In this document: positions 1-64,000 of the stretch, in pieces
How the letters are laid out: the number at the start of each line of letters is the position of its first letter
Position numbering within the stretch: position 1 is the stretch's first letter
Assembly: GCF_000242595.2 (NCBI RefSeq)
Contig: NC_017098.1
Coordinates: 2,294,001-2,358,000, forward strand
From: Spirochaeta africana DSM 8902
GTDB taxonomy: Bacteria > Spirochaetota > Spirochaetia > DSM-27196 > DSM-8902
Length of the DNA: 64,000 bases
Direction: 5' to 3'
Made by a program: the position numbers and the translations under genes
Notes under the pieces: generated by a model
Database searches by the model: none
Seen by the model: only the letters and a program-made list of their open reading frames with translations
Told to the model about the DNA's origin: nothing

Positions 1-2042
1 TTGCCGAGATACCGCGGAACAGTGCCCTGCTTGCCACCCTCAGACGCCTGGAGCTGTACCTGCAGAACGCAGAGTACTGTGGGCAGCCCCTGATCACGGC
101 TCTGATCGCTGACCCGCAGGGGCGATCCTGCGGCCTGCTGGAGGCAATCGTTCGATTACTGCTGCACCATGGCAGCGGGATCCCTGTTATTGTCGGTGGC
201 AATCATGAGGATATGGAGATTCTCAAGCACGACTGGATGGTATCGGCCTTTCCTCCGGAAACCATCCCGCGCACCCCGCTGCCGCTGCGATACTGGAACG
301 CAACCTTTCCCGGGGGACTGGCAGAACTGGTTTCCGGTTTTGATACCAAGACACACATCGCACTGCATGCAATCCAGCTGGTGAACGGCAGCATCTCTTA
401 CAGCATGATGCAGGATCTGCTGAACAAGCTTGAGATCCCGCCAGTTGTGTTCCCGGAGATCTGCAGAACCCTGGCCGGAAGCGGCCTGATCCTCTCGGAG
501 ACGATACTGGAACCGACCATTCCCGATCTCAGTGATATACATCCCCATCCGCTGTCACCTGATCAGCGTCGCGATATCAGCACCGCGACGGCCTGGTTTC
601 TGCAGGCAGCGGTTGCCGATGGACAACTCGCAATCACCCCGCAGCTACTGGCGGCTGCCAGGAACATGGGCGACCCGGCTATGGTACTGGACTGGTTTAT
701 CCGGCTGTCCCGTCAGCTGCTCTGGAGCAGACGGCTGCAGACAGCACGAGAGCTGTTGTGCGGTACCAACCCACTGATGGGCGTTGCCTTTAGTCGGGAA
801 GCCTCGCGTCGCATTCGATCAATCCTGTGGGTGTACCGGGTGCAGCTGGCGCTACTGCGAGAGGACATGCCGGAGGTACAGCGTTTACTGGATACCGGTG
901 CCGGCAATCTTGACGAAAAAGAGATGCCGGCAGCCGACCGCGGTCGGATACTGCTGGAGCGGGCCCGGGTACTACAGGCGCATAGTTCATGGGACGCGAC
1001 ACTCAAGTATGCCAAGGGGGCTATTCTGGCGTTTCAGGATGCCCATGACCGCTGGGGGATGGCGGAGGCCAACACCCTGATCGCCGAGGCTCGCCTGGTA
1101 CAGGGGTCACTTCCCGAAGCGATCGATTATCTGCAGATTGCATTGGAACTGGGGTCGGGACTGCCGCCCAGCCTGCTGCAGCTGCACACCGTATGTCTCC
1201 AGGCTGCAGCGCTCTTTCTGCACGGCAACTACAGTCGATCCGAGCTGCTGGCAACCCGGGTTGCCGGGGATGCCGTCCGCAGCAACTGGCACAATCACGA
1301 GCTGTGGATGCTGTTCCTGCTGGCACGGATTCGTTTCGAACTCGGGGACTACCCAGCGGCACGCAGCCGCTTCGAACAAGGCCGGGCTGCTGCCCGGGCA
1401 ATGGAGCACGGATCCGCCCTGCAGATGTTCACCCTGTGGTCAGCACGCTGCCTGAGCTACCTTACACATCCCCAGCACGCCGCGGCTCTTTTTCAGCACT
1501 ACGAGCAAACCCCTGAATGCCTGCTGTTCTACGGGGAGGCCCTGCTGCTTGATGGTCGCTGCCGCCAGGCTCGCGAGATCCTGCAGCAGGCTGATTATGA
1601 ATGGGAGGCCAGCCGCCGCACGCTCGATCTGCAGCTGCCGGATTTCTCCAACGGATTCTCGCTGGCAGAGGACATCGGCATTGGCCGCGACAACCAGAAA
1701 CCGACAGCAGCGGTGCTCCTGACCAGGGTGTACAGTGCCGCTGCCCTGCTTGGCTGCGGCAAAGCCGAGGATGCCGTCGACACACTGCGCGGTCTGGTTC
1801 GCAGCCATACCATTACCCCGTACGATCCCCATGCAGCAATCTATGCCCTGCTGTATGCACAGGCCTTGCAGCGTGAGACAGACCCGATCGAGGATCCGAA
1901 CGCAGTGATCGGACGGGCAGCAAAACAGTTGCAGGAGCGCAGCACCCGTATGGACAACCCCAAGCACAAGATCGGCTTCCTGCGGCACAACCGCTGGTCA
2001 CGTGAACTCCTGCAGGCTGCACAGGCCAGCAAGATGGTGTAA
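1..2042 (+). CDS. C-terminal part of a large TPR/ATPase-type regulator (cut by left edge)
   Basis: The frame is open from base 3 with no start codon in a good context, so the gene begins outside the window; 679 residues are visible. Residues before about 100 (for example IPVIVGGNHED) resemble the last strand of a STAND/AAA-type ATPase domain. The following part fits a winged-helix-like region, and from about residue 200 to the end the chain is repeated helical pairs with alternating Ala/Leu and Tyr/Gly, as in TPR or MalT-like arrays. Proteins of this build usually act as cytoplasmic signal-transduction ATPases or transcription activators, but the diagnostic Walker motifs would lie to the left of the window. 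The next feature is a tRNA with its own promoter just after the stop codon. Confidence 0.55.
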   Translation, partial: AEIPRNSALLATLRRLELYLQNAEYCGQPLITALIADPQGRSCGLLEAIVRLLLHHGSGIPVIVGGNHEDMEILKHDWMVSAFPPETIPRTPLPLRYWNATFPGGLAELVSGFDTKTHIALHAIQLVNGSISYSMMQDLLNKLEIPPVVFPEICRTLAGSGLILSETILEPTIPDLSDIHPHPLSPDQRRDISTATAWFLQAAVADGQLAITPQLLAAARNMGDPAMVLDWFIRLSRQLLWSRRLQTARELLCGTNPLMGVAFSREASRRIRSILWVYRVQLALLREDMPEVQRLLDTGAGNLDEKEMPAADRGRILLERARVLQAHSSWDATLKYAKGAILAFQDAHDRWGMAEANTLIAEARLVQGSLPEAIDYLQIALELGSGLPPSLLQLHTVCLQAAALFLHGNYSRSELLATRVAGDAVRSNWHNHELWMLFLLARIRFELGDYPAARSRFEQGRAAARAMEHGSALQMFTLWSARCLSYLTHPQHAAALFQHYEQTPECLLFYGEALLLDGRCRQAREILQQADYEWEASRRTLDLQLPDFSNGFSLAEDIGIGRDNQKPTAAVLLTRVYSAAALLGCGKAEDAVDTLRGLVRSHTITPYDPHAAIYALLYAQALQRETDPIEDPNAVIGRAAKQLQERSTRMDNPKHKIGFLRHNRWSRELLQAAQASKMV

Positions 2043-2049
2043 CTGGCGC

Positions 2050-2078
2050 TTGACAAAAACGGGCGTTGCTGGTAGCTT
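2050..2078 (+). promoter_or_regulatory. Promoter of the tRNA gene
   Basis: TTGACA at 2050-2055 and TAGCTT at 2073-2078 are separated by 17 bases and end 19 bases before the tRNA. This is a near-consensus housekeeping promoter. Confidence 0.75.
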
Positions 2079-2097
2079 CACGGTCGTTGCAAAACAT

Positions 2098-2170
2098 GGT
2101 GGCGTAGCTCAGTTGGTAGAGCAAACGGCTCATATCCGTTAGGTCAGGGGTTCAAGTCCCTTCGCCACTA
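2098..2170 (+). tRNA. tRNA with CAU anticodon (tRNA-Met elongator or tRNA-Ile2)
   Basis: A full 73-base cloverleaf can be drawn. Acceptor arm is 2098-2104 with 2163-2169, D arm 2107-2122, anticodon arm 2124-2140 with anticodon CAT at 2131-2133, and T arm 2146-2162 with loop TTCAAGT. CCA is not encoded. It is not an initiator: pair 11-24 is C-G and the anticodon stem lacks the three stacked G-C pairs of initiators. The first acceptor pair is G-U, which is unusual. Whether it is charged with Met, or with Ile after TilS lysidine modification, cannot be decided by eye. Confidence 0.93.
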
Positions 2171-2206
2171 AAAAAGCTGTCCGGATACCTCCCGGACAGC
2201 TTTTTT
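2171..2206. terminator. Bidirectional intrinsic terminator after tRNA and nrdR
   Basis: A perfect GC-rich hairpin (GCTGTCCGG with CCGGACAGC) is flanked by A5 on the left and T6 on the right. It can stop transcription of the tRNA (plus) and of nrdR (minus). Confidence 0.92.
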
Positions 2207-2259
2207 CATTTCTGACCGATACCAGACCCGCAACGGGTTTTCACGGGCATTCAGATTGT

Positions 2260-2724
2260 TCAGTCGATTTCCTTGGTAAAGTTTTCGATCTCCCGTACGA
2301 ACTCCTCAAGGTCAGAGAAATTCCGGTACACCGATGCAAAGCGCACATATGCAACGCGATCAACATGGTACAGCTTTTCCAGCACCATCTCGCCAATCAG
2401 GCTTGACGGAATCTCGTGATCACTGCCGCCATGCAGGCTGGCCTTGTCCTCCAGATCGTTGACGATCTCCTCAATCTCACGCTGGCTGATGTTACGTTTC
2501 TCCAGCGCACGATGGATCCCCCGCTCCAGCTTTTCGCGGCTGAAGGGTTCGCGGCGTTGACTGTTCTTGACGATCATCAGCTGTTTTTCCACTATCCGCT
2601 CGTAGGAGGTAAACCGGAAACCGCAGCCGGCGCACTCGCGTCGACGACGAATGGATTCACCACTGGCAAGGGTGCGAGACTCGATTACGCGATTATCCAT
2701 ACTGCCGCATCGGGGACATTTCAT
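2260..2724 (-). CDS. nrdR: Transcriptional repressor NrdR
   Basis: This 154-residue protein is the ribonucleotide-reductase regulator NrdR. The N-terminal zinc ribbon is visible as CPRCG (residues 3-7) paired with CAGCGFRF, followed by the basic segment ESIRRRREC and an ATP-cone domain beginning near PFSREKLERGI. NrdR represses nrd operons when its ATP cone is loaded with dATP. An in-frame upstream start codon exists at 2757, but the family begins with MKCPRCG, so 2724 is used. No Shine-Dalgarno sequence precedes this ATG; instead a -10 box lies 7 bases upstream, which suggests a leaderless message. The gene diverges from the HD hydrolase. Confidence 0.95.
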   Translation of the reverse strand: MKCPRCGSMDNRVIESRTLASGESIRRRRECAGCGFRFTSYERIVEKQLMIVKNSQRREPFSREKLERGIHRALEKRNISQREIEEIVNDLEDKASLHGGSDHEIPSSLIGEMVLEKLYHVDRVAYVRFASVYRNFSDLEEFVREIENFTKEID

Positions 2725-2731
2725 ATTGCGC

Positions 2732-2761
2732 AATATACCCCGGGTGCCCAGCGGCACTCAA
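2732..2761 (-). promoter_or_regulatory. Promoter of nrdR (leaderless type)
   Basis: On the minus strand TTGAGT (2756-2761) and TATATT (2732-2737) are 18 bases apart, and only 7 bases separate the -10 box from the nrdR ATG. Confidence 0.6.
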
Positions 2762-2778
2762 TAGGCTGCAGCCTCAGC

Positions 2779-2807
2779 TGGACAGCGTGTCCCAATTGCG
2801 CTACGGT
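2779..2807 (+). promoter_or_regulatory. Promoter of the HD hydrolase gene (very short leader)
   Basis: TGGACA (2779-2784) and TACGGT (2802-2807) with a 17-base spacer lie 10 bases before the ATG at 2818. No Shine-Dalgarno site is present. Confidence 0.5.
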
Positions 2808-2817
2808 TAAGCCCGCC

Positions 2818-4155
2818 ATGAGTACCACCCAACGCGCAGCCGTCATCCACTATCTTGATACCTGCTTCACCCATCCCGTCCGGGATCCGCTGTGGGGCCA
2901 TATATACCTGGATCCCGCCATGCTCCCGCTGCTGTATTCGGAACCGTTTCAGCAGCTCAACCGCATCAGACAGCTGGGGCCTACCTTCCTGGTGTATCCC
3001 GGTGCAACCCACACCCGCCTGAACCACAGCCTGGGCGTGCTGCACATGGCCCGACGGCTCATCAGAACCCTGATTACCCATGAAGCAGCACCCGATCTGA
3101 GTCTTGAAGGGGTAAAGGGTTTCCTCTGCGCCGCGCTGCTGCATGATGTTGGCCATTTCCCCTATACCCATTCCCTCAAGGAACTGCCGCTGAAGGAACA
3201 CGAGGTACTGACCGGAGATATTATCCGTCGCATGCCGCTTGCCGGGATACTCAAGGACACCCTCGGGATAGATCCGGTAATCCCGGCCAGAATCGTCGAC
3301 CTGCATCTGCCTGCGGATACCTGCCTGGAGCCAGACGACGGACGGAATCCAGCCAGTAGTGACCAGGAGATCAGTTTCTTCAGGCGCCTGCTGAGCTCTC
3401 CGCTCGACCCGGACAAGCTCGACTACCTGAACCGTGATGCCTACTTCTGCGGCGTGCCCTACGGCACTCAGGACAGCGACTACGTACTGAGCCAGGTCCT
3501 GCCGCATCCGGACGCCGGCATCGGCCTGGATGAGGGCGGAATCTCGGCCCTGGAGCATCTGCTGTTCTCCAAATACCAGATGTATCGCGCGGTGTACTGG
3601 CATCGCACCGTTCGCATCGCGACCGGCATGATAAAAAAAGGCCTGTATCTGGGGATCCGCAGCGGGGCTCTCCAGACGGATCAGCTGTACAACCTGGATG
3701 ACGAGAGCTTTTTCAAGCTGGCGGACAGCTGCGACGCCCCGGAATTCGGGTTGATTTCTGCAGTCCAGTCCCGACGACTGCATCAAACCATATACGAGGC
3801 CCCATTCGACAACACACGCCCACAACTGCAGGAACTCTGCGATCTGTCCCGGCGCACCGCGATGGAGCGACGCCTGGCCGACACGCTGAGCCGCTGCCTC
3901 GGAAAGCCGGTGTCCGAGATGCACCTGCTGATCGATATCCCCGAGGCGATCTCGTTCGAGGTTGATATACCGGTACGTACCGCCGATGGGTGGATCCCCT
4001 ACTCCCGGGCGCGCAGTGTATTCACCCCGCAGGTAGTACGGGACTTTACCGAGACCCTGCGCCTGGTACGCATTGCGGTTGATCCGCGGGTGCTCCCCCT
4101 GCCTGAAACGGCCATCACCGCCCTGGCTACGGAGCTGCAGCATGGAGTGGCGTGA
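2818..4155 (+). CDS. HD-domain phosphohydrolase (dGTPase/SAMHD1-like, COG1078 type)
   Basis: The 445-residue protein has the HD metal-binding set in order: HTRLNHSLGV near residue 65, LLHDVGHFPYTHS near residue 105, and a later Asp in the stretch DPDKLDYLNRDA. This arrangement is typical of COG1078 phosphohydrolases related to dNTP triphosphohydrolases; the exact substrate is unknown. The start was chosen at 2818 because the stretch upstream is antisense to nrdR and not conserved in character. The stop overlaps the start of the pseudouridine synthase gene by 14 bases, so the two are translationally coupled. Being divergent to nrdR is suggestive of a nucleotide-pool role, but this is inference. 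Confidence 0.85.
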   Translation: MSTTQRAAVIHYLDTCFTHPVRDPLWGHIYLDPAMLPLLYSEPFQQLNRIRQLGPTFLVYPGATHTRLNHSLGVLHMARRLIRTLITHEAAPDLSLEGVKGFLCAALLHDVGHFPYTHSLKELPLKEHEVLTGDIIRRMPLAGILKDTLGIDPVIPARIVDLHLPADTCLEPDDGRNPASSDQEISFFRRLLSSPLDPDKLDYLNRDAYFCGVPYGTQDSDYVLSQVLPHPDAGIGLDEGGISALEHLLFSKYQMYRAVYWHRTVRIATGMIKKGLYLGIRSGALQTDQLYNLDDESFFKLADSCDAPEFGLISAVQSRRLHQTIYEAPFDNTRPQLQELCDLSRRTAMERRLADTLSRCLGKPVSEMHLLIDIPEAISFEVDIPVRTADGWIPYSRARSVFTPQVVRDFTETLRLVRIAVDPRVLPLPETAITALATELQHGVA

Positions 4156-5341
4156 GTTTACCCTGACAGAAAACGATGCCGGACGACGCCTGGACGTCAT
4201 CCTGCGCCACCTGGATGCAGCCCGGGGTCTGTCCGGCCTGTTTGCCGCCATTCGCAAGGGACTGATCAGACTGAACGGAAAAAAAGCCAGACCCGATAGC
4301 CGGGTCAATCCCGGTGACACCCTCAGCATCGCCGCCTTCCTGCTTGATCCCTCTGATCCCTCTGATCCGGCACATCCACAGGCCGGGCAGCAGTCCGGAG
4401 CACCAGCAGAAATCAGACGCCCCGACAGCACCTCCGGCGCCCCGGCCGCAAGCGGACCAGTTTCAAGCCCGCCGCAAGCGGGCACGACGGCCCCGGAAGC
4501 GACTCCTTCGGAAGCGCCGGCGGGCGCCCCCCCGGTACCCGTGCTGTTTGAAAGCGACCACCTGATCGCGGTGCTGAAACCGCCCGGCATGCTGGTGCAT
4601 GACGGGCCGGCCTCGCTGGAGGCCAGACTGCGGCCGTATCTGCAGGAACGTATCCCTCCCTCGGTCAGCTTCCGGCCTGGCCCGCTGCACCGCCTGGATC
4701 GCAACACCAGCGGCATTGTCTGCTTCAGCAAGTCGCTGGCCGGGGCCCGCTGGTTTACCGAGAGCCTGCAGCAGAACCGGATCGCAAAGTACTACCTGGC
4801 CGTCCTTGAGGGCGAGCTCCCCCCGGGCTACCACGAGATTTGGCTTGATACCCTGGAACGCCGTCACCACAGCACCTCACTTTCCACGGCAGGACAGGCT
4901 GCCGAGACCCATATCTGTCGACTGGGGACTGCCAGCCGCTACCAGCTGCCCGGTCTACACACCATGACCGGGGTACGCATTGTTACCGGACGCACCCATC
5001 AGATACGGGCCCAGGCAGCCGGGCATGGTCATCCGGTGCTCGGAGATGCCAAGTATGGCAGCCGGATTTCCGGGCTTGGGCGAGGGCTACTGCTGCACGC
5101 AGCGGCACTGGTGCTGCCGGCCTGGGAATACGGCGAGAAACACCTGATCCAGGCCCCGCTGCCGCGCCGCTGGTATCGGCTGTTGCAGCTGCAGCACGAT
5201 CAGCCGACAGCGGTTGCCGTAAGTTCACGCACCGGCACCGGCTACCGGGTTCGCCGCCCACAATCAGTCCCTGCACCCCGGGATACCGAGTCGCGAGACC
5301 CCTGGCTTGACAGGGTCATGCAGGACCTGATTCTGATCTGA
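4142..5341 (+). CDS. RluA-family RNA pseudouridine synthase
   Basis: The 399-residue protein has an N-terminal S4 RNA-binding domain (GRRLDVILRHLD to NPGDTLSI) and a C-terminal RluA catalytic domain. The catalytic motif HRLDRNTSG carries the active-site Asp, and the family motifs GRTHQIRAQ and GHPVLGDAKYG follow. It converts uridines in 23S rRNA or tRNA to pseudouridine; RluC/RluD-like 23S targets are most likely. Between the two domains, roughly residues 75-135, is a Pro/Ala/Ser-rich low-complexity linker that starts with a short SDP repeat and is absent from typical RluC. The start overlaps the end of the HD gene. Confidence 0.92.
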   Translation: MEWREFTLTENDAGRRLDVILRHLDAARGLSGLFAAIRKGLIRLNGKKARPDSRVNPGDTLSIAAFLLDPSDPSDPAHPQAGQQSGAPAEIRRPDSTSGAPAASGPVSSPPQAGTTAPEATPSEAPAGAPPVPVLFESDHLIAVLKPPGMLVHDGPASLEARLRPYLQERIPPSVSFRPGPLHRLDRNTSGIVCFSKSLAGARWFTESLQQNRIAKYYLAVLEGELPPGYHEIWLDTLERRHHSTSLSTAGQAAETHICRLGTASRYQLPGLHTMTGVRIVTGRTHQIRAQAAGHGHPVLGDAKYGSRISGLGRGLLLHAAALVLPAWEYGEKHLIQAPLPRRWYRLLQLQHDQPTAVAVSSRTGTGYRVRRPQSVPAPRDTESRDPWLDRVMQDLILI

Positions 5342-5362
5342 AGATTCACTGGCTGCGACGAG

Positions 5363-5391
5363 TGTACAAAACCCCGCCTTACGGCTACACT
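5363..5391 (+). promoter_or_regulatory. Promoter of the P-loop/Asp23-like gene (leaderless type)
   Basis: TGTACA (5363-5368) and TACACT (5386-5391) are 17 bases apart; the ATG at 5399 follows the -10 box by 7 bases and has no Shine-Dalgarno site. Confidence 0.5.
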
Positions 5392-5398
5392 TAGCGGT

Positions 5399-6286
5399 AT
5401 GCGATCACTGGTGCGAAATGTATTCTGGAGAATGAAGGGCGTGCAGGTGTATGCCCTGGTGGGAAAAAGCGGTACCGGCAAAAGCTTTCGCTCTGCCCTG
5501 ATCATGGAGAAATACAACATCTCGCACATGATCGATGACGGACTGCTGATACGCAAGGACAAGATCATTGCCGGAAGATCAGCCAAGCGTGAGGATGCCT
5601 ATCTGGCGGCGGTAAAAACCGCGATATTTGCAGATCGTGAACATCGCGAAGAGGTGGTTACCGCCCTGAAAAAGGAATCGGTCAAGAACATTCTGCTGCT
5701 TGGCACCTCGGACAAGATGATCTACCGCATAACCCAGGCGCTTGACCTGCCCAATCCGGTTCGCATTATCCGGATCGAGGAAATCGCCACCGAGGACGAG
5801 ATTCAGACTGCGATGCATCATCGCAAGACCCACGGACGTCATGTTATTCCCGTCCCCTCGATTGAGGTAAAGCAGAACTACCCCAAAATCATGGCTGATT
5901 CATTCAAGATCCTGTTTACCGGGGGGCTGCCGCTGGCACGCAGGAACAAGGTATTCGAAAAGACCGTTGTACGGCCGGCATTCTCATCAAAGGGAACCGT
6001 GAGTATTTCTGAAGCGGCTCTGGGGCAGATGGTGTTTCATTGTGTAGCGGAGTTTGCACCGGAGCTGCATGTGCAGAAGGTGTCAATCCGCCTGGAGAAA
6101 TCAGGCTATCGGCTGAATGTCAGCCTTCGAGTGCCCTTTGGCACGCAGCTGGCTGGCACGATTCATCAGCTGCATCGCTACATCGTCGAAAATCTTGAGA
6201 AATTCACTGGAATCATTATCGAGGAGCTGCATATAAAGGTCGATACTGTAATGACGAACCCGAAGAACAGCGGAAATCCACGGTAA
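5399..6286 (+). CDS. P-loop NTPase fused to an Asp23/Gls24-like domain
   Basis: The 295-residue protein carries a Walker A motif GKSGTGKS near residue 22 and an N-terminal nucleotide-binding fold with kinase-like features. From about residue 200 the chain changes to a pattern that matches the Asp23/Gls24 (DUF322) family by eye: GTVSISEAALGQMV, alternating hydrophobic strands, a central YRLNVSLRVPFG, and the closing FTGIIIEELHIKVDTV. Asp23-family proteins of Firmicutes are envelope-stress or membrane-associated proteins; the role in this fusion is unknown. The start at 5399 is supported by the promoter spacing; an alternative ATG at 5432 lies directly before the P-loop. Single gene, no evident operon partner. 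Confidence 0.65.
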   Translation: MRSLVRNVFWRMKGVQVYALVGKSGTGKSFRSALIMEKYNISHMIDDGLLIRKDKIIAGRSAKREDAYLAAVKTAIFADREHREEVVTALKKESVKNILLLGTSDKMIYRITQALDLPNPVRIIRIEEIATEDEIQTAMHHRKTHGRHVIPVPSIEVKQNYPKIMADSFKILFTGGLPLARRNKVFEKTVVRPAFSSKGTVSISEAALGQMVFHCVAEFAPELHVQKVSIRLEKSGYRLNVSLRVPFGTQLAGTIHQLHRYIVENLEKFTGIIIEELHIKVDTVMTNPKNSGNPR

Positions 6287-6288
6287 GT

Positions 6289-6317
6289 TTGACAGCTGCC
6301 TGACGCAGTTCTAAGAT
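6289..6317 (+). promoter_or_regulatory. Promoter of the TPR envelope gene
   Basis: TTGACA (6289-6294) and TAAGAT (6312-6317) with 17 bases between them. A GGAGG ribosome-binding site follows before the ATG at 6335. Confidence 0.75.
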
Positions 6318-6334
6318 ACAACTCGGAGGTAGAG

Positions 6335-7522
6335 ATGAAAAGAACGGTTTTAGTGTGTGTAGCACTGCTGCTTGCGGCCGGAACAGCGACTGCCGATACG
6401 ACATTTACGGCGAATACCGCGTACTACCAGGTAACCTCGCATGTCAGCGAGGAGCACGCGACAGCGGTTGCCGAGGAACTTACTGCCCTGTTCGATTTCT
6501 TTAACTCCTATTTCCATTTCGAGCCGACGGAGCTGGAGCAGGCGCTTCAGGTACGGGTCTTTGCCGACAGAGACGCCTATCATGACTATATCTCACGATT
6601 TATCGACCGGCCCGGCGAGGACTTTGTCTATCTTCATTACAGCGATCCATCACGCAGCCAGCTGGTCGGGGTTGCCGATGACACCAGCCAGAACCGTACC
6701 GCCCTCAGCCACCAGGGATTTATCCAGTTTCTCCGCAGCTTTATCCCGCATCCGCCGCTGTGGATGCGGGAAGGATTTGCGGTGTATTTCGAATCGGTGC
6801 GCTACGACCCGGAGTTCGCCACCATCTCCTATCGCGAGAATCTGGCGTGGCTGGAAACCCTCAAGGCCGAGGCCGAGGCGGGGCTGTTTCGCGAGCTGGA
6901 TCCCGAGGATATCCTGCATATGGACACCCGACAGGCCCAGGAACAGCTGGAGCAGTTTTATCCCCGAGCCTGGGGGCTGGTATCCTTCCTGCTGCACTCC
7001 CCGGTTCGCGAATATAACCGCCTGATGTGGGATGCGATCAGTTCGCTGGACCGACATGCGAGTCTGGAAGAAAACAACCAGCGGGTGGTAGAGCGGTCTT
7101 TTCGGTGGGTGAACAGCGACACCCTGAAGGAGGATCTGCAGTTTTACATCGAGACTCGACAGACCTTCCGTGGTCTGGTTCAGGAGGGGATTGAGTACTA
7201 TGCCGATGGCCAGCATGAGCGAGCTGAACAGCGCTTTATCCAGGCATTGAACCTCCAGGACTCGAACTACATCCCGTTTTACTATCTGGGCCTCATAAAC
7301 TACACCCGGGGCAATTACACCCTGGCAGATTTCTATTACGGGACCGCGCTTGATCTGGGCGCCGAGCAGGCACTCACCCTGTATGCCTTGGGAGTAAACG
7401 CCTATGCAGACCAGCGCTTTGAGGAGGCCGTCGAGCTGTTGAACTCAACCCTTGAGCTGGACCCCGAACAGTACCAGGACAAGGTAGATCTGTTGATGGC
7501 GCGCATACAGGAAGAAGCCTAG
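6335..7522 (+). CDS. Exported peptidase-MA-like protein with TPR tail, probably inactive
   Basis: The 395-residue protein has a signal peptide (MKRTVLVCVALLLAAGTATA, cleavage after about residue 20). Its middle part, ending in LWMREGFAVYFE, matches the layout of peptidase MA/DUF1570 metalloproteases, in which an HExxH helix precedes a glutamate-bearing EGFA segment. Here the helix reads HQGFIQF, so the catalytic Glu and second His are missing while the downstream EGFA segment is kept. The C-terminal third (from about residue 275) is made of tetratricopeptide repeats. It is therefore probably a periplasmic scaffold rather than a protease. Strong ribosome-binding site GGAGG. The next gene starts 3 bases downstream, so the two are co-transcribed. 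Confidence 0.6.
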   Translation: MKRTVLVCVALLLAAGTATADTTFTANTAYYQVTSHVSEEHATAVAEELTALFDFFNSYFHFEPTELEQALQVRVFADRDAYHDYISRFIDRPGEDFVYLHYSDPSRSQLVGVADDTSQNRTALSHQGFIQFLRSFIPHPPLWMREGFAVYFESVRYDPEFATISYRENLAWLETLKAEAEAGLFRELDPEDILHMDTRQAQEQLEQFYPRAWGLVSFLLHSPVREYNRLMWDAISSLDRHASLEENNQRVVERSFRWVNSDTLKEDLQFYIETRQTFRGLVQEGIEYYADGQHERAEQRFIQALNLQDSNYIPFYYLGLINYTRGNYTLADFYYGTALDLGAEQALTLYALGVNAYADQRFEEAVELLNSTLELDPEQYQDKVDLLMARIQEEA

Positions 7523-7525
7523 TCA

Positions 7526-9304
7526 ATGGAACTGCACAGCATCGCCCTGCGCGACACGCTTATTGACACCCTGCATGAGTTGATCGATCACACCGAGAGT
7601 GTGTATCTCTCGCTGGCGCGGCAGTATCCGGTGCTTATCACCGAGATGCAGCGCAGCATGGACACCTCGGCTGCCATGGTGGGCAGCCTGGCTGCACGCA
7701 GCGAAGACAGCAGTGAAGTATCAGAGGCCGTCCGCACTACCACGGCGGTAGTGGCCAAGGCATCCCGTGACTTCCAGACCATGCTGACCAATGACGACAG
7801 TGTGTTTGCCGCCATGGCCGAGGGCATCGGGCACCTGTCCTCGCTGGAGGATCTGATTACCAGAATACGGGTTGATTCGGAGCAGATGGAGCTGATTTCC
7901 CTGAATGCCCTGACCGTGGCCCTGAAGGCCGGCAGCTCCGGGCGGGCATTCTCGTTTATTACCGAGGAGCTGCAGCGAATTGCTGCAAAAACTATCGCCC
8001 TCACCAGAGACACTACCCGCAAAGGACAGCAGGTCGGGGAGCTGTTCCGGGAGTTTCGCGATGATGTCACCGCTGCACGCCACCAGGAACAGGAACTGTT
8101 CCAGTCGGTACAGCCCCAGCTGGAAGGCTGCATCCATGACTTCCGGCAGGGTGTGGCTCATGTACATGAGGTATTCACCGGAATGCAGGCCAGCTCCACC
8201 CGCATCAAACAACCGCTGATGACCATTATGCAGGAAATCCAGCAGCAGGATATAATCAAGCAGTCGATCGATCATGTCATCCTTACCCTGCAGCAGATGG
8301 AAGGCGGACACGACGCTGATGATCGCGAAGCGATGCTGGATGAACTGAGCTTTCTTATTGCGCTGCCGGATCTGGCCAGGACCGTGCTGCAGGAGGTTCG
8401 GGATCGAATCACCCGCAGCCTGGAGGTGTTTGACCTCGAGGCCAGAAATGCCCACCAGGTTATGGAGGAGGTAGAGGCTTCCCGCCGGGAGCGCCTGAAC
8501 CATCTGTTTGCCCGCGGTGAAAAAACCCTGATGGCCGACTGGTACAGCGCCAGCGAAACCCTGCTGCAGGATCTGTTCCAACAGATGCGCAGTGCCATGC
8601 ACCGCAAGGAATCCCTCTCGCATGAATCCCGCGATCTGGTACAAAGCGTGTTTCAGATCGAGCACAACTTCAATTCCTTCCAGACCATCATCAGCCGCTT
8701 TCAGAACATCAATATGGCCTCGCGGATCGAGGTTGCCAAGTCCACGGTACTGAGCAGCATGGATACCACCATCGATGAAATGAACAGCCTGACCGAGCGG
8801 ATTACCGACCATGTCCAGGAGGCCCTGGATGCGGTACAGCAGTTTATCTCCAGTACCAACTCGTCCATTACCACATACCGACGCATGATAGATGAGCAGA
8901 AAACGCGGGTTGAGTCTCTGTTCTCCGAAATACGCACCAGCTTCAGCCAGCTGCACCGGGCGCAGGGGGAGATGTCCAGCCAGGCAGCTGATTTTTCCTT
9001 GTTCAGTCACAGCTTCCAGAACCTGTTTGAATCAACCCAGCACGATCTGAACGGTTTACGTAGCCTCCTGCATGATCTTGATAGTATATTCACCACATTG
9101 GATCGGGTTAAACAGGAAGCTGCCGGGCAGCGTGATGGCATACTGCAGCGGATGGGTCTGGACTCGTGGGATATCGAGAGCCAGAAGCTCGTCCAGCTCA
9201 TAGACAAGTTTACCATCTACACCCACAAGCAGGCCGCCGGCCAGCTGGGTGGTTTTTCTGTTGACGACACCAGCGCTGACAGCGGAGAGGTTACACTGTT
9301 CTGA
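7526..9304 (+). CDS. Soluble chemoreceptor-like coiled-coil protein
   Basis: This 592-residue protein has no membrane segment and is almost entirely helical heptads. Residues 112-156 resemble the signalling tip of chemoreceptors (LISLNALTVALKAG, SGRAF, EELQRIAAKT), where canonical proteins read NAAIEAARAG, GRGFAVVA, EVRxLA. A second weaker copy appears at about residues 392-410 (FQNINMASRIEVAK). It directly precedes cheD with a one-base overlap, which supports a chemotaxis role, but both tips differ from the CheA/CheW-binding consensus at many positions. It may be a cytoplasmic receptor variant or a scaffold. Confidence 0.6.
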   Translation: MELHSIALRDTLIDTLHELIDHTESVYLSLARQYPVLITEMQRSMDTSAAMVGSLAARSEDSSEVSEAVRTTTAVVAKASRDFQTMLTNDDSVFAAMAEGIGHLSSLEDLITRIRVDSEQMELISLNALTVALKAGSSGRAFSFITEELQRIAAKTIALTRDTTRKGQQVGELFREFRDDVTAARHQEQELFQSVQPQLEGCIHDFRQGVAHVHEVFTGMQASSTRIKQPLMTIMQEIQQQDIIKQSIDHVILTLQQMEGGHDADDREAMLDELSFLIALPDLARTVLQEVRDRITRSLEVFDLEARNAHQVMEEVEASRRERLNHLFARGEKTLMADWYSASETLLQDLFQQMRSAMHRKESLSHESRDLVQSVFQIEHNFNSFQTIISRFQNINMASRIEVAKSTVLSSMDTTIDEMNSLTERITDHVQEALDAVQQFISSTNSSITTYRRMIDEQKTRVESLFSEIRTSFSQLHRAQGEMSSQAADFSLFSHSFQNLFESTQHDLNGLRSLLHDLDSIFTTLDRVKQEAAGQRDGILQRMGLDSWDIESQKLVQLIDKFTIYTHKQAAGQLGGFSVDDTSADSGEVTLF

Positions 9305-9900
9305 TGGACACCCAGTATCATTCCAAGCTGAAACGGACAGCCTATATTCTGCATCCCGGCGAGTACCATGCAACCGGCGACCCGGTGGTCATCTCTACCG
9401 TCCTGGGCAGCTGTATCGCGGTAGTCCTGTACGATCGCAAGGCCCGTATCGGCGGAATGAACCATTTCCTGCTGCCCGGCAGCGTCGATCGGACCCACCT
9501 GTATACCACCAGCGAGGGTCGTTACGGCCTGTTTGCCATGGAGCTTTTGATAAACCGGATGCTGAAGCTTGGTGCAGCCAAGGAACGGCTCGAGGCAAAG
9601 GTATTCGGCGGTGCCCGCATGTTCAAGTTTGATAACACCGGGACGATTGCCAGGGTGTCAGACAGCAACGTCAGCTTTGCCTTCGAGTATCTGCACACCG
9701 AAGGGATCAAGATTGTTTCACAGGAGGTGGGCAAGGACTATGCCCGCAAGGTTCTGTTTTTGCCAGATACCTTCCAGGTATTTCTGAAAGGCATTCGTAA
9801 AACGGTCGACGAACAGCGCATCCTGGCCGAAGAACAGCGCTACCTGGTGTCGGTCCGCAAGTCCCAGCCGGCGGCAAGCCCCGAACCCGAACTATTCTGA
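9304..9900 (+). CDS. cheD: Chemoreceptor glutamine deamidase CheD
   Basis: The 198-residue protein has the CheD landmarks: the nucleophile in TVLGSCIAVVLYD, the His in GGMNHFLLP about 18 residues later, and the FGGARMF motif. CheD deamidates glutamines of chemoreceptors and in many bacteria also interacts with CheC. Its ATG shares one base with the preceding stop codon, so it is coupled to the receptor-like gene, which is its likely partner or substrate. The end overlaps the 3' end of pcnB, which is convergent, by 9 bases. Confidence 0.95.
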   Translation: MDTQYHSKLKRTAYILHPGEYHATGDPVVISTVLGSCIAVVLYDRKARIGGMNHFLLPGSVDRTHLYTTSEGRYGLFAMELLINRMLKLGAAKERLEAKVFGGARMFKFDNTGTIARVSDSNVSFAFEYLHTEGIKIVSQEVGKDYARKVLFLPDTFQVFLKGIRKTVDEQRILAEEQRYLVSVRKSQPAASPEPELF

Positions 9901-11055
9901 TTTTTTGGCCGTGCTGCTCTGATTCCGGCCGGAACGTCTTCGACGCCGCCGGGGCCGGCTTTTGCGTTCCTCAACCAGCTCGGGATTTCCCGGTACGCTG
10001 AACTCCCCTGCCGCGTGGTAGGCCTTGCGGCGACGCACCAGCAGCTGTACCGCCATCTCGACCTCGCGGTTGGGCGGGGTTACCGGTTTCAGAAACTGTT
10101 TGAGTTCGGTATAGGCATCCCCGGTGGATATCCGGCGCTGTTGTCCAGCCTCACTTCGGGTATAGAAAAATTCGGCACAGAAATAGGCCAGTGCCACTGC
10201 CCGGCTGTCGGCTGGATGCTCCAGGACATGGGCGTCCAGGGTCCCTAGCGATCGGAAAAAGCGTGTCGCGAAATCACTGTCACTGCGCAGTGCCGCAGCA
10301 AGATGTGGAACCATGTACTGCAGCATCCGGAAATCATAGCAGCTGCGCACAATTCCGGCCGAATTGCCGGACATCATGATCTTGAAAACCTCTTCGGACA
10401 TCCGTGACGGCGGCGTGTCCGCAAGCAAGCCGACTGAACGCTGCAGCCGGCGGCGCAGGCGAAATGTCAGACGAAACCCGGTACGCACCTGATACTTGAC
10501 CGCCCGGATCATTCGCACCGGATCCTCGGTAAACAGCCGCGGCAGCGGGATGACCGGACGGACAATCCGTGCGCGGATATCCTCATATCCCCCGGTGTAG
10601 TCCAGCACCTGATTCTGCTCGGTATCGTAGTACAGTGAGTTCAGGGTAAAATCACGACGGGCAGCGTCTTCCTCTATCGTGCCGTACACTGCATTGAAAC
10701 CGGTATCTTCCAGCGACCGGAAGGTGGTGACCTCAATAATCTTGCGATCATGGAAAAAGATATGCACCAGCCGGAAGCGTTTCCCGATTGTCCGGGAATT
10801 GCGAAACAGCTTCCGGATCTGACCGGGAGAGGCGTCGGTGGCCATATCGAAATCCTTGGGAACCCGACCAACCAGCAGATCACGCACCGCACCGCCCACC
10901 ACGTAGGCCTGAAAGCCATGTCGGCGCAAACGACGGGCAATGCGTACCGCATCGTAATCGATAAGCGAAGTATCAATACCATGTTCTTCGGCTGTGTAAA
11001 CCTTGGCCAGAGGGACCGGTTTTCCGTTTTTTCCAGTAGTGTATCGAATCAGCAA
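9892..11055 (-). CDS. pcnB: Poly(A) polymerase / tRNA nucleotidyltransferase family (PcnB type)
   Basis: The protein has the class II nucleotidyltransferase signature YVVGGAVRDLLVGR, the metal-binding DFDMATDA, the RRDFTLNSL motif, and the RPVIPLPRLFTEDPVRMIRA motif of PcnB, with an Arg-rich C-terminal tail (RPRRRRRRSGR). It adds 3' tails to RNA. The chosen start is TTG at 11055, giving MLIRYTTGKNGK; it has AAAGG 8 bases upstream and this beginning fits PcnB proteins. An ATG at 11166 in the same frame would add 37 poorly family-like residues and overlap the pabB start. Divergent from pabB, convergent with cheD. Confidence 0.88.
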   Translation of the reverse strand: MLIRYTTGKNGKPVPLAKVYTAEEHGIDTSLIDYDAVRIARRLRRHGFQAYVVGGAVRDLLVGRVPKDFDMATDASPGQIRKLFRNSRTIGKRFRLVHIFFHDRKIIEVTTFRSLEDTGFNAVYGTIEEDAARRDFTLNSLYYDTEQNQVLDYTGGYEDIRARIVRPVIPLPRLFTEDPVRMIRAVKYQVRTGFRLTFRLRRRLQRSVGLLADTPPSRMSEEVFKIMMSGNSAGIVRSCYDFRMLQYMVPHLAAALRSDSDFATRFFRSLGTLDAHVLEHPADSRAVALAYFCAEFFYTRSEAGQQRRISTGDAYTELKQFLKPVTPPNREVEMAVQLLVRRRKAYHAAGEFSVPGNPELVEERKSRPRRRRRRSGRNQSSTAKKSE

Positions 11056-11128
11056 GGAGCAGACCTTTTCTCTATAATGTCGTATCTTGGCAAGTCGCTT
11101 TACAGTGTACCTTCGAAACGCAATTCTG

Positions 11129-11134
11129 TATAGT
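11129..11134 (+). promoter_or_regulatory. -10 box of pabB (leaderless type, GTG start)
   Basis: TATAGT lies exactly 6 bases before a GTG at 11141 that is in frame with pabB. No convincing -35 box is seen. Confidence 0.45.
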
Positions 11135-11140
11135 CCTTGT

Positions 11141-12184
11141 GTGAAGCACGCAGCAATCGAAACCATGAATCGTCTGGGCGGGGCCGGAACACCATTTATC
11201 TGTCTGCTGGATGTGGAAAACTCCCACCCCCGGGTACTCCCGATTGACAGCCTGAATACAGCGGAAATCTCTTTCGCTACCCCACTGGGTGAATTCCCGG
11301 CCGCTCAGCACCGCACCCCCATCCACATCGATCCCTGCAGCGCGTCCTCGGCAGCAGCTGCAGATGCTGCTCTTCTTACGGTGCATCGCCCGGTCTGCCG
11401 ACAGCGGTATCAGTCTGGCTTCCAGGTTATCCGGCACGGACTGCTGCGTGGGGATTCGTTTCTGGCCAACCTCACCTATCCGGTGGAGATAGCAACACCG
11501 GTCAGCCTCTACCACATCCACCGGGTTGCACATGCCAGATATCGCCTGTGGTGGCGTGATCATTTTACCGTATTCTCTCCCGAAACATTCGTTACGATTA
11601 CCCCCGACGGAGAGATTGCCACCTTCCCGATGAAGGGCACTATTGCGGCTGATCTGCCGGATGCTGCCCGACAGCTGATGGAAAACCCCAAGGAGGCCGC
11701 GGAGCACCTGACCGTAGTTGATCTGCTGCGCAACGATCTGGGACGTATCGGACGCCGGGTCCGGGTTGAACGCTACCGGTACCTGGACCGGATACACAGC
11801 CCGGCCGGCGATATCCTGCAGGCCAGTTCAGAGATCCGGGCAGAACTCGGCAGCGGCTGGCGTGCTCGTATCGGCGATCTGCTACAGGAACTGCTGCCGG
11901 CCGGCTCGATCACCGGCGCCCCGAAATGCCGGACCATGGAGCTTATTGCAGAGGCCGAGGGCGAGCCTCGCGGCTACTATACCGGGGTGTTCGGGCATTT
12001 TGACGGGCAGCAATTCTGCAGCGGGGTTATGATCCGCTTTATCGAACAGCGTCCGGGTGGACTGCCGGACGCATCGATGCTGCCCGGCCTGCGCTTCAGG
12101 GCCGGAGGCGGGATCACCATCTACAGCCAGGAGGACGAGGAGTATGCAGAACTGCACACCAAGGTACGTATCCCGGTACGATGA
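11141..12184 (+). CDS. pabB: Aminodeoxychorismate synthase component I (PabB)
   Basis: The protein has the chorismate-binding core of the anthranilate/ADC synthase family: FPMKGTIAADLPDA, VVDLLRNDLGRIG, LPAGSITGAPKCRTMELI, YTGVFGHFDG, and LRFRAGGGITIYSQ. Together with a glutamine amidotransferase it makes 4-amino-4-deoxychorismate for folate. At 347 residues it is shorter than E. coli PabB (about 450) because the N-terminal part is reduced. Start GTG at 11141 fits a -10 box 6 bases away; the next in-frame start is ATG 11165, and neither has a Shine-Dalgarno site. It overlaps pabC by 41 bases, so they are coupled. Confidence 0.9.
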   Translation: MKHAAIETMNRLGGAGTPFICLLDVENSHPRVLPIDSLNTAEISFATPLGEFPAAQHRTPIHIDPCSASSAAAADAALLTVHRPVCRQRYQSGFQVIRHGLLRGDSFLANLTYPVEIATPVSLYHIHRVAHARYRLWWRDHFTVFSPETFVTITPDGEIATFPMKGTIAADLPDAARQLMENPKEAAEHLTVVDLLRNDLGRIGRRVRVERYRYLDRIHSPAGDILQASSEIRAELGSGWRARIGDLLQELLPAGSITGAPKCRTMELIAEAEGEPRGYYTGVFGHFDGQQFCSGVMIRFIEQRPGGLPDASMLPGLRFRAGGGITIYSQEDEEYAELHTKVRIPVR

Positions 12185-12827
12185 GAATACTGGCGCCAGG
12201 TATATCGAGACACTGCGCCTGGAGGACGGCCGCCCCTGTTTTACCCGGGAGCATCTGAACCGCATGGCATCGGCGCTCTCTCCGGCAGCGAGGTGTACCC
12301 CTGCACAGCTGCTGCAGTGCGCCCTGCAGTCGGTTCCGTCACACGCCCCCGGGATCTACAAGCTGCGTTTTGTCTATACTGATCACGGCCTGCATGAATC
12401 GGTGGCCACACCCTACATCCCGCAGCAACTGACCAGGCTCTGCATCCGCCCGCTGCCGACCACACAGCCGTTGTCCAGGCTGTACCCGCACAAATATGCC
12501 GATCGCAGCATCATCGAGCGTATCAGCCGTGGCCTGGAGGCGACAGAGGGGGTGGTTATGCGCTATAATGATCTGATTACCGATGCAGGCTACGCATCCC
12601 TGGCGTTTCGCCGCGGCTCAGGCTGGTACACCCCTGATACTCCGCTGCTGCCGGGAACCACCCGGACGCGCCTGCTGCGCGAAGGGACAATCAGAGCAGC
12701 GCGCATCACCGCAGATGAAATCGGGCGCTACAGTGAGCTCAGCATCTTTAACGCGATGCTGCCCCTGGGCACGATTTGCCTGCCTGTTTCGGCACTACAT
12801 CATGACTGGAGTTACTCGTATGATTGA
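12144..12827 (+). CDS. pabC: Aminotransferase class IV, probable aminodeoxychorismate lyase (PabC)
   Basis: This 227-residue PLP enzyme belongs to fold-type IV. The probable PLP lysine is in PHKYADR, and the C-terminal pattern TPDTPLLPGTTRTRLL matches the substrate and cofactor binding loop of PabC/DAAT/BCAT proteins. Its position after pabB, with a long overlap and a GGAGG-like site inside pabB, makes aminodeoxychorismate lyase (4-aminobenzoate formation) the best assignment. The usual Glu-Thr/Ser-Asn segment reads ITDAGYASLAF, so the sequence is divergent. The stop overlaps the hisS start. Confidence 0.8.
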   Translation: MQNCTPRYVSRYDENTGARYIETLRLEDGRPCFTREHLNRMASALSPAARCTPAQLLQCALQSVPSHAPGIYKLRFVYTDHGLHESVATPYIPQQLTRLCIRPLPTTQPLSRLYPHKYADRSIIERISRGLEATEGVVMRYNDLITDAGYASLAFRRGSGWYTPDTPLLPGTTRTRLLREGTIRAARITADEIGRYSELSIFNAMLPLGTICLPVSALHHDWSYSYD

Positions 12828-14160
12828 ACCACGTATTCTCAAAGGATTCCGCGACATGCTGCCCCAGGATGAACGGATTCGTCTCCGGCTGCAGGATATC
12901 CTGCAGCGTGTGTTTCGCAGCTACGGTTTTGTGCCGATCGACACCCCGCTGCTGGAGTACACGGAAATCCTGTTAGGCAAAGGCGGCGGTGAAACCGACA
13001 AACAGATTTATCGCTTTGAAGACCATGGGGGACGCGATGTCGCCCTGCGCTTTGACCTTACCGTTCCGTTTGCCCGTTTTATGGCGGCCCATTACAGTGA
13101 GCTGCCGCTGCCGTTCAAACGGTTCCATATGGCCAAGGTTTTTCGGGGTGAAAACACCCAGCGGGGCCGCTACCGGGAATTCACCCAGTGTGACTTTGAC
13201 ATCGTCGGGGTAGACTCGGTATCCGCAGATTTCGAGATCCTCAATCTGATGGCGGACTCCTTCGCCGCGCTGGGCACCACCGGCATCAGCCTGCGGGTGT
13301 CACACCGAGGCCTCTTTAATCAACTGCTGGACCGACTGGGAATAGCCGGAGAAACCACCGAGGTTTTGCGACTGGTGGACAAGCTGCGTAAAATCGGCGC
13401 CGACAAGGTACGCGAGGGATTGATTGCGCTGGCAGATGACCAGGCTGCCGAGGATATACTGGCCTTTATCCAGCCACTGGACAACAATCAGGCCACCCTG
13501 GAAAACATGATCAGGCTTGCCGGCGGCGAGTCGGCGGCTGCCGCCAGGCTGAGGGGGGTGCTGGAGCTGGCAACAGAAAGCAGCATGGCTGCTGATGTCG
13601 TCCTTGACCCGTCGATCACTCGCGGGCTGGACTACTACACCGGGATTGTATTCGAAACATTTTTGAGCGATCTGCCGCAGATCGGCTCGGTCTGCTCCGG
13701 CGGTCGCTACAACGACCTGGCCGGGCTGTACACCAAACAACTGCTTCCCGGGGTTGGTGCGTCTATCGGGCTTGACCGGCTGCTGGCCGGGCTTGATGAG
13801 CTGTCCCGGCTCCCGCAACTCGGACCGGAGACGCAGGTGCTGGTCTTCTGCCTGCAGGAAGACTGTCTGTCGGCCTGTCACCGTGTTGCCGGCCTGCTGC
13901 GGGCTGATGGCTGGCGGGTAGAGGTATATCCCGAGGCCAAAAAACTCCCGAAACAGTTTGCATTCGCCGAAAAACGCGGTATTCCACTGGGTATCATTAT
14001 CGGGCCAGAAGAGCAGGAAGCCGGCACCGCTAATCTGAAAGACCTGCGTACCCGGGAAACCATAGACGGCATTCCGGTTGCACATATCTCCCATCAGCTG
14101 AGAGAGCTGGCCCCTGAGTTCAGCGTTTCTGCCAGACATGGAGGCGACAGTGGATTATAG
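12820..14160 (+). CDS. hisS: Histidyl-tRNA synthetase
   Basis: The 446-residue class II synthetase begins ILKGFRDMLPQ and shows motif 2 (FRGENTQRGRYREFTQCDFD), the histidine-specific signature RGLDYYTGIVFE, and motif 3 (GGRYNDL with GASIGLDRLL). The C-terminal anticodon-binding domain runs from about residue 335. It attaches histidine to tRNA-His. The ATG at 12820 has GGAG upstream and overlaps the pabC end by 8 bases; another in-frame ATG sits at 12802. Part of the pabB-pabC-hisS-helicase operon. Confidence 0.96.
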   Translation: MIEPRILKGFRDMLPQDERIRLRLQDILQRVFRSYGFVPIDTPLLEYTEILLGKGGGETDKQIYRFEDHGGRDVALRFDLTVPFARFMAAHYSELPLPFKRFHMAKVFRGENTQRGRYREFTQCDFDIVGVDSVSADFEILNLMADSFAALGTTGISLRVSHRGLFNQLLDRLGIAGETTEVLRLVDKLRKIGADKVREGLIALADDQAAEDILAFIQPLDNNQATLENMIRLAGGESAAAARLRGVLELATESSMAADVVLDPSITRGLDYYTGIVFETFLSDLPQIGSVCSGGRYNDLAGLYTKQLLPGVGASIGLDRLLAGLDELSRLPQLGPETQVLVFCLQEDCLSACHRVAGLLRADGWRVEVYPEAKKLPKQFAFAEKRGIPLGIIIGPEEQEAGTANLKDLRTRETIDGIPVAHISHQLRELAPEFSVSARHGGDSGL

Positions 14161-16612
14161 ACAACTTCCCGTTTACGACCAGCGCAGCCGCATCCTTGAT
14201 GCCCTGCAGGATAATCAGGTAATTGTGGTGGAGTCGCCAACCGGCTCTGGCAAAACCACCCAGCTCCCGGTAATCCTGCAGGAAGCCGGCTACACCAAAC
14301 AGGGAATGGTCGGGGTCACGCAGCCACGCCGAATCGCCGCGGTTTCTGTCTGCGATTTTATCCGGCGACAGCTGCAGCCGGAGAATCCGGATTTCGTGGC
14401 CTACAAAATGCGGTTCGAGGATCACACCACCCCCGATACCCACCTCAAGATCATGACCGACGGAACCCTGCTCCAGGAAATAAAGAATGACACCCGTCTG
14501 CAGCAGTATTCGGTGATTGTGGTCGACGAGGCTCATGAGCGCAGCCTGACTATCGATTTTATCCTCGGCCTGTTGAAACGGGTTCTGGAGGAACGACCCG
14601 AATTCCGGGTAATCATCTCCTCAGCCACGATCAACGCCGAGGTCTTCTCGGAGTATTTCAACAAATGCCCGGTTATCCGCATCGATACCAAGACATATCC
14701 GGTGCAGGTTATCTATCACCCGCCCCCCACCGAACAGGGGTATGACGGGATCATCATGCGGATCGCCGATGTCGTAGGTCGTGTGGTAGAGCAGAAAGCC
14801 GATGGGGACATTCTGATCTTTGCCAGCGGTGAAAAGTTTATCAAGGATACCATCCGACAGCTGGAGAGCATGCCATATCGCCGCAAGCTGCAGATCATGC
14901 CCCTGTATGGACGGCTGAGTAAAGAGGAACAGGAAAGCGTATTCGACCCGCCAGCAAAGAACAAGATCAAGGTAGTGGTTGCCACCAATATTGCCGAGAC
15001 CAGCGTCACTATCGACGGGATTACCACGGTAATCGATACCGGTCTGGCCAAGACCAACTACTATAATCCACGCACATACACCTCGTCCCTGGTAGAGGGA
15101 CCTGTTTCACGGGCATCTGCCAATCAGCGCAAGGGCCGCGCCGGGCGAACCCGGCCCGGTGCCTGCTACCGCCTGTATTCTCGCGACGACTTCGAGGCGC
15201 GCCCCCTGTTTGCCAAAGAAGAGATCTACCGAACCGACCTGAGCGAGGTTGTTCTTCGCATGGCCGAGATCGGCATCCGCGACTTCGAGGACTTTGACTT
15301 TATCAGTCCACCGGGCAGGCAGGGAATCATCGGCGCTATCGATACCCTGCGGGACCTGCAGGCGCTGGAGAGTGACAACTCGCTCTCCGAAATCGGTCGA
15401 ACCATGGCGAGGTTCCCGCTGCTCCCGCGACATTCCCGGATCATCATCGCCGCGATCTATGATTATCCGCAGGTCATGGAGGAGGTTCTGATCGGGACAT
15501 CCTTTCTTACCTGCCCCACCCCGTTCCTGCTGCCCCCGGGCGAGGAGGTAGCCGCGCGCAAGGCACATCATGCCTTCCGGGATAAGCGCGGGGATTTTGT
15601 GTCCTTTATCCGGCTGTTCCGTTCCTACCGGTCGGCACGCGAGCGTACCCGGTTCTGCGAGCGCAGCTTTCTTGACCCGGAGATTATGGCCGAGATCCGC
15701 AATGTGAAAGATCAATTGGGAGAGATCGTCAGCGAACTCGGTGTGCCGCTGCTTGGCGGCGGCAGCCCCGATGACTATCTCTGCGCTATGGCATCGGGAC
15801 TGATCCAGTTTGTATGTGTTCGCGACGGGCGCAATCAGTACCGCAATCTGACCACTGACCGGATTCAGATTCACCCCGGCTCGGTACTCTTCCGCACCAC
15901 CCCGCGGTTCATTGTGGCTGGTGAGATAGTCCGCACAACCAGGATGTGGGCCCGCTCGGTTTCACCGCTCGAACAGGAACTGGTCAAGCGGGTGAATCCT
16001 GAACTTCTGCGGCAGCTGCAGGCGGCCGAAAAAGGTCGCGCACCCCGGACCATGCAAACAGAGAACGAGGTTTTGATTCACGGGCGAGCCTTTCCGGTGC
16101 GACGACTGAAGGGTGCCAAAAACCTGGTCGAACTGCCGTGGAATGACCTGAAGACCCTGCTGCGAAAAGGAGCCGGCAAGCTGCCGCCCGAGATTGCCAA
16201 CCGCAAGGCAGTGGTCCTGTACCAGGATCAGGAGATTTTTTCCCGAGAGAAGATCGGGGTTATACTGGCGCACGCCCGTTTCATTGACCCTGAAAGCGAT
16301 ATTGTTTCATCCTGGCCTGGCCGCAAGCAGTTCTCGTCGGCCGGGCTTGATGCACTGGCCAGCCAGATCCATCTGGTAATGAAACTGACCCGCACCAAAA
16401 AATCAGCGCGGAGCCTGGGATTTATCACCCTGAACACCAACAGCAACGGACAGTACTGGTTTACGGTACAGCGCCATTATTTCTCCGCTGTGGGCGAAAG
16501 CCTGGCAGCACTGGAGGTTCTGCTGGACGAACTGCCGGAGAACAGCAGTCCGGGATCTATCTCGACCATCAACGAGACCTATCGACGACTGCTGAGCATG
16601 TACGAAACCTGA
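14138..16612 (+). CDS. DEAH-box ATP-dependent RNA helicase (HrpA-like, short form)
   Basis: The protein (824 residues) has motif I SPTGSGKTTQ, motif Ia TQPRRIAA, motif II DEAH, motif III SAT, then VATNIAETSVTIDG and QRKGRAGRTRPG (motif VI), followed by the ratchet/HA2 region. It is an NTP-dependent RNA or RNP remodelling enzyme of the HrpA/Prp22 group. It lacks the roughly 400-residue C-terminal extension of E. coli HrpA. The upstream ATG at 14138 has no ribosome-binding site; a GTG at 14150 has GGAGG 5 bases before it and may be the true start. Overlaps the hisS end. Confidence 0.9.
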   Translation: MEATVDYRQLPVYDQRSRILDALQDNQVIVVESPTGSGKTTQLPVILQEAGYTKQGMVGVTQPRRIAAVSVCDFIRRQLQPENPDFVAYKMRFEDHTTPDTHLKIMTDGTLLQEIKNDTRLQQYSVIVVDEAHERSLTIDFILGLLKRVLEERPEFRVIISSATINAEVFSEYFNKCPVIRIDTKTYPVQVIYHPPPTEQGYDGIIMRIADVVGRVVEQKADGDILIFASGEKFIKDTIRQLESMPYRRKLQIMPLYGRLSKEEQESVFDPPAKNKIKVVVATNIAETSVTIDGITTVIDTGLAKTNYYNPRTYTSSLVEGPVSRASANQRKGRAGRTRPGACYRLYSRDDFEARPLFAKEEIYRTDLSEVVLRMAEIGIRDFEDFDFISPPGRQGIIGAIDTLRDLQALESDNSLSEIGRTMARFPLLPRHSRIIIAAIYDYPQVMEEVLIGTSFLTCPTPFLLPPGEEVAARKAHHAFRDKRGDFVSFIRLFRSYRSARERTRFCERSFLDPEIMAEIRNVKDQLGEIVSELGVPLLGGGSPDDYLCAMASGLIQFVCVRDGRNQYRNLTTDRIQIHPGSVLFRTTPRFIVAGEIVRTTRMWARSVSPLEQELVKRVNPELLRQLQAAEKGRAPRTMQTENEVLIHGRAFPVRRLKGAKNLVELPWNDLKTLLRKGAGKLPPEIANRKAVVLYQDQEIFSREKIGVILAHARFIDPESDIVSSWPGRKQFSSAGLDALASQIHLVMKLTRTKKSARSLGFITLNTNSNGQYWFTVQRHYFSAVGESLAALEVLLDELPENSSPGSISTINETYRRLLSMYET

Positions 16613-16646
16613 GTTGGTATTCTAACAGCTGGAGAGACTGTTATCC

Positions 16647-16728
16647 GCTGGCGGGGTTGCTGCCAGCTGGCGGCATTCAACCAGCTGGCGGGGGTTTTAT
16701 TTGCTGGCGGGTTGCTACCCGGTGGCGG
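16647..16728 (+). repeat. Five imperfect tandem copies of a GCTGGCGG unit (period 18-19 bp)
   Basis: GCTGGCGG occurs at 16647, 16666, 16684 and 16703, with a variant GGTGGCGG at 16721. Spacings are 19, 18, 19 and 18 bases. The array lies between the helicase end and the aroB end, and the last copy falls inside the final codons of aroB. Confidence 0.7.
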
Positions 16729-17815
16729 GCCTGGCAGCAAGCTGCACCCCGCTTTCCAGTGAGCGCAGCACCAGCTGTTCCTCGACCACCCGCAGCTCTG
16801 TCTCACCCGGACCGCGCTGTAGCACGAAACGAACCCGACCGGCGCGTTTCTTCTTGTCAGAGCGCATAGCCGTAATCAGGTCCTCAGGGCTGTGCCCGGC
16901 AGGAAGCGTGATCTGCAGCGGGTAGCCCATCTCACTGGCAAGATCCTGTACCTGTTGCCGATAGGCGGTGGGGGTAATCCCCAGCAATTCACCCAGGTGC
17001 AAGGCCCGCACAATACCCCAGACAACCAGGGTGCCATGCGGAACAGCCCCGAAACCAAGCACAGATTCGGCCGCGTGGCCATAGGTGTGCCCCAGGTTCA
17101 GGAATGCACGCTGTCCACTTTCGCGAAAATCGGCGGCAACAATGTTCCCCTTCACCGTCAGTGACTGCTCGATAATATCGCGCCACATGGGACGTACCCG
17201 CTGCCATTCCCGGTCATCGCGACGATCGGCCTGCAGCAGATCCCGGCCATGTGCCCGGAGCAGCTCCCAGAGATCACCCCTCATCAGCAAAGCTGATTTG
17301 AATACCTCTCCCATACCGCTATGCAGTTCATGTGCAGGCAGGCTGCGCAGAAAATCGGGCTGAATCAGCAGCTCCCGGGCTGGGTGAAAGGTACCGACCA
17401 TATTTTTGTATCCCCCGTAGTTCATCCCGGTTTTGCCGCCAAAGGCGGCATCAACCATTGCCAGCAGGGTGGTCGGCATCAGCACACAGTCTATTCCACG
17501 CATATAGATAGATGCAGCGAACGCAGCAAGATCGCACAATACCCCGCCCCCGACACCAAACAGGCATCCGTCACGGGCCACCCCGTTTTCCAGCAGCAGA
17601 TCGAGTACCCGCGCGACATTCTCCCATTGCTTGGCCGGTTCATCGGCCTGCATCTCCAGTGTCGGACGGTTCTCAAGCCCGGACAGGTCGACCCCGTGGA
17701 TCGGGGCTGATGCCGCAATACTGGCATCGACCACAGCGGCATCGATACCGTCAGCCAAGGCTATTGTGCTGTCAAAATGAACCCGTGTACGAAAACTATC
17801 CACCTTCAACTCCAT
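16715..17815 (-). CDS. aroB: 3-dehydroquinate synthase
   Basis: The 366-residue protein carries the NAD-binding GVGGGVLCDLAAFAAS segment, PTTLLAMVDAAFGGKTGMN, the metal/substrate motif SGMGEVFKSALL, and LNLGHTYGHAAE with zinc-binding histidines. It makes 3-dehydroquinate from DAHP, the second step of the shikimate pathway; a DAHP synthase is encoded at 43139-44206. The last residues run into a tandem repeat array. The ATG has no Shine-Dalgarno site but a TATAGT box exactly 6 bases upstream, which suggests a leaderless message. Confidence 0.95.
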   Translation of the reverse strand: MELKVDSFRTRVHFDSTIALADGIDAAVVDASIAASAPIHGVDLSGLENRPTLEMQADEPAKQWENVARVLDLLLENGVARDGCLFGVGGGVLCDLAAFAASIYMRGIDCVLMPTTLLAMVDAAFGGKTGMNYGGYKNMVGTFHPARELLIQPDFLRSLPAHELHSGMGEVFKSALLMRGDLWELLRAHGRDLLQADRRDDREWQRVRPMWRDIIEQSLTVKGNIVAADFRESGQRAFLNLGHTYGHAAESVLGFGAVPHGTLVVWGIVRALHLGELLGITPTAYRQQVQDLASEMGYPLQITLPAGHSPEDLITAMRSDKKKRAGRVRFVLQRGPGETELRVVEEQLVLRSLESGVQLAARPATG

Positions 17816-17821
17816 GTGGTC

Positions 17822-17827
17822 ACTATA
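17822..17827 (-). promoter_or_regulatory. -10 box of aroB (leaderless type)
   Basis: Minus-strand TATAGT lies 6 bases before the aroB ATG. The -35 region is weak. Confidence 0.5.
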
Positions 17828-17893
17828 GAGTGTCGGCGGAAAAAAAGCCAGCTGCCACCGCTGCCGGGGGATCCGGAATTTAGCGAGTGCCGG

Positions 17894-18229
17894 TTAGACC
17901 GAGGCGACCGGACTGCGCCGTGAGGCAAGCACATCCTCGTCGTTGATGATCGCCTGGACAATCTCTCGTATAAACGGATCGATAATCGTGTATATCCGCC
18001 GATTGCCCTTGATCTCCGAGCTGACTACGGCGTTCTCCTTGAGTACCGCCAGGTGTTGGGAAACAACCGGCTGCGGCTGACCTACACACTCCCATAACTG
18101 CGAAACACACGGCTCACCGGTGTGGAAAATCGCGCACAGCAGCTGCAGACGCAGCGGATGCCCGCACACCTTCAGCCGGCGGGATTTGTCGGCGAGGTAT
18201 TCTGCTGAACAAGGCTGAACCGCTCCCAT
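17894..18229 (-). CDS. ArsR-family transcriptional regulator
   Basis: This 111-residue winged-helix protein has the ArsR/SmtB helix-turn-helix in PQPVVSQHLAVLKENAVV followed by the wing GNRRIYTIIDP. Four cysteines cluster in the N-terminal half (KVCGHP, LLCAIF, EPCVSQL, WECVG), so a metal- or thiol-sensing role is possible. The start at 18229 has a GAGGGGG ribosome-binding site. It is transcribed alone from its own AT-rich promoter. No cognate transport or detoxification gene is adjacent, so the regulon is unknown. Confidence 0.88.
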   Translation of the reverse strand: MGAVQPCSAEYLADKSRRLKVCGHPLRLQLLCAIFHTGEPCVSQLWECVGQPQPVVSQHLAVLKENAVVSSEIKGNRRIYTIIDPFIREIVQAIINDEDVLASRRSPVASV

Positions 18230-18259
18230 AGGAACCCCCTCAGTACATCGTATATATTC

Positions 18260-18288
18260 ATAATACAATATAAAAATAAAGCTTGCAA
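18260..18288 (-). promoter_or_regulatory. Promoter of the arsR-family gene
   Basis: Minus-strand TTGCAA (18283-18288) and TATTAT (18260-18265) are 17 bases apart in a strongly AT-rich stretch. Confidence 0.65.
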
Positions 18289-18383
18289 GTAGCAAATGAA
18301 AGGTCGATAATCTGAACAGATCTTGAGGTTCTTGACGAATTGCGCCAGCCATGAGATGGTAGAGTCTGGAACCAGGAGTTTTA

Positions 18384-19304
18384 GTGGAGAGCAGAAAAAC
18401 CCGTCACCGCAAAAAACGGAAACCTCGATTTGGTGAGTTTACGCTGATATTCGTACCCAACGAGCACGAAGACCCGCTCCAGGTGCGGATACACATCGCT
18501 CCGCTGGTGTTCGGGATATGTCTGTTCGCCCTGCTCACGGTCGGCACCGCGGTAATGGCAACCAATCGTCTGAAACCAGCTGCGGATCCGGATTTCTCCC
18601 GCCAGACTGAGGCCAGCCTCGAGCTGGTATCGGCCGAAATCGCGTCGCTTATGCGCTCCGCCGATACCTTCAGCCGTACGGTGGAACAGACCGTCGCCCA
18701 GTTCGGCAGTCCCGTCCAGTACGCCGCTGCAGCCGGTAGCGGCATGAATGACATCATCCTCTCCGACAACCCCGATGACCTCCCGAAGATTGCCGAGCAG
18801 ATTGAGCGGGCTCGTGATTCAGTGGTAAATGTGGAACGCTTGTTCAGCCTGAACGAGCAGCTGTTGCAGCACATACCCAATGCGTGGCCACTGCCAAACA
18901 ACCGCGGCATTGTCACCATGGAGTACGGCCCGAATATTCATCCCTTTACCCGGCAGGTCTATCTGCACAAGGGCTTCGACATTGCCGAGCCACGACCCGG
19001 GGCACCAATCCTGGCCGTTGCCGACGGGGTTATCGAGAAGACCGGTAACGCAGTCGACTACGGGCTGCATATCTGGGTTCGGCATCGGTTCGGGTTCCGG
19101 ACGTTGTATGCCCACCTTAACTCAATCAGGGTGAACGAGGGTGACCGGGTTCGGCAGGGCGATACAATCGGCACCCTGGGGTCATCCGGGCTTTCCACCG
19201 GACCTCACCTCCACCTTGAACTCTGGATGGAAAATCAGCTGCTGGATCCGGCGCCTTTCCTGGCAATCAGTAACGATTTCCCGCGGCGCACCCGTCGCCG
19301 CTAA
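18384..19304 (+). CDS. M23-family peptidoglycan endopeptidase, membrane-anchored
   Basis: The 306-residue protein starts at a GTG with AGGAG upstream. It has a basic N-terminus, one membrane segment at about residues 39-58, a helical periplasmic stretch, and a C-terminal LytM/M23 domain. The zinc ligands are intact: HKGFD (His and Asp) and HLHLE. It should cleave peptide crosslinks in peptidoglycan, or activate amidases if it acts as an EnvC/NlpD-like factor; intact ligands favour a true hydrolase. It is convergent with the TPR lipoprotein gene. Confidence 0.9.
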   Translation: MESRKTRHRKKRKPRFGEFTLIFVPNEHEDPLQVRIHIAPLVFGICLFALLTVGTAVMATNRLKPAADPDFSRQTEASLELVSAEIASLMRSADTFSRTVEQTVAQFGSPVQYAAAAGSGMNDIILSDNPDDLPKIAEQIERARDSVVNVERLFSLNEQLLQHIPNAWPLPNNRGIVTMEYGPNIHPFTRQVYLHKGFDIAEPRPGAPILAVADGVIEKTGNAVDYGLHIWVRHRFGFRTLYAHLNSIRVNEGDRVRQGDTIGTLGSSGLSTGPHLHLELWMENQLLDPAPFLAISNDFPRRTRRR

Positions 19305-19308
19305 CCCG

Positions 19309-20247
19309 TCAGTGATCCCCGGATTGCATAATCTGCTGCCACACACTCAACTGACTTGAGATATCAAGTTCGATTGCCAGATCATCCAGCAACCGTTGCT
19401 GAACCCTCCGCAAGGAACTGGTATCGCCGATGCCGCTGTATACCCCGTACGCTCGTAGCAGGTATTGACGCTGCGATGCCGTGTCCCCCTGGCGCGCGGC
19501 AACCGCCGCCAGAGCCTCCAGTGAAGCACCAATCCCGCCAGGATTCTCCAGCTGCTGATCCAGTTCAAGGGCAACCATAAGGTAGGCCCTGGCGTCATCC
19601 AGACGTTCCTGCCGTGCAAAAACCGAAGCCAGCTGATAGTATGCCGATGCCGCCGCCAGCAGGTCATCGTTGCGGCGCGCGAGTGCAGCAGCCTGGCGCA
19701 GGTACTGTTCTGCTTCGTCAAAGCGATCCAGACGTCGGGATGCTATCCCGCGAGTTCGCGCCAGCAGGGCAGCCTCCATTGTCCGGCTCCCGGTCAGTTC
19801 ATCCAGGTCCTGTAGCAGCACAAGCCCCTGCTCCGGACGGCCACGCGCGAGTTCTACCTCGGCCTGACCGATCCTGGTACGGATCAGCAGATCCGGCAGA
19901 TCGCGGTTCAGCGCAACGGCCTCTGCCTGCTGCAACAATCCCGATGCATTGTCAAAATCACCGGTACGGCGCCGTATCTCGGCGATGCCGGACAGTGCCT
20001 GCACGATCCCCGGCCCATGATCGATACTGGAACTCAGCCGTAGCGACGAGGTGTACAATGCTTCGGCCTCGGCCAGCTGGTTTCGCTGTAGTGCCCGGGC
20101 AGCATTCCCCCGGTGGTCGGTGGCCTGATTCTTTACCGTGCTGCGCTGTTGGGGCAGTCCGGGGGTGGTGGAACAACCTGCCCCCGCCGCCATTGCCAGC
20201 ATCACCAGTATCAATGTGATCGCATATCGGTAGTTAAAATTCTGCAT
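19309..20247 (-). CDS. TPR-repeat lipoprotein
   Basis: The 312-residue protein has a lipoprotein signal ending in AAGAGC (lipidated Cys at residue 25) and then repeated helix pairs rich in Ala and Leu that fit about six tetratricopeptide repeats. The start at 20247 overlaps the end of the mlaD-like gene by 14 bases, making it the last gene of the mla operon. It may be a periplasmic or outer-membrane partner of the lipid transporter, in the place where MlaA or MlaC would be expected, but it has no similarity to those by eye. Confidence 0.7.
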   Translation of the reverse strand: MQNFNYRYAITLILVMLAMAAGAGCSTTPGLPQQRSTVKNQATDHRGNAARALQRNQLAEAEALYTSSLRLSSSIDHGPGIVQALSGIAEIRRRTGDFDNASGLLQQAEAVALNRDLPDLLIRTRIGQAEVELARGRPEQGLVLLQDLDELTGSRTMEAALLARTRGIASRRLDRFDEAEQYLRQAAALARRNDDLLAAASAYYQLASVFARQERLDDARAYLMVALELDQQLENPGGIGASLEALAAVAARQGDTASQRQYLLRAYGVYSGIGDTSSLRRVQQRLLDDLAIELDISSQLSVWQQIMQSGDH

Positions 20248-21235
20248 CTCGATATCCTGCTTCCTGCTCCCGTCCGCGTCTTTCACTGTCTATTCCGCCG
20301 CGCAGCAGCGGGTTGTTACGTACCCCTTCCATCACCATGCGGGCCTCGTCAATGGCCGCCTGGATCTCTATCAGCAGCACTCCCAGCTGGGGCGAGCTGC
20401 GCTCCAGCCCGGCACTCAGCTGCATGGCATTATCCAGCACCCCCTCGACCGAGAGCAGGCTGCGCAGGATGGAGTTGTACAGTTCATTGTCGTCGTCCAG
20501 CAGGGTTGCCAGGCTGCCCTCGGCACCAACAATCCGGCGCACTATCCCGTCCGGGGTTTCCAGATCCTGCGCCAGGGACTCAAAAGATGCGGTGACCGCC
20601 GCAAGGTTAGCCAGAATTTCGGCCACCGGTCCGTCTCCACTGCCGGCCAGGGCACGATCGACCTGATCGGCCATCCGCTCTACCGAGGTCAGAGTACGAT
20701 TAACCGAGCTCACAGTTGTCTGCAGATCCCGGAGCAATGGCTCGACATTGTCCAGAATCGCAGCGATCGGATCGGTGGATGCCGGCAGCACAACCTGCTT
20801 GGACAATACCAGATCCCTGCCCTCCGGAGAATTCACCCGGGGAATAAAACTGCCCTCATCCAGAATCCGGTCGCGTTGTACCCCGGGATACAGGGCAAGC
20901 TCACCCGACAGCCCCAGGGGATTGCTCTTAAGCTCAACCACCGATCCCGGGTGAATCCGGTCGCGATAGGTATCATACACCACAAAGGTGACATCCACCT
21001 GATTGTCCTGATTGAGCTCGTAACGGATAACCTTGCCGATCTCGAATCCGCTCAACCGGACCGGCAGGTTTCGGGACAACCCGACCGCACTCAGAAAACG
21101 GGTGTGATACTCGTACTCACTGGCAAACCAGCGCTGGTTGCTCCCGATTACTATCAGTGCCGTGATGATAAACACCAGTGAAACCAGAAAGAACAGCCCG
21201 ACAAACTTGTCGGCATGTCGCAGTCTGAACCTCAT
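20234..21235 (-). CDS. mlaD: MCE/MlaD-family lipid transport substrate-binding protein
   Basis: The 333-residue protein has a single N-terminal membrane helix (FVGLFFLVSLVFIITALIVI) and an MCE domain at about residues 38-115 (VGLSRNLPVRLSGFEIGKV, then LGLSGELALYPG), followed by a long helical tail. In Gram-negative cells MlaD forms a hexameric ring on the MlaFE transporter and passes phospholipids across the periplasm. Start and stop codons overlap with mlaF by 4 bases (ATGA), so they are translationally coupled. Confidence 0.85.
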   Translation of the reverse strand: MRFRLRHADKFVGLFFLVSLVFIITALIVIGSNQRWFASEYEYHTRFLSAVGLSRNLPVRLSGFEIGKVIRYELNQDNQVDVTFVVYDTYRDRIHPGSVVELKSNPLGLSGELALYPGVQRDRILDEGSFIPRVNSPEGRDLVLSKQVVLPASTDPIAAILDNVEPLLRDLQTTVSSVNRTLTSVERMADQVDRALAGSGDGPVAEILANLAAVTASFESLAQDLETPDGIVRRIVGAEGSLATLLDDDNELYNSILRSLLSVEGVLDNAMQLSAGLERSSPQLGVLLIEIQAAIDEARMVMEGVRNNPLLRGGIDSERRGREQEAGYRDAEF

Positions 21236-21975
21236 GTCTGCTCTCCTTGCTGAAATGACTCCTGCAGCTCCTGTTGAATATCTGACCGGGCAGAGTACAG
21301 CAGCTCCTGTAACGGACCATGAGCAGCCAGCTGCCCCTTGCGTATGATGTACAGTTCATCTCCCAGATTCCGTGCGAGATCGATATCATGAGTAACCATA
21401 AGTATCGTCCGACCCTGGCGCCGATACCGCTGCAGCACCCGAAAGATCGCCTGAAAGCCGGAACGGTCAATAAAGGTCGATGGCTCGTCAAGAAACAGCA
21501 GCCCGGGATCATTGATCACCGCCCGCAGAAACGAGGCCATCTTTTGCATTCCGGCGGAAAACGCTGCCGGTCGGTTCTGCAGGATACCGGGAAACCCGAG
21601 TTCACTGGCTGCGGCACGCACCAGCTGCTGGATGTGATCCTCCGAAAGGTCCGGATTATGAAATCGTACCGGCAGGGCAAGATTCTCGTAGAGCGACATG
21701 TTCGACCACAGAGCTGAATCCTGGAACATGAACCCCCAGTTGCGGCGCATCTGTACCAGCTGAGTCTCGGACATCTGGGCCAGATCTGTTCCCTGCCATC
21801 GCACCGAACCACTGCTCGGCGGATGTATGCCCGCTGCAGTCTTTAACAGCAGCGACTTGCCGGAACCGCTGCTGCCAATAATAACGCTGACCTTCCCGGC
21901 AGCAAAGCTGGTGCTCACTCCGTCCAGCAGGGATATCCCGTCAACTACTACCCGCAAGTCAATCGTCTGCAGCAT
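21232..21975 (-). CDS. mlaF: MlaF-like ABC transporter ATP-binding protein
   Basis: The 247-residue ATPase has Walker A GSSGSGKS (residues 34-41), Walker B LLFLDEPS (159-166) and the switch His in VTHD. The ABC signature is unusual: FSAGMQKM (139-146), where MlaF normally reads LSGGM. It powers the MlaE permease for phospholipid transport between inner and outer membranes. Start at 21975 overlaps the last base of mlaE; an upstream extension in the same frame is antisense-like and not used. Operon: kinase-like gene, mlaE, mlaF, mlaD, TPR lipoprotein. Confidence 0.88.
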   Translation of the reverse strand: MLQTIDLRVVVDGISLLDGVSTSFAAGKVSVIIGSSGSGKSLLLKTAAGIHPPSSGSVRWQGTDLAQMSETQLVQMRRNWGFMFQDSALWSNMSLYENLALPVRFHNPDLSEDHIQQLVRAAASELGFPGILQNRPAAFSAGMQKMASFLRAVINDPGLLFLDEPSTFIDRSGFQAIFRVLQRYRRQGRTILMVTHDIDLARNLGDELYIIRKGQLAAHGPLQELLYSARSDIQQELQESFQQGEQT

Positions 21976-22751
21976 TACCCGGCCCTCATGGTATAGGACA
22001 GTGCGGTTATCACCGCATTGGCGATGATACACAGTACGATCGAACTCCCGATAGCTTTGATGGTTTTCTGGGGTACCTCGGTGATTGCCCGCTTGACCTG
22101 GAAACCATAGTAGGTTGAGACCGTGCCGATAATCATGCCAAAGGCCACCGATTTCAGTACCGGCGCCAGCAGATCCCACAGCTCAAGCCCGGTGGCAAGG
22201 TTATACACGTACTCATCCAGGGGAAGATCCTGAAACAGCCGGACCACCCCGTAGGAGCCAACCAGTCCGAAGATATTGAAATAGATATTCAGACCAAGCA
22301 GCGAAAGGGTGACCCCGATTACCCGTGGCACCGCCAGATAGGAGACCGGATTGATGCCGACGGCAACGTAGGCCTCCACCTCATGAGATACCACCATGTT
22401 GCCCAGCTCGGTTGATATTGCACTGCCGGATCTGGCTGCTACGATAAAGGCTGTCAGCAGGGGACCAAGCTCCCGGGTGATGATCAGAATCAGCAGGGTA
22501 TACATTACATCCTGGGCACCGAACTGTGGCAGGATAGCCATGCCCTGGACGATGATAATTGCACCGATCCCCAGCGATATCAGCGCGATTGTCGCAACCG
22601 CCTCTACCCCGGTAAAAAATATCTGCATAATCAGGACATGGAGGGTGGTGTGCCGCTGCCGCCAGAACATCATCAGCTCTCGCAAAACAGCGCCAAAATA
22701 GGCCAGTGGATAAAGTCTGTCACGGGACACCGCACGGCTTCTCATGCCCAT
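21975..22751 (-). CDS. mlaE: MlaE-family permease
   Basis: The 258-residue integral membrane protein shows the MlaE core: RELGPLLTAFIVAARSGSAISTELG in pieces, EVEAYVAVGINPVSYLAVPR, and a C-terminal hydrophobic helix pair (IVLCIIANAVITAL). It is the permease of an MCE-type phospholipid transporter. Two starts are possible, 22751 and 22745; neither has a clear Shine-Dalgarno site, and a TATAGT sequence lies 2 and 8 bases before them, so an internal short-leader promoter may exist. The kinase-like gene ends 3 bases upstream. Confidence 0.9.
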   Translation of the reverse strand: MGMRSRAVSRDRLYPLAYFGAVLRELMMFWRQRHTTLHVLIMQIFFTGVEAVATIALISLGIGAIIIVQGMAILPQFGAQDVMYTLLILIITRELGPLLTAFIVAARSGSAISTELGNMVVSHEVEAYVAVGINPVSYLAVPRVIGVTLSLLGLNIYFNIFGLVGSYGVVRLFQDLPLDEYVYNLATGLELWDLLAPVLKSVAFGMIIGTVSTYYGFQVKRAITEVPQKTIKAIGSSIVLCIIANAVITALSYTMRAG

Positions 22752-22754
22752 AGA

Positions 22755-23948
22755 CTATACACTCCCCGCTTCAAGCACAATAAGATACGCATCGAAAAGC
22801 TGCTCCAACCGGAGGCGGCCGCCCAGTTGTTCGGCCAGACCCTGGGCCACATCATCAACAGAAAAATCGGGTTTTGGCGTCCCGCAATACTGCAGCCGGA
22901 TACTGAGGGTGAGATGATCCTGCACAATCCTGCCCTCGAACACTATCCCCGGGTACAGCGCACTGCCGGCAGCGCATGGGTCGAACAACAGACGTACCAG
23001 CAGCAGCCCCAGCGGCACCGCCGACTCAAGGGAAATCCCGACAGCCGGAAGATCTGCTGAGATCGCCACCGGCTGCTCATGATCGGCCAGCACCAGGACC
23101 ACATCCTCGATAAAACTGTCAAGCTGAACGCGGTCAAGCCGCGGGGAGTCGTAAGCCAGGTGGTAGGCGGCCGCGATGGCCTTGAGCCAGGCCTCGCTGT
23201 ACCGGATAAACCGGGTCACGGATGCAGGATTTTCCCCGGATTCCTGAAGATTCAGCATCGATATCACCAGCTGCAGATTATTGCGTACCCGGTGATGCAC
23301 CTCCTGCAGCAGCCGAGCCTGCTGCTGTACCGACTCCTGCAGTTCATCGCGAACCCTGGCCTGTTCCGTCACATCTGCCGCCACGATGACCAGCCCGTCG
23401 AACCCGCCGGCCGGATCCCGCAGCGACACCCCGGTAATCAGCAGGGTCAACCCGCGGTACCGCAGTTCCTGCTGGGTACCGATTCCGGCACGAGCCCGGC
23501 GATAGAACCGCCGGGCAACCGGTAAAAACTCCGGTTCCAGCCACCGCTGGGCCGGCATGCCGCCGTAAGCGGTAAGATCCCACCCCACCACCCGACTGAA
23601 CCAGCTGTTGATCAGCCGGGTGCGCCCATGATCATCCAGCATCCAGACCCCCTGATCGGCGGTCTCGAATACGCGGCGATAGCGCAGTTCGGATCTGCGG
23701 AAAGCAATCTCCAGCTGTCTGCGCTGCCGGTAATCTGCTGCAATCAGGCCCCAGATCAGCACAGCACTTACCGACACAAACAGCCACCCCTTCAGGGTCT
23801 GCAGTCGCGTCACGATAACCGGGTCATCGAAAACCAGCAGCAGAGCCTGGTCGGAGAACGCAATCCAGACAGCACTTACGGCTGCATAGATCACGGCAAT
23901 ACGAACTGCTGGCGAGCGGCTCCAGATGTGCCGTAATGGATTCGTCAT
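22755..23948 (-). CDS. PAS-domain HisKA_2-type sensor kinase with degenerate ATPase domain
   Basis: The 397-residue protein (from ATG 23948) has two membrane helices (about 17-40 and 53-71), a PAS domain (about 85-195), and a HisKA_2 dimerization helix with EVHHRVRNNLQ near residue 217, carrying the phospho-acceptor His. In this family the ATP-binding N box reads like PLGLIVNELVTNALKH; here it is PLGLLLVRLLFDPCAAGS, so the Asn residues are lost, and no DxGxG box follows. It may be a pseudokinase or a phosphate receiver for another kinase. It directly precedes mlaE by 3 bases and may monitor the envelope. GTG at 23969 is an alternative start. Confidence 0.7.
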   Translation of the reverse strand: MTNPLRHIWSRSPAVRIAVIYAAVSAVWIAFSDQALLLVFDDPVIVTRLQTLKGWLFVSVSAVLIWGLIAADYRQRRQLEIAFRRSELRYRRVFETADQGVWMLDDHGRTRLINSWFSRVVGWDLTAYGGMPAQRWLEPEFLPVARRFYRRARAGIGTQQELRYRGLTLLITGVSLRDPAGGFDGLVIVAADVTEQARVRDELQESVQQQARLLQEVHHRVRNNLQLVISMLNLQESGENPASVTRFIRYSEAWLKAIAAAYHLAYDSPRLDRVQLDSFIEDVVLVLADHEQPVAISADLPAVGISLESAVPLGLLLVRLLFDPCAAGSALYPGIVFEGRIVQDHLTLSIRLQYCGTPKPDFSVDDVAQGLAEQLGGRLRLEQLFDAYLIVLEAGSV

Positions 23949-24017
23949 ACTATCTACAAGTGTATACACAAGGGGATAAAAAACCAGTTTTCAGGGGAGG
24001 TGTTCTGGAAAATCAGC

Positions 24018-24278
24018 TCATGAATCGAATTCGCATACCAGATGGGTTTCGCCGCATTCACTGCATTGCTGCAGCTGATGATGCTCAAGAAAGGTGCGCA
24101 GATGCAGCATCTGGTGAGCGGTCAGGGTGCCGGTGCCGTGACAGATCGGGCATTCATGCCCTAGGTATTGCAGTACTGCCTGCCGGATAAATTCCGACCG
24201 GTTGGGCACTGCACGCAGCTGCTCGGCGAGCGCTGGATCAACCTTGAAGGTAATGATCTCTTCCTTGCGTTTCTCCAT
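24018..24278 (-). CDS. Ribbon-helix-helix protein with a C-terminal zinc-binding tail
   Basis: The 86-residue protein starts with a MetJ/Arc-type ribbon-helix-helix (EEIITFKVDPALAEQL, then NRSEFIRQAVLQYL). A Cys/His-rich tail follows: CPICHGTG (Cys 43 and 46) and CSECGETHLVC (Cys 72, 75, 82), spaced like a treble-clef or DnaJ-type zinc site. It is probably a small DNA-binding regulator whose tail binds zinc or senses metal or redox state. It lies downstream of osmC and the aldo/keto reductase in the same direction, so it may regulate that set. No toxin gene is adjacent. Confidence 0.7.
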   Translation of the reverse strand: MEKRKEEIITFKVDPALAEQLRAVPNRSEFIRQAVLQYLGHECPICHGTGTLTAHQMLHLRTFLEHHQLQQCSECGETHLVCEFDS

Positions 24279-24310
24279 AGCTGCCAGAATAGCCGGCGGC
24301 GGTACGGCCG

Positions 24311-24736
24311 TCAACCCGCCGGGGGATGAATGCTGCAGGAATGACTGATCGGCCCACTAAGCTGCAGCATACTGCCCACCGAGCAGTATTTCTCCACCGA
24401 CAGCGCAACCGCACGCTCTACCTTCGCAGCAGGCAGATCACCATACAGATCAAAGTGCAGACTGAAGCCGGTAAACGGTGCCGGCACCGCCGCCGGGTCG
24501 CGATCGCCATGCACCCGAAAACTGAGTTTCTGCAGATCAAGTCGCTGTTTCTTCAGGATATGCACCAGATCCATCGCCGCACAGGTTCCCAGTGACACAA
24601 GCACCAGTTCCATCGGTCGCATTCCGGCACCGGTACCGCCCACTTTGGGCGAACCATCGATATGCACCTCACAACCCTCGCTGTTGCGGGCAACAAAATG
24701 CACCGCATCATTTGCCTGTTCTACTGTTACGTCCAT
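24311..24736 (-). CDS. OsmC/Ohr-family protein
   Basis: This 141-residue protein matches the OsmC fold: MRPMELVLVSLGTCAAMDLVHILKK in pieces with the first redox Cys in GTCAAMD, and the second in VEKYCSVGSML. The two cysteines are those that reduce organic hydroperoxides in OsmC/Ohr enzymes; this YhfA-like subgroup may have other thiol chemistry. GGGAG lies 8 bases before ATG 24736. It starts 2 bases after the aldo/keto reductase stop, so the two form an operon with a likely role against oxidative or carbonyl stress. Confidence 0.9.
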   Translation of the reverse strand: MDVTVEQANDAVHFVARNSEGCEVHIDGSPKVGGTGAGMRPMELVLVSLGTCAAMDLVHILKKQRLDLQKLSFRVHGDRDPAAVPAPFTGFSLHFDLYGDLPAAKVERAVALSVEKYCSVGSMLQLSGPISHSCSIHPPAG

Positions 24737-24738
24737 TG

Positions 24739-25749
24739 TTACCACTCCCTGCTGCCGTAATCATCGATCATCCTGTAGGGATACAGCTCCGGCAGTCGGC
24801 TGACCTCGTCAAGCCGCTGCAGCTGCTCCTCCCGGAGCTCCAGCTCCACCGAAGCCAGATTGTCCTCCAGCTGTTCCGGGGTGCGCGCTCCGATAATTAC
24901 CGAGTCAACCTGCGGGCGCGCAAGCAGCCATGCCAGTGCCACCTGCGGTGTGCTGGCATGATACTCGGCAGCCAGCCTGTTTACCTCGGTCAGGATGCGC
25001 CAGTTGCGTTCGGTCGCCCGTCGGCTCCAGGCCTCTTCCTGTTCATCGGTAGCCGAAGCCAGCCTGCCCTTGGAGGGCTTACCCTTGGCCGAATACTTTC
25101 CGGACAGAAACCCGCCCCCCAGCGGCCCCCAGGGAACAATCCCCAGGCCCTCCTCGGCACACAGGCTGGGCAGTTCATACTCGATGTCGCGAACTACCAG
25201 ACTGTACTGGTATTGCGCTGCTATGAAGGGAATCCCTGCCTGGCGTGCCAGACCCTGAATCTTCATAGCCTGCCAGGCCCGGAAATTACTGAGCCCGAAA
25301 TACCGCACCTTGCCCTGACGCACCAGGTCATCCAGGGTTCGCACCGTTTCCTCAAGCGGGGTGGCGGGATCCCACATGTGCAGGTAATAGCTATCGATAT
25401 AATCGGTACGCAACCTGCGCAGACTGCTGTGTACCGCATCAATCAGGTGCTTGCGGGACAAACCCTGCGCATTCTGATCACTGCCGGTCGGAAAGCGCCC
25501 CTTGGTTGCAATCACCAGACGTTCACGAGGCTCCTGGGCGATGGCGGCACCAACAATCTCCTCGGCACGACCGCCGGAGTACACATCTGCGGTGTCAATA
25601 AAATTACCGCCGGCCTGAATAAAGCTTTTTATCATGGCAGCCGCGGTGTCGGAACCGGTCCCCCGTCCCCCGTTCTCGCCAAATACCATGGTTCCCAGGC
25701 AAACCCGGGACACAATCAGGCCACTGTTTCCAAGTCGTGTATACTGCAT
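24739..25749 (-). CDS. Aldo/keto reductase
   Basis: The 336-residue protein is a (beta/alpha)8 NADPH-dependent reductase with an intact tetrad: Asp52, Tyr57 (DTADVYS), Lys83 (ATKG) and His124 (YYLHMWDP). The NADP-binding segment IIGARTPEQLEDNL is near the C-terminus. It resembles the YajO/Tas group that reduces aldehydes and ketones; the substrate is unknown. A complete promoter sits inside the end of the MFS gene, 6 bases before the ATG, implying a leaderless message. osmC follows directly. Confidence 0.93.
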   Translation of the reverse strand: MQYTRLGNSGLIVSRVCLGTMVFGENGGRGTGSDTAAAMIKSFIQAGGNFIDTADVYSGGRAEEIVGAAIAQEPRERLVIATKGRFPTGSDQNAQGLSRKHLIDAVHSSLRRLRTDYIDSYYLHMWDPATPLEETVRTLDDLVRQGKVRYFGLSNFRAWQAMKIQGLARQAGIPFIAAQYQYSLVVRDIEYELPSLCAEEGLGIVPWGPLGGGFLSGKYSAKGKPSKGRLASATDEQEEAWSRRATERNWRILTEVNRLAAEYHASTPQVALAWLLARPQVDSVIIGARTPEQLEDNLASVELELREEQLQRLDEVSRLPELYPYRMIDDYGSREW

Positions 25750-25755
25750 AGCTAT

Positions 25756-25784
25756 ACTCTACTGCACAGCAGCGCTGCGGACAA
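25756..25784 (-). promoter_or_regulatory. Promoter of the aldo/keto reductase-osmC genes (leaderless type)
   Basis: Minus-strand TTGTCC (25779-25784) and TAGAGT (25756-25761) are 17 bases apart; 6 bases separate the -10 box from the ATG at 25749. There is no Shine-Dalgarno site. Confidence 0.6.
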
Positions 25785-27012
25785 CAATCGCGTGCAGAAT
25801 TATGGTTGCCAGACTGCTGGCAGCAATAACCGCCGGCACCACCCCGAGAGAGATCGTGTCTACCAGCGCCCCGGTCAGACCATTAAACCCGACCGCCCCG
25901 AGGTTGGCTGCAGCAACCTGAAAACCGACGGTCCGTAACGACCGATGCCGTCCCACACGGGCCGGTGTTTCGGCAATCAGCAGCGGAAACACCGGTGCGC
26001 AGGCCACACCCAGCCCCCATACCGCGATCGCCGCGGCCGGCAGCAGCAGCGGCCCGGCGTATGGCACCAGCAGCAGCAGACCCGAACCGATCACCATGGC
26101 GATCATCGCCTGGCGAAGTATAGCGCCCACCGAAACACGTTCAGAGAGTATCCCGAAACCGACCCGACCGATGGTAAACCATATCCAGTACCCGCCGACA
26201 ATAACCCCTGCAGCGACCTCGGCGACCCCCAGATGCAGGGTCAGCAGGCTGTACACCCATTGCCCGATAAGCACCTCGCTGCCGGTATACAAAAAAAACA
26301 GTACGACCGACAGAACGACCGGTGCCGCCAGGTATCCCTCCGCAGCCGGGGACGGGGTACGCTCTGCGGTTCCGTCGACCACCCCTGCGGGATGCTCGGT
26401 AGAGTGCGGCAGCTCGGCATCATGCCGGGAATCCCCCTCCTCGGCGGTGCGGCGTATGGCAGCCCCTGCCAGCAGGAACCCCAGCAGCACCAGAGCGCCG
26501 GGGATCAGCCCGACTGCGTACCCCCAGTGCCACCCCCCGGTCAATGTCAGTACCGCGGTCATAACCAGCGGCCCGGCCGAAGCCCCCAGACCGTAGGAGG
26601 CATGCAGCCAGTTGGTGTGCTTGGGACGGAAATAATGGGCTGCATAGGCATTCAGCCCCGAATCCAGGATACCGGCGCCAAAACCGATCAGCAGATTGGC
26701 GGCCAGCAGCGCCGGAAAGCCCAGCTGAAACACCGGCACCATGGCAAAACCGCTCAGGCCGGCCATCATCCCTGCCACCCCAAGCGAGAAGCTTCTGGCA
26801 TAGCCAAAACGTACCACCAGGCTGCCAACCCCGCTGCTGGCAAAGAAGAACCCGATCGAAAACGGGATCATCAGATATCCCAGCCAGCCAATCGATACAT
26901 TGACCGATCGGCTGGCCGAGGGCCAGGCCACGCTCAACAATCCGTCAGGAAACCCCAGCAGAACAAACGCCGCAAAGGCCACTGCAAGTGAGTATCGTAG
27001 ATGTTTGCTCAT
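25759..27012 (-). CDS. Major facilitator superfamily transporter
   Basis: The 417-residue protein has about twelve hydrophobic helices with a hydrophilic central loop (about residues 195-225, rich in Glu and Thr). The GFGAGILDSGLNAYAAHYF segment resembles FucP/GlcP-type sugar or multidrug permeases. It starts 12 bases after the glgX stop with an AAAGGG ribosome-binding site, so it is in the glgX operon and may carry a sugar released from alpha-glucans. Substrate not determinable. Confidence 0.85.
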   Translation of the reverse strand: MSKHLRYSLAVAFAAFVLLGFPDGLLSVAWPSASRSVNVSIGWLGYLMIPFSIGFFFASSGVGSLVVRFGYARSFSLGVAGMMAGLSGFAMVPVFQLGFPALLAANLLIGFGAGILDSGLNAYAAHYFRPKHTNWLHASYGLGASAGPLVMTAVLTLTGGWHWGYAVGLIPGALVLLGFLLAGAAIRRTAEEGDSRHDAELPHSTEHPAGVVDGTAERTPSPAAEGYLAAPVVLSVVLFFLYTGSEVLIGQWVYSLLTLHLGVAEVAAGVIVGGYWIWFTIGRVGFGILSERVSVGAILRQAMIAMVIGSGLLLLVPYAGPLLLPAAAIAVWGLGVACAPVFPLLIAETPARVGRHRSLRTVGFQVAAANLGAVGFNGLTGALVDTISLGVVPAVIAASSLATIILHAIVVRSAAVQ

Positions 27013-27024
27013 ATCACCCTTTCA

Positions 27025-29193
27025 TCAGATCCGGGAGTAGCGGACCACCATCATCGAGCCGGCCGGCACCGTAAGGCTGTCACCGGCAATACGGCGCTCA
27101 TTGCTGCTACTGGCTGCGTCGTCTTCCTCTGCCAGTGTGCAGCACCCATCGGCGGTGGATACGACAATACACGCCGTGGCACCGGTTTCCGTCGGATAGG
27201 TGAGGCTGCAGTCGATCGCATCCCCGGATGCATTCAGAAAGAGCTCGAAGCTGTCATCAGGTTCAGGTTCGCCACGAATAGTAAGGAAGCGTTCCCCGGC
27301 CTCGCCGCTGATCCGGCAGCGCAGAAATCGGTCCTCCTGCTGATGCCAGTCACCCTCGGTCATCTCGTCACCCTCCGGACGCAACCAGGTAATATCCTTG
27401 ATCTCGGTCCCTGGTATTTCTGCTCCCTTGAAGAAGCGCGACCGGCGCAATACGATATGCTCTCGACGCAGATCGATCAGGTGTCGCACAAACTCCAGCA
27501 AAGAGTTCTGCTGATCGTTCAACTCCCCCCACGGGAACCAGCTGATCTCGTTATCCTGGCAGTAGGCATTGTTATTACCGTGCTGCGTACGGGCGATCTC
27601 GTCGCCGGCAGTAATCATCGGCACCCCCTGTGAAAGCAGCAGGGTAGCGAAGAAATTGCGCATCTGGATGTAGCGGCGCTGCAGAATTTCCGGGTCAGCG
27701 GTGTGCCCCTCATGACCATGATTCCAGCTGTGGTTGCCATCATGGCCGTCACGTCCGCCTTCCTGATTGTCCTTATTGTGTTTGTCGTTATAGCTCACCG
27801 CATCGTACATCGTAAAGCCGTCATGGGCCGTGATAAAATTGATGCTGGCCCAAGGACGCCGACCGCGTTTGTCGAACAGATCCGAAGAACCGGCCATTCG
27901 TGATGCCAGGATCGGTACCTGCCCGGCATCGCCCTTCCAGAACCGGCGTGCGGTATCCCGATAGGTATCATTCCACTCCGCCCATCCCGGGGGGAAATTA
28001 CCCAGCTGGTAGCCACCCATTCCGGTATCCCAGGGCTCGGCGATGAGCTTCGTCTCGGAGAGGATCGGATCCTGGGCAATGGCATCAAGAAACCCGGAAT
28101 CGGGGTCGAAATGGCCATGCTCGCGGGCCAGGGTGGTAGCCAGATCAAACCGGAATCCATCGACCTTCATCTCCTGCACCCAGTAGCGCAGGCTGTCGGT
28201 TACCATCCGCAGCACCATCGAGTGCCGCAGTTCCAGGGCATTACCGGTTCCCGTAAAGTCATTGTAGTACCGCTGATCATCCTGCATCAGATAGTAGTAC
28301 GACTTGTTGTCGATACCGCGAAAACAGAGGGTCGGCCCCAGATGATTTCCCTCGGCAGTGTGGTTAAACACCACATCCAGAATCACCTCTATCCCGGCGT
28401 CGTGCAGAACCTGCACAAAGGTTTTGAACTCGGCAATGTTTCCCCGGCTCAGATACTCGCTTTGAATCGCAAAAAAACCGATGCTGTTATAGCCCCAATA
28501 GTTGGTCAGGCCCCGGTCTATCAGATGGCGATCCTTGACAAAGCTGTGTACCGGCAGCAGCTCGATCGCGGTAACCCCCAGACGCTTGATATACTCAACC
28601 GCAGCAGGATGACTCAGACCCGCAAAGCTGCCCCGCAGCTCCGGTGGAATCTGCGGATGCTGCATCGTAAACCCGCGGGGATGCAGTTCATAGATAACCG
28701 ATTGATCCCAGGGGGTACCGTTAAAATGGTCATCCCGCCAGGTAAAGGCCGGATCTATCACCTGACATTTTGGCATGTAACGGGCATTGTCCCGGGTATC
28801 AAACGAAAGATCCTCTTTCTGATGACCAACCACATAGCCGAAATGGCTGTCATGCCAGCGCAGCTGACCGGCATAGGCCTTGGCATAGGGATCCATCAGC
28901 AGTTTGTGATGATTGAATCTGTGACCGTGCCTGGGCTCATAGGGGCCGTACACGCGATATCCATACAGCTGACCGGCACGCACATCCGGCAGATAGCAAT
29001 GCCAAATCTCGTGAGTAAACTCTGGCATGGTGATCCGGGCTGTTTCCCGTTTCCCGTCATCGCTGAAAAGGCAGAGCTCGACGCGCTCGGCGTGGGCAGA
29101 AAACAGGGCGAAGTTGGTGCCGGAACCATCCCAGGTGGCACCCAGCGGGTACGGGGTTCCCGGCCACACCCGTATCGAGGAGGTAGTGTTCAT
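27025..29193 (-). CDS. glgX: Glycogen debranching enzyme GlgX / isoamylase-type glycoside hydrolase 13
   Basis: The 722-residue protein has an N-terminal CBM48 domain (YPLGATWDGSGTNFALFSA), then a GH13 barrel with conserved regions DVVFNHT, DGFRFDLA (nucleophile Asp350), LIAEPWD (acid Glu386) and ITAHDG. The order and spacing match GlgX, which removes short side chains from phosphorylase-trimmed glycogen. No export signal is present, so it acts in the cytoplasm. A leaderless-type promoter ends 6 bases before the ATG. An MFS transporter follows in the same operon. Confidence 0.93.
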   Translation of the reverse strand: MNTTSSIRVWPGTPYPLGATWDGSGTNFALFSAHAERVELCLFSDDGKRETARITMPEFTHEIWHCYLPDVRAGQLYGYRVYGPYEPRHGHRFNHHKLLMDPYAKAYAGQLRWHDSHFGYVVGHQKEDLSFDTRDNARYMPKCQVIDPAFTWRDDHFNGTPWDQSVIYELHPRGFTMQHPQIPPELRGSFAGLSHPAAVEYIKRLGVTAIELLPVHSFVKDRHLIDRGLTNYWGYNSIGFFAIQSEYLSRGNIAEFKTFVQVLHDAGIEVILDVVFNHTAEGNHLGPTLCFRGIDNKSYYYLMQDDQRYYNDFTGTGNALELRHSMVLRMVTDSLRYWVQEMKVDGFRFDLATTLAREHGHFDPDSGFLDAIAQDPILSETKLIAEPWDTGMGGYQLGNFPPGWAEWNDTYRDTARRFWKGDAGQVPILASRMAGSSDLFDKRGRRPWASINFITAHDGFTMYDAVSYNDKHNKDNQEGGRDGHDGNHSWNHGHEGHTADPEILQRRYIQMRNFFATLLLSQGVPMITAGDEIARTQHGNNNAYCQDNEISWFPWGELNDQQNSLLEFVRHLIDLRREHIVLRRSRFFKGAEIPGTEIKDITWLRPEGDEMTEGDWHQQEDRFLRCRISGEAGERFLTIRGEPEPDDSFELFLNASGDAIDCSLTYPTETGATACIVVSTADGCCTLAEEDDAASSSNERRIAGDSLTVPAGSMMVVRYSRI

Positions 29194-29199
29194 GCGGCA

Positions 29200-29228
29200 A
29201 TAATACTACATTAGTTGCCCGAAACCAA
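29200..29228 (-). promoter_or_regulatory. Promoter of glgX (leaderless type)
   Basis: Minus-strand TTGGTT (29223-29228) and TATTAT (29200-29205) are 17 bases apart, and 6 bases remain to the ATG at 29193. It overlaps the end of rsmE. Confidence 0.6.
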
Positions 29229-29990
29229 GCAAATCAGCCGGGAAATTGCCCATTGAACGGCGGTCTCGGTACGCAGTATCCGGTCTCCCAGCCCTACCGG
29301 CCGATAGCCGGCATGCAGAAACTGCTGCACCTCACCTTCAGACCAGCCGCGCTCGGACCCGATTGCAACCAGCACCTCGCGGCAATCCGTGCTGCTGCCG
29401 GGCTTGCTCCCGCTTGCGGACGCTGGCGTACACGCTGCGGACAGATCCAGTGATCCCGGCACCCCCGGGTGCAGCAGAAACCGCAATGCCGTATCGGGGT
29501 ACCCCCCCTTCTGCAGACAGCGATCCAGACTCCAGAAACGTCGCAGCTCGGGAATCCGGCTGCCGCCGGCCTGCTCGGCGCCCAGCACCAGCAGCTCCTG
29601 CAGCTGCCGCTCATCCTGCCACAGGCTGCTCTCCATATAGGAACGCTCACCCAGCTGGCTGCGAATTATGTCGATCCGGCAGAAGCCGGCGGTGGCCGCA
29701 TCCTTGAGGATTCGCCGCAGTACGATCGGCCGGGGGTGTCCAAGCTGCAGGGTAATCGGATAGAGAACATCAGGTGGTTGCGGCAGCAATAACCGCCGCA
29801 GCACCACCCCGCTACGATCTACTGCCCCCACCTCGGCCTCTCCCCGCTGACCGTTAACCATCCCCACCTGCACCCTGTCACCGACAGCTGCCCGCAGGAC
29901 ACTGCGAATATGTTCAGCCCGTCGATCGCTGCGCGGTAGCCGGACAACACCATCCTGTATCTCCTCAGGCAGAAACAGTGCGCGATTCAT
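29211..29990 (-). CDS. rsmE: 16S rRNA (uracil-1498-N3)-methyltransferase RsmE
   Basis: The 259-residue protein has an N-terminal PUA-like domain (HIRSVLRAAVGDRV) and a SPOUT knot: residues KDAATAGFCRIDIIRSQLGERS, seen in pieces, then LVAIGSERGWSEGEV, and the closing VGLGDRILRTETA. RsmE methylates U1498 of 16S rRNA. A Ser/Ala/Gly-rich insertion (about residues 185-205) is longer than usual. The start overlaps the end of the chemoreceptor gene by 4 bases. Confidence 0.9.
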   Translation of the reverse strand: MNRALFLPEEIQDGVVRLPRSDRRAEHIRSVLRAAVGDRVQVGMVNGQRGEAEVGAVDRSGVVLRRLLLPQPPDVLYPITLQLGHPRPIVLRRILKDAATAGFCRIDIIRSQLGERSYMESSLWQDERQLQELLVLGAEQAGGSRIPELRRFWSLDRCLQKGGYPDTALRFLLHPGVPGSLDLSAACTPASASGSKPGSSTDCREVLVAIGSERGWSEGEVQQFLHAGYRPVGLGDRILRTETAVQWAISRLICLVSGN

Positions 29991-31918
29991 TCCCGGTCCT
30001 CTCCGGTAGCAAACCCGCCCACCATACGCTCAAGCTGTGCACCCAGGCTGTTCAGGCTGCTGGCCAGTTCATGGAGCTCCTGACAGCCCTGGACACTGCG
30101 GGAATTGGTAAGCTGGATATCCTCGACGGCAGCCGAGATATCCCGGGTGCCACGACTCTGCTGCTCGGCACGCTGCATGATGTGATCAGCAAGATCGGCA
30201 ATGCGATGCACATCCTGCTCAAACTCGCTTGCCCGCTGCTCCTGTCCGGCATTATTTCGCTGCATATCTTCCAGCCCGCTGATATGATGTTCAAGCACCA
30301 TGCGAATCGTTTCCAGTCCCTCTTGTGACCTTGCAGACAGCTGTTTGCTGATGCGGGCCGTTTCATCAGCCCCGGCAGCCACCCGGGCGGTTTCCTGCAC
30401 ACCGTGATGAATCTGATCCATCAAATCCCCGATCTGCCGAACTGCATCCCCGGTCTGAGTGGCGAGCTTGCGGACCTCACCGGCCAGGATAGCAAAACCT
30501 TTGCCGTAACTGCCGGCATGCGCCGCCTCGATCGAAGAGTTGACCGCGATCAGGTTGGTTTGCTGCGCAATCCCGTCGATGGTCTGCAGTAAACCGCCTA
30601 TCTGCTGTGCCAGTTCATCGGTGTGATGCACCACACCGGCGATACTGCTCAGTGCAGTATTCAGCTCGGCTGCGGCCTGAATGGCCTGCTCGATAATCTC
30701 TGCCCCGGCGTCGGACTGGGCGACCCCTTCCCGACCCCGCTCCAGCAGCTGGCGGGCAGCATCTGCAAGCTCACGCACCCCCTCGGCCTGGGCTTCGCCG
30801 GTACGGGTATGCGACTGGATAACCTGCCGGTGGTTCAGTGCATCATCCTGGATTGCCTGCATCAAACCCGTGAATTCATGGATGGCATCCCGTATCTTCT
30901 GCACCCCGTGATCCTGCTGCGTTGCATCCTGCTGCAGCTGAACCGAGGCCTCGGCAAGATTTGCAGCCGCGGCAGCAACCTGCCGGGCAGTCTGCTTGAG
31001 CTGATGAAAATCACGCTGCATACGCTCCATAAAGCCGTTGAATCGGGCTACCAGCTCACCCAACTGATCAAAGTTGGTCACCACCATCCGGCGCGTCAGG
31101 TCTGCATCGCCGGTGGCAAGATGCTGCAGCATACCGCTCATTCGGACCAACTGTGCATGCAGCTCGGAACTTGACAGTATACTGGCACCCAGCGACAGGC
31201 ATCCCAACAGCAGCCCCGAAAAGACAATACCAGTCAGTGGCGTGAATCCGAGTGACTGCTGCGGGTCTATCCCGGAAAAAAAATAGGCCAGATAGCCGAT
31301 ATTCACCCCGAGAAAATATACAATCGACAGGGCTGTTACCAGCGAGGTATTCCGGCTGAACACATCCGCCTCTCCCGGTCGAATGGCGGTGACCCCCAGG
31401 CGCTGCTTGATACGAAACAGACGTACCTTGATGAACAGCGAGATATACAGGGCACACATAATCCCGGCGCTCAGCTTGTGATTCAGCACCCAGCCGAACG
31501 AAATCCCGCCAGGCGTTGCAAAGGAATAGATGGCATAGTAGGCCGTCACCCCACCTACCCAGAATACCAGCGTGATCAGATATATCCAGACCGGCAATCG
31601 GACCGACGCGCTGCGTGCCCGGTCGTACTGATCGCCGCGGCGAATATATACAAAGAGCGGTCTGAGGATATACAGTACGATAGCTATAATGCAGGCGGTG
31701 CATACCAGATACAGCAGCAGCACCATGGGCTTGAAAGACTGCAACAAACGTTGCGGCAGATCCAGCCCCTCCTGCACAAACCGTATATTAAACACCGATG
31801 CCAGCACTTCACTGGCAAACAGAAACACCCCCAGGGCTGCAGCAGTAACCGCGGCAATCTGCCAGCGAATTACCGCTACCTGGCGATGAACGGCAGCGTC
31901 ACCGGATTGGTTTTCCAT
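29987..31918 (-). CDS. Methyl-accepting chemotaxis protein with six membrane helices
   Basis: The 643-residue protein has about six hydrophobic segments (near 18-42, 63-88, 110-133, 145-167, 193-217, 228-250) instead of the usual periplasmic sensor. A HAMP-like region follows, then a receptor coiled coil with the signalling tip near 447-490 (GIAQQTNLIAVNSSIEAAHAG, in pieces, then GKGFAILAGEVRKLA). Sensing is probably within or near the membrane, for example of membrane potential, redox state or a hydrophobic ligand; this is inference. GGGGGG ribosome-binding site; rsmE overlaps its end. Confidence 0.9.
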   Translation of the reverse strand: MENQSGDAAVHRQVAVIRWQIAAVTAAALGVFLFASEVLASVFNIRFVQEGLDLPQRLLQSFKPMVLLLYLVCTACIIAIVLYILRPLFVYIRRGDQYDRARSASVRLPVWIYLITLVFWVGGVTAYYAIYSFATPGGISFGWVLNHKLSAGIMCALYISLFIKVRLFRIKQRLGVTAIRPGEADVFSRNTSLVTALSIVYFLGVNIGYLAYFFSGIDPQQSLGFTPLTGIVFSGLLLGCLSLGASILSSSELHAQLVRMSGMLQHLATGDADLTRRMVVTNFDQLGELVARFNGFMERMQRDFHQLKQTARQVAAAAANLAEASVQLQQDATQQDHGVQKIRDAIHEFTGLMQAIQDDALNHRQVIQSHTRTGEAQAEGVRELADAARQLLERGREGVAQSDAGAEIIEQAIQAAAELNTALSSIAGVVHHTDELAQQIGGLLQTIDGIAQQTNLIAVNSSIEAAHAGSYGKGFAILAGEVRKLATQTGDAVRQIGDLMDQIHHGVQETARVAAGADETARISKQLSARSQEGLETIRMVLEHHISGLEDMQRNNAGQEQRASEFEQDVHRIADLADHIMQRAEQQSRGTRDISAAVEDIQLTNSRSVQGCQELHELASSLNSLGAQLERMVGGFATGEDRE

Positions 31919-31941
31919 GGCACCCCCCGATTAATCAAGTA

Positions 31942-32505
31942 TTATTTATCGGAAAGGTAGCGCGCAACCCTATCGATGGAGATTCGATCAACCCCCAGCA
32001 GTTTCTGAATGAGATAGCCATCAATACTGGCCATTACCAGACTGGCCAGGACATCGTTATCCGGGGATCCCGGGCGTACCCGTTCGATCCCCGATTGAAT
32101 CATCTGGACCCAGCGCGGATATTCCTGGCGAAAGCGGTCACGCAACGGCGGGTGATTTGCCAGGGCCTCCTGGATAAGGTAGAGATGAATGATCCCCTTG
32201 GTCGTCGATTTCATGACGATCTCGTAGGTCATGCGCAGTACCCGCTCGGGCGTGGCGTCCTTGCCGCTGCGCTCCATCCAGTCGAACAGCTTGCTGGTCA
32301 GACGCTGCAGATGGCGTTCGCTGATATCAAATATGAGATCACCCTTGTTGGGATAGTAATAGTACAGGGTTCCCTTGCTGATACCGGTTTCCCGGGCAAT
32401 ATCGGCCAGGCTGGTATCCGCTACTCCCTTGGATACAATCAGCCGGGCGGCAGCGGTAATAATCCGTTCCCTGTTCCGTTCCGAGCTTGCGCGTTTCTTT
32501 GCCAT
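31942..32505 (-). CDS. TetR-family transcriptional repressor
   Basis: The 187-residue protein has the TetR helix-turn-helix (TSLADIARETGISKGTLYYY) at about residues 28-47 and an all-helical ligand domain with QEALANHPPLRDRF. ATG 32505 has AAGGTGG 5 bases before the start region; GTG 32514 is an alternative. A perfect 11-bp inverted repeat lies just upstream, directly after the -10 box of its promoter, so negative autoregulation is very likely. The genes upstream (metY, cysK) read in the same direction; the chemoreceptor gene follows. Confidence 0.92.
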   Translation of the reverse strand: MAKKRASSERNRERIITAAARLIVSKGVADTSLADIARETGISKGTLYYYYPNKGDLIFDISERHLQRLTSKLFDWMERSGKDATPERVLRMTYEIVMKSTTKGIIHLYLIQEALANHPPLRDRFRQEYPRWVQMIQSGIERVRPGSPDNDVLASLVMASIDGYLIQKLLGVDRISIDRVARYLSDK

Positions 32506-32515
32506 CTGATCCACC

Positions 32516-32540
32516 TTTTATCGGTCGCTGACCGATAAAA
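32516..32540. promoter_or_regulatory. Operator-like perfect palindrome in front of tetR
   Basis: TTTTATCGGTC at 32516-32526 and GACCGATAAAA at 32530-32540 form an 11-bp perfect inverted repeat with a 3-base spacer. It starts at the -10 box and ends at the ribosome-binding site, an ideal position for repressor binding. Confidence 0.85.
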
Positions 32541-32568
32541 CAATACCCTCAAGGGGACTGGCTGTCAA
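32540..32568 (-). promoter_or_regulatory. Promoter of tetR
   Basis: Minus-strand TTGACA (32563-32568) and TATTGT (32540-32545) are separated by 17 bases. The -10 box abuts the palindrome at 32516-32540. Confidence 0.8.
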
Positions 32569-32589
32569 GAACAATGCCCCCCTGAGGGT
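32545..32589 (-). terminator. Possible terminator after metY overlapping the tetR promoter
   Basis: Arms 32545-32556 and 32578-32589 (ACCCTCA and TGAGGGT outer, GGGG and CCCC inner, one mismatch) form a hairpin. In the minus-strand transcript it is followed by ATTGTTTT. It coincides with the tetR promoter, so the same DNA may end one transcript and start another. Confidence 0.4.
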
Positions 32590-32631
32590 AGATTTTTCGT
32601 CAGACACCATACCGCCGCTCAGGCAGATTGT

Positions 32632-33921
32632 CTATACCGCATTCAGGCCGCGCTCTATATCGGCAAGTATATCATCGATATGCTCTATCCCGATCGAGAG
32701 TCGTACCATTTCGGGAGGAATCCCGGCTGCGCGCTGCTGCTCCTCATTCAGCTGTGAATGGGTGGTACTGGCCGGATGGATTGCCAGGCTCTTGGCGTCA
32801 CCGACATTTGCCACATGGCTGAACAGCTCCAGGCTGTCGATAAACTTGGCACCGGCGGTGGTTCCCCCCTTGATGCCGAACACGATCATACCGCCAAACC
32901 CGTTCCGGAAGTACTTCTTGGCATTCTCATAGCTCGGGTCGCCGGGAAGACCGGGGTAGCGCACCCACTCCACCTTGGGATGCTGCTGCAGGTAGCTGGC
33001 TGCTGCCAGCGCATTGCTGCTGTGTCGCTCCATACGCAGCGACAGGGTTTCCATCCCCTGCAAAAAGACCCAGGCATTGTCGGCAGCAATAGCCGCACCA
33101 AGATTCCGGAGCGGAATGACCCGCATTCGCAGGATATAGGCCAGCGGCGACAGCTCTCCCAGATCGTGCGCAAAGCGCAGATTATGATAACTGGCTTCCG
33201 GCTCATTCATCGTTGGAAAGCGTTCACTCTTCCAGTCAAAACGACCGGCATCGGTGACAATCCCGCCGACAGCGGTCCCATGGCCGCCGATCCACTTGGT
33301 CAAGGAGTTGACGACGATATCCGCACCATACTCGATGGCCCGGAACAAGGCAGGGGTGGTAAAGGTCGCATCTACGATAAGGGGAAGCCCGTGTGAATGG
33401 GCAACCTCGGCGATTGCCTCGAAGTCAGGTACATTCAAGGACGGATTGCCGATGGTTTCAATAAACACCGCTCTGGTTTTATCGTTTATGCTGGCTGCTA
33501 TCGATGCCGGATCCATCGGATCGGCGAACCGGACCGTAATACCGTAATCCGGCAGGATATTGTTGAACATCGTAAAGGTGCCGCCGTAGAGATTGTTTCC
33601 GGAAACAATCTCGCTGCCGGCAGTTGCAATGTTGATGATCGAGTAGAACACCCCGCTGGTGCCGGAGGCCAGTGCCAGTGAGGCAGCCCCGCCCTCGAGC
33701 GCGGTCATTCGCTGTTCGAGCACATCCTGGGTCGGATTCTGAATACGGCTGTAGATGTAGCCAAGCTCCCGCAGACCAAAAAGATTGGCCGCGTGTTCGG
33801 TATCGCGAAAATTGTAGGCCGCGGTACGCGAGATCGGGACGGCCCTGCTCGGGTTGCCCCCCTCTACCGGCTGCTGACCCTCATGCAGCGCCAGGGTTTC
33901 CAGTTTATATGTCTGAGACAT
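32632..33921 (-). CDS. metY: O-acetylhomoserine sulfhydrylase (MetY-type PLP enzyme)
   Basis: The 429-residue protein belongs to the Cys/Met metabolism PLP family. Visible are YSRIQNPTQDVLEQRMTALEG in pieces, SGTSGVFYSI, the PLP lysine in SLTKWIGGHGT, and the C-terminal SLAIHPASTTHSQL. The length and GGHGTAVGG motif fit O-acetylhomoserine aminocarboxypropyltransferase, which makes homocysteine from sulfide. Start 33921 has GGAGG upstream. It follows cysK by 110 bases, so the two sulfur-assimilation genes are likely co-transcribed. Confidence 0.92.
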   Translation of the reverse strand: MSQTYKLETLALHEGQQPVEGGNPSRAVPISRTAAYNFRDTEHAANLFGLRELGYIYSRIQNPTQDVLEQRMTALEGGAASLALASGTSGVFYSIINIATAGSEIVSGNNLYGGTFTMFNNILPDYGITVRFADPMDPASIAASINDKTRAVFIETIGNPSLNVPDFEAIAEVAHSHGLPLIVDATFTTPALFRAIEYGADIVVNSLTKWIGGHGTAVGGIVTDAGRFDWKSERFPTMNEPEASYHNLRFAHDLGELSPLAYILRMRVIPLRNLGAAIAADNAWVFLQGMETLSLRMERHSSNALAAASYLQQHPKVEWVRYPGLPGDPSYENAKKYFRNGFGGMIVFGIKGGTTAGAKFIDSLELFSHVANVGDAKSLAIHPASTTHSQLNEEQQRAAGIPPEMVRLSIGIEHIDDILADIERGLNAV

Positions 33922-33938
33922 AGATTCTCCTCCGTTTC

Positions 33939-34001
33939 GGGTGCAGCGGTGTGCTGCACGTAGCTTGGTACTCCGGATGCAGGCCTGACGGTGCTGCACC
34001 C
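33939..34001 (-). repeat. Competing inverted repeats between cysK and metY
   Basis: GTGCTGCAC occurs twice in direct orientation (33951-33959 and 33991-33999), and its complement lies in GGGTGCAGC at 33939-33947. The single copy can pair with either of the two others, so two mutually exclusive hairpins can form in RNA just upstream of the metY ribosome-binding site. Confidence 0.55.
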
Positions 34002-34031
34002 CCTCCGGTCTCCTCGGTGATCCGTGCGTGA

Positions 34032-34955
34032 TTATTCGTCGTACAGCCAGGTGCTCAGGTAACGCTCGCCGGAATCACATATAAACGTGACAATGCGTTT
34101 ACCTGCGCTTTCCGGTCGGGCAGCGATCTGCAAGGCAGCCCATACATTGGCGCCGGATGAAACCCCGCCCAGGATTCCCTCGCGCTTGGCCAGCTCCCGT
34201 GCGGTTTCTGTGGCAGCATCGTTCCCAACCGGAATCACCTCGTCCAGCAGCCCGGTATTCAGCACATCGGGCACAAATCCTGCACCAATCCCCTGGATAC
34301 GATGGGGTCCCGGACTGCCACCCGACAGTACTGCCGAACTTTCCGGCTCTACGGCGACGATCCGCAAATCGGGATTGTGCTGCCTTAATACCTCGCCAAT
34401 ACCGGTAATACTGCCGCCGGTCCCTACACCAGCTACCAGGATATCTACCTTCTGATCGCAGTCGTGCCAGATCTCACCGGCGGTGGTATCCCGGTGCACC
34501 TGCGGGTTGGCCGGATTGGTGAACTGCCGGGTAAGCACCGCCCCCGGGGTGGCGCGAACCAGCTCCTCGGCCTTGGCTACCGCACCATTCATACCTTGCG
34601 GCCCCGGGGTAAGCACCAGGGTAGCACCCAATGCCTTGAGCAGTCGGCGTCGCTCGATGCTCATGGTATCCGGCATAGTAAGCATGACCCGGTAGCCCTT
34701 GACCGCGCCGACAAAAGCCAGCGCGATGCCGGTATTGCCGCTGGTAGCCTCGATAATGGTGCCGCCAGGGGGCAGCTCTCCGGAGGCCTCGGCAGCCTCG
34801 ATCATTCCCAGCCCGGTGCGGTCCTTGACGCTGGACGTCGGATTGCCGGACTCCAGTTTCACCACCACCTCGCCGGGCAGCTCGGCAGCCAACCGCTGCA
34901 GTCTCACCATCGGGGTGCGCCCGACCAGCTCGGTCATAGAATTGTAGATGCCCAT
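34032..34955 (-). CDS. cysK: Cysteine synthase A (O-acetylserine sulfhydrylase)
   Basis: The 307-residue PLP enzyme has the lysine in SSVKDRTG, the substrate loop EATSGNTGIALA, the phosphate-binding GVGTGGSITG, and the C-terminal GGVSSGANVWAA. It converts O-acetylserine and sulfide to cysteine. The start at 34955 is fixed by AAGGAGG four bases upstream. A promoter lies about 40 bases upstream and metY follows. Confidence 0.96.
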   Translation of the reverse strand: MGIYNSMTELVGRTPMVRLQRLAAELPGEVVVKLESGNPTSSVKDRTGLGMIEAAEASGELPPGGTIIEATSGNTGIALAFVGAVKGYRVMLTMPDTMSIERRRLLKALGATLVLTPGPQGMNGAVAKAEELVRATPGAVLTRQFTNPANPQVHRDTTAGEIWHDCDQKVDILVAGVGTGGSITGIGEVLRQHNPDLRIVAVEPESSAVLSGGSPGPHRIQGIGAGFVPDVLNTGLLDEVIPVGNDAATETARELAKREGILGGVSSGANVWAALQIAARPESAGKRIVTFICDSGERYLSTWLYDE

Positions 34956-34993
34956 CCAGCCTCCTTGTCGACTATTCATATCAAGTTATCGAG

Positions 34994-35022
34994 ATAATAC
35001 GATTGTTGCGACAAAAAGGCAA
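34994..35022 (-). promoter_or_regulatory. Promoter of cysK
   Basis: Minus-strand TTGCCT (35017-35022) and TATTAT (34994-34999) with 17 bases between. Confidence 0.7.
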
Positions 35023-35043
35023 GTCCTGTCGGGCCGCACACCC

Positions 35044-36294
35044 TCAATCGTCGATGATTGTCATCTCGACCCGACGATTGCGTCGCCGCCCATCTTCGGT
35101 GTCGTTCGGGGCAACCGGATCCTCGGCACCATGCCCCTCGATAAACAGACGATCGGGATCCCGCACACCAAGCTCGGTAAGGTATCGACCAACCGCCGCT
35201 GCTCGCTGCTCGGAAAGCCGCATGCGTCCCTCCGGGGTACCGGCAAGCGCGGTGTGTCCGCTTACCAGCACGTCGTGGTCGGGATATTGCCGCAGGATGT
35301 CTCCGATGCGGCGAATCTTCTCCCGCTCGGATGGCAGCAGCTCGGCGGAGTCCGGCGGAAACTGGATGTCCGACAGCCGAATGGTAATCCCGCGTTCATG
35401 CTCCTCTACCGACGCATCCGGCACCTCACTCTGCTCGAGCTCGCGCCGGATATCATCCCGCACCCGGTCACGATCAAGTCGTTCTGACTCGACCACATGC
35501 GCGTCTGCAGTACCGGTGAACCGATACACGGCACCGGTATTCATACGGATCTCCAGGTCATATTCTTCCTCGTAGAACGCGGGCCGGCCGTTTTCTCGGT
35601 CAAAGTACAGCAGCTGTTCACTGTAGCCGCTGACCGTCGCCGGATATACCGACTGGGTCCGCCGGGGTGACCGGTGGAACACGGTGTAATCGATCTCTAC
35701 GACATCAAAGATTCGCCCGTTGATTTCCTCGGCACCGAGATAGGTATACCTTACCGGAACCGGAAACCGGTAAGGCTCGGCAATACCGAAGGGTTCCCGA
35801 AAGTCATGCACCTCGTAGCCATCGTAGCTCCAGGTATCACCAGGCCGCAGCGGATGGTCAGGCCAGACCGGTACATTGCGGACCACCGGGACAAAGTACT
35901 CGTCGCTGATCTCGTACACACCGAATTCGTCACGCCAGAATTCAGAATGATAGCGATTGCGGGTATGATACACCCCGGGGGCAAAATCGACCATCTCACC
36001 GGACTCGTAGTCGAGCAATATGTATCCGCGCCGTCCCTCGGTTTCCTCTATACTTATCTGCAGGCGATTCAATATCTCCGCCGAGTGGGAAAACCGCCCG
36101 TCAACAAACACGTTCTGACGCACGGTACTCAGAATCCGGTAACGTTCACCGGCCTGGTAACGGAACCGCAGCTCTACCCCGCCGCCAAGGCTATCGACCT
36201 CCCTGACGTCACTTGCAGCTGCCCCGGATACCACTGTCAGGACTGCGGCAGCTGCCAGAATGATTCGTACCAGACACCTTTTCGCACTGTTCAT
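35044..36294 (-). CDS. Exported OmpA-domain protein
   Basis: The 416-residue protein has a signal peptide (hydrophobic core IILAAAAVLTVVS, cleavage near residue 27), a roughly 250-residue beta-rich N-terminal region with no family that I recognise, and a C-terminal OmpA/MotB peptidoglycan-binding domain (IQFPPDSAELLPSE, VSGHTALAGTPEGRMRLSEQRA, IEGHGAEDPVAPN). The domain usually binds meso-diaminopimelate; the Asp of the canonical NxxLSxxRA site reads RMRLSEQRA here. It is probably an outer-membrane or periplasmic anchor protein. AGGAG ribosome-binding site; divergent from the DbpA-domain gene. Confidence 0.85.
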   Translation of the reverse strand: MNSAKRCLVRIILAAAAVLTVVSGAAASDVREVDSLGGGVELRFRYQAGERYRILSTVRQNVFVDGRFSHSAEILNRLQISIEETEGRRGYILLDYESGEMVDFAPGVYHTRNRYHSEFWRDEFGVYEISDEYFVPVVRNVPVWPDHPLRPGDTWSYDGYEVHDFREPFGIAEPYRFPVPVRYTYLGAEEINGRIFDVVEIDYTVFHRSPRRTQSVYPATVSGYSEQLLYFDRENGRPAFYEEEYDLEIRMNTGAVYRFTGTADAHVVESERLDRDRVRDDIRRELEQSEVPDASVEEHERGITIRLSDIQFPPDSAELLPSEREKIRRIGDILRQYPDHDVLVSGHTALAGTPEGRMRLSEQRAAAVGRYLTELGVRDPDRLFIEGHGAEDPVAPNDTEDGRRRNRRVEMTIIDD

Positions 36295-36335
36295 AGACTT
36301 CTCCTGTTAAAATTTCGGGTGTTACCCGCGGCTCC

Positions 36336-36364
36336 TTGACAAACATGATAACCGGAATTAGATT
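36336..36364 (+). promoter_or_regulatory. Promoter reading toward the DbpA-domain gene
   Basis: TTGACA (36336-36341) and TAGATT (36359-36364) with a 17-base spacer. The predicted start near 36371 leaves a leader of about 250 bases. Confidence 0.7.
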
Positions 36365-36370
36365 TAGTTT

Positions 36371-36622
36371 ACAGTTTGCAGGATGATAGCGTAACAGCAC
36401 CCGGTTTCGATGTGCCGGTTAGCTGCGGATGCGCGTGTACCCGATACGGGAGAACTGAGCGAGAATGAATTTCCCGGGCTGTGTACAGCACGGGTGAAAC
36501 GCACTTTTTTTACATGCATTTTTCGGTGGCCGATTCTGAGCCTGAGGACTCTCGTAGATTCCAGTGCGCATTCGACTATGCGGCTTGCAGACAAGTTTGT
36601 GAATCTATTGAGGAGAATGGGC
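36371..36622 (+). other. Long, hairpin-rich leader of the DbpA-domain gene
   Basis: About 250 bases between the predicted transcription start and the ATG. Visible hairpins include CCCG-ATA-CGGG near 36441, and a CCCGGGCTG / CAGCACGGG hairpin near 36475 followed ten bases later by T7. The frame stays open upstream to ATG 36410, but codon use and residues there do not look protein-like. No known riboswitch was recognised. Confidence 0.45.
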
Positions 36623-37240
36623 ATGGCTACACGTGAACTCCCATCACAGGACAATGAGCTGATTATCGCCAAAATCGAAGAACTGCTGCAGCAGATCCAG
36701 TATCAGGAGGATCCGGCAGAGATGGATACGCTGCGCAGGCTATACAAGAAGCATGTACCGATCTTTCGCCGGTCCTACTTCAGTGCACTGCTGATCCGCG
36801 AGCTTGCTCGCACACAGGGGGTGCGGTTTTCCTCGCCCTCCGGAAAACCGGCGAAAGCATCGCGCAGCGATGCCCGGCGAGCAGCAAAAGCCGAGGCCGA
36901 GCAGCGCAAGGCAGAGGTCAAACGCCTGGCAAAGCAAGCCAGCAGCCGCAGTGCATCACGCAACGACGAACCCTCGACCACACCAGGCGATGGCGAGGAC
37001 CCCAATACAATCTTCATCAGTATCGGTAAGAACCGCCGGGTTTTCCCGCGTGATCTTATCGGCCTTTTTTCCAGCGTGGACGGTGTTGACCCGGAAAAGA
37101 TCGGGGATATCCGCATCCTGGATAATTACTCGTTTGTAACGGTAGATCCCTCGATCGCTCCCGGGCTGATTACTGCCTTGCATAATTCCGACTATCGCGG
37201 ACGCAAGCTCACCGTAAATTTCGCCCGCAAGAAAGGGTAA
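36623..37240 (+). CDS. Stand-alone DbpA-type RNA-binding domain protein
   Basis: The 205-residue protein has three parts: an N-terminal helical region (IIAKIEELLQQIQ), a charged Ala/Lys/Arg/Ser-rich linker (about residues 80-125), and a C-terminal domain that matches the DbpA RNA-binding domain (IFISIGKNRRVFPRDLIGLF, GDIRILDNYSFVTVD, YRGRKLTVNFAR). In DbpA/CsdA this domain sits behind a DEAD-box helicase and binds structured rRNA; here no helicase is attached. The start at 36623 has GAGGAG 7 bases upstream; ATG 36578 is an alternative. A strong terminator follows. Confidence 0.75.
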   Translation: MATRELPSQDNELIIAKIEELLQQIQYQEDPAEMDTLRRLYKKHVPIFRRSYFSALLIRELARTQGVRFSSPSGKPAKASRSDARRAAKAEAEQRKAEVKRLAKQASSRSASRNDEPSTTPGDGEDPNTIFISIGKNRRVFPRDLIGLFSSVDGVDPEKIGDIRILDNYSFVTVDPSIAPGLITALHNSDYRGRKLTVNFARKKG

Positions 37241-37246
37241 AAAACC

Positions 37247-37285
37247 GGGCGTTCCGCCAGCCACCGAGCGGAGCGCCCTTTTTTT
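37247..37285 (+). terminator. Intrinsic terminator of the DbpA-domain gene
   Basis: An 11-bp stem (GGGCGTTCCGC with GCGGAGCGCCC, one G-U pair) is followed by T7, immediately after the stop codon. Confidence 0.92.
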
Positions 37286-37318
37286 AGAAAATCCCCTCCG
37301 ATTCTAAACCGGTTAAAT

Positions 37319-37347
37319 TTGCATAATTTCCTGTTTCGCGGTACGAT
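37319..37347 (+). promoter_or_regulatory. Promoter of the GH13 lipoprotein gene
   Basis: TTGCAT (37319-37324) and TACGAT (37342-37347) with 17 bases between. A strong AAGGAGGAA site follows at 37359-37367. Confidence 0.7.
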
Positions 37348-37369
37348 ATTCGCCATGCAAGGAGGAACT

Positions 37370-39733
37370 ATGCATAAGAAACAGTTTTTGTTACGTGCCG
37401 TAACCCTGCTGATCCTCGCGGGATTGGTGTTTGCCGGCTGTGCTACCGAAGCCGAGCGCACCGTCGACCCGTCCATCCGGATCGCAGAGGTCTACGAAAG
37501 CAATGTTATTCGCATGCGCGTCAGCCTTTTCCCCGACAACATCGATGACTTTGAGTTCAGCGTAGAACCGGACACACATACAGTCACCGATGTCCGACGG
37601 GCTAATCAGTTCATCTATCTGACACTTGATCAGGCGATGGAGACCGGGCAGAGCTATCGGGTATCCTTTACTTCCGAGGCGTATGAGGTAAGCGGATCGG
37701 CCGATGTCGATACTGCACCACTGTACGAGGCGATCTTTAACGAGATGTACAGCGACAAGCCCCTGGGCTACAACCTGGAGGATGGGGTTTCCACCTTCCG
37801 CCTGTTCGTACCTCGCGGGGTTGCTGTAGAACTGCATGTCTTTGATGATCTGGACCAGGAAGAGGGCACCGTCTACCAGATGGAGAACGACGGCGACCAG
37901 GTATTCGAGGCATTTATCGATGGCGAGATGTGGGGCAAGTACTACGGCTACCGGATTACCGAGCGCAGCTACGAACCGCGCCGTTTCCACCCCCATATTG
38001 ATCATGACACCATCTTCCACGACCCCTACAGCTGGGCAGTTGCTACCCATAACGAGTTCCCGTCCAAGCTGCGAACCCTGATCATTGACCCCTCCGGGTA
38101 TGACTGGGAAGGCACCGAGCCTCTGCAGATCGACATCCGTGATCTGGTCATCATGGAGGCGCATATCCGTGACCTCACAGCTCACCCGACTGCCGAGGCT
38201 GATGTACCAGGCTATCGCGGTATGCTGACCGCACAGCGCGGCGGTATCGAGTACCTCAAGCATCTGGGCGTGAATGCCGTCGAGTTCCTGCCGATCCACG
38301 AGTTCAATAACATCGAAGCTCCCTGGCAGGAAAGCAGCCACGGCTTCCTGAACAACTGGAATGCTACCGAGGAAAACTACTGGGGCTACATGACCACCAA
38401 CTTCTTTGCCCCCGAGTCATATTTCGCCAGTGATGGCACCCTCGAGCGCGGCACCTGGAAGGGTACCGACGGTCGCGCCATTAACGAGTTCCGCGATGTA
38501 GTGCGTGAACTGCACAAAAACGGGATCGCGGTACTGCTTGATGTGGTCTATAACCACACCTCGCAGTATGACGAGCAGCCGCTCAAGCTGATCGACTATG
38601 ACTTCTACTTCAAGCCGCAGGACCGAACCGGTACCGGTAACGAGGTGGATACCCGCCGCCGCATGGTACGCCGGATGGTGCTGGACAGCCTTGAGCACTG
38701 GATGACCGAGTATCACATCGATGGTTTTCGCTTTGACCTGGCAGCCAGCCATGACCGCAAGACCATCGAGGCGATCTACGACGAGATGCGTCAGATCAAC
38801 CCCGAGGTATACCTGATCGCCGAGCCATGGGGCGGCGAGGGGCTGACCAATGCCAATGACTTTATCGAGGTAGGCTGGTCCAAATGGGAGTCCGGGATTC
38901 GTGATGCGGTGCGCGGCCAGAACCGCCCGGCCGACAGCTCGGCCCGTAACTTTGCCCTGGGCGACACCAGCGCCAACGGTCTGGTTCCATTCTGGGGTGC
39001 CACCCAGCAGGGTCAGCCCTATCAGCACGTGAACTACATCGAAAGCCATGACGATGCCACCCTGGGCGACAACTTCCGGATTGCCAGCGGTTTCTACTCC
39101 TTCGAAAATCCCGACGGCAGCATCAACCGCATCGAGGACATCCAGGAGTATCTGACCAACACCCCGGACCTGCAGGCAGCCCACGAGATCGCTGCCCTGT
39201 CGCTGTTCCTTTCTCAGGGACCGGTCATGCTGCATCTGGGTCAGGAATGGGCTCGCGGCAAGGTCGTACCGGATCTTACCGGTGAGGTGGACGAGGTAAC
39301 CGATCGCGGCCGCATTGGTACTGCATCGGACAACATTGTGTTCAACACCCCGACCCCGAACAGCTACATGCTGGATAACGAAACCAACTGGATCAACTTC
39401 GATCACGTTGAGTTCAACCGGCCGCTGGTAGACTTCTACCGCGGACTGATCGAACTGCGCATCGCCGAGCCGCTGCTCGGTCGCGCCGAAAGCGATCAGA
39501 TCGACCTCCTGCGCGACAGCAGTAACCGCTATGCGCTGGGAACCAACATCGACGGACAGATCATCGGGTTTGTAAACGCCGATCGCGACAATACCGCTAC
39601 CTTCAGCGTACCCCAGGGTACCTACTCGGTCGTGGTTGAGGGGTCATCTGCCGGCACCGAAGAACTCCGCGAGTTCACCGGTAGTGAGATCACCATTCCG
39701 GAGGCATCCGGTCTGATCATGATCCGCAAATAG
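37370..39733 (+). CDS. Lipoprotein glycoside hydrolase family 13 (type I pullulanase-like)
   Basis: The 787-residue protein has a lipoprotein signal with lipidated Cys24 (LVFAGC). A short N-terminal beta domain and a CBM48-like domain (YNLEDGVSTFRLFVPRG) precede the catalytic barrel, whose regions read DVVYNHT, DGFRFDLAA, LIAEPWGGEG and ESHDD. The YNxG-type layout fits type I pullulanases that cut alpha-1,6 bonds. As a surface or periplasmic lipoprotein it would trim external alpha-glucans, complementing cytoplasmic GlgX and the CBM48-like lipoprotein at 57473. It has its own promoter and terminator. Confidence 0.85.
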   Translation: MHKKQFLLRAVTLLILAGLVFAGCATEAERTVDPSIRIAEVYESNVIRMRVSLFPDNIDDFEFSVEPDTHTVTDVRRANQFIYLTLDQAMETGQSYRVSFTSEAYEVSGSADVDTAPLYEAIFNEMYSDKPLGYNLEDGVSTFRLFVPRGVAVELHVFDDLDQEEGTVYQMENDGDQVFEAFIDGEMWGKYYGYRITERSYEPRRFHPHIDHDTIFHDPYSWAVATHNEFPSKLRTLIIDPSGYDWEGTEPLQIDIRDLVIMEAHIRDLTAHPTAEADVPGYRGMLTAQRGGIEYLKHLGVNAVEFLPIHEFNNIEAPWQESSHGFLNNWNATEENYWGYMTTNFFAPESYFASDGTLERGTWKGTDGRAINEFRDVVRELHKNGIAVLLDVVYNHTSQYDEQPLKLIDYDFYFKPQDRTGTGNEVDTRRRMVRRMVLDSLEHWMTEYHIDGFRFDLAASHDRKTIEAIYDEMRQINPEVYLIAEPWGGEGLTNANDFIEVGWSKWESGIRDAVRGQNRPADSSARNFALGDTSANGLVPFWGATQQGQPYQHVNYIESHDDATLGDNFRIASGFYSFENPDGSINRIEDIQEYLTNTPDLQAAHEIAALSLFLSQGPVMLHLGQEWARGKVVPDLTGEVDEVTDRGRIGTASDNIVFNTPTPNSYMLDNETNWINFDHVEFNRPLVDFYRGLIELRIAEPLLGRAESDQIDLLRDSSNRYALGTNIDGQIIGFVNADRDNTATFSVPQGTYSVVVEGSSAGTEELREFTGSEITIPEASGLIMIRK

Positions 39734-39775
39734 ACTGACTGCGTTCTGTCGCATGCAGAACCATCAGTGCCCCAG

Positions 39776-39809
39776 GACTGCCGGAATATACTCCGGCAGT
39801 CTTTTTTTT
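39776..39809 (+). terminator. Intrinsic terminator of the GH13 lipoprotein gene
   Basis: A 10-bp perfect stem (GACTGCCGGA with TCCGGCAGTC) and a 6-base loop are followed by T8. Confidence 0.93.
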
Positions 39810-39813
39810 AGGA

Positions 39814-39842
39814 TTGCCAAATCATCCTGGTTTCGCTACCCT
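39814..39842 (+). promoter_or_regulatory. Promoter of the proA operon (leaderless type)
   Basis: TTGCCA (39814-39819) and TACCCT (39837-39842) are 17 bases apart, directly after the preceding terminator; the ATG follows 6 bases after the -10 box. Confidence 0.6.
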
Positions 39843-39848
39843 GTGGAC

Positions 39849-41135
39849 ATGTCAGAAACAGTACAGACCGTAACCGAACGCTCCCGACATGTTGCGCCTG
39901 TTCTCGCTGCCTGCAGCGGCGAGACCATCAGCACCGCACTGAACGCCATGGCCGACAGCCTGCAGCAGCATGCCCCGGAGATTTTCGCCGCCAACAACGA
40001 GGACATCCTGCGCAGTCAGGAAGAGCAGATCGACCTCCCGCTGCTGAAACGACTCAAGTTTGATCAGCCAAAGCTTGACGGGGTAACCGATGGTCTGCGT
40101 CAGCTGGCCGCCATGGAGAACCCGCTGGGTAAAATCCAGAGCGTACGCGAGCTGGATGCTGGCCTGATCCTGGAGCGTGTCTCCTGCCCGATCGGGGTAA
40201 TCGGCATGATATTCGAATCCCGACCGGATGCACTGGTACAGATTGCCGGGCTGTGTGCCAAATCCGGCAACGCAGTCATTCTGAAGGGCGGTCGCGAGGC
40301 AATGGAGTCCAACCGCATCCTGAGCCGCCTGCTGCACGATGCCGGGACCTCTGCCGGACTGCCGGATGGATGGCTCGCATTGATAGAAACCCGCGAGGAT
40401 GTACAGGCCCTGCTGACCCGGCATGACGATATAGACCTGCTGATCCCGCGCGGCAGCAACGAGTTTGTCCAGTACATTATGCACAACACCACCATTCCGG
40501 TACTCGGTCACGCAGACGGAATCTGTCATGTCTACCTGGACAAGGATGCTGAAACCGGAATGGCGGTTGATATCAGCCTTGATTCCAAAACCCAGTATCT
40601 GGCTGTCTGTAATGCCGCCGAAACCCTGCTGATTCATCGTGAGGCAGCCGCCCGCCTGCTGCCGCCTCTGCATGAGGCGTTATCCAGCAGCGGGGTCGAG
40701 GTTCGCGGCTGCGAAAAAACCCGGGCCCTGGTACCGGCATTGCCGGCAACCGAGGAAGACTGGGCCAGTGAATACCTGGATGCAATCATCTCTGTGCGCA
40801 TTGTTGATTCACTGGAACAGGCGGTAGAACATATTAATACCTATGGGTCCGGGCACACCGATGCGATCGTGACCAGCAACCAGGCTGCAGCCGAGCTGTT
40901 TATGCGCAGTGTCGACACCGCCAACGCATTCTGGAATGCCAGCACACGATTTGCCGACGGCTATCGCTATGGACTGGGTGCCGAAGTCGGTATCAGCACT
41001 GGCAAAATCCATGCACGCGGACCGGTCGGCATCGAGGGACTGATGATCTATCAATGGCGGCTGCGCGGCAACGGCCAGATCGTTGCCCCCTACGCTGCCG
41101 GCAGTAAACGCTTCACCCACCGGGATATTACATGA
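39849..41135 (+). CDS. proA: Glutamate-5-semialdehyde dehydrogenase (gamma-glutamyl phosphate reductase)
   Basis: The 428-residue protein has PIGVIGMIFESRPDA, GNAVILKGGREA, LIPRGSNEFVQYI and the catalytic Cys segment HADGICHVYLD, then VDTANAFWNASTRFADGYRYGLGAEVGIST in pieces. ProA reduces gamma-glutamyl phosphate in proline synthesis. Start 39849 is placed by the family N-terminus and by the promoter; no Shine-Dalgarno site is present. It overlaps proB by 4 bases. The order proA-proB is inverted relative to E. coli. Confidence 0.96.
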   Translation: MSETVQTVTERSRHVAPVLAACSGETISTALNAMADSLQQHAPEIFAANNEDILRSQEEQIDLPLLKRLKFDQPKLDGVTDGLRQLAAMENPLGKIQSVRELDAGLILERVSCPIGVIGMIFESRPDALVQIAGLCAKSGNAVILKGGREAMESNRILSRLLHDAGTSAGLPDGWLALIETREDVQALLTRHDDIDLLIPRGSNEFVQYIMHNTTIPVLGHADGICHVYLDKDAETGMAVDISLDSKTQYLAVCNAAETLLIHREAAARLLPPLHEALSSSGVEVRGCEKTRALVPALPATEEDWASEYLDAIISVRIVDSLEQAVEHINTYGSGHTDAIVTSNQAAAELFMRSVDTANAFWNASTRFADGYRYGLGAEVGISTGKIHARGPVGIEGLMIYQWRLRGNGQIVAPYAAGSKRFTHRDIT

Positions 41136-42253
41136 GACCATCCCTGTCCGGCACCCGACGACTGGTAATCAAGATTGGTACCAATGTGCTGGCCGGCGGC
41201 CCCGGCGGCTTCCGCCCGGAGACCGCCGAGGAGATTGTCCGCTGTAGCGCTGCGCTGCAGCAGCGCGGACTTGAGGTTATCCTGGTCAGCTCCGGAGCTA
41301 TTGGCCTGGGAGCCCACCGACTGGGTCGCAGCGGACGCATCACCCCGATAGCCGATCGCCAGGTATGTGCTGCCGTAGGTCAGCCGCTGCTGATGAACGA
41401 GTATCATCGACTTTTTCAGCAGCACGGTGTCCCCATTGCCCAGGTTTTACTGACTCGTGAACTGCTGAATGACCGCGACAGCTTTCTCAACATTCAGGCA
41501 ACCGTGCACAACCTGCTGAGACAGGGCATAATTCCCATCTGTAACGAGAATGACTCGGTATCAACCGCCGAGATCGGGCCGGTCTTCGGCGACAATGACA
41601 ACCTCAGTGCACATATTGCGAGCAAACTGGATGCCGACCTGCTGGTCCTGCTGACCGACATCGACTCCCTGTATACCGCCGATCCACGCAACACCCCCGA
41701 CGCCCGGCCAATCAGCCTGGTTGAACGGATAACCCCAGAGCTGTTGCAGGCAGCTACCGGCAGCAGCAGTGAGCTGGGCACTGGCGGGATGCGAACCAAG
41801 CTCGAGGCAGTCCAGATCGCCGCCAGAGCCGGGACCAATGTAATTATTGCTGACGGTCGCGCCCCGGGAACCCTGCTGCAGATCATCGATGATGAGCCGG
41901 TAGGGACCCTGTTTCTCTCCGGCACCCGCATGAAAAGCCGGCAGCGCTGGATTGCCAACGCCGCTCCTCGCGGCACGATTCACATCGACGCCGGGGCAGA
42001 GCAGGCCTTGCTGACCGGCAAAAGCCTGCTGCCCAAGGGCATTCTCTCGGTAGACGGCAGTTTTCGTGCTGGTGAAATCATTCGTCTGAACACCGCCTTC
42101 AACGCAGTAAGCCGGCTGGACAGCAATCAGATCCGCCGCATCATGGGACGCCACAGCAGCGAGATTCCCGGAATTCTTGGCCGTGCCACTGGCGATGTAG
42201 TAGCACAGGCCGAGGATATCGTGGTGCTCATCGAACAGGACGGGCAGCAATGA
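41132..42253 (+). CDS. proB: Glutamate 5-kinase with C-terminal PUA domain
   Basis: The 373-residue protein has an amino-acid kinase domain (RLVIKIGTNVLAGG, VSSGAIGLG, FGDNDNLSAHIA, LLTDIDSLYTADPR, GTGGMRTKLEAV) and a PUA domain from about residue 270 (GTIHIDAGAEQALL). It phosphorylates glutamate for proline synthesis and is normally feedback-inhibited by proline. It is coupled to proA and overlaps the phosphoesterase gene by 4 bases. Confidence 0.96.
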   Translation: MRPSLSGTRRLVIKIGTNVLAGGPGGFRPETAEEIVRCSAALQQRGLEVILVSSGAIGLGAHRLGRSGRITPIADRQVCAAVGQPLLMNEYHRLFQQHGVPIAQVLLTRELLNDRDSFLNIQATVHNLLRQGIIPICNENDSVSTAEIGPVFGDNDNLSAHIASKLDADLLVLLTDIDSLYTADPRNTPDARPISLVERITPELLQAATGSSSELGTGGMRTKLEAVQIAARAGTNVIIADGRAPGTLLQIIDDEPVGTLFLSGTRMKSRQRWIANAAPRGTIHIDAGAEQALLTGKSLLPKGILSVDGSFRAGEIIRLNTAFNAVSRLDSNQIRRIMGRHSSEIPGILGRATGDVVAQAEDIVVLIEQDGQQ

Positions 42254-43137
42254 CAGGCCGGAAGACAGAGGTCAACCAGGCGGCGCCACAGACACCGACA
42301 CAGTCCCCCTCCTCCCTGCAGGCGTCCCCTGCCCGGCCGGCTGACACACCATTCCGTCTGCTGGTACTGAACGACATGCACGTTGCCATGCCAGGAACCC
42401 CCTATCACCATCGTAACACTGCAGCGATCTTTCGGCGCACCCTCGAGACACTGTGCCGCAGCCGCCGCCCGGATCTGCTTATTCTGAACGGGGATCTGTG
42501 CGCGACCGTTCCGGATCCGGCAACCTATCGCTATATCGCACGCCTGCTGCACCAGCTGCAGCTGCCGGCACTGGCGCTGCCGGGCAACCACGATGATCCC
42601 CGCCTGATGCATCGCAGCTTCCCGCATCCGGCCCATGTGCTTGCAGACCAGGGAGCACCGCTTGTCCTGACCTGCCCGGACGACCCCTACTGCGGATGGG
42701 CACGTCTGCATGACTGGGGAATTACGTGGCTCAACAGTTATGATCACCGGGTAAGCCAGGCACAGCTTGACTGGCTGCAGGACAATGCAGCCCATCTGCA
42801 CGCAGATCACGGGAACATCCTTTTTATCCATCATCCGCCGGCGGCAGTACCGTCCCGATTTATGGAGGCACACTACCCGCTGTACAACCGGGACAGCGTC
42901 CTGGCGGCGATTGAGCAGCTTCCCGCTCTACAGCGAATCTTCTGCGGACATTACCACCGCAGCTACGAACATCCCCGGCTGCCGCTTTCGATGGTCAACT
43001 CTTCCCTGTACAGCATAGACCCGGAAAGCCCGAACCATCGGGTGCTGCACCACAATCCCGGCTATGCCTGGATTGAACTCACTCAGGGCTTGCACTATAC
43101 AGTAGCAGAACTGCCGGAAAATATGCTACAAGGGTAG
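42250..43137 (+). CDS. Calcineurin-like metallophosphoesterase (CpdA type)
   Basis: The 295-residue protein has all metallophosphoesterase blocks: LNDMHVA, LNGDLC, LPGNHDDP, FIHHPP, and CGHYHRS. The CpdA/Icc type often hydrolyses cyclic nucleotides, but related enzymes have varied targets. A Pro/Gln/Ser-rich N-terminal stretch of about 30 residues precedes the domain, so the true start might be further in. It sits inside the proA-proB-DAHP synthase operon with 4-base overlap, without an obvious pathway link. Confidence 0.88.
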   Translation: MTGRKTEVNQAAPQTPTQSPSSLQASPARPADTPFRLLVLNDMHVAMPGTPYHHRNTAAIFRRTLETLCRSRRPDLLILNGDLCATVPDPATYRYIARLLHQLQLPALALPGNHDDPRLMHRSFPHPAHVLADQGAPLVLTCPDDPYCGWARLHDWGITWLNSYDHRVSQAQLDWLQDNAAHLHADHGNILFIHHPPAAVPSRFMEAHYPLYNRDSVLAAIEQLPALQRIFCGHYHRSYEHPRLPLSMVNSSLYSIDPESPNHRVLHHNPGYAWIELTQGLHYTVAELPENMLQG

Positions 43138-43138
43138 C

Positions 43139-44206
43139 ATGCGCTTCAACACCGACGACACCCGTATTCAGCAGCTCAAGCCCCTGATTCCGCCTGCTAT
43201 CCTGATGGAGGACTACCCTCTCTCCGAGGCCGGCTCCGAAACCGTGCAGAACGGACGGGCAGCTATCGAATCCATTGTCCAGGGACAGGATGACCGCTTG
43301 CTGGTAGTGATAGGGCCGTGTTCCATACACGATACCGCCGCCGCTCTTGAGTATGCAGCCAGACTGGCCGAGGCACGCACGCAGTTTGCAGACACCCTCG
43401 AGATCGTGATGCGGGTATACTTCGAAAAGCCACGAAGTCGCACCGGCTGGAAGGGATTGATTAACGACCCGCTGCTTGACGGCAGTTTCCAGATCAACCG
43501 CGGGCTGCGGGTTGCCCGTGAGCTGCTGGTAGAGATCAGTGACATGGGGCTGCCTATCGGATGCGAGTTTCTCGACACCATCAGCCCGCAGTTCATTGCC
43601 GACACAGTGAGCTGGGGTGCGATCGGCGCCCGCACCACAGAAAGCCAGATCCATCGGGAACTGGCCTCGGGGCTCTCCATGCCGGTCGGATTCAAGAACG
43701 GCACCGACGGCAATATCGATATTGCCATCGATGCAATCCACGCCGCAAGCATACCCCATCATTTTCTGTCGGTGACCAAGCAGTCAGTTGCTGCCATTGT
43801 AGAAACCAAGGGAAATCCCGGCTGCCACATCATCCTGCGGGGCGGCAAAGGGGGCCCGAACTACCACGAAGAGTCGGTAGAGGCCGCAGCCGCCAAGCTC
43901 CACCTGGCAAAACTGCCGGCAGGCATGATGATCGACTGCTCGCATGGCAACAGCAGTAAAAAACCCGAGCGCCAGCCAATCGTTGCCCGGGACATTGCCG
44001 ACCAGCTCACCCGGGGATCCCGGCATATCTTCGGGGTTATGATAGAGAGCCATCTGCAGGGCGGCAGCCAGAAGCTCACCGATCCGTCGCAGCTGCAGTA
44101 CGGCGTCAGCATAACCGATGCCTGCCTGAGTTTCGCCGACAGCCTGCCGGTGCTGGAAACGCTATCCGAGGCGGTAACCAGCCGTCGCAAGGTACGCGGC
44201 CAGTAA
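43139..44206 (+). CDS. aroF: 3-deoxy-D-arabino-heptulosonate 7-phosphate synthase (class I, AroF/G/H type)
   Basis: The 355-residue enzyme has VIGPCSIHD, RVYFEKPRSRTGWKGLINDP, GARTTESQIHRELASGLS in pieces, KNGTDGN, and IDCSHGNSSK, as in E. coli DAHP synthases. It condenses PEP and erythrose 4-phosphate as first step of the shikimate pathway, feeding AroB (16715-17815) and PabB. Which aromatic amino acid inhibits it cannot be told by eye, so the letter of the gene symbol is a guess. AAGGG ribosome-binding site; the stop overlaps the next start by one base. Confidence 0.94.
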   Translation: MRFNTDDTRIQQLKPLIPPAILMEDYPLSEAGSETVQNGRAAIESIVQGQDDRLLVVIGPCSIHDTAAALEYAARLAEARTQFADTLEIVMRVYFEKPRSRTGWKGLINDPLLDGSFQINRGLRVARELLVEISDMGLPIGCEFLDTISPQFIADTVSWGAIGARTTESQIHRELASGLSMPVGFKNGTDGNIDIAIDAIHAASIPHHFLSVTKQSVAAIVETKGNPGCHIILRGGKGGPNYHEESVEAAAAKLHLAKLPAGMMIDCSHGNSSKKPERQPIVARDIADQLTRGSRHIFGVMIESHLQGGSQKLTDPSQLQYGVSITDACLSFADSLPVLETLSEAVTSRRKVRGQ

Positions 44207-45378
44207 TGAACCGCCACCGGGACCTGCTGCTGACTGTTCTTTCGCGGCTGATCGCATTCCCTACGGTCTCCGACCAGTCCAACCTTGATCTGGTCAGCTA
44301 TGTCCGTGAACTCTGTGAACCCCATGCCGCATTGATCCATCAGGTAGACGATCCCGATGAACCCAAGGCATCCCTGCTGGTGCGGTTTGGCCCCGATGCC
44401 CCTGGCGGCATTCTGTTGTCGGGCCATACCGATGTTGTCCCCGCCGATCCCGAGGGCTGGCAGTCAGACCCCTTCCGGCTGGAACAGCGCGGGGATCGAC
44501 TCTACGGCCGCGGAACCGCAGACATGAAGGGGTTCATCGCAGCGGTCCTTGCCGCCATCCTGGAATCTCCCTCGTCAGCTGCTCCAGGAGCACAACTGCA
44601 GCGGCCGGTATATCTGGCTTTGACCTATGATGAAGAGGTCGGCTGCCTGGCGGCCCCGCCGTTGATCGAGTCCTTTCGCGATCGCATTGCGCCGCTGTCC
44701 GCGGTGCTGGTTGGCGAGCCGTCCGGCATGCAGCCGGTTGTCGCCAACAAGGGGATCAGTGAGTACATAACCGAGTTCCACGGACGTTCAGCCCATTCGA
44801 GCAAGCCGCAGCTGGGGATTAACGCGATCGAGCTGGCCCATCACTACGCGGCCCGGATACTGCAGCTTGCGGCGGATTTTCGCACCACCGGTCAGCAAAA
44901 CAGCTGCGATCCCCCGTACACCACCATACAGCTGGGCACCATCGCCGGCGGAAGCGCCACCAATGTTGTCCCGGACTACTGCCGCCTCAGCTGTGATCTG
45001 CGCAGTTTTCATGATAGCGACCGTCAATTCTTTGAAACCGAAATGGCAGCGGTACGCCAGCAGCTGCTGCAGCAATACAATCTGGACCCTGCAGCGATCA
45101 CCACCAGTATTACCTGCAATGTCCCGCCCCTGGAACCCCGTCCGGACTCCACGGCCATCAGACTTGCACAGGAGCTGACCGGTGAAACCCGGTTGAACCG
45201 GGTGCCCTACGCAACCGAGGCTGGACAGTACCAGCAGGCCGGTTACGAGGCCGTTATCCTGGGCCCGGGGTCTATTGAACAGGCACACCAGCGGGATGAA
45301 TGGATATCCCTCGCTCAACTTGACAGCTGCCAGGCAATGCTGCAGCGACTGCTGGCGCTGCAAAGCCGCCCGGACTGA
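44206..45378 (+). CDS. argE: Acetylornithine deacetylase-type M20 peptidase (ArgE family)
   Basis: The 390-residue protein has the M20 metal sites SGHTDVVPAD, GRGTADMKGF, TYDEEVGC (catalytic Glu-Glu), VGEPSGMQPV, and LGPGSIEQAHQRDEW. The GEPS and HQxDEW segments favour N-acetylornithine deacetylase over DapE, giving ornithine for arginine synthesis. It is the last gene of the proA operon; proline and arginine both derive from glutamate, which supports the assignment. Confidence 0.88.
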   Translation: MNRHRDLLLTVLSRLIAFPTVSDQSNLDLVSYVRELCEPHAALIHQVDDPDEPKASLLVRFGPDAPGGILLSGHTDVVPADPEGWQSDPFRLEQRGDRLYGRGTADMKGFIAAVLAAILESPSSAAPGAQLQRPVYLALTYDEEVGCLAAPPLIESFRDRIAPLSAVLVGEPSGMQPVVANKGISEYITEFHGRSAHSSKPQLGINAIELAHHYAARILQLAADFRTTGQQNSCDPPYTTIQLGTIAGGSATNVVPDYCRLSCDLRSFHDSDRQFFETEMAAVRQQLLQQYNLDPAAITTSITCNVPPLEPRPDSTAIRLAQELTGETRLNRVPYATEAGQYQQAGYEAVILGPGSIEQAHQRDEWISLAQLDSCQAMLQRLLALQSRPD

Positions 45379-45459
45379 CCGCCGCCAGTTCAGCGACTCT
45401 GCTGCTTCTGTACTAAACCCGACCACCTGTGATAACATGGCGGTAACTGGGAAAAATCA

Positions 45460-47289
45460 ATGGCGAAACAAACAACAACAGCAGCGAAACCGGCTGCGCC
45501 GAAGGCGCGCCGTGCATATGACGAGTCCGCAATAAAAACCCTGAGCTCGCTGGAACACATCCGGCTTCGTCCCGGGATGTACATCGGGCGACTGGGTGAC
45601 GGCAGCAATTTCAACGACGGGATCTATGTCCTGATAAAAGAGGTTATCGACAACAGCATCGATGAGTTCATTATGGGCCACGGTTCCCGCATAGAGATCA
45701 AGATTGACACGCATACTGTTTCTATAGCAGACCGCGGGCGCGGGATCCCGCTGGGCAAGGTTATCGAGTGCGCCTCGGTCATCAACACCGGAGGAAAATA
45801 CAATGACGATGTATTCCAGTTCAGCGTTGGCCTGAACGGGGTCGGTATCAAAGCGGTAAATGCCCTTTCATCCCGGTTCGTGATCCGCTCATGTCGTGAA
45901 GGCAAGTTTGTCGAGGCCGAATTCAGTCAGGGTTCCCTGGTCGATCAACGCACCGGAAGCACAAAATCACCCAACGGCACCAGCGTCCAGTTCACCCCCG
46001 ATACCGGTATATTTGGCAGCTACAATTACAATATCGAGTTTCTTGAACAACGCCTGCGCAACTATGCCTATCTGAATACCGGCCTGACCCTGCGCTTTAA
46101 CGGTCAGAACATTTCCTCCGAGAACGGCCTCAGGGATCTGCTGTCCGAGGAGGTTGGTGATGAACCGCTCTACCCTATCCTGCATCATCGCGGAGAGCGT
46201 CTGGAATTTGCGTTTACCCATACCGAAACCTACGGTGAATCACACTTCTCGTTTGTAAACGGACAGTATACCAATGATGGCGGTACGCATCTGAGCGCCT
46301 TCCGCGAGGGGGTGCTGAAGGGTGTGAACGAGTTCTACAAGAAAAACTTCAGCGGGGTGGATGTGCGCGAGGGGATCGCCGGTGCGGTTGCGGTACGACT
46401 GAAAGACCCCATCTTTGAAAGTCAAACCAAGAACAAACTCGGCAACACCGATATCCGCGCCTGGATTGTGCAGGAGGTACGTGAGGCGGTAATCGATCTG
46501 CTGCACAAGAACAAGGCCGCCGCCGAGACCATTGAACGCAAGGTAACCCATAACGAACGCCTGCGACGCGAACTCAACACCGTCAAGAAGCAGGCCAAGG
46601 AAAAGGCAAAAAAGATTGCCCTCAAAATCCCGAACCTTAAGGACTGCAAGTATCATCGGGGTGACCGCAAGGAAAACGAACAGAGCACCATATTCCTTAC
46701 CGAGGGGCAGTCGGCCAGCGGATCGATGGTCAGCAGCCGCGATCCCTATACCCAGGCTATTTTCAGTCTGCGCGGCAAACCGCAGAACATGTTCGGTCGC
46801 AAGCGCACCGAGATCTATACCAACGAGGAGCTCTATAATCTGATGCAGGCACTCGGTATAGAGGACGACCTGGAGGGTCTGCGCTTCAGCCGTATCGTTA
46901 TCGCTACCGACGCGGATCATGACGGTTTTCATATCCGCAATCTGCTGCTGACCTATTTTTTCTCCTTTTTCGAGGAACTGATTCTTGATGGTCGGGTGTT
47001 CATCCTGGAAACCCCACTGTTCCGGGTGCGTAATAAAAAGGAGACACGGTACTGCTACAACGACACCGAGCGGGATGATGCAGTCAAAACCATCTCCTCA
47101 CCGGAGGTAACCCGCTTCAAGGGACTGGGCGAGATATCCCCAAGCGAGTTTGGCCAGTTCATTGGCCCTGATATTCGACTGGTAGAGGTAAACATAAAAT
47201 CACTCAGTTCGGTTCATCACGATATCGAGTTTTATATGGGCAAGAACACCCCCACCCGCCGCGACTTTATTATGGAGAATCTGGTCTGA
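45460..47289 (+). CDS. parE: DNA topoisomerase IV subunit B (GyrB/ParE family)
   Basis: The 609-residue type IIA topoisomerase subunit has the GHKL ATPase site (RPGMYIGRLG, EVIDNSIDEF, DRGRGIP, GLNGVGIKAVNAL) and a TOPRIM domain with LTEGQSASGSM (metal Glu) and TDADHDGFHI. The canonical GDSAGG reads GQSASG. Because the partner follows with a one-base overlap, and the subunit is short with no GyrB-specific insert, topoisomerase IV (chromosome decatenation) is favoured over gyrase. A Lys/Ala-rich N-terminal 18 residues precede the ATPase domain. Confidence 0.88.
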   Translation: MAKQTTTAAKPAAPKARRAYDESAIKTLSSLEHIRLRPGMYIGRLGDGSNFNDGIYVLIKEVIDNSIDEFIMGHGSRIEIKIDTHTVSIADRGRGIPLGKVIECASVINTGGKYNDDVFQFSVGLNGVGIKAVNALSSRFVIRSCREGKFVEAEFSQGSLVDQRTGSTKSPNGTSVQFTPDTGIFGSYNYNIEFLEQRLRNYAYLNTGLTLRFNGQNISSENGLRDLLSEEVGDEPLYPILHHRGERLEFAFTHTETYGESHFSFVNGQYTNDGGTHLSAFREGVLKGVNEFYKKNFSGVDVREGIAGAVAVRLKDPIFESQTKNKLGNTDIRAWIVQEVREAVIDLLHKNKAAAETIERKVTHNERLRRELNTVKKQAKEKAKKIALKIPNLKDCKYHRGDRKENEQSTIFLTEGQSASGSMVSSRDPYTQAIFSLRGKPQNMFGRKRTEIYTNEELYNLMQALGIEDDLEGLRFSRIVIATDADHDGFHIRNLLLTYFFSFFEELILDGRVFILETPLFRVRNKKETRYCYNDTERDDAVKTISSPEVTRFKGLGEISPSEFGQFIGPDIRLVEVNIKSLSSVHHDIEFYMGKNTPTRRDFIMENLV

Positions 47290-49304
47290 TGCCGTACGCC
47301 GACACCCTGTTCAAGCATAATTTTCTGCATTACGCCTCTTACGTAATCAAGGAACGCGCCATACCTCATGTCGATGACGGACTCAAGCCGGTTCAGCGAC
47401 GCATCATGCACTCCCTGTTCGAGGTCGATGATGGCAAGTTTCACAAGGTTGCCAATGTAGTCGGCCACTGCATGAAGTACCATCCGCACGGGGATGCTTC
47501 CATAAACGAGGCCCTGGTAAATATTGCCAATCGGGATATCCTTATCGACAAGCAGGGCAACTTTGGCAACATTATCACAGGAGATCAGGCATCGGCAGCA
47601 CGCTACATTGAATGTCGGGCAACCTCGTTTGCCAAAAGCATCCTGTACAATCCGGAACTGACCGCGTTTGAACCGAGCTACGATGGTCGCAACCAGGAAC
47701 CGGTGGTCTTTCCGGCCAAGATACCGCTTGTGCTGGTACAGGGAGCCGAGGGTATTGCCGTCGGGATGTCTACCAGGATACTCCCGCATAATCTGGGAGA
47801 GGTAGTCCGGGCGGTGCAGGCACGGCTGCAGGGGGAGCGAACCGCGCTGTACCCCGACTTTGCCGGCGGCGGGCTGATCGACGTATCCGATTATCAGGAT
47901 GGCCACGGCAAGGTTCTGACCCGGGCCCTGCTGGACACCAAGGATCCCAAGCGCATCGTTATCCGGGAGATCCCCTTCGGCACCACAACCGAGTCCCTTA
48001 TTGCATCAATCGAGAATGCTGCCCGCAAGGGCAAGCTCAAGATTGCCTCGATAGACGACTACACCGGTGAACAGGTAGAGATAGAGATCAAGCTGCCGAA
48101 AGGGGTCTACACCAAGGATCTGGTGGATCAGCTGTTCGCCCATACCGATTGCGAATTTTCCATCTCGGTAAACCTGCTGGTAATCCACAACGGCAAGCCA
48201 ACCTCTATGACGGTATCCGAGGTTATTGACCATCATGCCCGCAAGCTGGTCGAGATCCTGATCGCCGAACTGAAAAACGAGCAGCAGCACCTCAAGGACA
48301 AGCTGCATGCACGCACCCTGGAGCAAATCTTTATCGAGGAGCGCATCTACAAGCGGATAGAGACCGAGCGCACCCAGGCCGGGGTCAAGGCAACCATCAG
48401 AACCGGTTTCGAACCATTCATGGATCTGATCAAGCGGGAGATCACCGACGAGGATCTTGAACGTCTGCTGCGAATTCCGATCCGGCGCATATCTCTGTAC
48501 GATATAGAAAAGGCCAAACATGAGATGCAGCAGATTCGTGATCGCCTCAAGGAGATTGCCCGCCACCTCAAGAACATCACCGCCTATGCGGTCAGCGTCC
48601 TGGATGACATCCTCGACACGGCCCCGGTCGATCTTGATCGCCGCACCCGGATTACCAGCTTTGACAAGGTTGATGTCCGTGACGTCACCAGCCGGGAGAA
48701 GGTTCTGCGGTTTCACCGGGACTCCGGGTATGTCGGCATGGGAGTAGACGAGGGTATCGAGCTCGGCAAAATATCGGAATTCGACAAGATTCTGCTTATA
48801 AAAAAAGATGGGCACTACAGCGTAGTGGATGCACCGGAAAAGCTGTACGTCGGCGACATCTGGTTCTGCGGGCTTGCCGAGAAGGAGCGTCTGTCCCGGC
48901 TGGTGTTCAGCGCTGTGTACACCAATGCCCAGGGCCAGACCTACCTGAAGCGCTTCAGGATCGAGCAGTTTATAAAGGATCGTGACTATAATCTGCTGCC
49001 TGACGCTGGCGACGCCCTGCAGCTGCTGACGACAAAGGACAATGCGGTGATACAGCTTGAGTACAAACCGAAGCCGAATCTGCGTGTGCTGGAGCAGGAA
49101 TTTCCACTGGGCGACTACCTGGTCAAGGGCGTAAAGGCTGCCGGTGTACGACTGACTACCAAGGATCTGAAACGCTGTCGCCTGATTACCGCCGATTCAG
49201 GCAAGGCCGTTCCGGCGACCAAAGCAGCGCCCCGTTCCAGTGTGGCGGCTGTCAAGCCAGGCAGCAGCGGGAAAAAACGCCGCAGTACCGGGAAAAAGTC
49301 ATAG
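47289..49304 (+). CDS. parC: DNA topoisomerase IV subunit A (GyrA/ParC family)
   Basis: The 671-residue subunit has GLKPVQRRIMHSLF, the quinolone-region KYHPHGDASINEALV, and the catalytic Tyr106 in ARYIECRAT. It forms the DNA cleavage-rejoining core with ParE. The C-terminal beta-pinwheel is short (about 200 residues) and the last 40 residues are a Lys/Arg/Ser/Ala-rich tail, shorter than typical GyrA. Coupled to parE. Interestingly, the Ser of GyrA codon 83 is Ala here, a position where some quinolone-tolerant bacteria also differ. Confidence 0.88.
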   Translation: MPYADTLFKHNFLHYASYVIKERAIPHVDDGLKPVQRRIMHSLFEVDDGKFHKVANVVGHCMKYHPHGDASINEALVNIANRDILIDKQGNFGNIITGDQASAARYIECRATSFAKSILYNPELTAFEPSYDGRNQEPVVFPAKIPLVLVQGAEGIAVGMSTRILPHNLGEVVRAVQARLQGERTALYPDFAGGGLIDVSDYQDGHGKVLTRALLDTKDPKRIVIREIPFGTTTESLIASIENAARKGKLKIASIDDYTGEQVEIEIKLPKGVYTKDLVDQLFAHTDCEFSISVNLLVIHNGKPTSMTVSEVIDHHARKLVEILIAELKNEQQHLKDKLHARTLEQIFIEERIYKRIETERTQAGVKATIRTGFEPFMDLIKREITDEDLERLLRIPIRRISLYDIEKAKHEMQQIRDRLKEIARHLKNITAYAVSVLDDILDTAPVDLDRRTRITSFDKVDVRDVTSREKVLRFHRDSGYVGMGVDEGIELGKISEFDKILLIKKDGHYSVVDAPEKLYVGDIWFCGLAEKERLSRLVFSAVYTNAQGQTYLKRFRIEQFIKDRDYNLLPDAGDALQLLTTKDNAVIQLEYKPKPNLRVLEQEFPLGDYLVKGVKAAGVRLTTKDLKRCRLITADSGKAVPATKAAPRSSVAAVKPGSSGKKRRSTGKKS

Positions 49305-49308
49305 CCTC

Positions 49309-49337
49309 TTGTGCTCGCCGCGGCGAGCAATTATAGT
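49309..49337 (+). promoter_or_regulatory. Promoter of the response-regulator/DtxR genes with a palindrome in the spacer
   Basis: TTGTGC (49309-49314) and TATAGT (49332-49337) are 17 bases apart. Between and overlapping the -35 box lies an 18-base perfect palindrome TGCTCGCCGCGGCGAGCA (49312-49329). The ATG follows 6 bases after the -10 box. Confidence 0.6.
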
Positions 49338-49343
49338 AGGTAT

Positions 49344-49751
49344 ATGGCCAACATTCTGGTTATTGAGGACAACCGCAGTCTGTATACCCTCTTGCAGGAG
49401 CTGCTGGAATCTCGCGGCCACACCGTTACCGTTGCTGATAACGGCAGCGACGGAATGGCCTGTGCCCGGGAAACCGCCTTTGACCTGATCATAACCGACA
49501 TTGTGATGCCCCATAAAAGCGGGATCGAGATCATCAGTGAGCTGCGGCGGCGCCACAAGGTTACTGCCGCTATCCTGGCGATTTCCGGCGGCAATCAGCA
49601 GTATGTACAGGCACATCTCGAGACAGCCCGCATCAGCGGTGCTGACACCGTCCTGCCCAAGCCGTTCAGCAATACACAGCTGCTCGGTGCAGTGCAGAAG
49701 CTGCTGCAGCCAAAGGCAGACGCCAGCACCGCCCGGGGTCCGCGAGGATAG
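49344..49751 (+). CDS. Single-domain response regulator
   Basis: The 135-residue protein is a bare CheY-like receiver: acidic pair ED at 8-9, phospho-acceptor Asp52 (IITDIVMP), and Lys in LPKPFS. It has no output domain, so it works by protein-protein contact or as phosphorelay part. The Thr/Ser switch residue lies in ILAISGG. It starts 6 bases after a -10 box with no real Shine-Dalgarno site. The DtxR gene follows by 2 bases. No kinase is adjacent. Confidence 0.9.
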   Translation: MANILVIEDNRSLYTLLQELLESRGHTVTVADNGSDGMACARETAFDLIITDIVMPHKSGIEIISELRRRHKVTAAILAISGGNQQYVQAHLETARISGADTVLPKPFSNTQLLGAVQKLLQPKADASTARGPRG

Positions 49752-49753
49752 CC

Positions 49754-50245
49754 ATGGAGCCACTCTCACCAAGCCTGGAAACCTATCTGGAAGCAATCTA
49801 CGTAGTACGCGACCCGAACGGTGTTTCGCATACTACCGCGATTGCTGAACACCTGAACGTGCGTAAACCCAGCGTTACCGGCGCGCTGCGCTCGCTTGCC
49901 GAGCGGGGACTGATCTCGTATCAGCCGTACCGGCCGATTCAGCTGACCGCATCCGGACAGCGTCTGGCACGCGACATTCACCGTCGCCACCAGATATTGC
50001 GGGAGTTTCTGAAAAAGGTTCTGGGAATTCCCGATGCTATCGCCGACCAGAATGCCGGGACCCTTGAGCATCACATATCCCCGCTGGTACAGTCCCGCCT
50101 GGTCGCCTATATCAATTTTATCGATACCTGTGTTGAGGAGCGGTTCGTGTGGAAGGACGATGCCGGCTTTACCTGCTACGGAACCGGCAGTGACTGCAGT
50201 GACTGCAGCTACACTGCGTACGACAGCAAAACAAACAGTACATAG
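49754..50245 (+). CDS. DtxR/MntR-family regulator with altered metal ligands and Cys-rich tail
   Basis: The 163-residue protein has the family winged helix (TTAIAEHLNVRKPSVTGALR), the dimer helix HRRHQILREFL and LEHHISPL. Aligned by eye to MntR, Glu13, His79, Glu105 and His106 are kept, but the ligand Asp8 is Thr10 and Glu99 is Gly102. The C-terminus adds Cys141, Cys148 and Cys151 (CYGTGSDCSDC). It has no SH3 domain. It may sense another metal or a redox signal. It overlaps the convergent membrane-protein gene by 37 bases. Confidence 0.82.
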   Translation: MEPLSPSLETYLEAIYVVRDPNGVSHTTAIAEHLNVRKPSVTGALRSLAERGLISYQPYRPIQLTASGQRLARDIHRRHQILREFLKKVLGIPDAIADQNAGTLEHHISPLVQSRLVAYINFIDTCVEERFVWKDDAGFTCYGTGSDCSDCSYTAYDSKTNST

Positions 50246-51303
50246 GTAGTAGCCAGCTGACCTGCTACAAACAGAAAAACCGCTGCTGCCTCAAAACGAT
50301 ACGCCAGGCGATCCAGCATCTTTACCTCCCGCTCCGGCCGAAGCGGGAGCAGCAGGCTGTGCTGCAGCACATCGCCACTGTCCGGCGTCTGCGGCTGCAA
50401 CAGCACTCCCTGATCTGCACCCCGGCAATGCAGCCTTGGAAGCTCAGGGTCACACTCCTGTACGGTCACCTCGCGACAGGCATAACTGCCTGAATTGCAT
50501 ATCCCGATGGCGGCATTGATCAGGTCCCGCTCGGACCGCAGTCGCCGCCCGTGGCGCCACAACCGGCGGAACAAGAAATACCCCAGCACACCCGGCGGCA
50601 ACAGCGGCAGCATGGGGGAGAAGCTGAAGGTCAATGCCACCAACCCCCACAGGCGACTGTCAGCTGCGGTCAGCAGGAAATATGCCAACAGCAGCAGCCC
50701 GGCGGTACCGGCAGTCAGACTGCCAGGTGTGGCCTGATTGTAGTATTCGTTGCGCTGCCGGGCATTCCAGATCCCGCGGTACAGCACCAGGCGGGGATCG
50801 CCTTCGAACAGCAGTATCAGCAGCGGATGCTGACGGCTGCCGCGGAAAAACAGCCGGCCGTTTTCATTTTCCACGGTACCGGCCACCAGGATCTGTGTCC
50901 CCTGACTCAGGGTGAACATACGCCGCCACGGCACCACCACCGGAGGTGTAATAACCTCGGCACTGTTTTCTTTGAGCAGATCGTCCTGGGTACCCGGCAA
51001 GAGCACTACATCCTGACCCGACATATCGATGGCAACCGAGAGCTCATTGCTGGAAACCCAGAGGGTTGCGTCCCCCTCCACCGCGTCTACCGACGCCACC
51101 ATGCGGCGCACACCTATCACCGTATCTACATCCAACTGGGCGGCGCTGCCCTGATCATGATAGCGAAGACGCTGCCAGGAAGAAGCATCGTACAGGCGAC
51201 CTCGCAGGAGCCGCCAGCGGCGCCTGACATGCAGTGCCCCGGCCCCCGGGATCAGGATATAGAAAATCAGTATGCATGCCACAACCAGCAGTTCCGCGCT
51301 CAT
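50209..51303 (-). CDS. Membrane protein of unknown function
   Basis: The 364-residue protein has one N-terminal hydrophobic segment (LLVVACILIFYILIPGAGAL), a soluble middle domain of about 150 residues, two further hydrophobic segments (near 198-212 and 220-247), a second soluble part, and a C-terminal membrane helix. The soluble part resembles E3-ligase-like or NfeD-like membrane domains only loosely (GTQILVAGTVENENGRLFF). Strong AAGGAG site. I do not recognise the family. Convergent with the DtxR gene. Confidence 0.7.
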   Translation of the reverse strand: MSAELLVVACILIFYILIPGAGALHVRRRWRLLRGRLYDASSWQRLRYHDQGSAAQLDVDTVIGVRRMVASVDAVEGDATLWVSSNELSVAIDMSGQDVVLLPGTQDDLLKENSAEVITPPVVVPWRRMFTLSQGTQILVAGTVENENGRLFFRGSRQHPLLILLFEGDPRLVLYRGIWNARQRNEYYNQATPGSLTAGTAGLLLLAYFLLTAADSRLWGLVALTFSFSPMLPLLPPGVLGYFLFRRLWRHGRRLRSERDLINAAIGICNSGSYACREVTVQECDPELPRLHCRGADQGVLLQPQTPDSGDVLQHSLLLPLRPEREVKMLDRLAYRFEAAAVFLFVAGQLATTYVLFVLLSYAV

Positions 51304-51314
51304 GGTGCTCCTTC

Positions 51315-51343
51315 TTGCTCAATCAGGGTATTTCACGTACAGT
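51315..51343 (+). promoter_or_regulatory. Promoter of the metallo-beta-lactamase-fold gene (very short leader)
   Basis: TTGCTC (51315-51320) and TACAGT (51338-51343) are 17 bases apart; 9 bases separate the -10 box from ATG 51353 and no Shine-Dalgarno site is seen. Confidence 0.5.
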
Positions 51344-51352
51344 GGCCCTATC

Positions 51353-52018
51353 ATGGTTGAACGAATAATTGTAGGCCCCCTGCACACAAACGCGTATATC
51401 TATTCTATCTCAAAAAAAGAATGTATTGTCATCGATCCGGGCGCAGACCCCGAGCTGCTACAGCGCAAGCTCGACGCCATCAATATGCGACCGCGTGCCA
51501 TAATCTTTACGCATGGCTACCTTGATCACATTAGCGCGACTGTACAGCTGATGCAAGCCTTTGCCGAGTTCGACCTCGATATTCAGGTAGGGATACACCA
51601 GGAAGATGCCCATCTGCTGGCACCCGACGGCCTGCAGGAGCAGGAGAGTCTCTTCAGCTCCACCGGCAACAGCGCACTGTTCGACACACTGGCAACCGAA
51701 CTGCCCAGGCACACCTTTACCTACATCGATGGCGAATCGGTATTCGAAACCGGCCTGCGCGTCATCCATACCCCCGGCCGCTCGCGAGGAAGCGTCTGCT
51801 TTTACGAAGAGCAGCAGGGCCTGGTGTTCACTGGCGACACCCTGCTGTTCAAGGACATCGGCCGTACCAACCTGCCGGAAGCAGATCGCACCCAGCTGAT
51901 CACCAGTGTCACCTCACAGCTGTTCACCCTGCCCCCGGAAACGGTAGTGTTTCCGGGACATGGGCCACGAACCACCATTGAACGGGAACGCCGGAACAAC
52001 CCGGTCTTCCGTCATTAG
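51353..52018 (+). CDS. Metallo-beta-lactamase-fold hydrolase with one metal site lost
   Basis: The 221-residue protein has the fold of glyoxalase II-like hydrolases ([32 protein letters not shown]). The metal motif normally HxHxDH reads HGYLDH (His54, Tyr56, Asp58, His59), and the next ligand, PGH, reads PGR (Arg143). Asp162 and His203 are intact. Thus site-1 ligands are lost by two CAC-to-TAC and CAC-to-CGC type changes, while site-2 ligands remain. Activity may be lost or mono-metal. Neighbouring genes give no pathway hint. Confidence 0.8.
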
Positions 52019-53514
52019 ATGTTGATCTCCTGAATATTATCCAGGAGACCATCGAGGTCAGTGTCCTGACTGACAGCCTGTTCGTCTACCCGGAAGCTGG
52101 TAATCTCATCATTCAGGCGTGCCATGTTCGCCCGGTTTTTTACATTGCCCATGGAGATACGTTGTACGGCTTCGGATATGCGCTCAACCCCGTCATGAAT
52201 GGAGCTTACCCCATTATCGGCTTCGCGCGCGATCCGGGTGATCTGCTGCAGCGAGGTGGTAACCTCTTCCGCACCGGTTCTCATCTCACCGGCGCCGCTG
52301 CGTATGGCCTCGGTGACCGCAGTCAGTTCCTGTATAGAACGAATCATCTGCCCCCCGCCAACCGACAGCTCGTCGGTACTGTGCGCAATCTCGTCAAATG
52401 CGGCAGCTACCTGCTGCACCTCTCCCTGTATCTCCTCAAAGCTTCTCTCTGCCCGCTGACTGCTCCCCAGAGCGGTCTCTATCTGTTCGATTGTTTCCTG
52501 CAGGCTGGCACCAACCGTTCGGGAGTTTTCCGAGGTTGACTCTGCCAGACGCCGGATCTCGTCAGATACAACCGCAAATCCTTTACCGGCCTCACCGGCA
52601 TGTGCAGCCTCTATCGCCGCATTCATTGCCAACAGATTGGTCTGTCCGGCTATCCCGTCGATCACCCCCAGCACCTCGGTAATCGTGTCGATACCGTTGT
52701 GTACGGCCTGCATTACCTCGAGGGTTTCCCGAATCTGCTCCCCGCCTTCGCTGGTGCTCTGCACCAGCCGGGCTCCCTGATTACGGCGCTCGGAGGTAAT
52801 ACGGGCAACACTGTCGATAGATGCCCCCATCTCGCTGATTGCAGCCGAGGTCTGTTCCACCTGGGCTGACTGATTGGCGATCTGATCACCCAGGCTGTTG
52901 ATAGTGGCCAGTATTTCTTCAATGGCACCGGAGGCACTGTCAAGCTGGGTGCTGAGGCCGGAAACCTGATCACGGATATCACGGGCGCTGCTGCCGATCG
53001 CGGTCCCAGCCGAGGCCGTTGTCTCTATCTGGGCTGTCAGCTCATCCGCAGATCGGTTACTGACACGCACTGCCTGCAGAATACGGACTGCCATGCCATT
53101 CAGATTATGCACAGCTATGCTGAGAGACCGCGCCAGACGCCCGATGGCATCCCGGCTGCGCAGCGGTGCCGGCACCGTCAGATTCCCCTCGGCCAGCTCA
53201 TGCCCCATTGCCTCCAGACTGCGAATCCGGCGCAGGATAACCCGGATACAGACCACTGTAATACCAAGCTGAACCACCACTGCAGCAGCTACCCCGATCA
53301 GCACCCGGGTGATTACCTGATTCATCAACTCGGTCACTGCAGTCTGCGTATTCAGGCCGGCACGCAAGGCTAGGGTAAGATTATCCGCCAGTGGCAGAAT
53401 GACGGTCACCACCGCAATCCCGGCAATCAGCAGCACCACCAGTGTTGAGAGAATCAATCCGGCAATCAGTATATTCATTGAAACCCGATTTCTCGGGGAA
53501 ACAGTATCCTTCAT
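52015..53514 (-). CDS. Methyl-accepting chemotaxis protein with minimal periplasmic domain
   Basis: The 499-residue receptor has membrane helices at about 15-40 and 70-92 with only some 30 residues between them, a HAMP domain (about 93-145), and a complete signalling domain with tip near 287-330 ([34 protein letters not shown]). It has almost no external sensor, so it probably senses via the membrane or a partner. A leaderless-type promoter ends 6 bases before the ATG. It is convergent with the hydrolase gene by 4 bases. Confidence 0.92.
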
Positions 53515-53520
53515 TCCTGC

Positions 53521-53549
53521 ATCCTACCCGGAAAGAAAACCGAACGCAA
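53521..53549 (-). promoter_or_regulatory. Promoter of the chemoreceptor gene (leaderless type)
   Basis: Minus-strand TTGCGT (53544-53549) and TAGGAT (53521-53526) are 17 bases apart; 6 bases remain to the ATG at 53514. Confidence 0.6.
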
Positions 53550-53570
53550 GGTATGTTCATGATACTCGGG

Positions 53571-53599
53571 TTGCGTTTTTCGTTTTCCAGCGATACAGT
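53571..53599 (+). promoter_or_regulatory. Promoter of the degenerate HD-GYP gene
   Basis: TTGCGT (53571-53576) and TACAGT (53594-53599) are 17 bases apart. AGAGGA follows and a TTG start lies at 53625. Confidence 0.65.
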
Positions 53600-53624
53600 A
53601 CAAACATTAGAAGAGGATACATCA

Positions 53625-55199
53625 TTGAAGACACCAGTTGTACAGAGAAAAACTGTAGGCTCACTCCGCCCCGGTGACCTCCTGCTGATGGATGCCAGTG
53701 TGTCGGTGCGAGCCGGTCAGGCAGCAGATGATAAAACTACCGCGTTCCTGCTCAGACATCGCTGCACAACCGTTCCGGTAGTGCAGGGCATCACTGATCA
53801 GCAAACCGCGGCCGACCTGCTGCCCCGGCTGCAGGGCCCGTTCCATGCCCTGCGTATGCGGCTGGTGGAAAAACTCAAAAATATTTACACCCCATATCAC
53901 GAAACAGAAACTGCCTTCTGTGCAAAGGGCAAGAAAAAGCAGATCAGCGATGGCATACTGTTCGAACGTGATCCGGGACCGCTGTATCAGCCTGATATCG
54001 ATGCCGGCAGCTACGACCTGCTGACGCCCGCCGACCTGACATCGCTGCAGCAGGAGCTTTCACAGCTCTACGACGGGCTGGAACGCATGACCTACCGCGG
54101 TCCGGGGGTCAAACCCGGCAAACGCAGCATTCCCCGGGTACATTTTGATTCAATCAGGGTAGGCACCCAGTTCCAGGGAGAACGGGTAGCCTTTGTAGGT
54201 GATGCCCTGCCCTGGCACTGCGTCGATACCGCAATCTGGTTTATGGTTGCCATGATCAACCTGAACAAGGAACGGCTTGAGCGCGGCATTCCCTACTCCG
54301 ACACCCGTTTCGACCCCAACAGTACTACCCAGATAACCGATGAAGTTCGCTATCGTCCGGAGATTATCCAGAGCGCCGCCCTGGGAATCCTCCTGCATGC
54401 CATCGGCTTTGCCCACCGGGATGTACATCAGCTCTTGTGCGCAATGTGGACAAGAACCCTGGAAACCGGTCGCTACAGCACCATCGCCGATATTGCCCAG
54501 AGCGATGCCCGGCTGCTGCAGAAGCAGTACTTTGCAGTCCGTAACCTGCTGCGAAACCGGGACGACATCCCACCCGTGGCACGGATGATGGTAAATCTGC
54601 AGTATGACTATCCGGACACCTGTGGCTACCCGGCCCCGTTCGAGAATCGATTCCTGCACGAGTTCATCCGGATGTTTCACATCATCGACAGCTACGACAC
54701 CCTGATCAATCCGGTCTACCCGCAGCAGCCGGCCCAGAAGCAGATGGCCCTCGAGTATATCCGCCGCAATGCCGGCAGCTATGTCTACTCACCTGAGGGC
54801 TATCGCCCGACACAGCGATTCGATTTCGACCTCTACTGCCGCTGGCTGCATATTATGGCTCCCTACTACCGCTATGAACTGCTGCACCTCTGCCGTCCGG
54901 AGGATCCGGACACACCGCTGTATATTGTACAGGTACATTCGTACAGCACCAGTCATCTACCGGTCTTCTCGGTACGACAGGACCAGCAGCAGCGTCGCTA
55001 TCCCTTTGGCGCACTGCTGCTGTCGCTGGAGCACAGCGTACTCATGTCGATCAGGGATGGTCAGGTTACCGGTCGGAAAAAGCTTGACTGGGCAGGGGAC
55101 CTGGTGGTGAGGGAACCGGCAGTCGGCACCTCCCCGGTGGAGGGGCACCCATTGTATGAATCGGAGCGAAATCTGTCCCGCAACACCAGCCGGCTGTAG
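53625..55199 (+). CDS. Degenerate HD-GYP-domain protein
   Basis: The predicted 524-residue protein uses TTG 53625, which has AGAGGA 7 bases upstream and a promoter just before; ATG 53559 would place that promoter inside the gene. Residues 245-400 follow the HD-GYP plan, but the ligands are gone: LLHDIGK reads LLHAIGF (256-262), HHErxDGxGYP reads QYDYPDTCGYP (326-336), while the DxYDAL segment survives as DSYDTL (355-360). HD-GYP proteins cleave c-di-GMP; this one more likely binds it or acts as a scaffold. Residues 1-70 form an unrecognised N-terminal region. Confidence 0.65.
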   Translation: MKTPVVQRKTVGSLRPGDLLLMDASVSVRAGQAADDKTTAFLLRHRCTTVPVVQGITDQQTAADLLPRLQGPFHALRMRLVEKLKNIYTPYHETETAFCAKGKKKQISDGILFERDPGPLYQPDIDAGSYDLLTPADLTSLQQELSQLYDGLERMTYRGPGVKPGKRSIPRVHFDSIRVGTQFQGERVAFVGDALPWHCVDTAIWFMVAMINLNKERLERGIPYSDTRFDPNSTTQITDEVRYRPEIIQSAALGILLHAIGFAHRDVHQLLCAMWTRTLETGRYSTIADIAQSDARLLQKQYFAVRNLLRNRDDIPPVARMMVNLQYDYPDTCGYPAPFENRFLHEFIRMFHIIDSYDTLINPVYPQQPAQKQMALEYIRRNAGSYVYSPEGYRPTQRFDFDLYCRWLHIMAPYYRYELLHLCRPEDPDTPLYIVQVHSYSTSHLPVFSVRQDQQQRRYPFGALLLSLEHSVLMSIRDGQVTGRKKLDWAGDLVVREPAVGTSPVEGHPLYESERNLSRNTSRL

Positions 55200-55220
55200 C
55201 CGGCTGGCAAGATGCAGGTA

Positions 55221-56894
55221 TCAGCTGTTTTTCTGTACCTTGGCCCAGGTGTCTCGCAGGGTCACCGTGCGGTTAAACACCGGAAAACCTGGTTTTGAAA
55301 GCTTGATATCCACGCAATAATAGCCCTTACGCAGGAACTGAAATCGCTGACCGGATTCAGCGTGCTGCAGACTGGGCTCTGCCCAGGCTCGTGGTACAAT
55401 CTGGCGAGAGTCCGGGTTCAGATTATCGAGATAACTGCCGCCCTCACCGGGATTCTCCGGAAACGGCGTACAGAACAGATGATCATAGTTATGCACCTCA
55501 ACCGGAACCGCATGCGCGGCCGAGACCCAGTGCAGGGTTCCCTTCACCTTGCGCCCGTCTGGAGTGCTGCCGCCGCGTGATTCGGGGTCGTAGCTGCAGC
55601 GCAGTTCGACAATCGTACCGTCAGCATCCCTTACCACCTCATCACAGGTTATGTAGTAGGCGTTCTTCAGTCGCACCTCGCGTCCGGGGCTCAAACGAAA
55701 CCATTTTTTGGGCGGCTCCTCGATAAAATCCTCCCGCTCGATGTATAACTCACGGGAAAACGGTACGATCCGCGTGCCTGCAGCCGGATCCTCGGGATTG
55801 TTTTCTGTTACAAATTCCTCGGTCTGTCCGGCGGGGTAATTGGTAATCACGACCTTAACCGGATCCAGTACCGCCATAACCCGCGCCGCTGTTCGGTTCA
55901 GGTGCTCCCGGATATGAAACAGCAGATGCGCAGCATCGATGGTACTTTCCGTCTTGCTGACACCGATATCCCGGCAAAACGCAACGATTGCCTCGGGCGG
56001 GTAGCCGCGGCGGCGCATACCGGAGATAGTTGGCATACGCGGGTCGTCCCATGACTCAACGATCCCCTGCTCCACCAGTTCCCGGAGTTTACGCTTGCTG
56101 AGCACGGTATAGGTCAGGTTCAATCGGGCGAACTCGTACTGATGCGGCGGATCCGGCAGTTCAAGCTCCTTGAGAAACCAGTCGTACAGCGGCCGGTGAT
56201 TCTCGAACTCGAGGGTACAGATGGAGTGACTGATGCCCTCGATGGCATCTGACTGCCCATGGGCGAAGTCGTACATCGGGTAGATGCACCATGTACTTCC
56301 GGTACGATGATGGGCAGCATGTCGAATCCGGTACATGGAAGGATCTCGCATATTCAGATTGGGGTGTGCCATGTCAATCTTTGCCCGCAGTACATGCTCA
56401 CCCTCGGCAAATTCGCCCTTGCGCATCCGTCGGAACAGATCAAGGCTTTCCTGAACCGGACGATCACGGTAGGGACTGTTGCGACCGGGTTCGGTCGGGG
56501 TACCCCGATACTCCCTGATCTGCTCGGGAGACAGGCTGTCGACATAGGCCTTGTCCTTGCTGATCAGAAATTCCGCGAACTCATAGAGCCGTTCGAAATA
56601 GTCAGAGGCATAAAACTCCCGATCACCCCAGTCAAACCCCAGCCAGGCAACATCCTGCTTGATGGATTCAACAAACTCCATCTCCTCCCGGGTAGGATTG
56701 GTATCGTCAAAGCGCAGGTTGCACTGCCCCCCATACTGCTGTGCAAGGGTAAAATTCAGGGTAATCGACTTGGCATGGCCGATATGAAGGTACCCGTTTG
56801 GTTCCGGCGGAAACCGGGTCAGGATCTTGCGGCGCCCTGCGGCAAGATCATTCTCGATAATATGCTCGATAAAGTTCTTGGTGCTCTCACTCAT
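55221..56894 (-). CDS. glnS: Glutaminyl-tRNA synthetase
   Basis: The 557-residue class I synthetase has [16 protein letters not shown] (HIGH motif), [12 protein letters not shown], the KMSKS-equivalent LSKRKLREL, and the beta-barrel anticodon domain at the C-terminus (ending [11 protein letters not shown]). GlnS rather than GlnRS-free amidation implies direct Gln-tRNA charging. ATG 56894 is preceded by GGGGG and, 7 bases before, TAAAGT; GTG 56903 is an alternative. Convergent with the HD-GYP-like gene. Confidence 0.96.
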
Positions 56895-57044
56895 AGCCCC
56901 CACTTTACCACAAGAGCAGCAATTAAGGCACTACCAGCCGCGCAGATGTTTTCCTGTTGAAGCCAGTTTTATTGTTTACCCGCAGAGACAGCAACAGCAG
57001 CCGCTGAGACCTTGAACAACAAAACTGGCGTCAGTTTTCTATGC

Positions 57045-57083
57045 AAAAAAAAGCACGCAGGTAAAGGAGGAAACCTGCGTGCT
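57045..57083 (-). terminator. Intrinsic terminator of the putative small RNA
   Basis: An 11-bp perfect stem (AGCACGCAGGT and ACCTGCGTGCT) with a 10-base loop UUCCUCCUUU is followed on the minus strand by T7-8. No protein gene ends near it on this strand; the CBM gene has its own terminator at 57416-57449. Confidence 0.9.
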
Positions 57084-57250
57084 GATTTTGTATCCTCTGA
57101 GTAAAAATGAGGGGCGGCACCGGGGGTTGGAGGAGGAGAAGGGTTGGTGCCGCCCCCACAATGGAGGATGGTATGTATGCACCGGAAGCCGCATATCCGC
57201 AAAGCGGATAGGGTTGGCTTGGTATGGAGTGTCGCGACTCCCGATACACT
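57045..57250 (-). ncRNA. Putative small regulatory RNA with anti-Shine-Dalgarno loops
   Basis: Minus-strand features in order: a small hairpin GGAGT/ACTCC (57226-57241), hairpin ATCCGC-TTT-GCGGAT (57195-57209), a single-stranded ATCCTCCAT (57162-57169), an 11-bp hairpin GGGGCGGCACC/GGTGCCGCCCC (57111-57121 with 57146-57156) whose 24-base loop contains CTCCTCCTCC, and the terminator hairpin with TTCCTCCTT in its loop. Three UCCUCC segments can pair with GGAGGA ribosome-binding sites. The 5' end is not fixed: an AT-rich stretch lies at 57277-57320, and TTGCGA-16-TAAAGT at 57331-57358 could start a longer (about 280-base) form. No coding potential is seen. Confidence 0.6.
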
Positions 57251-57415
57251 GCTATATATACAACTTCGATGCCAACAGGATACAGAATATAAATATTTTT
57301 ATTTATTTTTTTATTTCATTGCAAGGAAACACTTTACACCATACTTACTGGATCGCAATACCCATGCGGCAATTGGAGATACCAGATTCAGCTCGACGCT
57401 ATACGCGCAGCGCGC

Positions 57416-57449
57416 AAAAAAAAAGCGGAAACCGCATAGCGGCTTCCGC
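57416..57449 (-). terminator. Intrinsic terminator of the CBM48-like lipoprotein gene
   Basis: On the minus strand the stem GCGGAA..CCGC / GCGG..TTCCGC (57425-57449, loop of 3, one mismatch) is followed by T9 (57416-57424), 24 bases after the stop codon. Confidence 0.88.
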
Positions 57450-57472
57450 ACAGTCAGCAACAGGGTGCTGAA

Positions 57473-57865
57473 TTACTGCAGTTCGAGAACTGCATTCTCC
57501 CCGCCAAAACCATCATCGGTTGCATCGGTAGGGATTGGATCCACGTACTCAAGAATAGCGGTCGGCTCGGTCCATTCACCGTCGATCACATACTTGTACT
57601 GGTGATTGCCCGCAGGAAGATCTACGGTCAGCTCGAAATACTCACCATTCCAGTCCATGGCCCAGTTCAGGTCATCAGGTGCCCAGCCGGTAAAGGAACC
57701 GGCAAGAACTACTTCCTCGGCCTCGCCGTAGTACGCAAAAGTGATCGGACCGGCTTCATAGATATTGCCCATGGTCAGATCACGTTCAGGCGCCCCGGTG
57801 GCACAGGCAACGGTCATAGCCATCACCAGTACTGCCAATACGGAAAACAGAACAACTTTCTTCAT
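57473..57865 (-). CDS. Small CBM48-like (glycogen-binding) lipoprotein
   Basis: The 130-residue protein has a lipoprotein signal peptide with lipidated Cys21 (MTVAC) and then a single E-set/CBM48 domain: ITFAYYGEAEEVVLAGSFTGW, in pieces, FELTVDLPAGNHQYKYVIDG. This is the glycogen- or starch-binding module otherwise fused to branching or debranching enzymes or AMPK; no catalytic part is present. It is probably exposed on the periplasm or surface and may bind alpha-glucan for the GH13 lipoprotein. AGGAGG ribosome-binding site, clear promoter and terminator. Confidence 0.82.
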   Translation of the reverse strand: MKKVVLFSVLAVLVMAMTVACATGAPERDLTMGNIYEAGPITFAYYGEAEEVVLAGSFTGWAPDDLNWAMDWNGEYFELTVDLPAGNHQYKYVIDGEWTEPTAILEYVDPIPTDATDDGFGGENAVLELQ

Positions 57866-57887
57866 AAGTAACCTCCTGTACCGGTTT

Positions 57888-57916
57888 ACTATACCCCATC
57901 CCCGTCATATCCGCAA
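57888..57916 (-). promoter_or_regulatory. Promoter of the CBM48-like lipoprotein gene
   Basis: Minus-strand TTGCGG (57911-57916) and TATAGT (57888-57893) are separated by 17 bases. The leader is about 16 bases and contains AGGAGG. Confidence 0.75.
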
Positions 57917-57940
57917 CCCGCAATTCCGAATCGTTTTTGA

Positions 57941-57969
57941 TTGCTTTCACAAGCGGCGGTGTGTATTTT
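57941..57969 (+). promoter_or_regulatory. Promoter of the hypothetical gene (leaderless type)
   Basis: TTGCTT (57941-57946) and TATTTT (57964-57969) are 17 bases apart; the ATG follows 6 bases after the -10 box. Confidence 0.6.
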
Positions 57970-57975
57970 AGGCAG

Positions 57976-58323
57976 ATGCAGAACGCCATACCATTCTACC
58001 TGCCGGCTGCATCGGCCGTTGGACAGAGCTCCAAGGGTCGCATCTGGATAGATGACGCATTCGTTTGCCTCGAGCTCGGGGATACAAACACGCCCTCTGA
58101 ATGCATACGGCTGCCCGGCAGCAGCATCACCGACAGCAGTTTTGCGGTAAGATTGTTTTCTGCAGAATGGCGCCTGACTGTAACCGACCCCCCTGTTGCC
58201 TTGTTACCCTTGCAAACCGGTTCGCATGTCCTGCTTCGTTTCTGCCGTCTGAATGTATCAGCTGCGGTTGAACTGCTGGAAAATGCGGCGAAAGCTGGTT
58301 TTATTATCACCCACGCAGTATAA
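57976..58323 (+). CDS. Hypothetical protein
   Basis: The 115-residue protein has no signal peptide or membrane segment. Its alternating hydrophobic pattern (IWIDDAFVCLEL, FAVRLFSAEWRLTV, HVLLRFCRL) and the final helix (AAVELLENAAKAGF) suggest a small beta-rich domain that could be PilZ-like or similar, but key PilZ motifs are absent. I do not recognise the family. A response-regulator gene follows 14-26 bases downstream, so the two are probably co-transcribed. Confidence 0.55.
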   Translation: MQNAIPFYLPAASAVGQSSKGRIWIDDAFVCLELGDTNTPSECIRLPGSSITDSSFAVRLFSAEWRLTVTDPPVALLPLQTGSHVLLRFCRLNVSAAVELLENAAKAGFIITHAV

Positions 58324-58348
58324 TTCGGGAGGCAGAGTGGTAACCGCA

Positions 58349-58726
58349 ATGGACAAAAAACAGTACTCGATAATGATAGTAGAAGATGAACCGGTCACCG
58401 CAATGGGCCTGCAAACCCGGCTGCGAATACTGGGACACTCGGTTATCGGCATTGCCGCCACTGGCGAGGAGGCTTTTCAACTGGTCAGATCGGAAAAACC
58501 GGATCTGGTACTGCTTGATGTCTCGCTGGCGGGCCGTGCCAGCGGGATTGATGTCGCCAAGCGCCTGAGCATCCAGCTGCCTGATACCCGGTTTGCATTC
58601 CTCACTGCCGCGGATGCAGCTGATCTGCATCGGGAGATACACGATCTCGACCCGGTTGCGGTCATCCGGAAGCCACTGATAGATGATCTGTACATAGAGA
58701 TGGAAGACGGCGTTCTTCAGCTCTGA
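58349..58726 (+). CDS. Single-domain response regulator (signal-relay type)
   Basis: The protein (125 residues from ATG 58349) is a CheY-like receiver with acidic residues in VEDEP, phospho-acceptor Asp57 (VLLDVSLAG), Thr in FLTAAD and Lys in VIRKPL. The DVSLAG.SGI layout is frequent in PAS/HisKA_2-partnered regulators, and the HisKA_2 protein at 22755-23948 could be a partner. A GGGAGG site lies 4 bases before GTG 58337, so the true start may be 12 bases upstream. No output domain. Confidence 0.88.
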   Translation: MDKKQYSIMIVEDEPVTAMGLQTRLRILGHSVIGIAATGEEAFQLVRSEKPDLVLLDVSLAGRASGIDVAKRLSIQLPDTRFAFLTAADAADLHREIHDLDPVAVIRKPLIDDLYIEMEDGVLQL

Positions 58727-58733
58727 GATCTGC

Positions 58734-59411
58734 TTACAGTTCACCCTGCTCCAGAAACGAGTAGTAACCCGATCTGGTAAAAATGATATGATCCAGCAGT
58801 GAGATCCCGATCACCCGCCCAGCAGCACCCAGGCGATTGGTAACCTCGCGATCCTCCGCACTGGGCGTACAGTTCCCAGAGGGGTGGTTATGCGCTACCA
58901 GGATAGCTGCTGCCCGATCCTGAATCGCACAAGCATACACCTCACGCGGGTGGACCATGGTACGATTAACCAGACCTACCGAGACCACATGAGTGCGTAT
59001 AACTTCATGGGCCCCGTTCAGGGTCGTGCACAGGAACAACTCCTGCTGGCGATCAGCGTAATGGCTCAGAACCGGGAGTGCATCCTGTGGAATCCGTATC
59101 CTGCGTCGATCCAGGCTGAGCTGCCGACGCCCAAGCTCAATTGCAGCTGCCAGAATTGCCGTCTTGGCCGGGCCAAGCCCCTTGATCTGGGTAAGCCGGC
59201 TCAGATCTGCGCTGCCATTCACCCGATCAAGCAGATTCACAACGTCGTTGGCGATGGCGGTAACGCTTCTGCCCTGCCCGCCACTGCCGATCAGTACACT
59301 GATCAATTCGGCGTCAGAAATACCCTCGGCACCATATCTATGCAGCCGTTCACGCGGCCGGTCATGGCATTCCAGGTCACCAATCTTCCTGCAGGTTATC
59401 ATTTGTGTCAT
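58734..59411 (-). CDS. radC: RadC-family JAB-domain protein
   Basis: The 225-residue protein has an N-terminal helix-hairpin-helix (LTQIKGLGPAKTAIL) and a C-terminal JAB/MPN+ domain with intact zinc motif HPREVYACAIQDRAAAILVAHNHPSGN, seen in pieces, and a downstream Asp (SAEDREV). RadC proteins are common but their cellular role (earlier DNA repair, now doubted) is unsettled. AGGAGG ribosome-binding site 8 bases before ATG. Convergent with the response regulator, divergent from dus. Confidence 0.95.
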   Translation of the reverse strand: MTQMITCRKIGDLECHDRPRERLHRYGAEGISDAELISVLIGSGGQGRSVTAIANDVVNLLDRVNGSADLSRLTQIKGLGPAKTAILAAAIELGRRQLSLDRRRIRIPQDALPVLSHYADRQQELFLCTTLNGAHEVIRTHVVSVGLVNRTMVHPREVYACAIQDRAAAILVAHNHPSGNCTPSAEDREVTNRLGAAGRVIGISLLDHIIFTRSGYYSFLEQGEL

Positions 59412-59512
59412 TCGGACATCCTCCTACAGTCTATTACCGAAAATTGGCGGTTCACCATTGATTTCAGGGGCAGAAACATAGGAAAGTTTGCCTGGTTCTG
59501 GTATATATAGCT

Positions 59513-60487
59513 ATGCCATTCAGTTTCACCGCATTGCCACGGCCTTTTTTTGCCCTTGCTCCAATGGAGGACGTAACAGATCGGGTATTTCGCGGCCTGA
59601 TTGCAGACCTGGCGCCGCCGGATCTGTTCTTTACCGAATTCATTGCGGCCCAGGCTCTGGCAGCACGCCGCCGCACTACGATGGCGGCCTTGCCGTTCAG
59701 CGAACCTGAACGGCCGATTGCAGCGCAGATCTGGGGTATCGAACCGGAGCAATTCTATCAGGCGGCCGTCCTGCTCAGCGAACACGGCTACGATGCCATT
59801 GATATCAACATGGGATGCCCTGCCAGGAAGATCATCAAAAAAGGCGCCTGTGCCGGCTTGATCGGGAATCTCAGCCTGACCAGTGAGCTGATACACGCGA
59901 CACGCGAGGGGGCGGCCGGAAGACTGCCGATAAGCGTAAAAACCCGCATTGGCATTGAGCAACCTGTCACTGAAGAATGGTGCGGTTTTCTGCTGGAACA
60001 AAACCTTGACGCCCTGACACTTCACCCGCGCACAGCCGTACAGATGTCGGAGGGAACTGCCGACTGGCAGCACGTTCGGACATGTGTCGCTATACGAGAC
60101 AGCATGGGCAGCAGCACCGTGATCATCGGGAACGGGGATGTCCAGTCACTGTCTCATGGGCGTCGACTCAGCCAGGAGACCGGTGCCGATGGTATTATGA
60201 TCGGGCGAGGGATCTTTGCCAATCCCTATTTTTTCGATGAAAGCCGCACCCCGCTGCGCGACTGTAGCCGGGCAACAAAACTCAGTCTGGCTCGTGAGCA
60301 TACCCGCCGTTTCCAGGCAGCCTATGGCAGCTCACGCAACTTCGAGATCCTGAAAAAATTCTATAAATGCTACATCGTGGACTTTCCTGGATGGGAAGAC
60401 GACTTCCGGGAGCTGATGCAGACACATTCCTATGCGGAGGCGTATCAGCTGCTGGACTTCTGGCTGGAATCACCGGAGATTTCGTGA
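59513..60487 (+). CDS. dus: tRNA-dihydrouridine synthase (Dus family)
   Basis: The 324-residue FMN enzyme begins LAPMEDVTDRVFRGL, has the catalytic Cys in INMGCPARKI and the RNA/FMN segments VKTRIGI, LTLHPRTAVQ and IGNGDVQS. It reduces uridines in the D-loop of tRNA. The ATG follows TATATA by 5 bases, with TGG before the box, so a short-leader or leaderless message is possible. The 3' end overlaps the convergent carbonic anhydrase gene by 43 bases. Confidence 0.93.
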   Translation: MPFSFTALPRPFFALAPMEDVTDRVFRGLIADLAPPDLFFTEFIAAQALAARRRTTMAALPFSEPERPIAAQIWGIEPEQFYQAAVLLSEHGYDAIDINMGCPARKIIKKGACAGLIGNLSLTSELIHATREGAAGRLPISVKTRIGIEQPVTEEWCGFLLEQNLDALTLHPRTAVQMSEGTADWQHVRTCVAIRDSMGSSTVIIGNGDVQSLSHGRRLSQETGADGIMIGRGIFANPYFFDESRTPLRDCSRATKLSLAREHTRRFQAAYGSSRNFEILKKFYKCYIVDFPGWEDDFRELMQTHSYAEAYQLLDFWLESPEIS

Positions 60488-61104
60488 AACTCGCCGCTTT
60501 CCAGGTCGTAGTTCAGGATAGCCCCTGACCGGATATCATAGTGCCACCCAAACAGTTTAAGATCCCCGCTTGCGTGTCGCTGCTGTATATACGGATAGGT
60601 CAGCAAGCTGCGCAGCTGCAGCACCACATTTTCCAGCTCAACCCGCTGCAGTACATCGGTGGTGTAGTCCACACACCCGCTGTCGGAGTCCTGTACATCC
60701 CGAATTACTTCCTTGAGCTCGCCGGCGAACTCAAGCCAGCTACTGGTCAGCTCAAGGGTGTCGATGGAGTGTGAACACATTGCCTTGCATCCGCCGCAAT
60801 TGGAGTGACCGCAGACCACAATATTCTCTACCTCAAGCACCTTGACTGCATACTCAACGGCCGACGACACCGCTACATCCTCGGCAGCGCGGTCATAATC
60901 AGGAACAATATTCGCAATATTACGGATTACAAACAGTTCACCCGGGACACTTCCGGTTATAAGATTGGGGTCTACCCGCGAATCAGAGCAGGCAATAAAC
61001 AGCGTATGCGGATTTTGACGCAACCCGAGTTCCGCAAACAGACTGCCATAACCGGCAAATCCCTTGGATCGGAACCAAGCTGCCCGCTGAATGAGATCGG
61101 GCAT
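60445..61104 (-). CDS. Beta-class carbonic anhydrase
   Basis: The 219-residue zinc enzyme has the ligands Cys in IACSDSRVDP (with catalytic Asp-Arg pair) and His/Cys in GHSNCGGCKAM. It interconverts CO2 and bicarbonate in the cytoplasm and is often needed at low CO2. Start 61104 has AGGAG. It is downstream of the small membrane-protein gene and the oligopeptide ABC operon in the same direction, and may be read through from it. Confidence 0.94.
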   Translation of the reverse strand: MPDLIQRAAWFRSKGFAGYGSLFAELGLRQNPHTLFIACSDSRVDPNLITGSVPGELFVIRNIANIVPDYDRAAEDVAVSSAVEYAVKVLEVENIVVCGHSNCGGCKAMCSHSIDTLELTSSWLEFAGELKEVIRDVQDSDSGCVDYTTDVLQRVELENVVLQLRSLLTYPYIQQRHASGDLKLFGWHYDIRSGAILNYDLESGEFHEISGDSSQKSSS

Positions 61105-61123
61105 GGAGCACTCCTGTGCGTAT

Positions 61124-61258
61124 TTAGAAGATAACGCGAAAGACCAGTAAAAACAGGCCGTAGCCGGCGGTAACCGCAAGGATTACCGCCAGCAGAATCG
61201 GCACCATAACCCAAAATGCTGCCAGAATCAAGGCCAGGGTGTCACGCCAGTCACTCAT
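61124..61258 (-). CDS. 44-residue membrane protein coupled to the oligopeptide ABC operon
   Basis: This short frame starts at ATG 61258 and ends with TAA at 61124-61126. The product has a short charged head (MSDWRD) and two hydrophobic stretches that could form a helical hairpin or one long helix (LALILAAFWVMVPILLAVIL, then AVTAGYGLFLLVFRVIF). The ATG overlaps the stop of the upstream ATPase gene by 8 bases (ATGAGTGA), a strong sign of translational coupling. Its role could be assembly or regulation of the transporter. No homologue is recognised. Confidence 0.6.
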   Translation of the reverse strand: MSDWRDTLALILAAFWVMVPILLAVILAVTAGYGLFLLVFRVIF

Positions 61259-62291
61259 CGCTGTACTGCTCGGGGGGATGTACCAGATGACAGCTGACCG
61301 ATCGACCGCTGGTCCCTACCGGGCGGAGCCGGGGCTCAACCGTCCGGCAGACATCCATTGCAAAGGGACACCGGGTATGGAAACTGCAGCCGGAAGGCGG
61401 ATTGGAAGGGCTGGGCACATCTCCGCTCAGAATAATCCGTTTCTTGCGAATACCGGGCTCACTTACCGGGATGGCCGACAGGAGCGCCTGGCTGTAGGGA
61501 TGCAGCGGCTCATGGTAGAAGTCCCGCTTCTCTCCTACCTCTACCAGTTTCCCGAGATACATCACCCCGACCCGCTCTGCCATATGCCGCACAATACTCA
61601 GATCATGACTGATAAACAGATAGGTCAGACCGAACTCATCCTGCAGATCCTCCAGCAGATTGATAATCTGGCTTTGGATACTCACATCCAGTGCCGATAT
61701 CGGTTCGTCGGCTACAATAAACTTGGGTCCCAGTGCCAGTGCCCTGGCAATCACCACCCGCTGACGCTGGCCACCGGAAAACTCGTGCGGGTACCGGTAT
61801 GCATGGTACGGCTGCAGTCCGCATCGTACCAGCACCTCCTCCGCACGCTCATGCGCCTCCCGGCCGCGCGCAATACCATTCACCTGCAGAATCTCGCGGA
61901 TTGCTGCCCCCACCGTCATGCGTGGATTGAGGGCACTATAGGGATCCTGAAACACAATCTGCAGCTCCCGCCGCAGTTGACGCAGTCGGGTGGTGCTGGC
62001 GGAAAACACCTCCTCGCCATGGTAGCTCACGCTGCCGCCGGTTGCCGACTGCAACCGCAGGATGGTGCGACCGGTGGTGCTTTTGCCGCAGCCACTTTCC
62101 CCGACCAGTGCGAATGTTTCCCCGGGAAATACATCAAAGGTGACACCATCCACTGCCTTTACATGGCCAACCGTACGACTGAGTACGCCGGTCTTGATCG
62201 GGAAGTATTTCTTGAGGTCTCGAACCGAAACAACCGGCTGCGGCTCGTAATCATCCTGCTCATTGGTATCTACAACTGGATCTGTATGCAT
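61251..62291 (-). CDS. oppF: Oligopeptide ABC transporter ATP-binding protein OppF/DppF
   Basis: The 346-residue ATPase has Walker A GESGCGKST, the Q-loop VFQDPYSALNP, signature FSGGQRQRVVIAR, Walker B FIVADEPISALD, and the C-terminal Opp/Dpp extension with Cys motif CSFHTRCPFAMDVC, which can hold an iron-sulfur cluster in some members. It pairs with the upstream OppD to power peptide uptake. The gene is followed by the 44-residue protein gene. Confidence 0.94.
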   Translation of the reverse strand: MHTDPVVDTNEQDDYEPQPVVSVRDLKKYFPIKTGVLSRTVGHVKAVDGVTFDVFPGETFALVGESGCGKSTTGRTILRLQSATGGSVSYHGEEVFSASTTRLRQLRRELQIVFQDPYSALNPRMTVGAAIREILQVNGIARGREAHERAEEVLVRCGLQPYHAYRYPHEFSGGQRQRVVIARALALGPKFIVADEPISALDVSIQSQIINLLEDLQDEFGLTYLFISHDLSIVRHMAERVGVMYLGKLVEVGEKRDFYHEPLHPYSQALLSAIPVSEPGIRKKRIILSGDVPSPSNPPSGCSFHTRCPFAMDVCRTVEPRLRPVGTSGRSVSCHLVHPPEQYSDE

Positions 62292-62306
62292 AGTATCGGC
62301 TCCTGA

Positions 62307-63341
62307 TTACTCTTCACGTACACCCTCGCCGGTGTCGGCGACGCGCAGTTTGCGTTTTTCGGGCTTGGTAAGCCCCTCATGATGCAGCCAGCAGCGTACC
62401 GAGTGATCTTTTCCCAGTTCGGTGCGCCCGGGCATGCTGTGCACGCATACCTGCATTGCATGAGGACAGCGCGGATGGAATGGACAGCCGCCGGGCATCT
62501 CCAGCGGATTGGGTACATTACCCGGTATGTACATCAAACGACTCTGCTCTTTCTCGATAGTAGGTCGCGAGCGTATCAGTCCCTGGGTGTAGGGGTGCTG
62601 CGGATCACGGAACAGGGTATGCACATCGGCTTTTTCCATCATCTTGCCAGCATACATTACCACCACATGGTCCGCCATCTCGGCGATCACACTCAGATCA
62701 TGGGTGATAAACAGGATTGCAGTCCCGATGCGATCCTTCAGATCCCGCATCAGCTCCAGAATCTGCGCCTGGATGGTTACATCAAGCGCCGTGGTGGGCT
62801 CGTCCGCAATCAGGAGCTTGGGATCACAGCTCAGGGCCATTGCAATCATAGCACGCTGCCGCATCCCGCCGGAAAAACGATGCGGATATTCATCCACCAC
62901 CTCGTCAGCCCGCGGTATCCCGACCAGCCTGAGCATTTCGATGGCCCGTGCACGGGCAGCTTTCTGATCCAGTCCCTGATGCAGCTGGATTGACTCCATC
63001 AACTGGTTGCCGATGGTGTACACCGGATTCAGGCTGGTCATTGGCTCCTGGAATATCATCGCAATATCGTTCCCCCGAATACGACGAAGCTGCTCACCCT
63101 TCATGGTCAACAGATCGGTGCCCTCAAACAATATGCTCCCGCCATCGATGGAGGCTGGCGGCTCAGGCAGCAGCCGCAGGATACTGAGGGACACCGCCGT
63201 CTTGCCGCATCCACTCTCACCAACCAGCCCTACAACCTCACCGGCCTGTATATCAAAGGAGACATTGTCTACCGCCCGGACCTTGCCTTTTTCGGTGTTA
63301 AAGCTGGTCTGCAGGCTGCGAATCTCCAGTATTGTGCTCAT
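62307..63341 (-). CDS. oppD: Oligopeptide ABC transporter ATP-binding protein OppD/DppD
   Basis: The 344-residue ATPase shows Walker A GESGCGKT, IFQEPMTSLNPVY, signature FSGGMRQRAMIA, Walker B LLIADEPTTALD, and the C-terminal GCPFHPRCPHAMQVC motif. It is the second ATPase of the peptide transporter. Separated by 15 bases from oppF and 29 from the permease gene; all genes point the same way. Confidence 0.94.
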   Translation of the reverse strand: MSTILEIRSLQTSFNTEKGKVRAVDNVSFDIQAGEVVGLVGESGCGKTAVSLSILRLLPEPPASIDGGSILFEGTDLLTMKGEQLRRIRGNDIAMIFQEPMTSLNPVYTIGNQLMESIQLHQGLDQKAARARAIEMLRLVGIPRADEVVDEYPHRFSGGMRQRAMIAMALSCDPKLLIADEPTTALDVTIQAQILELMRDLKDRIGTAILFITHDLSVIAEMADHVVVMYAGKMMEKADVHTLFRDPQHPYTQGLIRSRPTIEKEQSRLMYIPGNVPNPLEMPGGCPFHPRCPHAMQVCVHSMPGRTELGKDHSVRCWLHHEGLTKPEKRKLRVADTGEGVREE

Positions 63342-63370
63342 GTCATACTCCTTGCCTGGAAATGGCTGTC

Positions 63371-64000
63371 CTATCGTGTCTTCGGATCAAGCGCGTCACG
63401 CAGTCCATCCCCGATCAGGTTGAATCCGAGAACCATCAACAGGATTGCAATACCGGGGATCGTTGTCAGATGATGGGCACTGCGAATATAAGCCCGCCCG
63501 TTGCTGAGGATCGCTCCCCATTCAGGTGTTGGTGCCTGCGCCCCCAGTCCAAGAAATCCCAGACCAGCAGCCCAGAGAATCGCGGTGGCAATCTGGAAGG
63601 TACTCTGCACGATGATCGGCGCCAGGCAATTAGGCAGAATATGGCGAAAAATAATCCGCCAGTCGCGCAGCCCGGCCGCTGCCGCTGCGGTCACGTAGCT
63701 TTGCTCCTTGGCAGCGAGCACTGACCCGCGAACCAGGCGTGCGTACAGCGGGACACTGGCGATACCGACCGCAATCATGACGTTCTGTACCCCCACCCCG
63801 AGGACGGTAACCACCACGATCGCCAGCAGAATTCCCGGGAAAGCGATCAGCATATCGATAAAACGCTGGATGATCATATCCAGTTTCCCACCATAGTAGC
63901 CGCTGACAGCTCCGATCGGGACCCCGATAAGCAGCCCGATCAGGGTAGAGATCACCCCGATATTCATGGAAATCCGTCCGCCATACAGCATGCGGCTAAA
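63371..64000 (-). CDS. oppC: Oligopeptide ABC transporter permease OppC/DppC (cut by right edge)
   Basis: The C-terminal 210 residues are visible. The frame stays open through base 64000 and reads SRMLYGGRIS, the conserved OppC segment just inside the BPD transmembrane domain, so the N-terminal part lies outside. The EAA loop is AAAAAGLRDWRIIFRHILPN. It forms the membrane channel with the OppB subunit, expected to be further to the right. Confidence 0.92.
   Translation of the reverse strand, partial: FSRMLYGGRISMNIGVISTLIGLLIGVPIGAVSGYYGGKLDMIIQRFIDMLIAFPGILLAIVVVTVLGVGVQNVMIAVGIASVPLYARLVRGSVLAAKEQSYVTAAAAAGLRDWRIIFRHILPNCLAPIIVQSTFQIATAILWAAGLGFLGLGAQAPTPEWGAILSNGRAYIRSAHHLTTIPGIAILLMVLGFNLIGDGLRDALDPKTR

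Follow-up and report, generated by a model that had tools for sequence, protein, structure and literature searches.

In the window (the whole stretch of 64,000 nucleotides that was analysed), the minus strand from 57250 to 57045 would encode, in our best reading, a free-standing, non-coding small RNA of ~205 nt that acts in trans as an anti-Shine-Dalgarno (anti-SD) regulator, blocking the Shine-Dalgarno sequences (SDs) of a set of mRNAs, and to this reading we assign a probability of about 0.58. What was computed here is the predicted structure, the exposure of its loops, the terminator at its end, the lack of an explanation among known RNAs, and the presence of the loop core at two other terminators. 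A small RNA had already been proposed for this region in an earlier note, and a structured, terminator-ended RNA with anti-SD loops is still the best reading of it, even though the third UCCUCC described there is predicted to be paired and comparative support is absent. The small-RNA reading gains weight because two further terminators carry a CCUCCUUU loop and because the best match of the genome to the CcsR1 model is found at this locus. The evidence against it consists of the lack of a homologue in the order, a poor promoter match, the absence of CCTCC enrichment in terminator loops, and the fact that one anti-SD copy is predicted to be hidden.

The genome is a single contig of 3,285,855 bases, in which the candidate gene lies on the minus strand within a gap of ~570 nt between a gene for a CBM48-type lipoprotein (57865-57473) and a gene on the same strand that we take to be glnS, the start of which could be either the ATG at 56894 or the GTG at 56903 (Table 1). 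The earlier claim that this gap holds an intrinsic terminator serving no protein gene was borne out, because the lipoprotein gene owns a terminator (57449-57425), and the one at 57083-57045 is a second and unrelated one, with ~340 nt between the two. From this second terminator to glnS there are ~150 nt, partly filled by the insertion of a palindromic MITE-like repeat of ~75-90 nt with the ends TGACGCCAGTTTTGTTGTT and AACAACAAAACTGGCGTCA, located at 56958-57033 (minus), which occurs six or more times genome-wide, the copy found here being degenerate. Other elements observed in this genome are AAGGAGGACCCCATG, the start of a multi-copy Mutator-family transposase gene, which occurs about ten times (e.g. 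at 882834, minus strand), and the Csy1 and Csy2 genes at 486597-488700, belonging to a type I-F CRISPR-Cas system.

Table 1. Features of the candidate small RNA gene, its neighbours and a possible target site (positions in the window).
Feature	Positions	Strand	Basis
GH13/CBM48 lipoprotein gene, ribosome-binding site AAGGAGGAA; perfectly complementary to the terminator loop over 9 bases	37359..37367	+	
Downstream gene glnS, glutaminyl-tRNA synthetase	55221..56903	-	homologues in 34/46 order genomes
U8 tract, end of the intrinsic terminator	57045..57052	-	sequence
Hairpin 3: terminator stem AGCACGCAGGU/ACCUGCGUGCU, loop UUCCUCCUUU predicted exposed	57052..57083	-	fold, pair probabilities
Hairpin 2: 11-bp perfect stem GGGGCGGCACC/GGUGCCGCCCC, 24-nt pyrimidine-rich loop, UCCUCCUCC predicted exposed	57111..57156	-	fold, pair probabilities, hairpin scan
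UCCUCC of the linker, mostly hidden by predicted pairing with GAGGAU (57097-57092)	57163..57168	-	pair probabilities
Hairpin 1: 17-bp stem with several G-U pairs and a 7-bp inner hairpin; loop without a full anti-SD	57177..57249	-	minimum-energy and centroid fold
A+T-rich stretch, presumed promoter region, ending in TATATATAG immediately before hairpin 1	57255..57320	-	sequence, inference only
Own intrinsic terminator of the lipoprotein gene, perfect, T9	57425..57449	-	
Upstream gene, 130-aa lipoprotein, glycogen/starch-binding AMPK1_CBM / CBM48-like domain	57473..57865	-	Pfam

The predicted fold of the 206 nt from 57250 to 57045 (minus strand) reaches -87.5 kcal/mol, compared to -49.8 +/- 4.1 in dinucleotide shuffles (z = -9.24, with none of 200 shuffles as stable), and part of this stability is contributed by a large 5' hairpin (57249-57177) that was absent from the earlier note. 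The two hairpins with 11-bp perfect stems and CCUCC-rich loops described there were found again, at 57156-57146/57121-57111 and at 57083-57073/57062-57052, the latter followed by U8, and the CCUCC sites of their loops, AACCCUUCUCCUCCUCCAACCCCC in hairpin 2 and UUCCUCCUUU in hairpin 3, are predicted to be unpaired with a probability of ~1, both loops staying unpaired under every 5' end assumed. A scan of 1.54 Mb of the genome for hairpins with a perfect stem of at least 10 bp and CCTCC or GGAGG in the loop yielded seven distinct ones, among which only hairpins 2 and 3 adjoin each other. As modelled, the structured, terminator-ended anatomy with two adjacent CCUCC loops is more than chance. A third UCCUCC, previously described as unpaired between hairpins, did not behave as such in the predictions: in the RNA 57250-57045 the segment at 57168-57163 is paired with GAGGAU (p ~1), and it is paired with a 5' end at either 57250 or 57262, becoming free only if the start is placed ~40 nt further upstream, as with 57290 or 57320. 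Since the pairing of the linker depends on the assumed 5' end, the RNA would expose two anti-SD loops, not three segments, the third one being conditional and probably hidden.

In the mechanism we propose, hairpin 1 would cap the 5' end and hairpin 3 would terminate transcription, and the loops UCCUCCUCC (hairpin 2) and UUUCCUCCUUU (hairpin 3), being single-stranded, could pair with SDs of the GGAGG type. By analogy, such pairing would keep ribosomes from binding to a number of mRNAs, and the terminator loop with CCUCCUUU, presumably the core expected in the 3' tail of 16S rRNA, would act as a rival of the anti-SD of that rRNA. The likely targets would be those genes whose match (AAGGAGGAA) is longest, and several of these handle starch, sugars or glycerol. 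We infer transcription, the start site, pairing in the cell, repression and the targets from these computations. In the sequence upstream of 57250 (minus strand), no convincing -35/-10 pair could be identified, the best score being equalled in 280 of 300 shuffles, and a CiaR-type promoter repeat (NTTAAG-N5-TTTAAG) was not found upstream of the candidate gene.

The loop core was also sought elsewhere, with pattern searches and sequence stretches that together covered ~47% of the genome. In this portion, CCTCC was seen in three terminator loops versus 2.1 expected, and a general enrichment of this motif in terminator loops was rejected on these counts. The longer core CCTCCTTT is present at two further terminators, beyond those of the 64-kb window, one at 1977880 (minus; loop UUUCCUCCUUUU, stem GCCCCCGGGG) and one at 3020076 (plus; loop UUUUGUUACCUCCUUU, stem GACCCCCAGG), both with stems unrelated to that of hairpin 3. 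Based on loop lengths and composition, ~0.04 terminators with a CCUCCUUU loop would be expected genome-wide, versus these two observed; because the one at 1977880 was found by motif search, the recurrence counts as evidence but does not prove the point. The 3020076 element probably forms a separate transcription unit, because it sits between its own promoter-like site (TTGCCT-17-TATACT, moderately convincing, with a score equalled in 45 of 300 shuffles) and that of leuS (TTGACC-17-TAGTAT). With its ~95 nt from promoter to terminator and CCUCCUUU in the terminator loop, just 5' of a seemingly leaderless leuS, it is a second small RNA candidate. The other terminator (1977874-1977910, minus) is flanked by a 267-aa gene and a 191-aa lipoprotein gene, and is a candidate for either a third small RNA or a 3'-UTR end.

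Among the alternatives, it is unlikely that the region is an ordinary back-up terminator together with a structured 3' part of the transcript of the lipoprotein gene, or a 3'-UTR fragment of it, and that its C-rich loops simply follow from base composition. Such an account would agree with the poor promoter evidence upstream and with CCTCC being overall unenriched in terminator loops, but the lipoprotein gene already ends in a perfect terminator with T9, the two terminators are ~340 nt apart, a z of -9.2 across 200 nt is far beyond such need, and the 11-nt loop UUUCCUCCUUU of hairpin 3 is seen again on an unrelated stem. The location of the terminator ~150 nt 5' of glnS on the same strand, a distance due in part to the repeat insertion, together with the second CCUCC-loop terminator 5' of leuS, also a tRNA-synthetase gene, could point to a cis-acting glnS leader, namely an attenuator in which a ligand, a tRNA or a protein disables the terminator so that glnS can be read. 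We see this as quite improbable, however, as leuS has a promoter-like site 3' of its terminator, no T-box match was obtained at the locus at E up to 10, and the best competing upstream helix has -10.0 kcal/mol versus -21.3 for the terminator; with 372 of 500 shuffles as good as this helix, attenuation by a competing helix was rejected. A conserved glnS attenuator is unlikely, moreover, because a comparable terminator 5' of glnS is found in none of 29 relatives. The pyrimidine-rich loops and the rigid fold would also suit an RNA whose C/U-rich loops bind a protein (e.g. a ribosomal protein or an RNase) and not mRNAs, a very improbable option for which there is nothing specific, SD pairing being the simpler account of the shared CCUCCUUU core. 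Hardly credible, finally, is a functional plus strand with hairpins that soak up CsrA in the manner of CsrB/RsmZ: both loops do read GGAGG, the CsrA recognition core, on that strand, but the U8 tract is compatible only with minus-strand termination, neither a terminator nor a promoter-like site was found for a plus-strand transcript at the locus, and there are only two or three GGAGG sites, whereas known CsrA sponges have many each.

As for the targets of the putative small RNA, the 9-base complement reported before at the GH13 leader (37359-37367) is indeed present, and the duplex energy of this leader with the terminator loop ranks 1st of 52 in the window and 21st of 1242 gene calls (47% of the genome), in a ranking where energies largely track SD strength (r = 0.67). 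The singling out of GH13 as a specific target could not be maintained, as AAGGAGGAA is also found before the ATG of ~ten other convincing genes: those for glycerol kinase, a neighbouring FAD oxidoreductase, a sugar-type solute-binding protein, pullulanase, sufB, a rex-like regulator, an ABC ATPase, a chorismate-synthase-like gene and a small lipoprotein gene. In genome coordinates, glpK is at 403950 and the pullulanase gene at 2655921. Starch, sugar or glycerol use accounts for ~5 of 10 genes with the 9-mer versus 2-3 of 20 control genes with strong SDs, and since these categories were assigned by the analyst after the fact, the bias is suggestive as a post hoc lead only. The candidate gene itself adjoins the starch-binding lipoprotein gene. 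An unlikely extension of the small-RNA reading would be a lineage-specific "decoy anti-SD" circuit, in which unlinked small RNAs with unrelated stems (from the locus, 1977880 minus and 3020076 plus) use their CCUCCUUU loops to tune carbon-use genes with strong SDs, such as those for the GH13 amylase, pullulanase and the sugar-binding protein, and the glycerol kinase operon.

Relatives were sought in an order of 46 genomes, where the host is the sole member of its own genus and family. Searches with blastn in genus, family and order gave nothing above chance except the locus itself, and a covariance model built on the single sequence found only the locus in the 46 genomes, although a one-sequence model is weak and may miss distant relatives. 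The covariance search in relatives contemplated in the earlier note thus produced no homologue among the other 45 genomes of this order. Synteny via the lipoprotein gene led to one fair homologue (48% identity), which lies within an amylase cluster without the RNA, and a strict pattern search for CCUCC-loop terminators in relatives returned none that was convincing and one weak 6-bp case. Based on these sequence comparisons, the candidate small RNA is most likely lineage-specific.

Searches against Rfam gave no family at its gathering score for the locus, and no tRNA was found there. Among known RNAs, the sub-threshold matches that tell the most come from the anti-SD families of Alphaproteobacteria. 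Nowhere in the 3.29 Mb of the genome does the CcsR1 model match better than at the locus (24.6 bits, E 0.0012; the next at 15.6 bits), a score well under the gathering value of CcsR (RF02791; 65.3), and the locus likewise scores 25.7 bits with alpha-r14 (RF02344), where gathering is at 58.8. Because generic hairpin-terminator models score alike at the locus (trpB 30.4, Trp_leader 23.9, sX13 23.8), the alpha-r14 and CcsR scores indicate likeness of architecture and not descent. In alpha-r14, which includes NfeR1 and its relatives and is counted among the "cuckoo RNAs", three CCUCCUCCC loops that are redundant with one another allow NfeR1 to silence mRNAs at the SD, and Hfq is not needed (PMC10746234, PMC7143759). 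The locus shares with this family stable hairpins, the anti-SD CCUCC in loops (those of hairpins 2 and 3 are matched in the RF02344 alignment), a terminal hairpin that doubles as terminator, and variable stem sequences. It differs in having two exposed motifs, neither of them exactly CCUCCUCCC and with the third copy paired, instead of three identical ones, as well as in its host, which is not an alphaproteobacterium, its additional large 5' hairpin, which lacks the motif, and its single copy by covariance search. Common to the locus and CcsR1-4 of Rhodobacter are a C-rich CCUCCUCC loop and a G+C-rich stem, but the first hairpin of the model is unpaired at the locus, which has its own terminator in place of an operon of four RNAs; no DUF1127/CcaF1 gene was recognised among the neighbours, which read as the CBM48-type lipoprotein gene (by Pfam) and glnS.

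The CiaR-dependent csRNAs of streptococci, which are thought to act likewise, are also unlinked short RNAs with a CCUCCU-type anti-SD and unrelated flanks (PMC3091779, PMC4438229). They have traits of their own, CiaR promoters and mostly an anti-start-codon CAU beside the anti-SD; unlinked terminators with a CCUCCUUU loop exist here, and an adjacent anti-start codon was not seen. sX13 of Xanthomonas (RF02232) also consists of rigid stem-loops, and its C-rich loops act independently of Hfq to repress mRNAs that carry G-rich motifs (PMC3771888). The pairing there is of CCCC with GGGG, however, and the locus scores 23.8 against a cut-off of 50. The likeness to C-rich-loop small RNAs of Firmicutes drawn previously was too broad, the closest architectures being alpha-r14/CcsR of Alphaproteobacteria and the streptococcal csRNAs and not those of Firmicutes generally. 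If transcribed and active, the candidate would place an anti-SD-loop regulator beyond Alphaproteobacteria and Firmicutes, with no detectable ancestry in common with theirs. It would then suggest that pairing of loops with SDs arose repeatedly and independently as a mechanism, and a poorly studied lineage would gain a translational regulator open to testing. With a CCUCCUUU loop common to unrelated stems, the roles of loop and stem could be separated by direct test. By analogy, the putative RNA would resemble alpha-r14/CcsR and the csRNAs in its working, short of demonstrated membership in either; the anti-SD-loop mechanism is already known, and the candidate most likely belongs with these systems by mechanism, not by family.

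Follow-up and report, generated by a model that had tools for sequence, protein, structure and literature searches.

The locus and its neighboring genes

The window discussed here is a 64,000-nucleotide stretch of the Spirochaeta africana genome (3,285,855 bp, a single contig), and coordinates are window positions unless genome positions are specified. To judge from its sequence, the locus at 57045-57256 on the minus strand probably encodes a non-coding RNA of ∼200 nt. It and its neighbors are as follows.

55221-56903, minus strand: glnS (glutamine--tRNA ligase), the downstream gene (NCBIfam 866.8 bits, cut-off 681)
57045-57256, minus strand: predicted small RNA (putative 5′ end; 3′ end at the T run)
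57425-57449, minus strand: terminator-like site of the upstream CBM48-type gene, which separates that gene from the RNA
57473-57865, minus strand: upstream AMPK1_CBM/CBM48-type gene, whose start has AGGAGGT

The glnS ATG at 56894 is preceded 7 nt upstream by TAAAGT and has no SD; by its appearance (spacing 7) this start looks to be of the leaderless type.

Predicted fold and parts of the RNA

The initial annotation placed an RNA at 57045-57250, and a strongly structured element is indeed present there on the minus strand. Minus-strand segment 57260-57036 folds with −89.3 kcal/mol (z −8.23), and none of 200 shuffles was equally stable. The orientation follows from the position of the T run, which lies 3′ of the minus-strand hairpins. 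The plus-strand reading, in which the loops carry GGA, was rejected; the plus strand of 57045-57250 folds less stably (z −4.25), and the T run is on the wrong side for it. Such GGA loops are a feature of CsrA-binding RNAs. No sigma-70 consensus promoter was found near the window RNA, and its transcription is therefore something that we infer. The RNA can be divided into four parts.

57174-57252 (approximate bounds), minus strand: long 5′ hairpin H1, with a CACTCC site predicted to be open (P 0.91)
57160-57170, minus strand: linker with a CATCCTCC motif, predicted to be mostly paired (P unpaired 0.2-0.39 for the site near 57167)
57110-57157, minus strand: GC-rich hairpin H2, with loop CTCCTCCTCC at 57138-57129 predicted to be open (P unpaired 1.0)
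57045-57083, minus strand: intrinsic terminator (hairpin 57083-57052) and T run, with loop TTTCCTCCTTT at 57073-57063 (55 bits under model R1, described below)

The terminator loop site is likewise predicted to be unpaired (mean P 1.0), and the loop, UUUCCUCCUUU, is the complement of AAAGGAGGAAA. The motif CUCC is present six times in the 212-nt RNA against a mean of 1.53 expected, a number that was reached in none of 500 dinucleotide-preserving swaps. The anti-SD character that had been attributed to the RNA agrees well with these predicted open loops in H1, H2, and the terminator, and with the recurrence of same-loop hairpins across the class that is described next.

Hairpins with the same loop in S. 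africana and its relatives

The S. africana genome contains three such hairpins, the window copy and two others.

Genome positions 1977876-1977911, minus strand (locus L092, 1877-1912): second copy, an anti-SD-loop terminator
Genome positions about 3020077-3020115, plus strand (locus L093, 2578-2616): third copy, an anti-SD-loop terminator

The third copy has a CorC-type gene upstream and leuS downstream, an arrangement that is also present in relatives. One more match of model R1 in this genome (390657-390695, 26.3 bits) proved to be an ordinary terminator and was set aside.

When the window RNA was compared by blastn with 100 related genomes, only short matches were obtained (best foreign E value 0.005); the two top matches, both from one genus, contain the same terminator loop within different stems, and the other eight loci that were read do not. 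Model R1 was built from an ungapped set of eight hairpins that includes the window copy, a set that took the place of the mixed-length alignments A1 and A2. The window copy has the attributes of the family, a GC-rich terminator hairpin, a CTCCTT loop and a T run after it, and scores 55 bits (E 1.1e-13) under R1, of which it is itself one of the eight model sequences. With E ≤ 0.01, R1 matches 158 of the 297 genomes of the class, a total that includes 41 of the 43 further genomes in the order of S. africana, and is without a match at this threshold in the remaining 139. With the threshold raised to 35 bits, 101 matches remain, in 80 of the 297 genomes; 29 of these 80 are in the same order, and four of them (S. 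africana itself, G000, and G071, G091, and G141) contributed hairpins to R1. The anti-SD loop could be read in 40 of the 43 same-order genomes (39 plus G023).

Two control models retained the R1 stems. In the first, R2, the pyrimidine loop was scrambled; it matched 76 of the 297 genomes. Of the 41 matches that score at least 30 bits under R2, 37 are R1 places, scored on average 12.7 bits lower than by R1. The other four comprise one hairpin with an anti-SD loop (G023) and three with ordinary loops. In the second, R3, the loop was replaced by the SD-like sequence AAAGGAGGAAAA; it matched 102 of the 297 genomes, and all that it found above 33.3 bits was the opposite strand at four places with an anti-SD loop (G049, G008, G033, and G027).

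Beyond the class, R1 had no match of at least 35 bits (best 34.4 bits) in a sample of 50 of the 76 non-spirochete genomes available, each of these 50 having the loop pattern somewhere. With E ≤ 0.01 it matched 15 of these 50; when the 15 loci were read, 12 had no CCTCC, two (L285 and L286) have CCTCC in the stem, and in one (L287, 23.5 bits) the motif sequence lies outside the stem, but the stem is poor. Among 159 genomes 23 were R1-positive, and 15 of the 23 belong to other classes of the same phylum; six of the eight other-class hairpins that were read have the loop, the exceptions being L270 and L271; it is also absent from L358, which is of the class. The bare pattern TTTCCTCCTTT followed by a T run is present in 85 of the 297 genomes, and its reversed control also matches many; 30 loci with the pattern divide into nine strong hairpins (score at least 24) and 21 that score 17 or less. 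Among the matches listed for named genomes (80 of 114 loci), the loop, judged by hairpin score, lies in a hairpin at four of four spirochete loci versus two of 76 others. One locus outside the spirochetes among the matches listed, L187 of Lentisphaeria, has this loop in a convincing terminator, and its presence there could reflect chance, transfer or wider spread; at another, the non-spirochete L183, placement of the loop in a hairpin is doubtful.

Constant loop, variable stems and a second motif

CTCCTT is present in the loop of 122 of the 125 spirochete hairpins read (110 genomes), but these were picked by a model that itself contains the loop, and the independent evidence for it is therefore the R2 control. 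The loop reads ACCTCCTT, in the order of the 16S tail, in 97 of the 122, and TCCTCCTT, without the A, in 21, the window copy being of this second type; some family loops read TCACCTCCTTT. The usual anti-SD loop of the family, ACCUCCUUU, is as in the 16S 3′ tail, a match made against the general 16S sequence, which we take to represent the host tail as well. A search of the S. africana genome sequence gave no 16S family match and no GATCACCTCCTTT, and the rRNA was probably either left out of that sequence or missed.

Across the family the loop is constant and the stems vary. All nine stem pairs change on both sides among 84 distinct rows, and 99.5% of stem cells are paired versus 78.5% in shuffles, both values coming from an alignment fitted to the structure. 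A second copy of the motif often lies nearby: there are 47 CCTCCTT sequences in the 14,520 nt that lie within 120 nt upstream of the hairpins versus one in 85,794 nt of flanks. In 67 of 122 relatives an extra CTCCT or CCTCC lies within 130 nt upstream, and in 55 there is none; the window copy has such an extra motif, the CTCCTCCTCC of H2. In 27 aligned RNAs both motif copies are nearly invariant. Fold, loop, covarying stems, spread and repeated motif are in this way all features that can be read from the DNA.

There is almost no chance, in our estimate, that these are ordinary terminators whose loops agree by accident. It is true that the number of terminator-like sites in the region is close to that expected by chance (one found versus 1.2 expected) and that the loose pattern of CCTCC plus a T run is unenriched in this genome (50 matches versus 56 for the reversed control), but accident does not explain a loop that stays constant while the stems vary, and no comparable class emerges from the models with a scrambled or an SD-like loop. 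Another alternative is that the RNA has no antisense role and is a protein-binding mimic, a decoy for some protein or enzyme that acts on the 16S 3′ end. The many loops in 16S-tail order, and those that read TCACCTCCTTT, would suit such mimicry; those without the A, to which the window copy belongs, would not, and the part that is kept is exactly the part that pairs with an SD. A decoy is thus distinctly unlikely.

Several smaller observations concern the surroundings and number of the hairpins. The element TTTGT(A/T)AC has 15 copies within 120 nt upstream of the hairpins, two at 120-240 nt and none in the other flanks counted (examples are L241, L314, and L337); it may belong to the RNA or serve as a control site. 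In three loci of one genus (L095, L098, and L101) two successive hairpins both have TTTTCCTCCTTTT-type loops, and these RNAs sit after a histidine-kinase gene (the gene being named in L095 only). In another genome, a single intergenic region contains two anti-SD terminators in tandem, separated by ∼170 bp (L097 and L005; G091:C8, about 21641 and 21810).

Recurrent gene neighborhoods

Family hairpins recur in two neighborhoods, pfk/pgi and corC/leuS, where cluster names rest on one member per cluster. The phosphofructokinase-family cluster is present at 27 loci (25 of them with the gene upstream in the same orientation as the hairpin), and at 19 loci a phosphoglucose-isomerase cluster follows in convergent orientation. 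Members of a CorC-type cluster lie upstream in 20 loci (same strand in 19), and 18 loci have a same-strand leucyl-tRNA-synthetase cluster downstream. Promoter-like hexamer pairs were found at 41 of 120 family loci, where 12.8 were expected.

The same-strand genes upstream suggest an alternative in which the anti-SD stretch is a 3′-UTR element that follows pfk or corC in the upstream mRNA and pairs with the SD of that or another message. Such an arrangement has a precedent in the icaR 3′-UTR of Staphylococcus aureus, where an anti-SD motif after the coding gene pairs with the SD (PMC3868564). There, however, the motif is UCCCCUG and its target is on the same mRNA, and it does not belong to a terminator-loop family. 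We consider the 3′-UTR alternative, which may apply to copies after pfk or corC, unlikely overall, in that the promoter-like sites between gene and hairpin exceed expectation, a terminator-like site precedes the window copy, and the loop is common to loci with very different upstream genes.

The genes downstream raise the converse idea of a leader device, a terminator whose ligand-binding or attenuating loop controls the next gene (glnS here, leuS elsewhere). The position of leuS, which follows in the same orientation at the 18 loci and also lies downstream of the third S. africana copy, would allow this, and terminator-embedded aptamers are known (PMC8632094). Nonetheless its chances are very slim: cis control of a downstream gene fails at the pgi-side copies because pgi is convergent, the loop is anti-SD whatever the neighbor, and Rfam gave no riboswitch match and, in front of the synthetase gene, no match to a T-box or to any other known leader.

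Comparison with known anti-SD RNAs

At the Rfam gathering score, the window and 38 loci gave nothing besides tRNA and SRP matches, and no published description of spirochete anti-SD terminator RNAs was found in the literature searched, which excludes most subscription papers. The best reading, by analogy, is that the window RNA would work like the alpha-r14/cuckoo RNAs without being one of them. Those RNAs have three hairpins, unpaired anti-SD motifs and strongly divergent stems, as here, and they pair with the start region of an mRNA and so block its translation; NfeR1, a member, has ntrB and two ABC-transporter mRNAs as targets (PMC10746234). They differ in that their motif is CCUCCUCCC, present three times, whereas the spirochete motif is of the ACCUCCUUU type and lies mainly in the terminator loop; in the window RNA the three loops are not identical CCUCCUCCC copies but CACTCC, CTCCTCCTCC, and TTTCCTCCTTT. 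The alpha-r14/cuckoo RNAs are moreover alphaproteobacterial, and so from another phylum, and neither the window nor the 38 loci matched them in Rfam.

Two other systems are similar in part. LhrC1-5 of Listeria are multicopy, and their redundant C/U-rich sites, placed in loops, in the linker, and in the terminator loop, bind close to the SD, for example on lapB (PMC4132741). Their motif, however, is UCCC and not a 16S-tail sequence, whereas the window sites have CUCC followed by A, T or a further CUCC; the relation of the two RNAs was compared through Rfam only. The streptococcal csRNAs likewise comprise several related anti-SD RNAs per genome, but they are CiaR-controlled and carry their anti-SD and anti-start-codon sequences in the unpaired segment that links two hairpins (PMC3091779), whereas the anti-SD sites of the window RNA are in hairpin loops. 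They act on comC (PMC4507080).

Translation start classes

The starts of genes in S. africana were classified in a sample of 137 well-defined ATG starts from 464 kb (the window plus 400 kb). An SD core is present at 63, none at 65, and nine are in between. TANNNT ends exactly 6 nt before the ATG at 17 starts versus 2.4 expected from shuffles, and it does so at 15 of the 65 no-SD starts versus one of the 63 SD starts (Fisher p 2.4e-4). The genome thus mixes SD-led and leaderless-type starts, and the coexistence of the two, which was the premise of the initial annotation, therefore holds. Among the genes it had assigned to the leaderless class, aroB (17815), glgX (29193), and proA (39849, codon 32 of the ORF) fit, each having a TANNNT hexamer and no SD, whereas pabB and nrdR were not found by NCBIfam among the 28 distinct proteins scanned; its SD-led examples cysK (34955), radC, and the CBM48-type gene do have AAGGAGG or AGGAGG at their starts.

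Complementarity of the 137 starts to the window terminator loop is less than 4 nt in 51, 4-6 nt in 67 and 7-8 nt in 19; it is graded, not two-state. This bears on the idea of a global switch, raised in the initial annotation, in which an abundant RNA would compete with ribosomes for SDs across the transcriptome and block most SD-led mRNAs while leaderless ones escape and continue, such that its level would balance two translation programs and shift cells from one to the other. 6S RNA, which titrates RNA polymerase, would be the analogy for an anti-SD RNA that competes with ribosomes in this manner. The loop is a generic SD complement and is the part that stays fixed, and leaderless-type starts are real in this genome, both of which speak for such a switch. 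On the other hand, only 19 of 137 starts offer 7-8 nt to the loop, and the anti-SD RNAs that have been studied act on selected mRNAs, making transcriptome-wide action improbable.

Proposed function

It seems reasonably likely, from sequence comparison, that the window RNA is one member of a new spirochete family of trans-acting anti-SD RNAs. The same hairpin tip is found again in many spirochetes, and the window RNA therefore probably silences messages by covering the ribosome landing site. In the proposed mechanism, the terminator loop and further loops would display an anti-SD sequence, which in most relatives is ACCUCCUUU, as at the 3′ end of 16S rRNA. By analogy with NfeR1, LhrC, and the csRNAs, the loop would pair in trans with the purine-rich SD of mRNAs and keep ribosomes off. 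Repression should be strongest where the SD is long, and leaderless mRNAs would not be direct targets; they would escape because the pairing site is absent. Separate transcription of the RNA, its pairing, the resulting repression, and the timing of its production are steps that we infer.

These hairpins constitute an RNA family without an Rfam entry that recurs in a bacterial class and displays the ribosome's message-recognition sequence in a terminator loop. If the mechanism is true, these spirochetes would share a form of post-transcriptional control, in S. africana in a genome that gave no Hfq in a search whose control detected Hfq in five of 14 known genomes. Because the same genome uses leaderless-type starts, it would then also be possible to test directly whether two modes of translation start can be separated by an anti-SD RNA.
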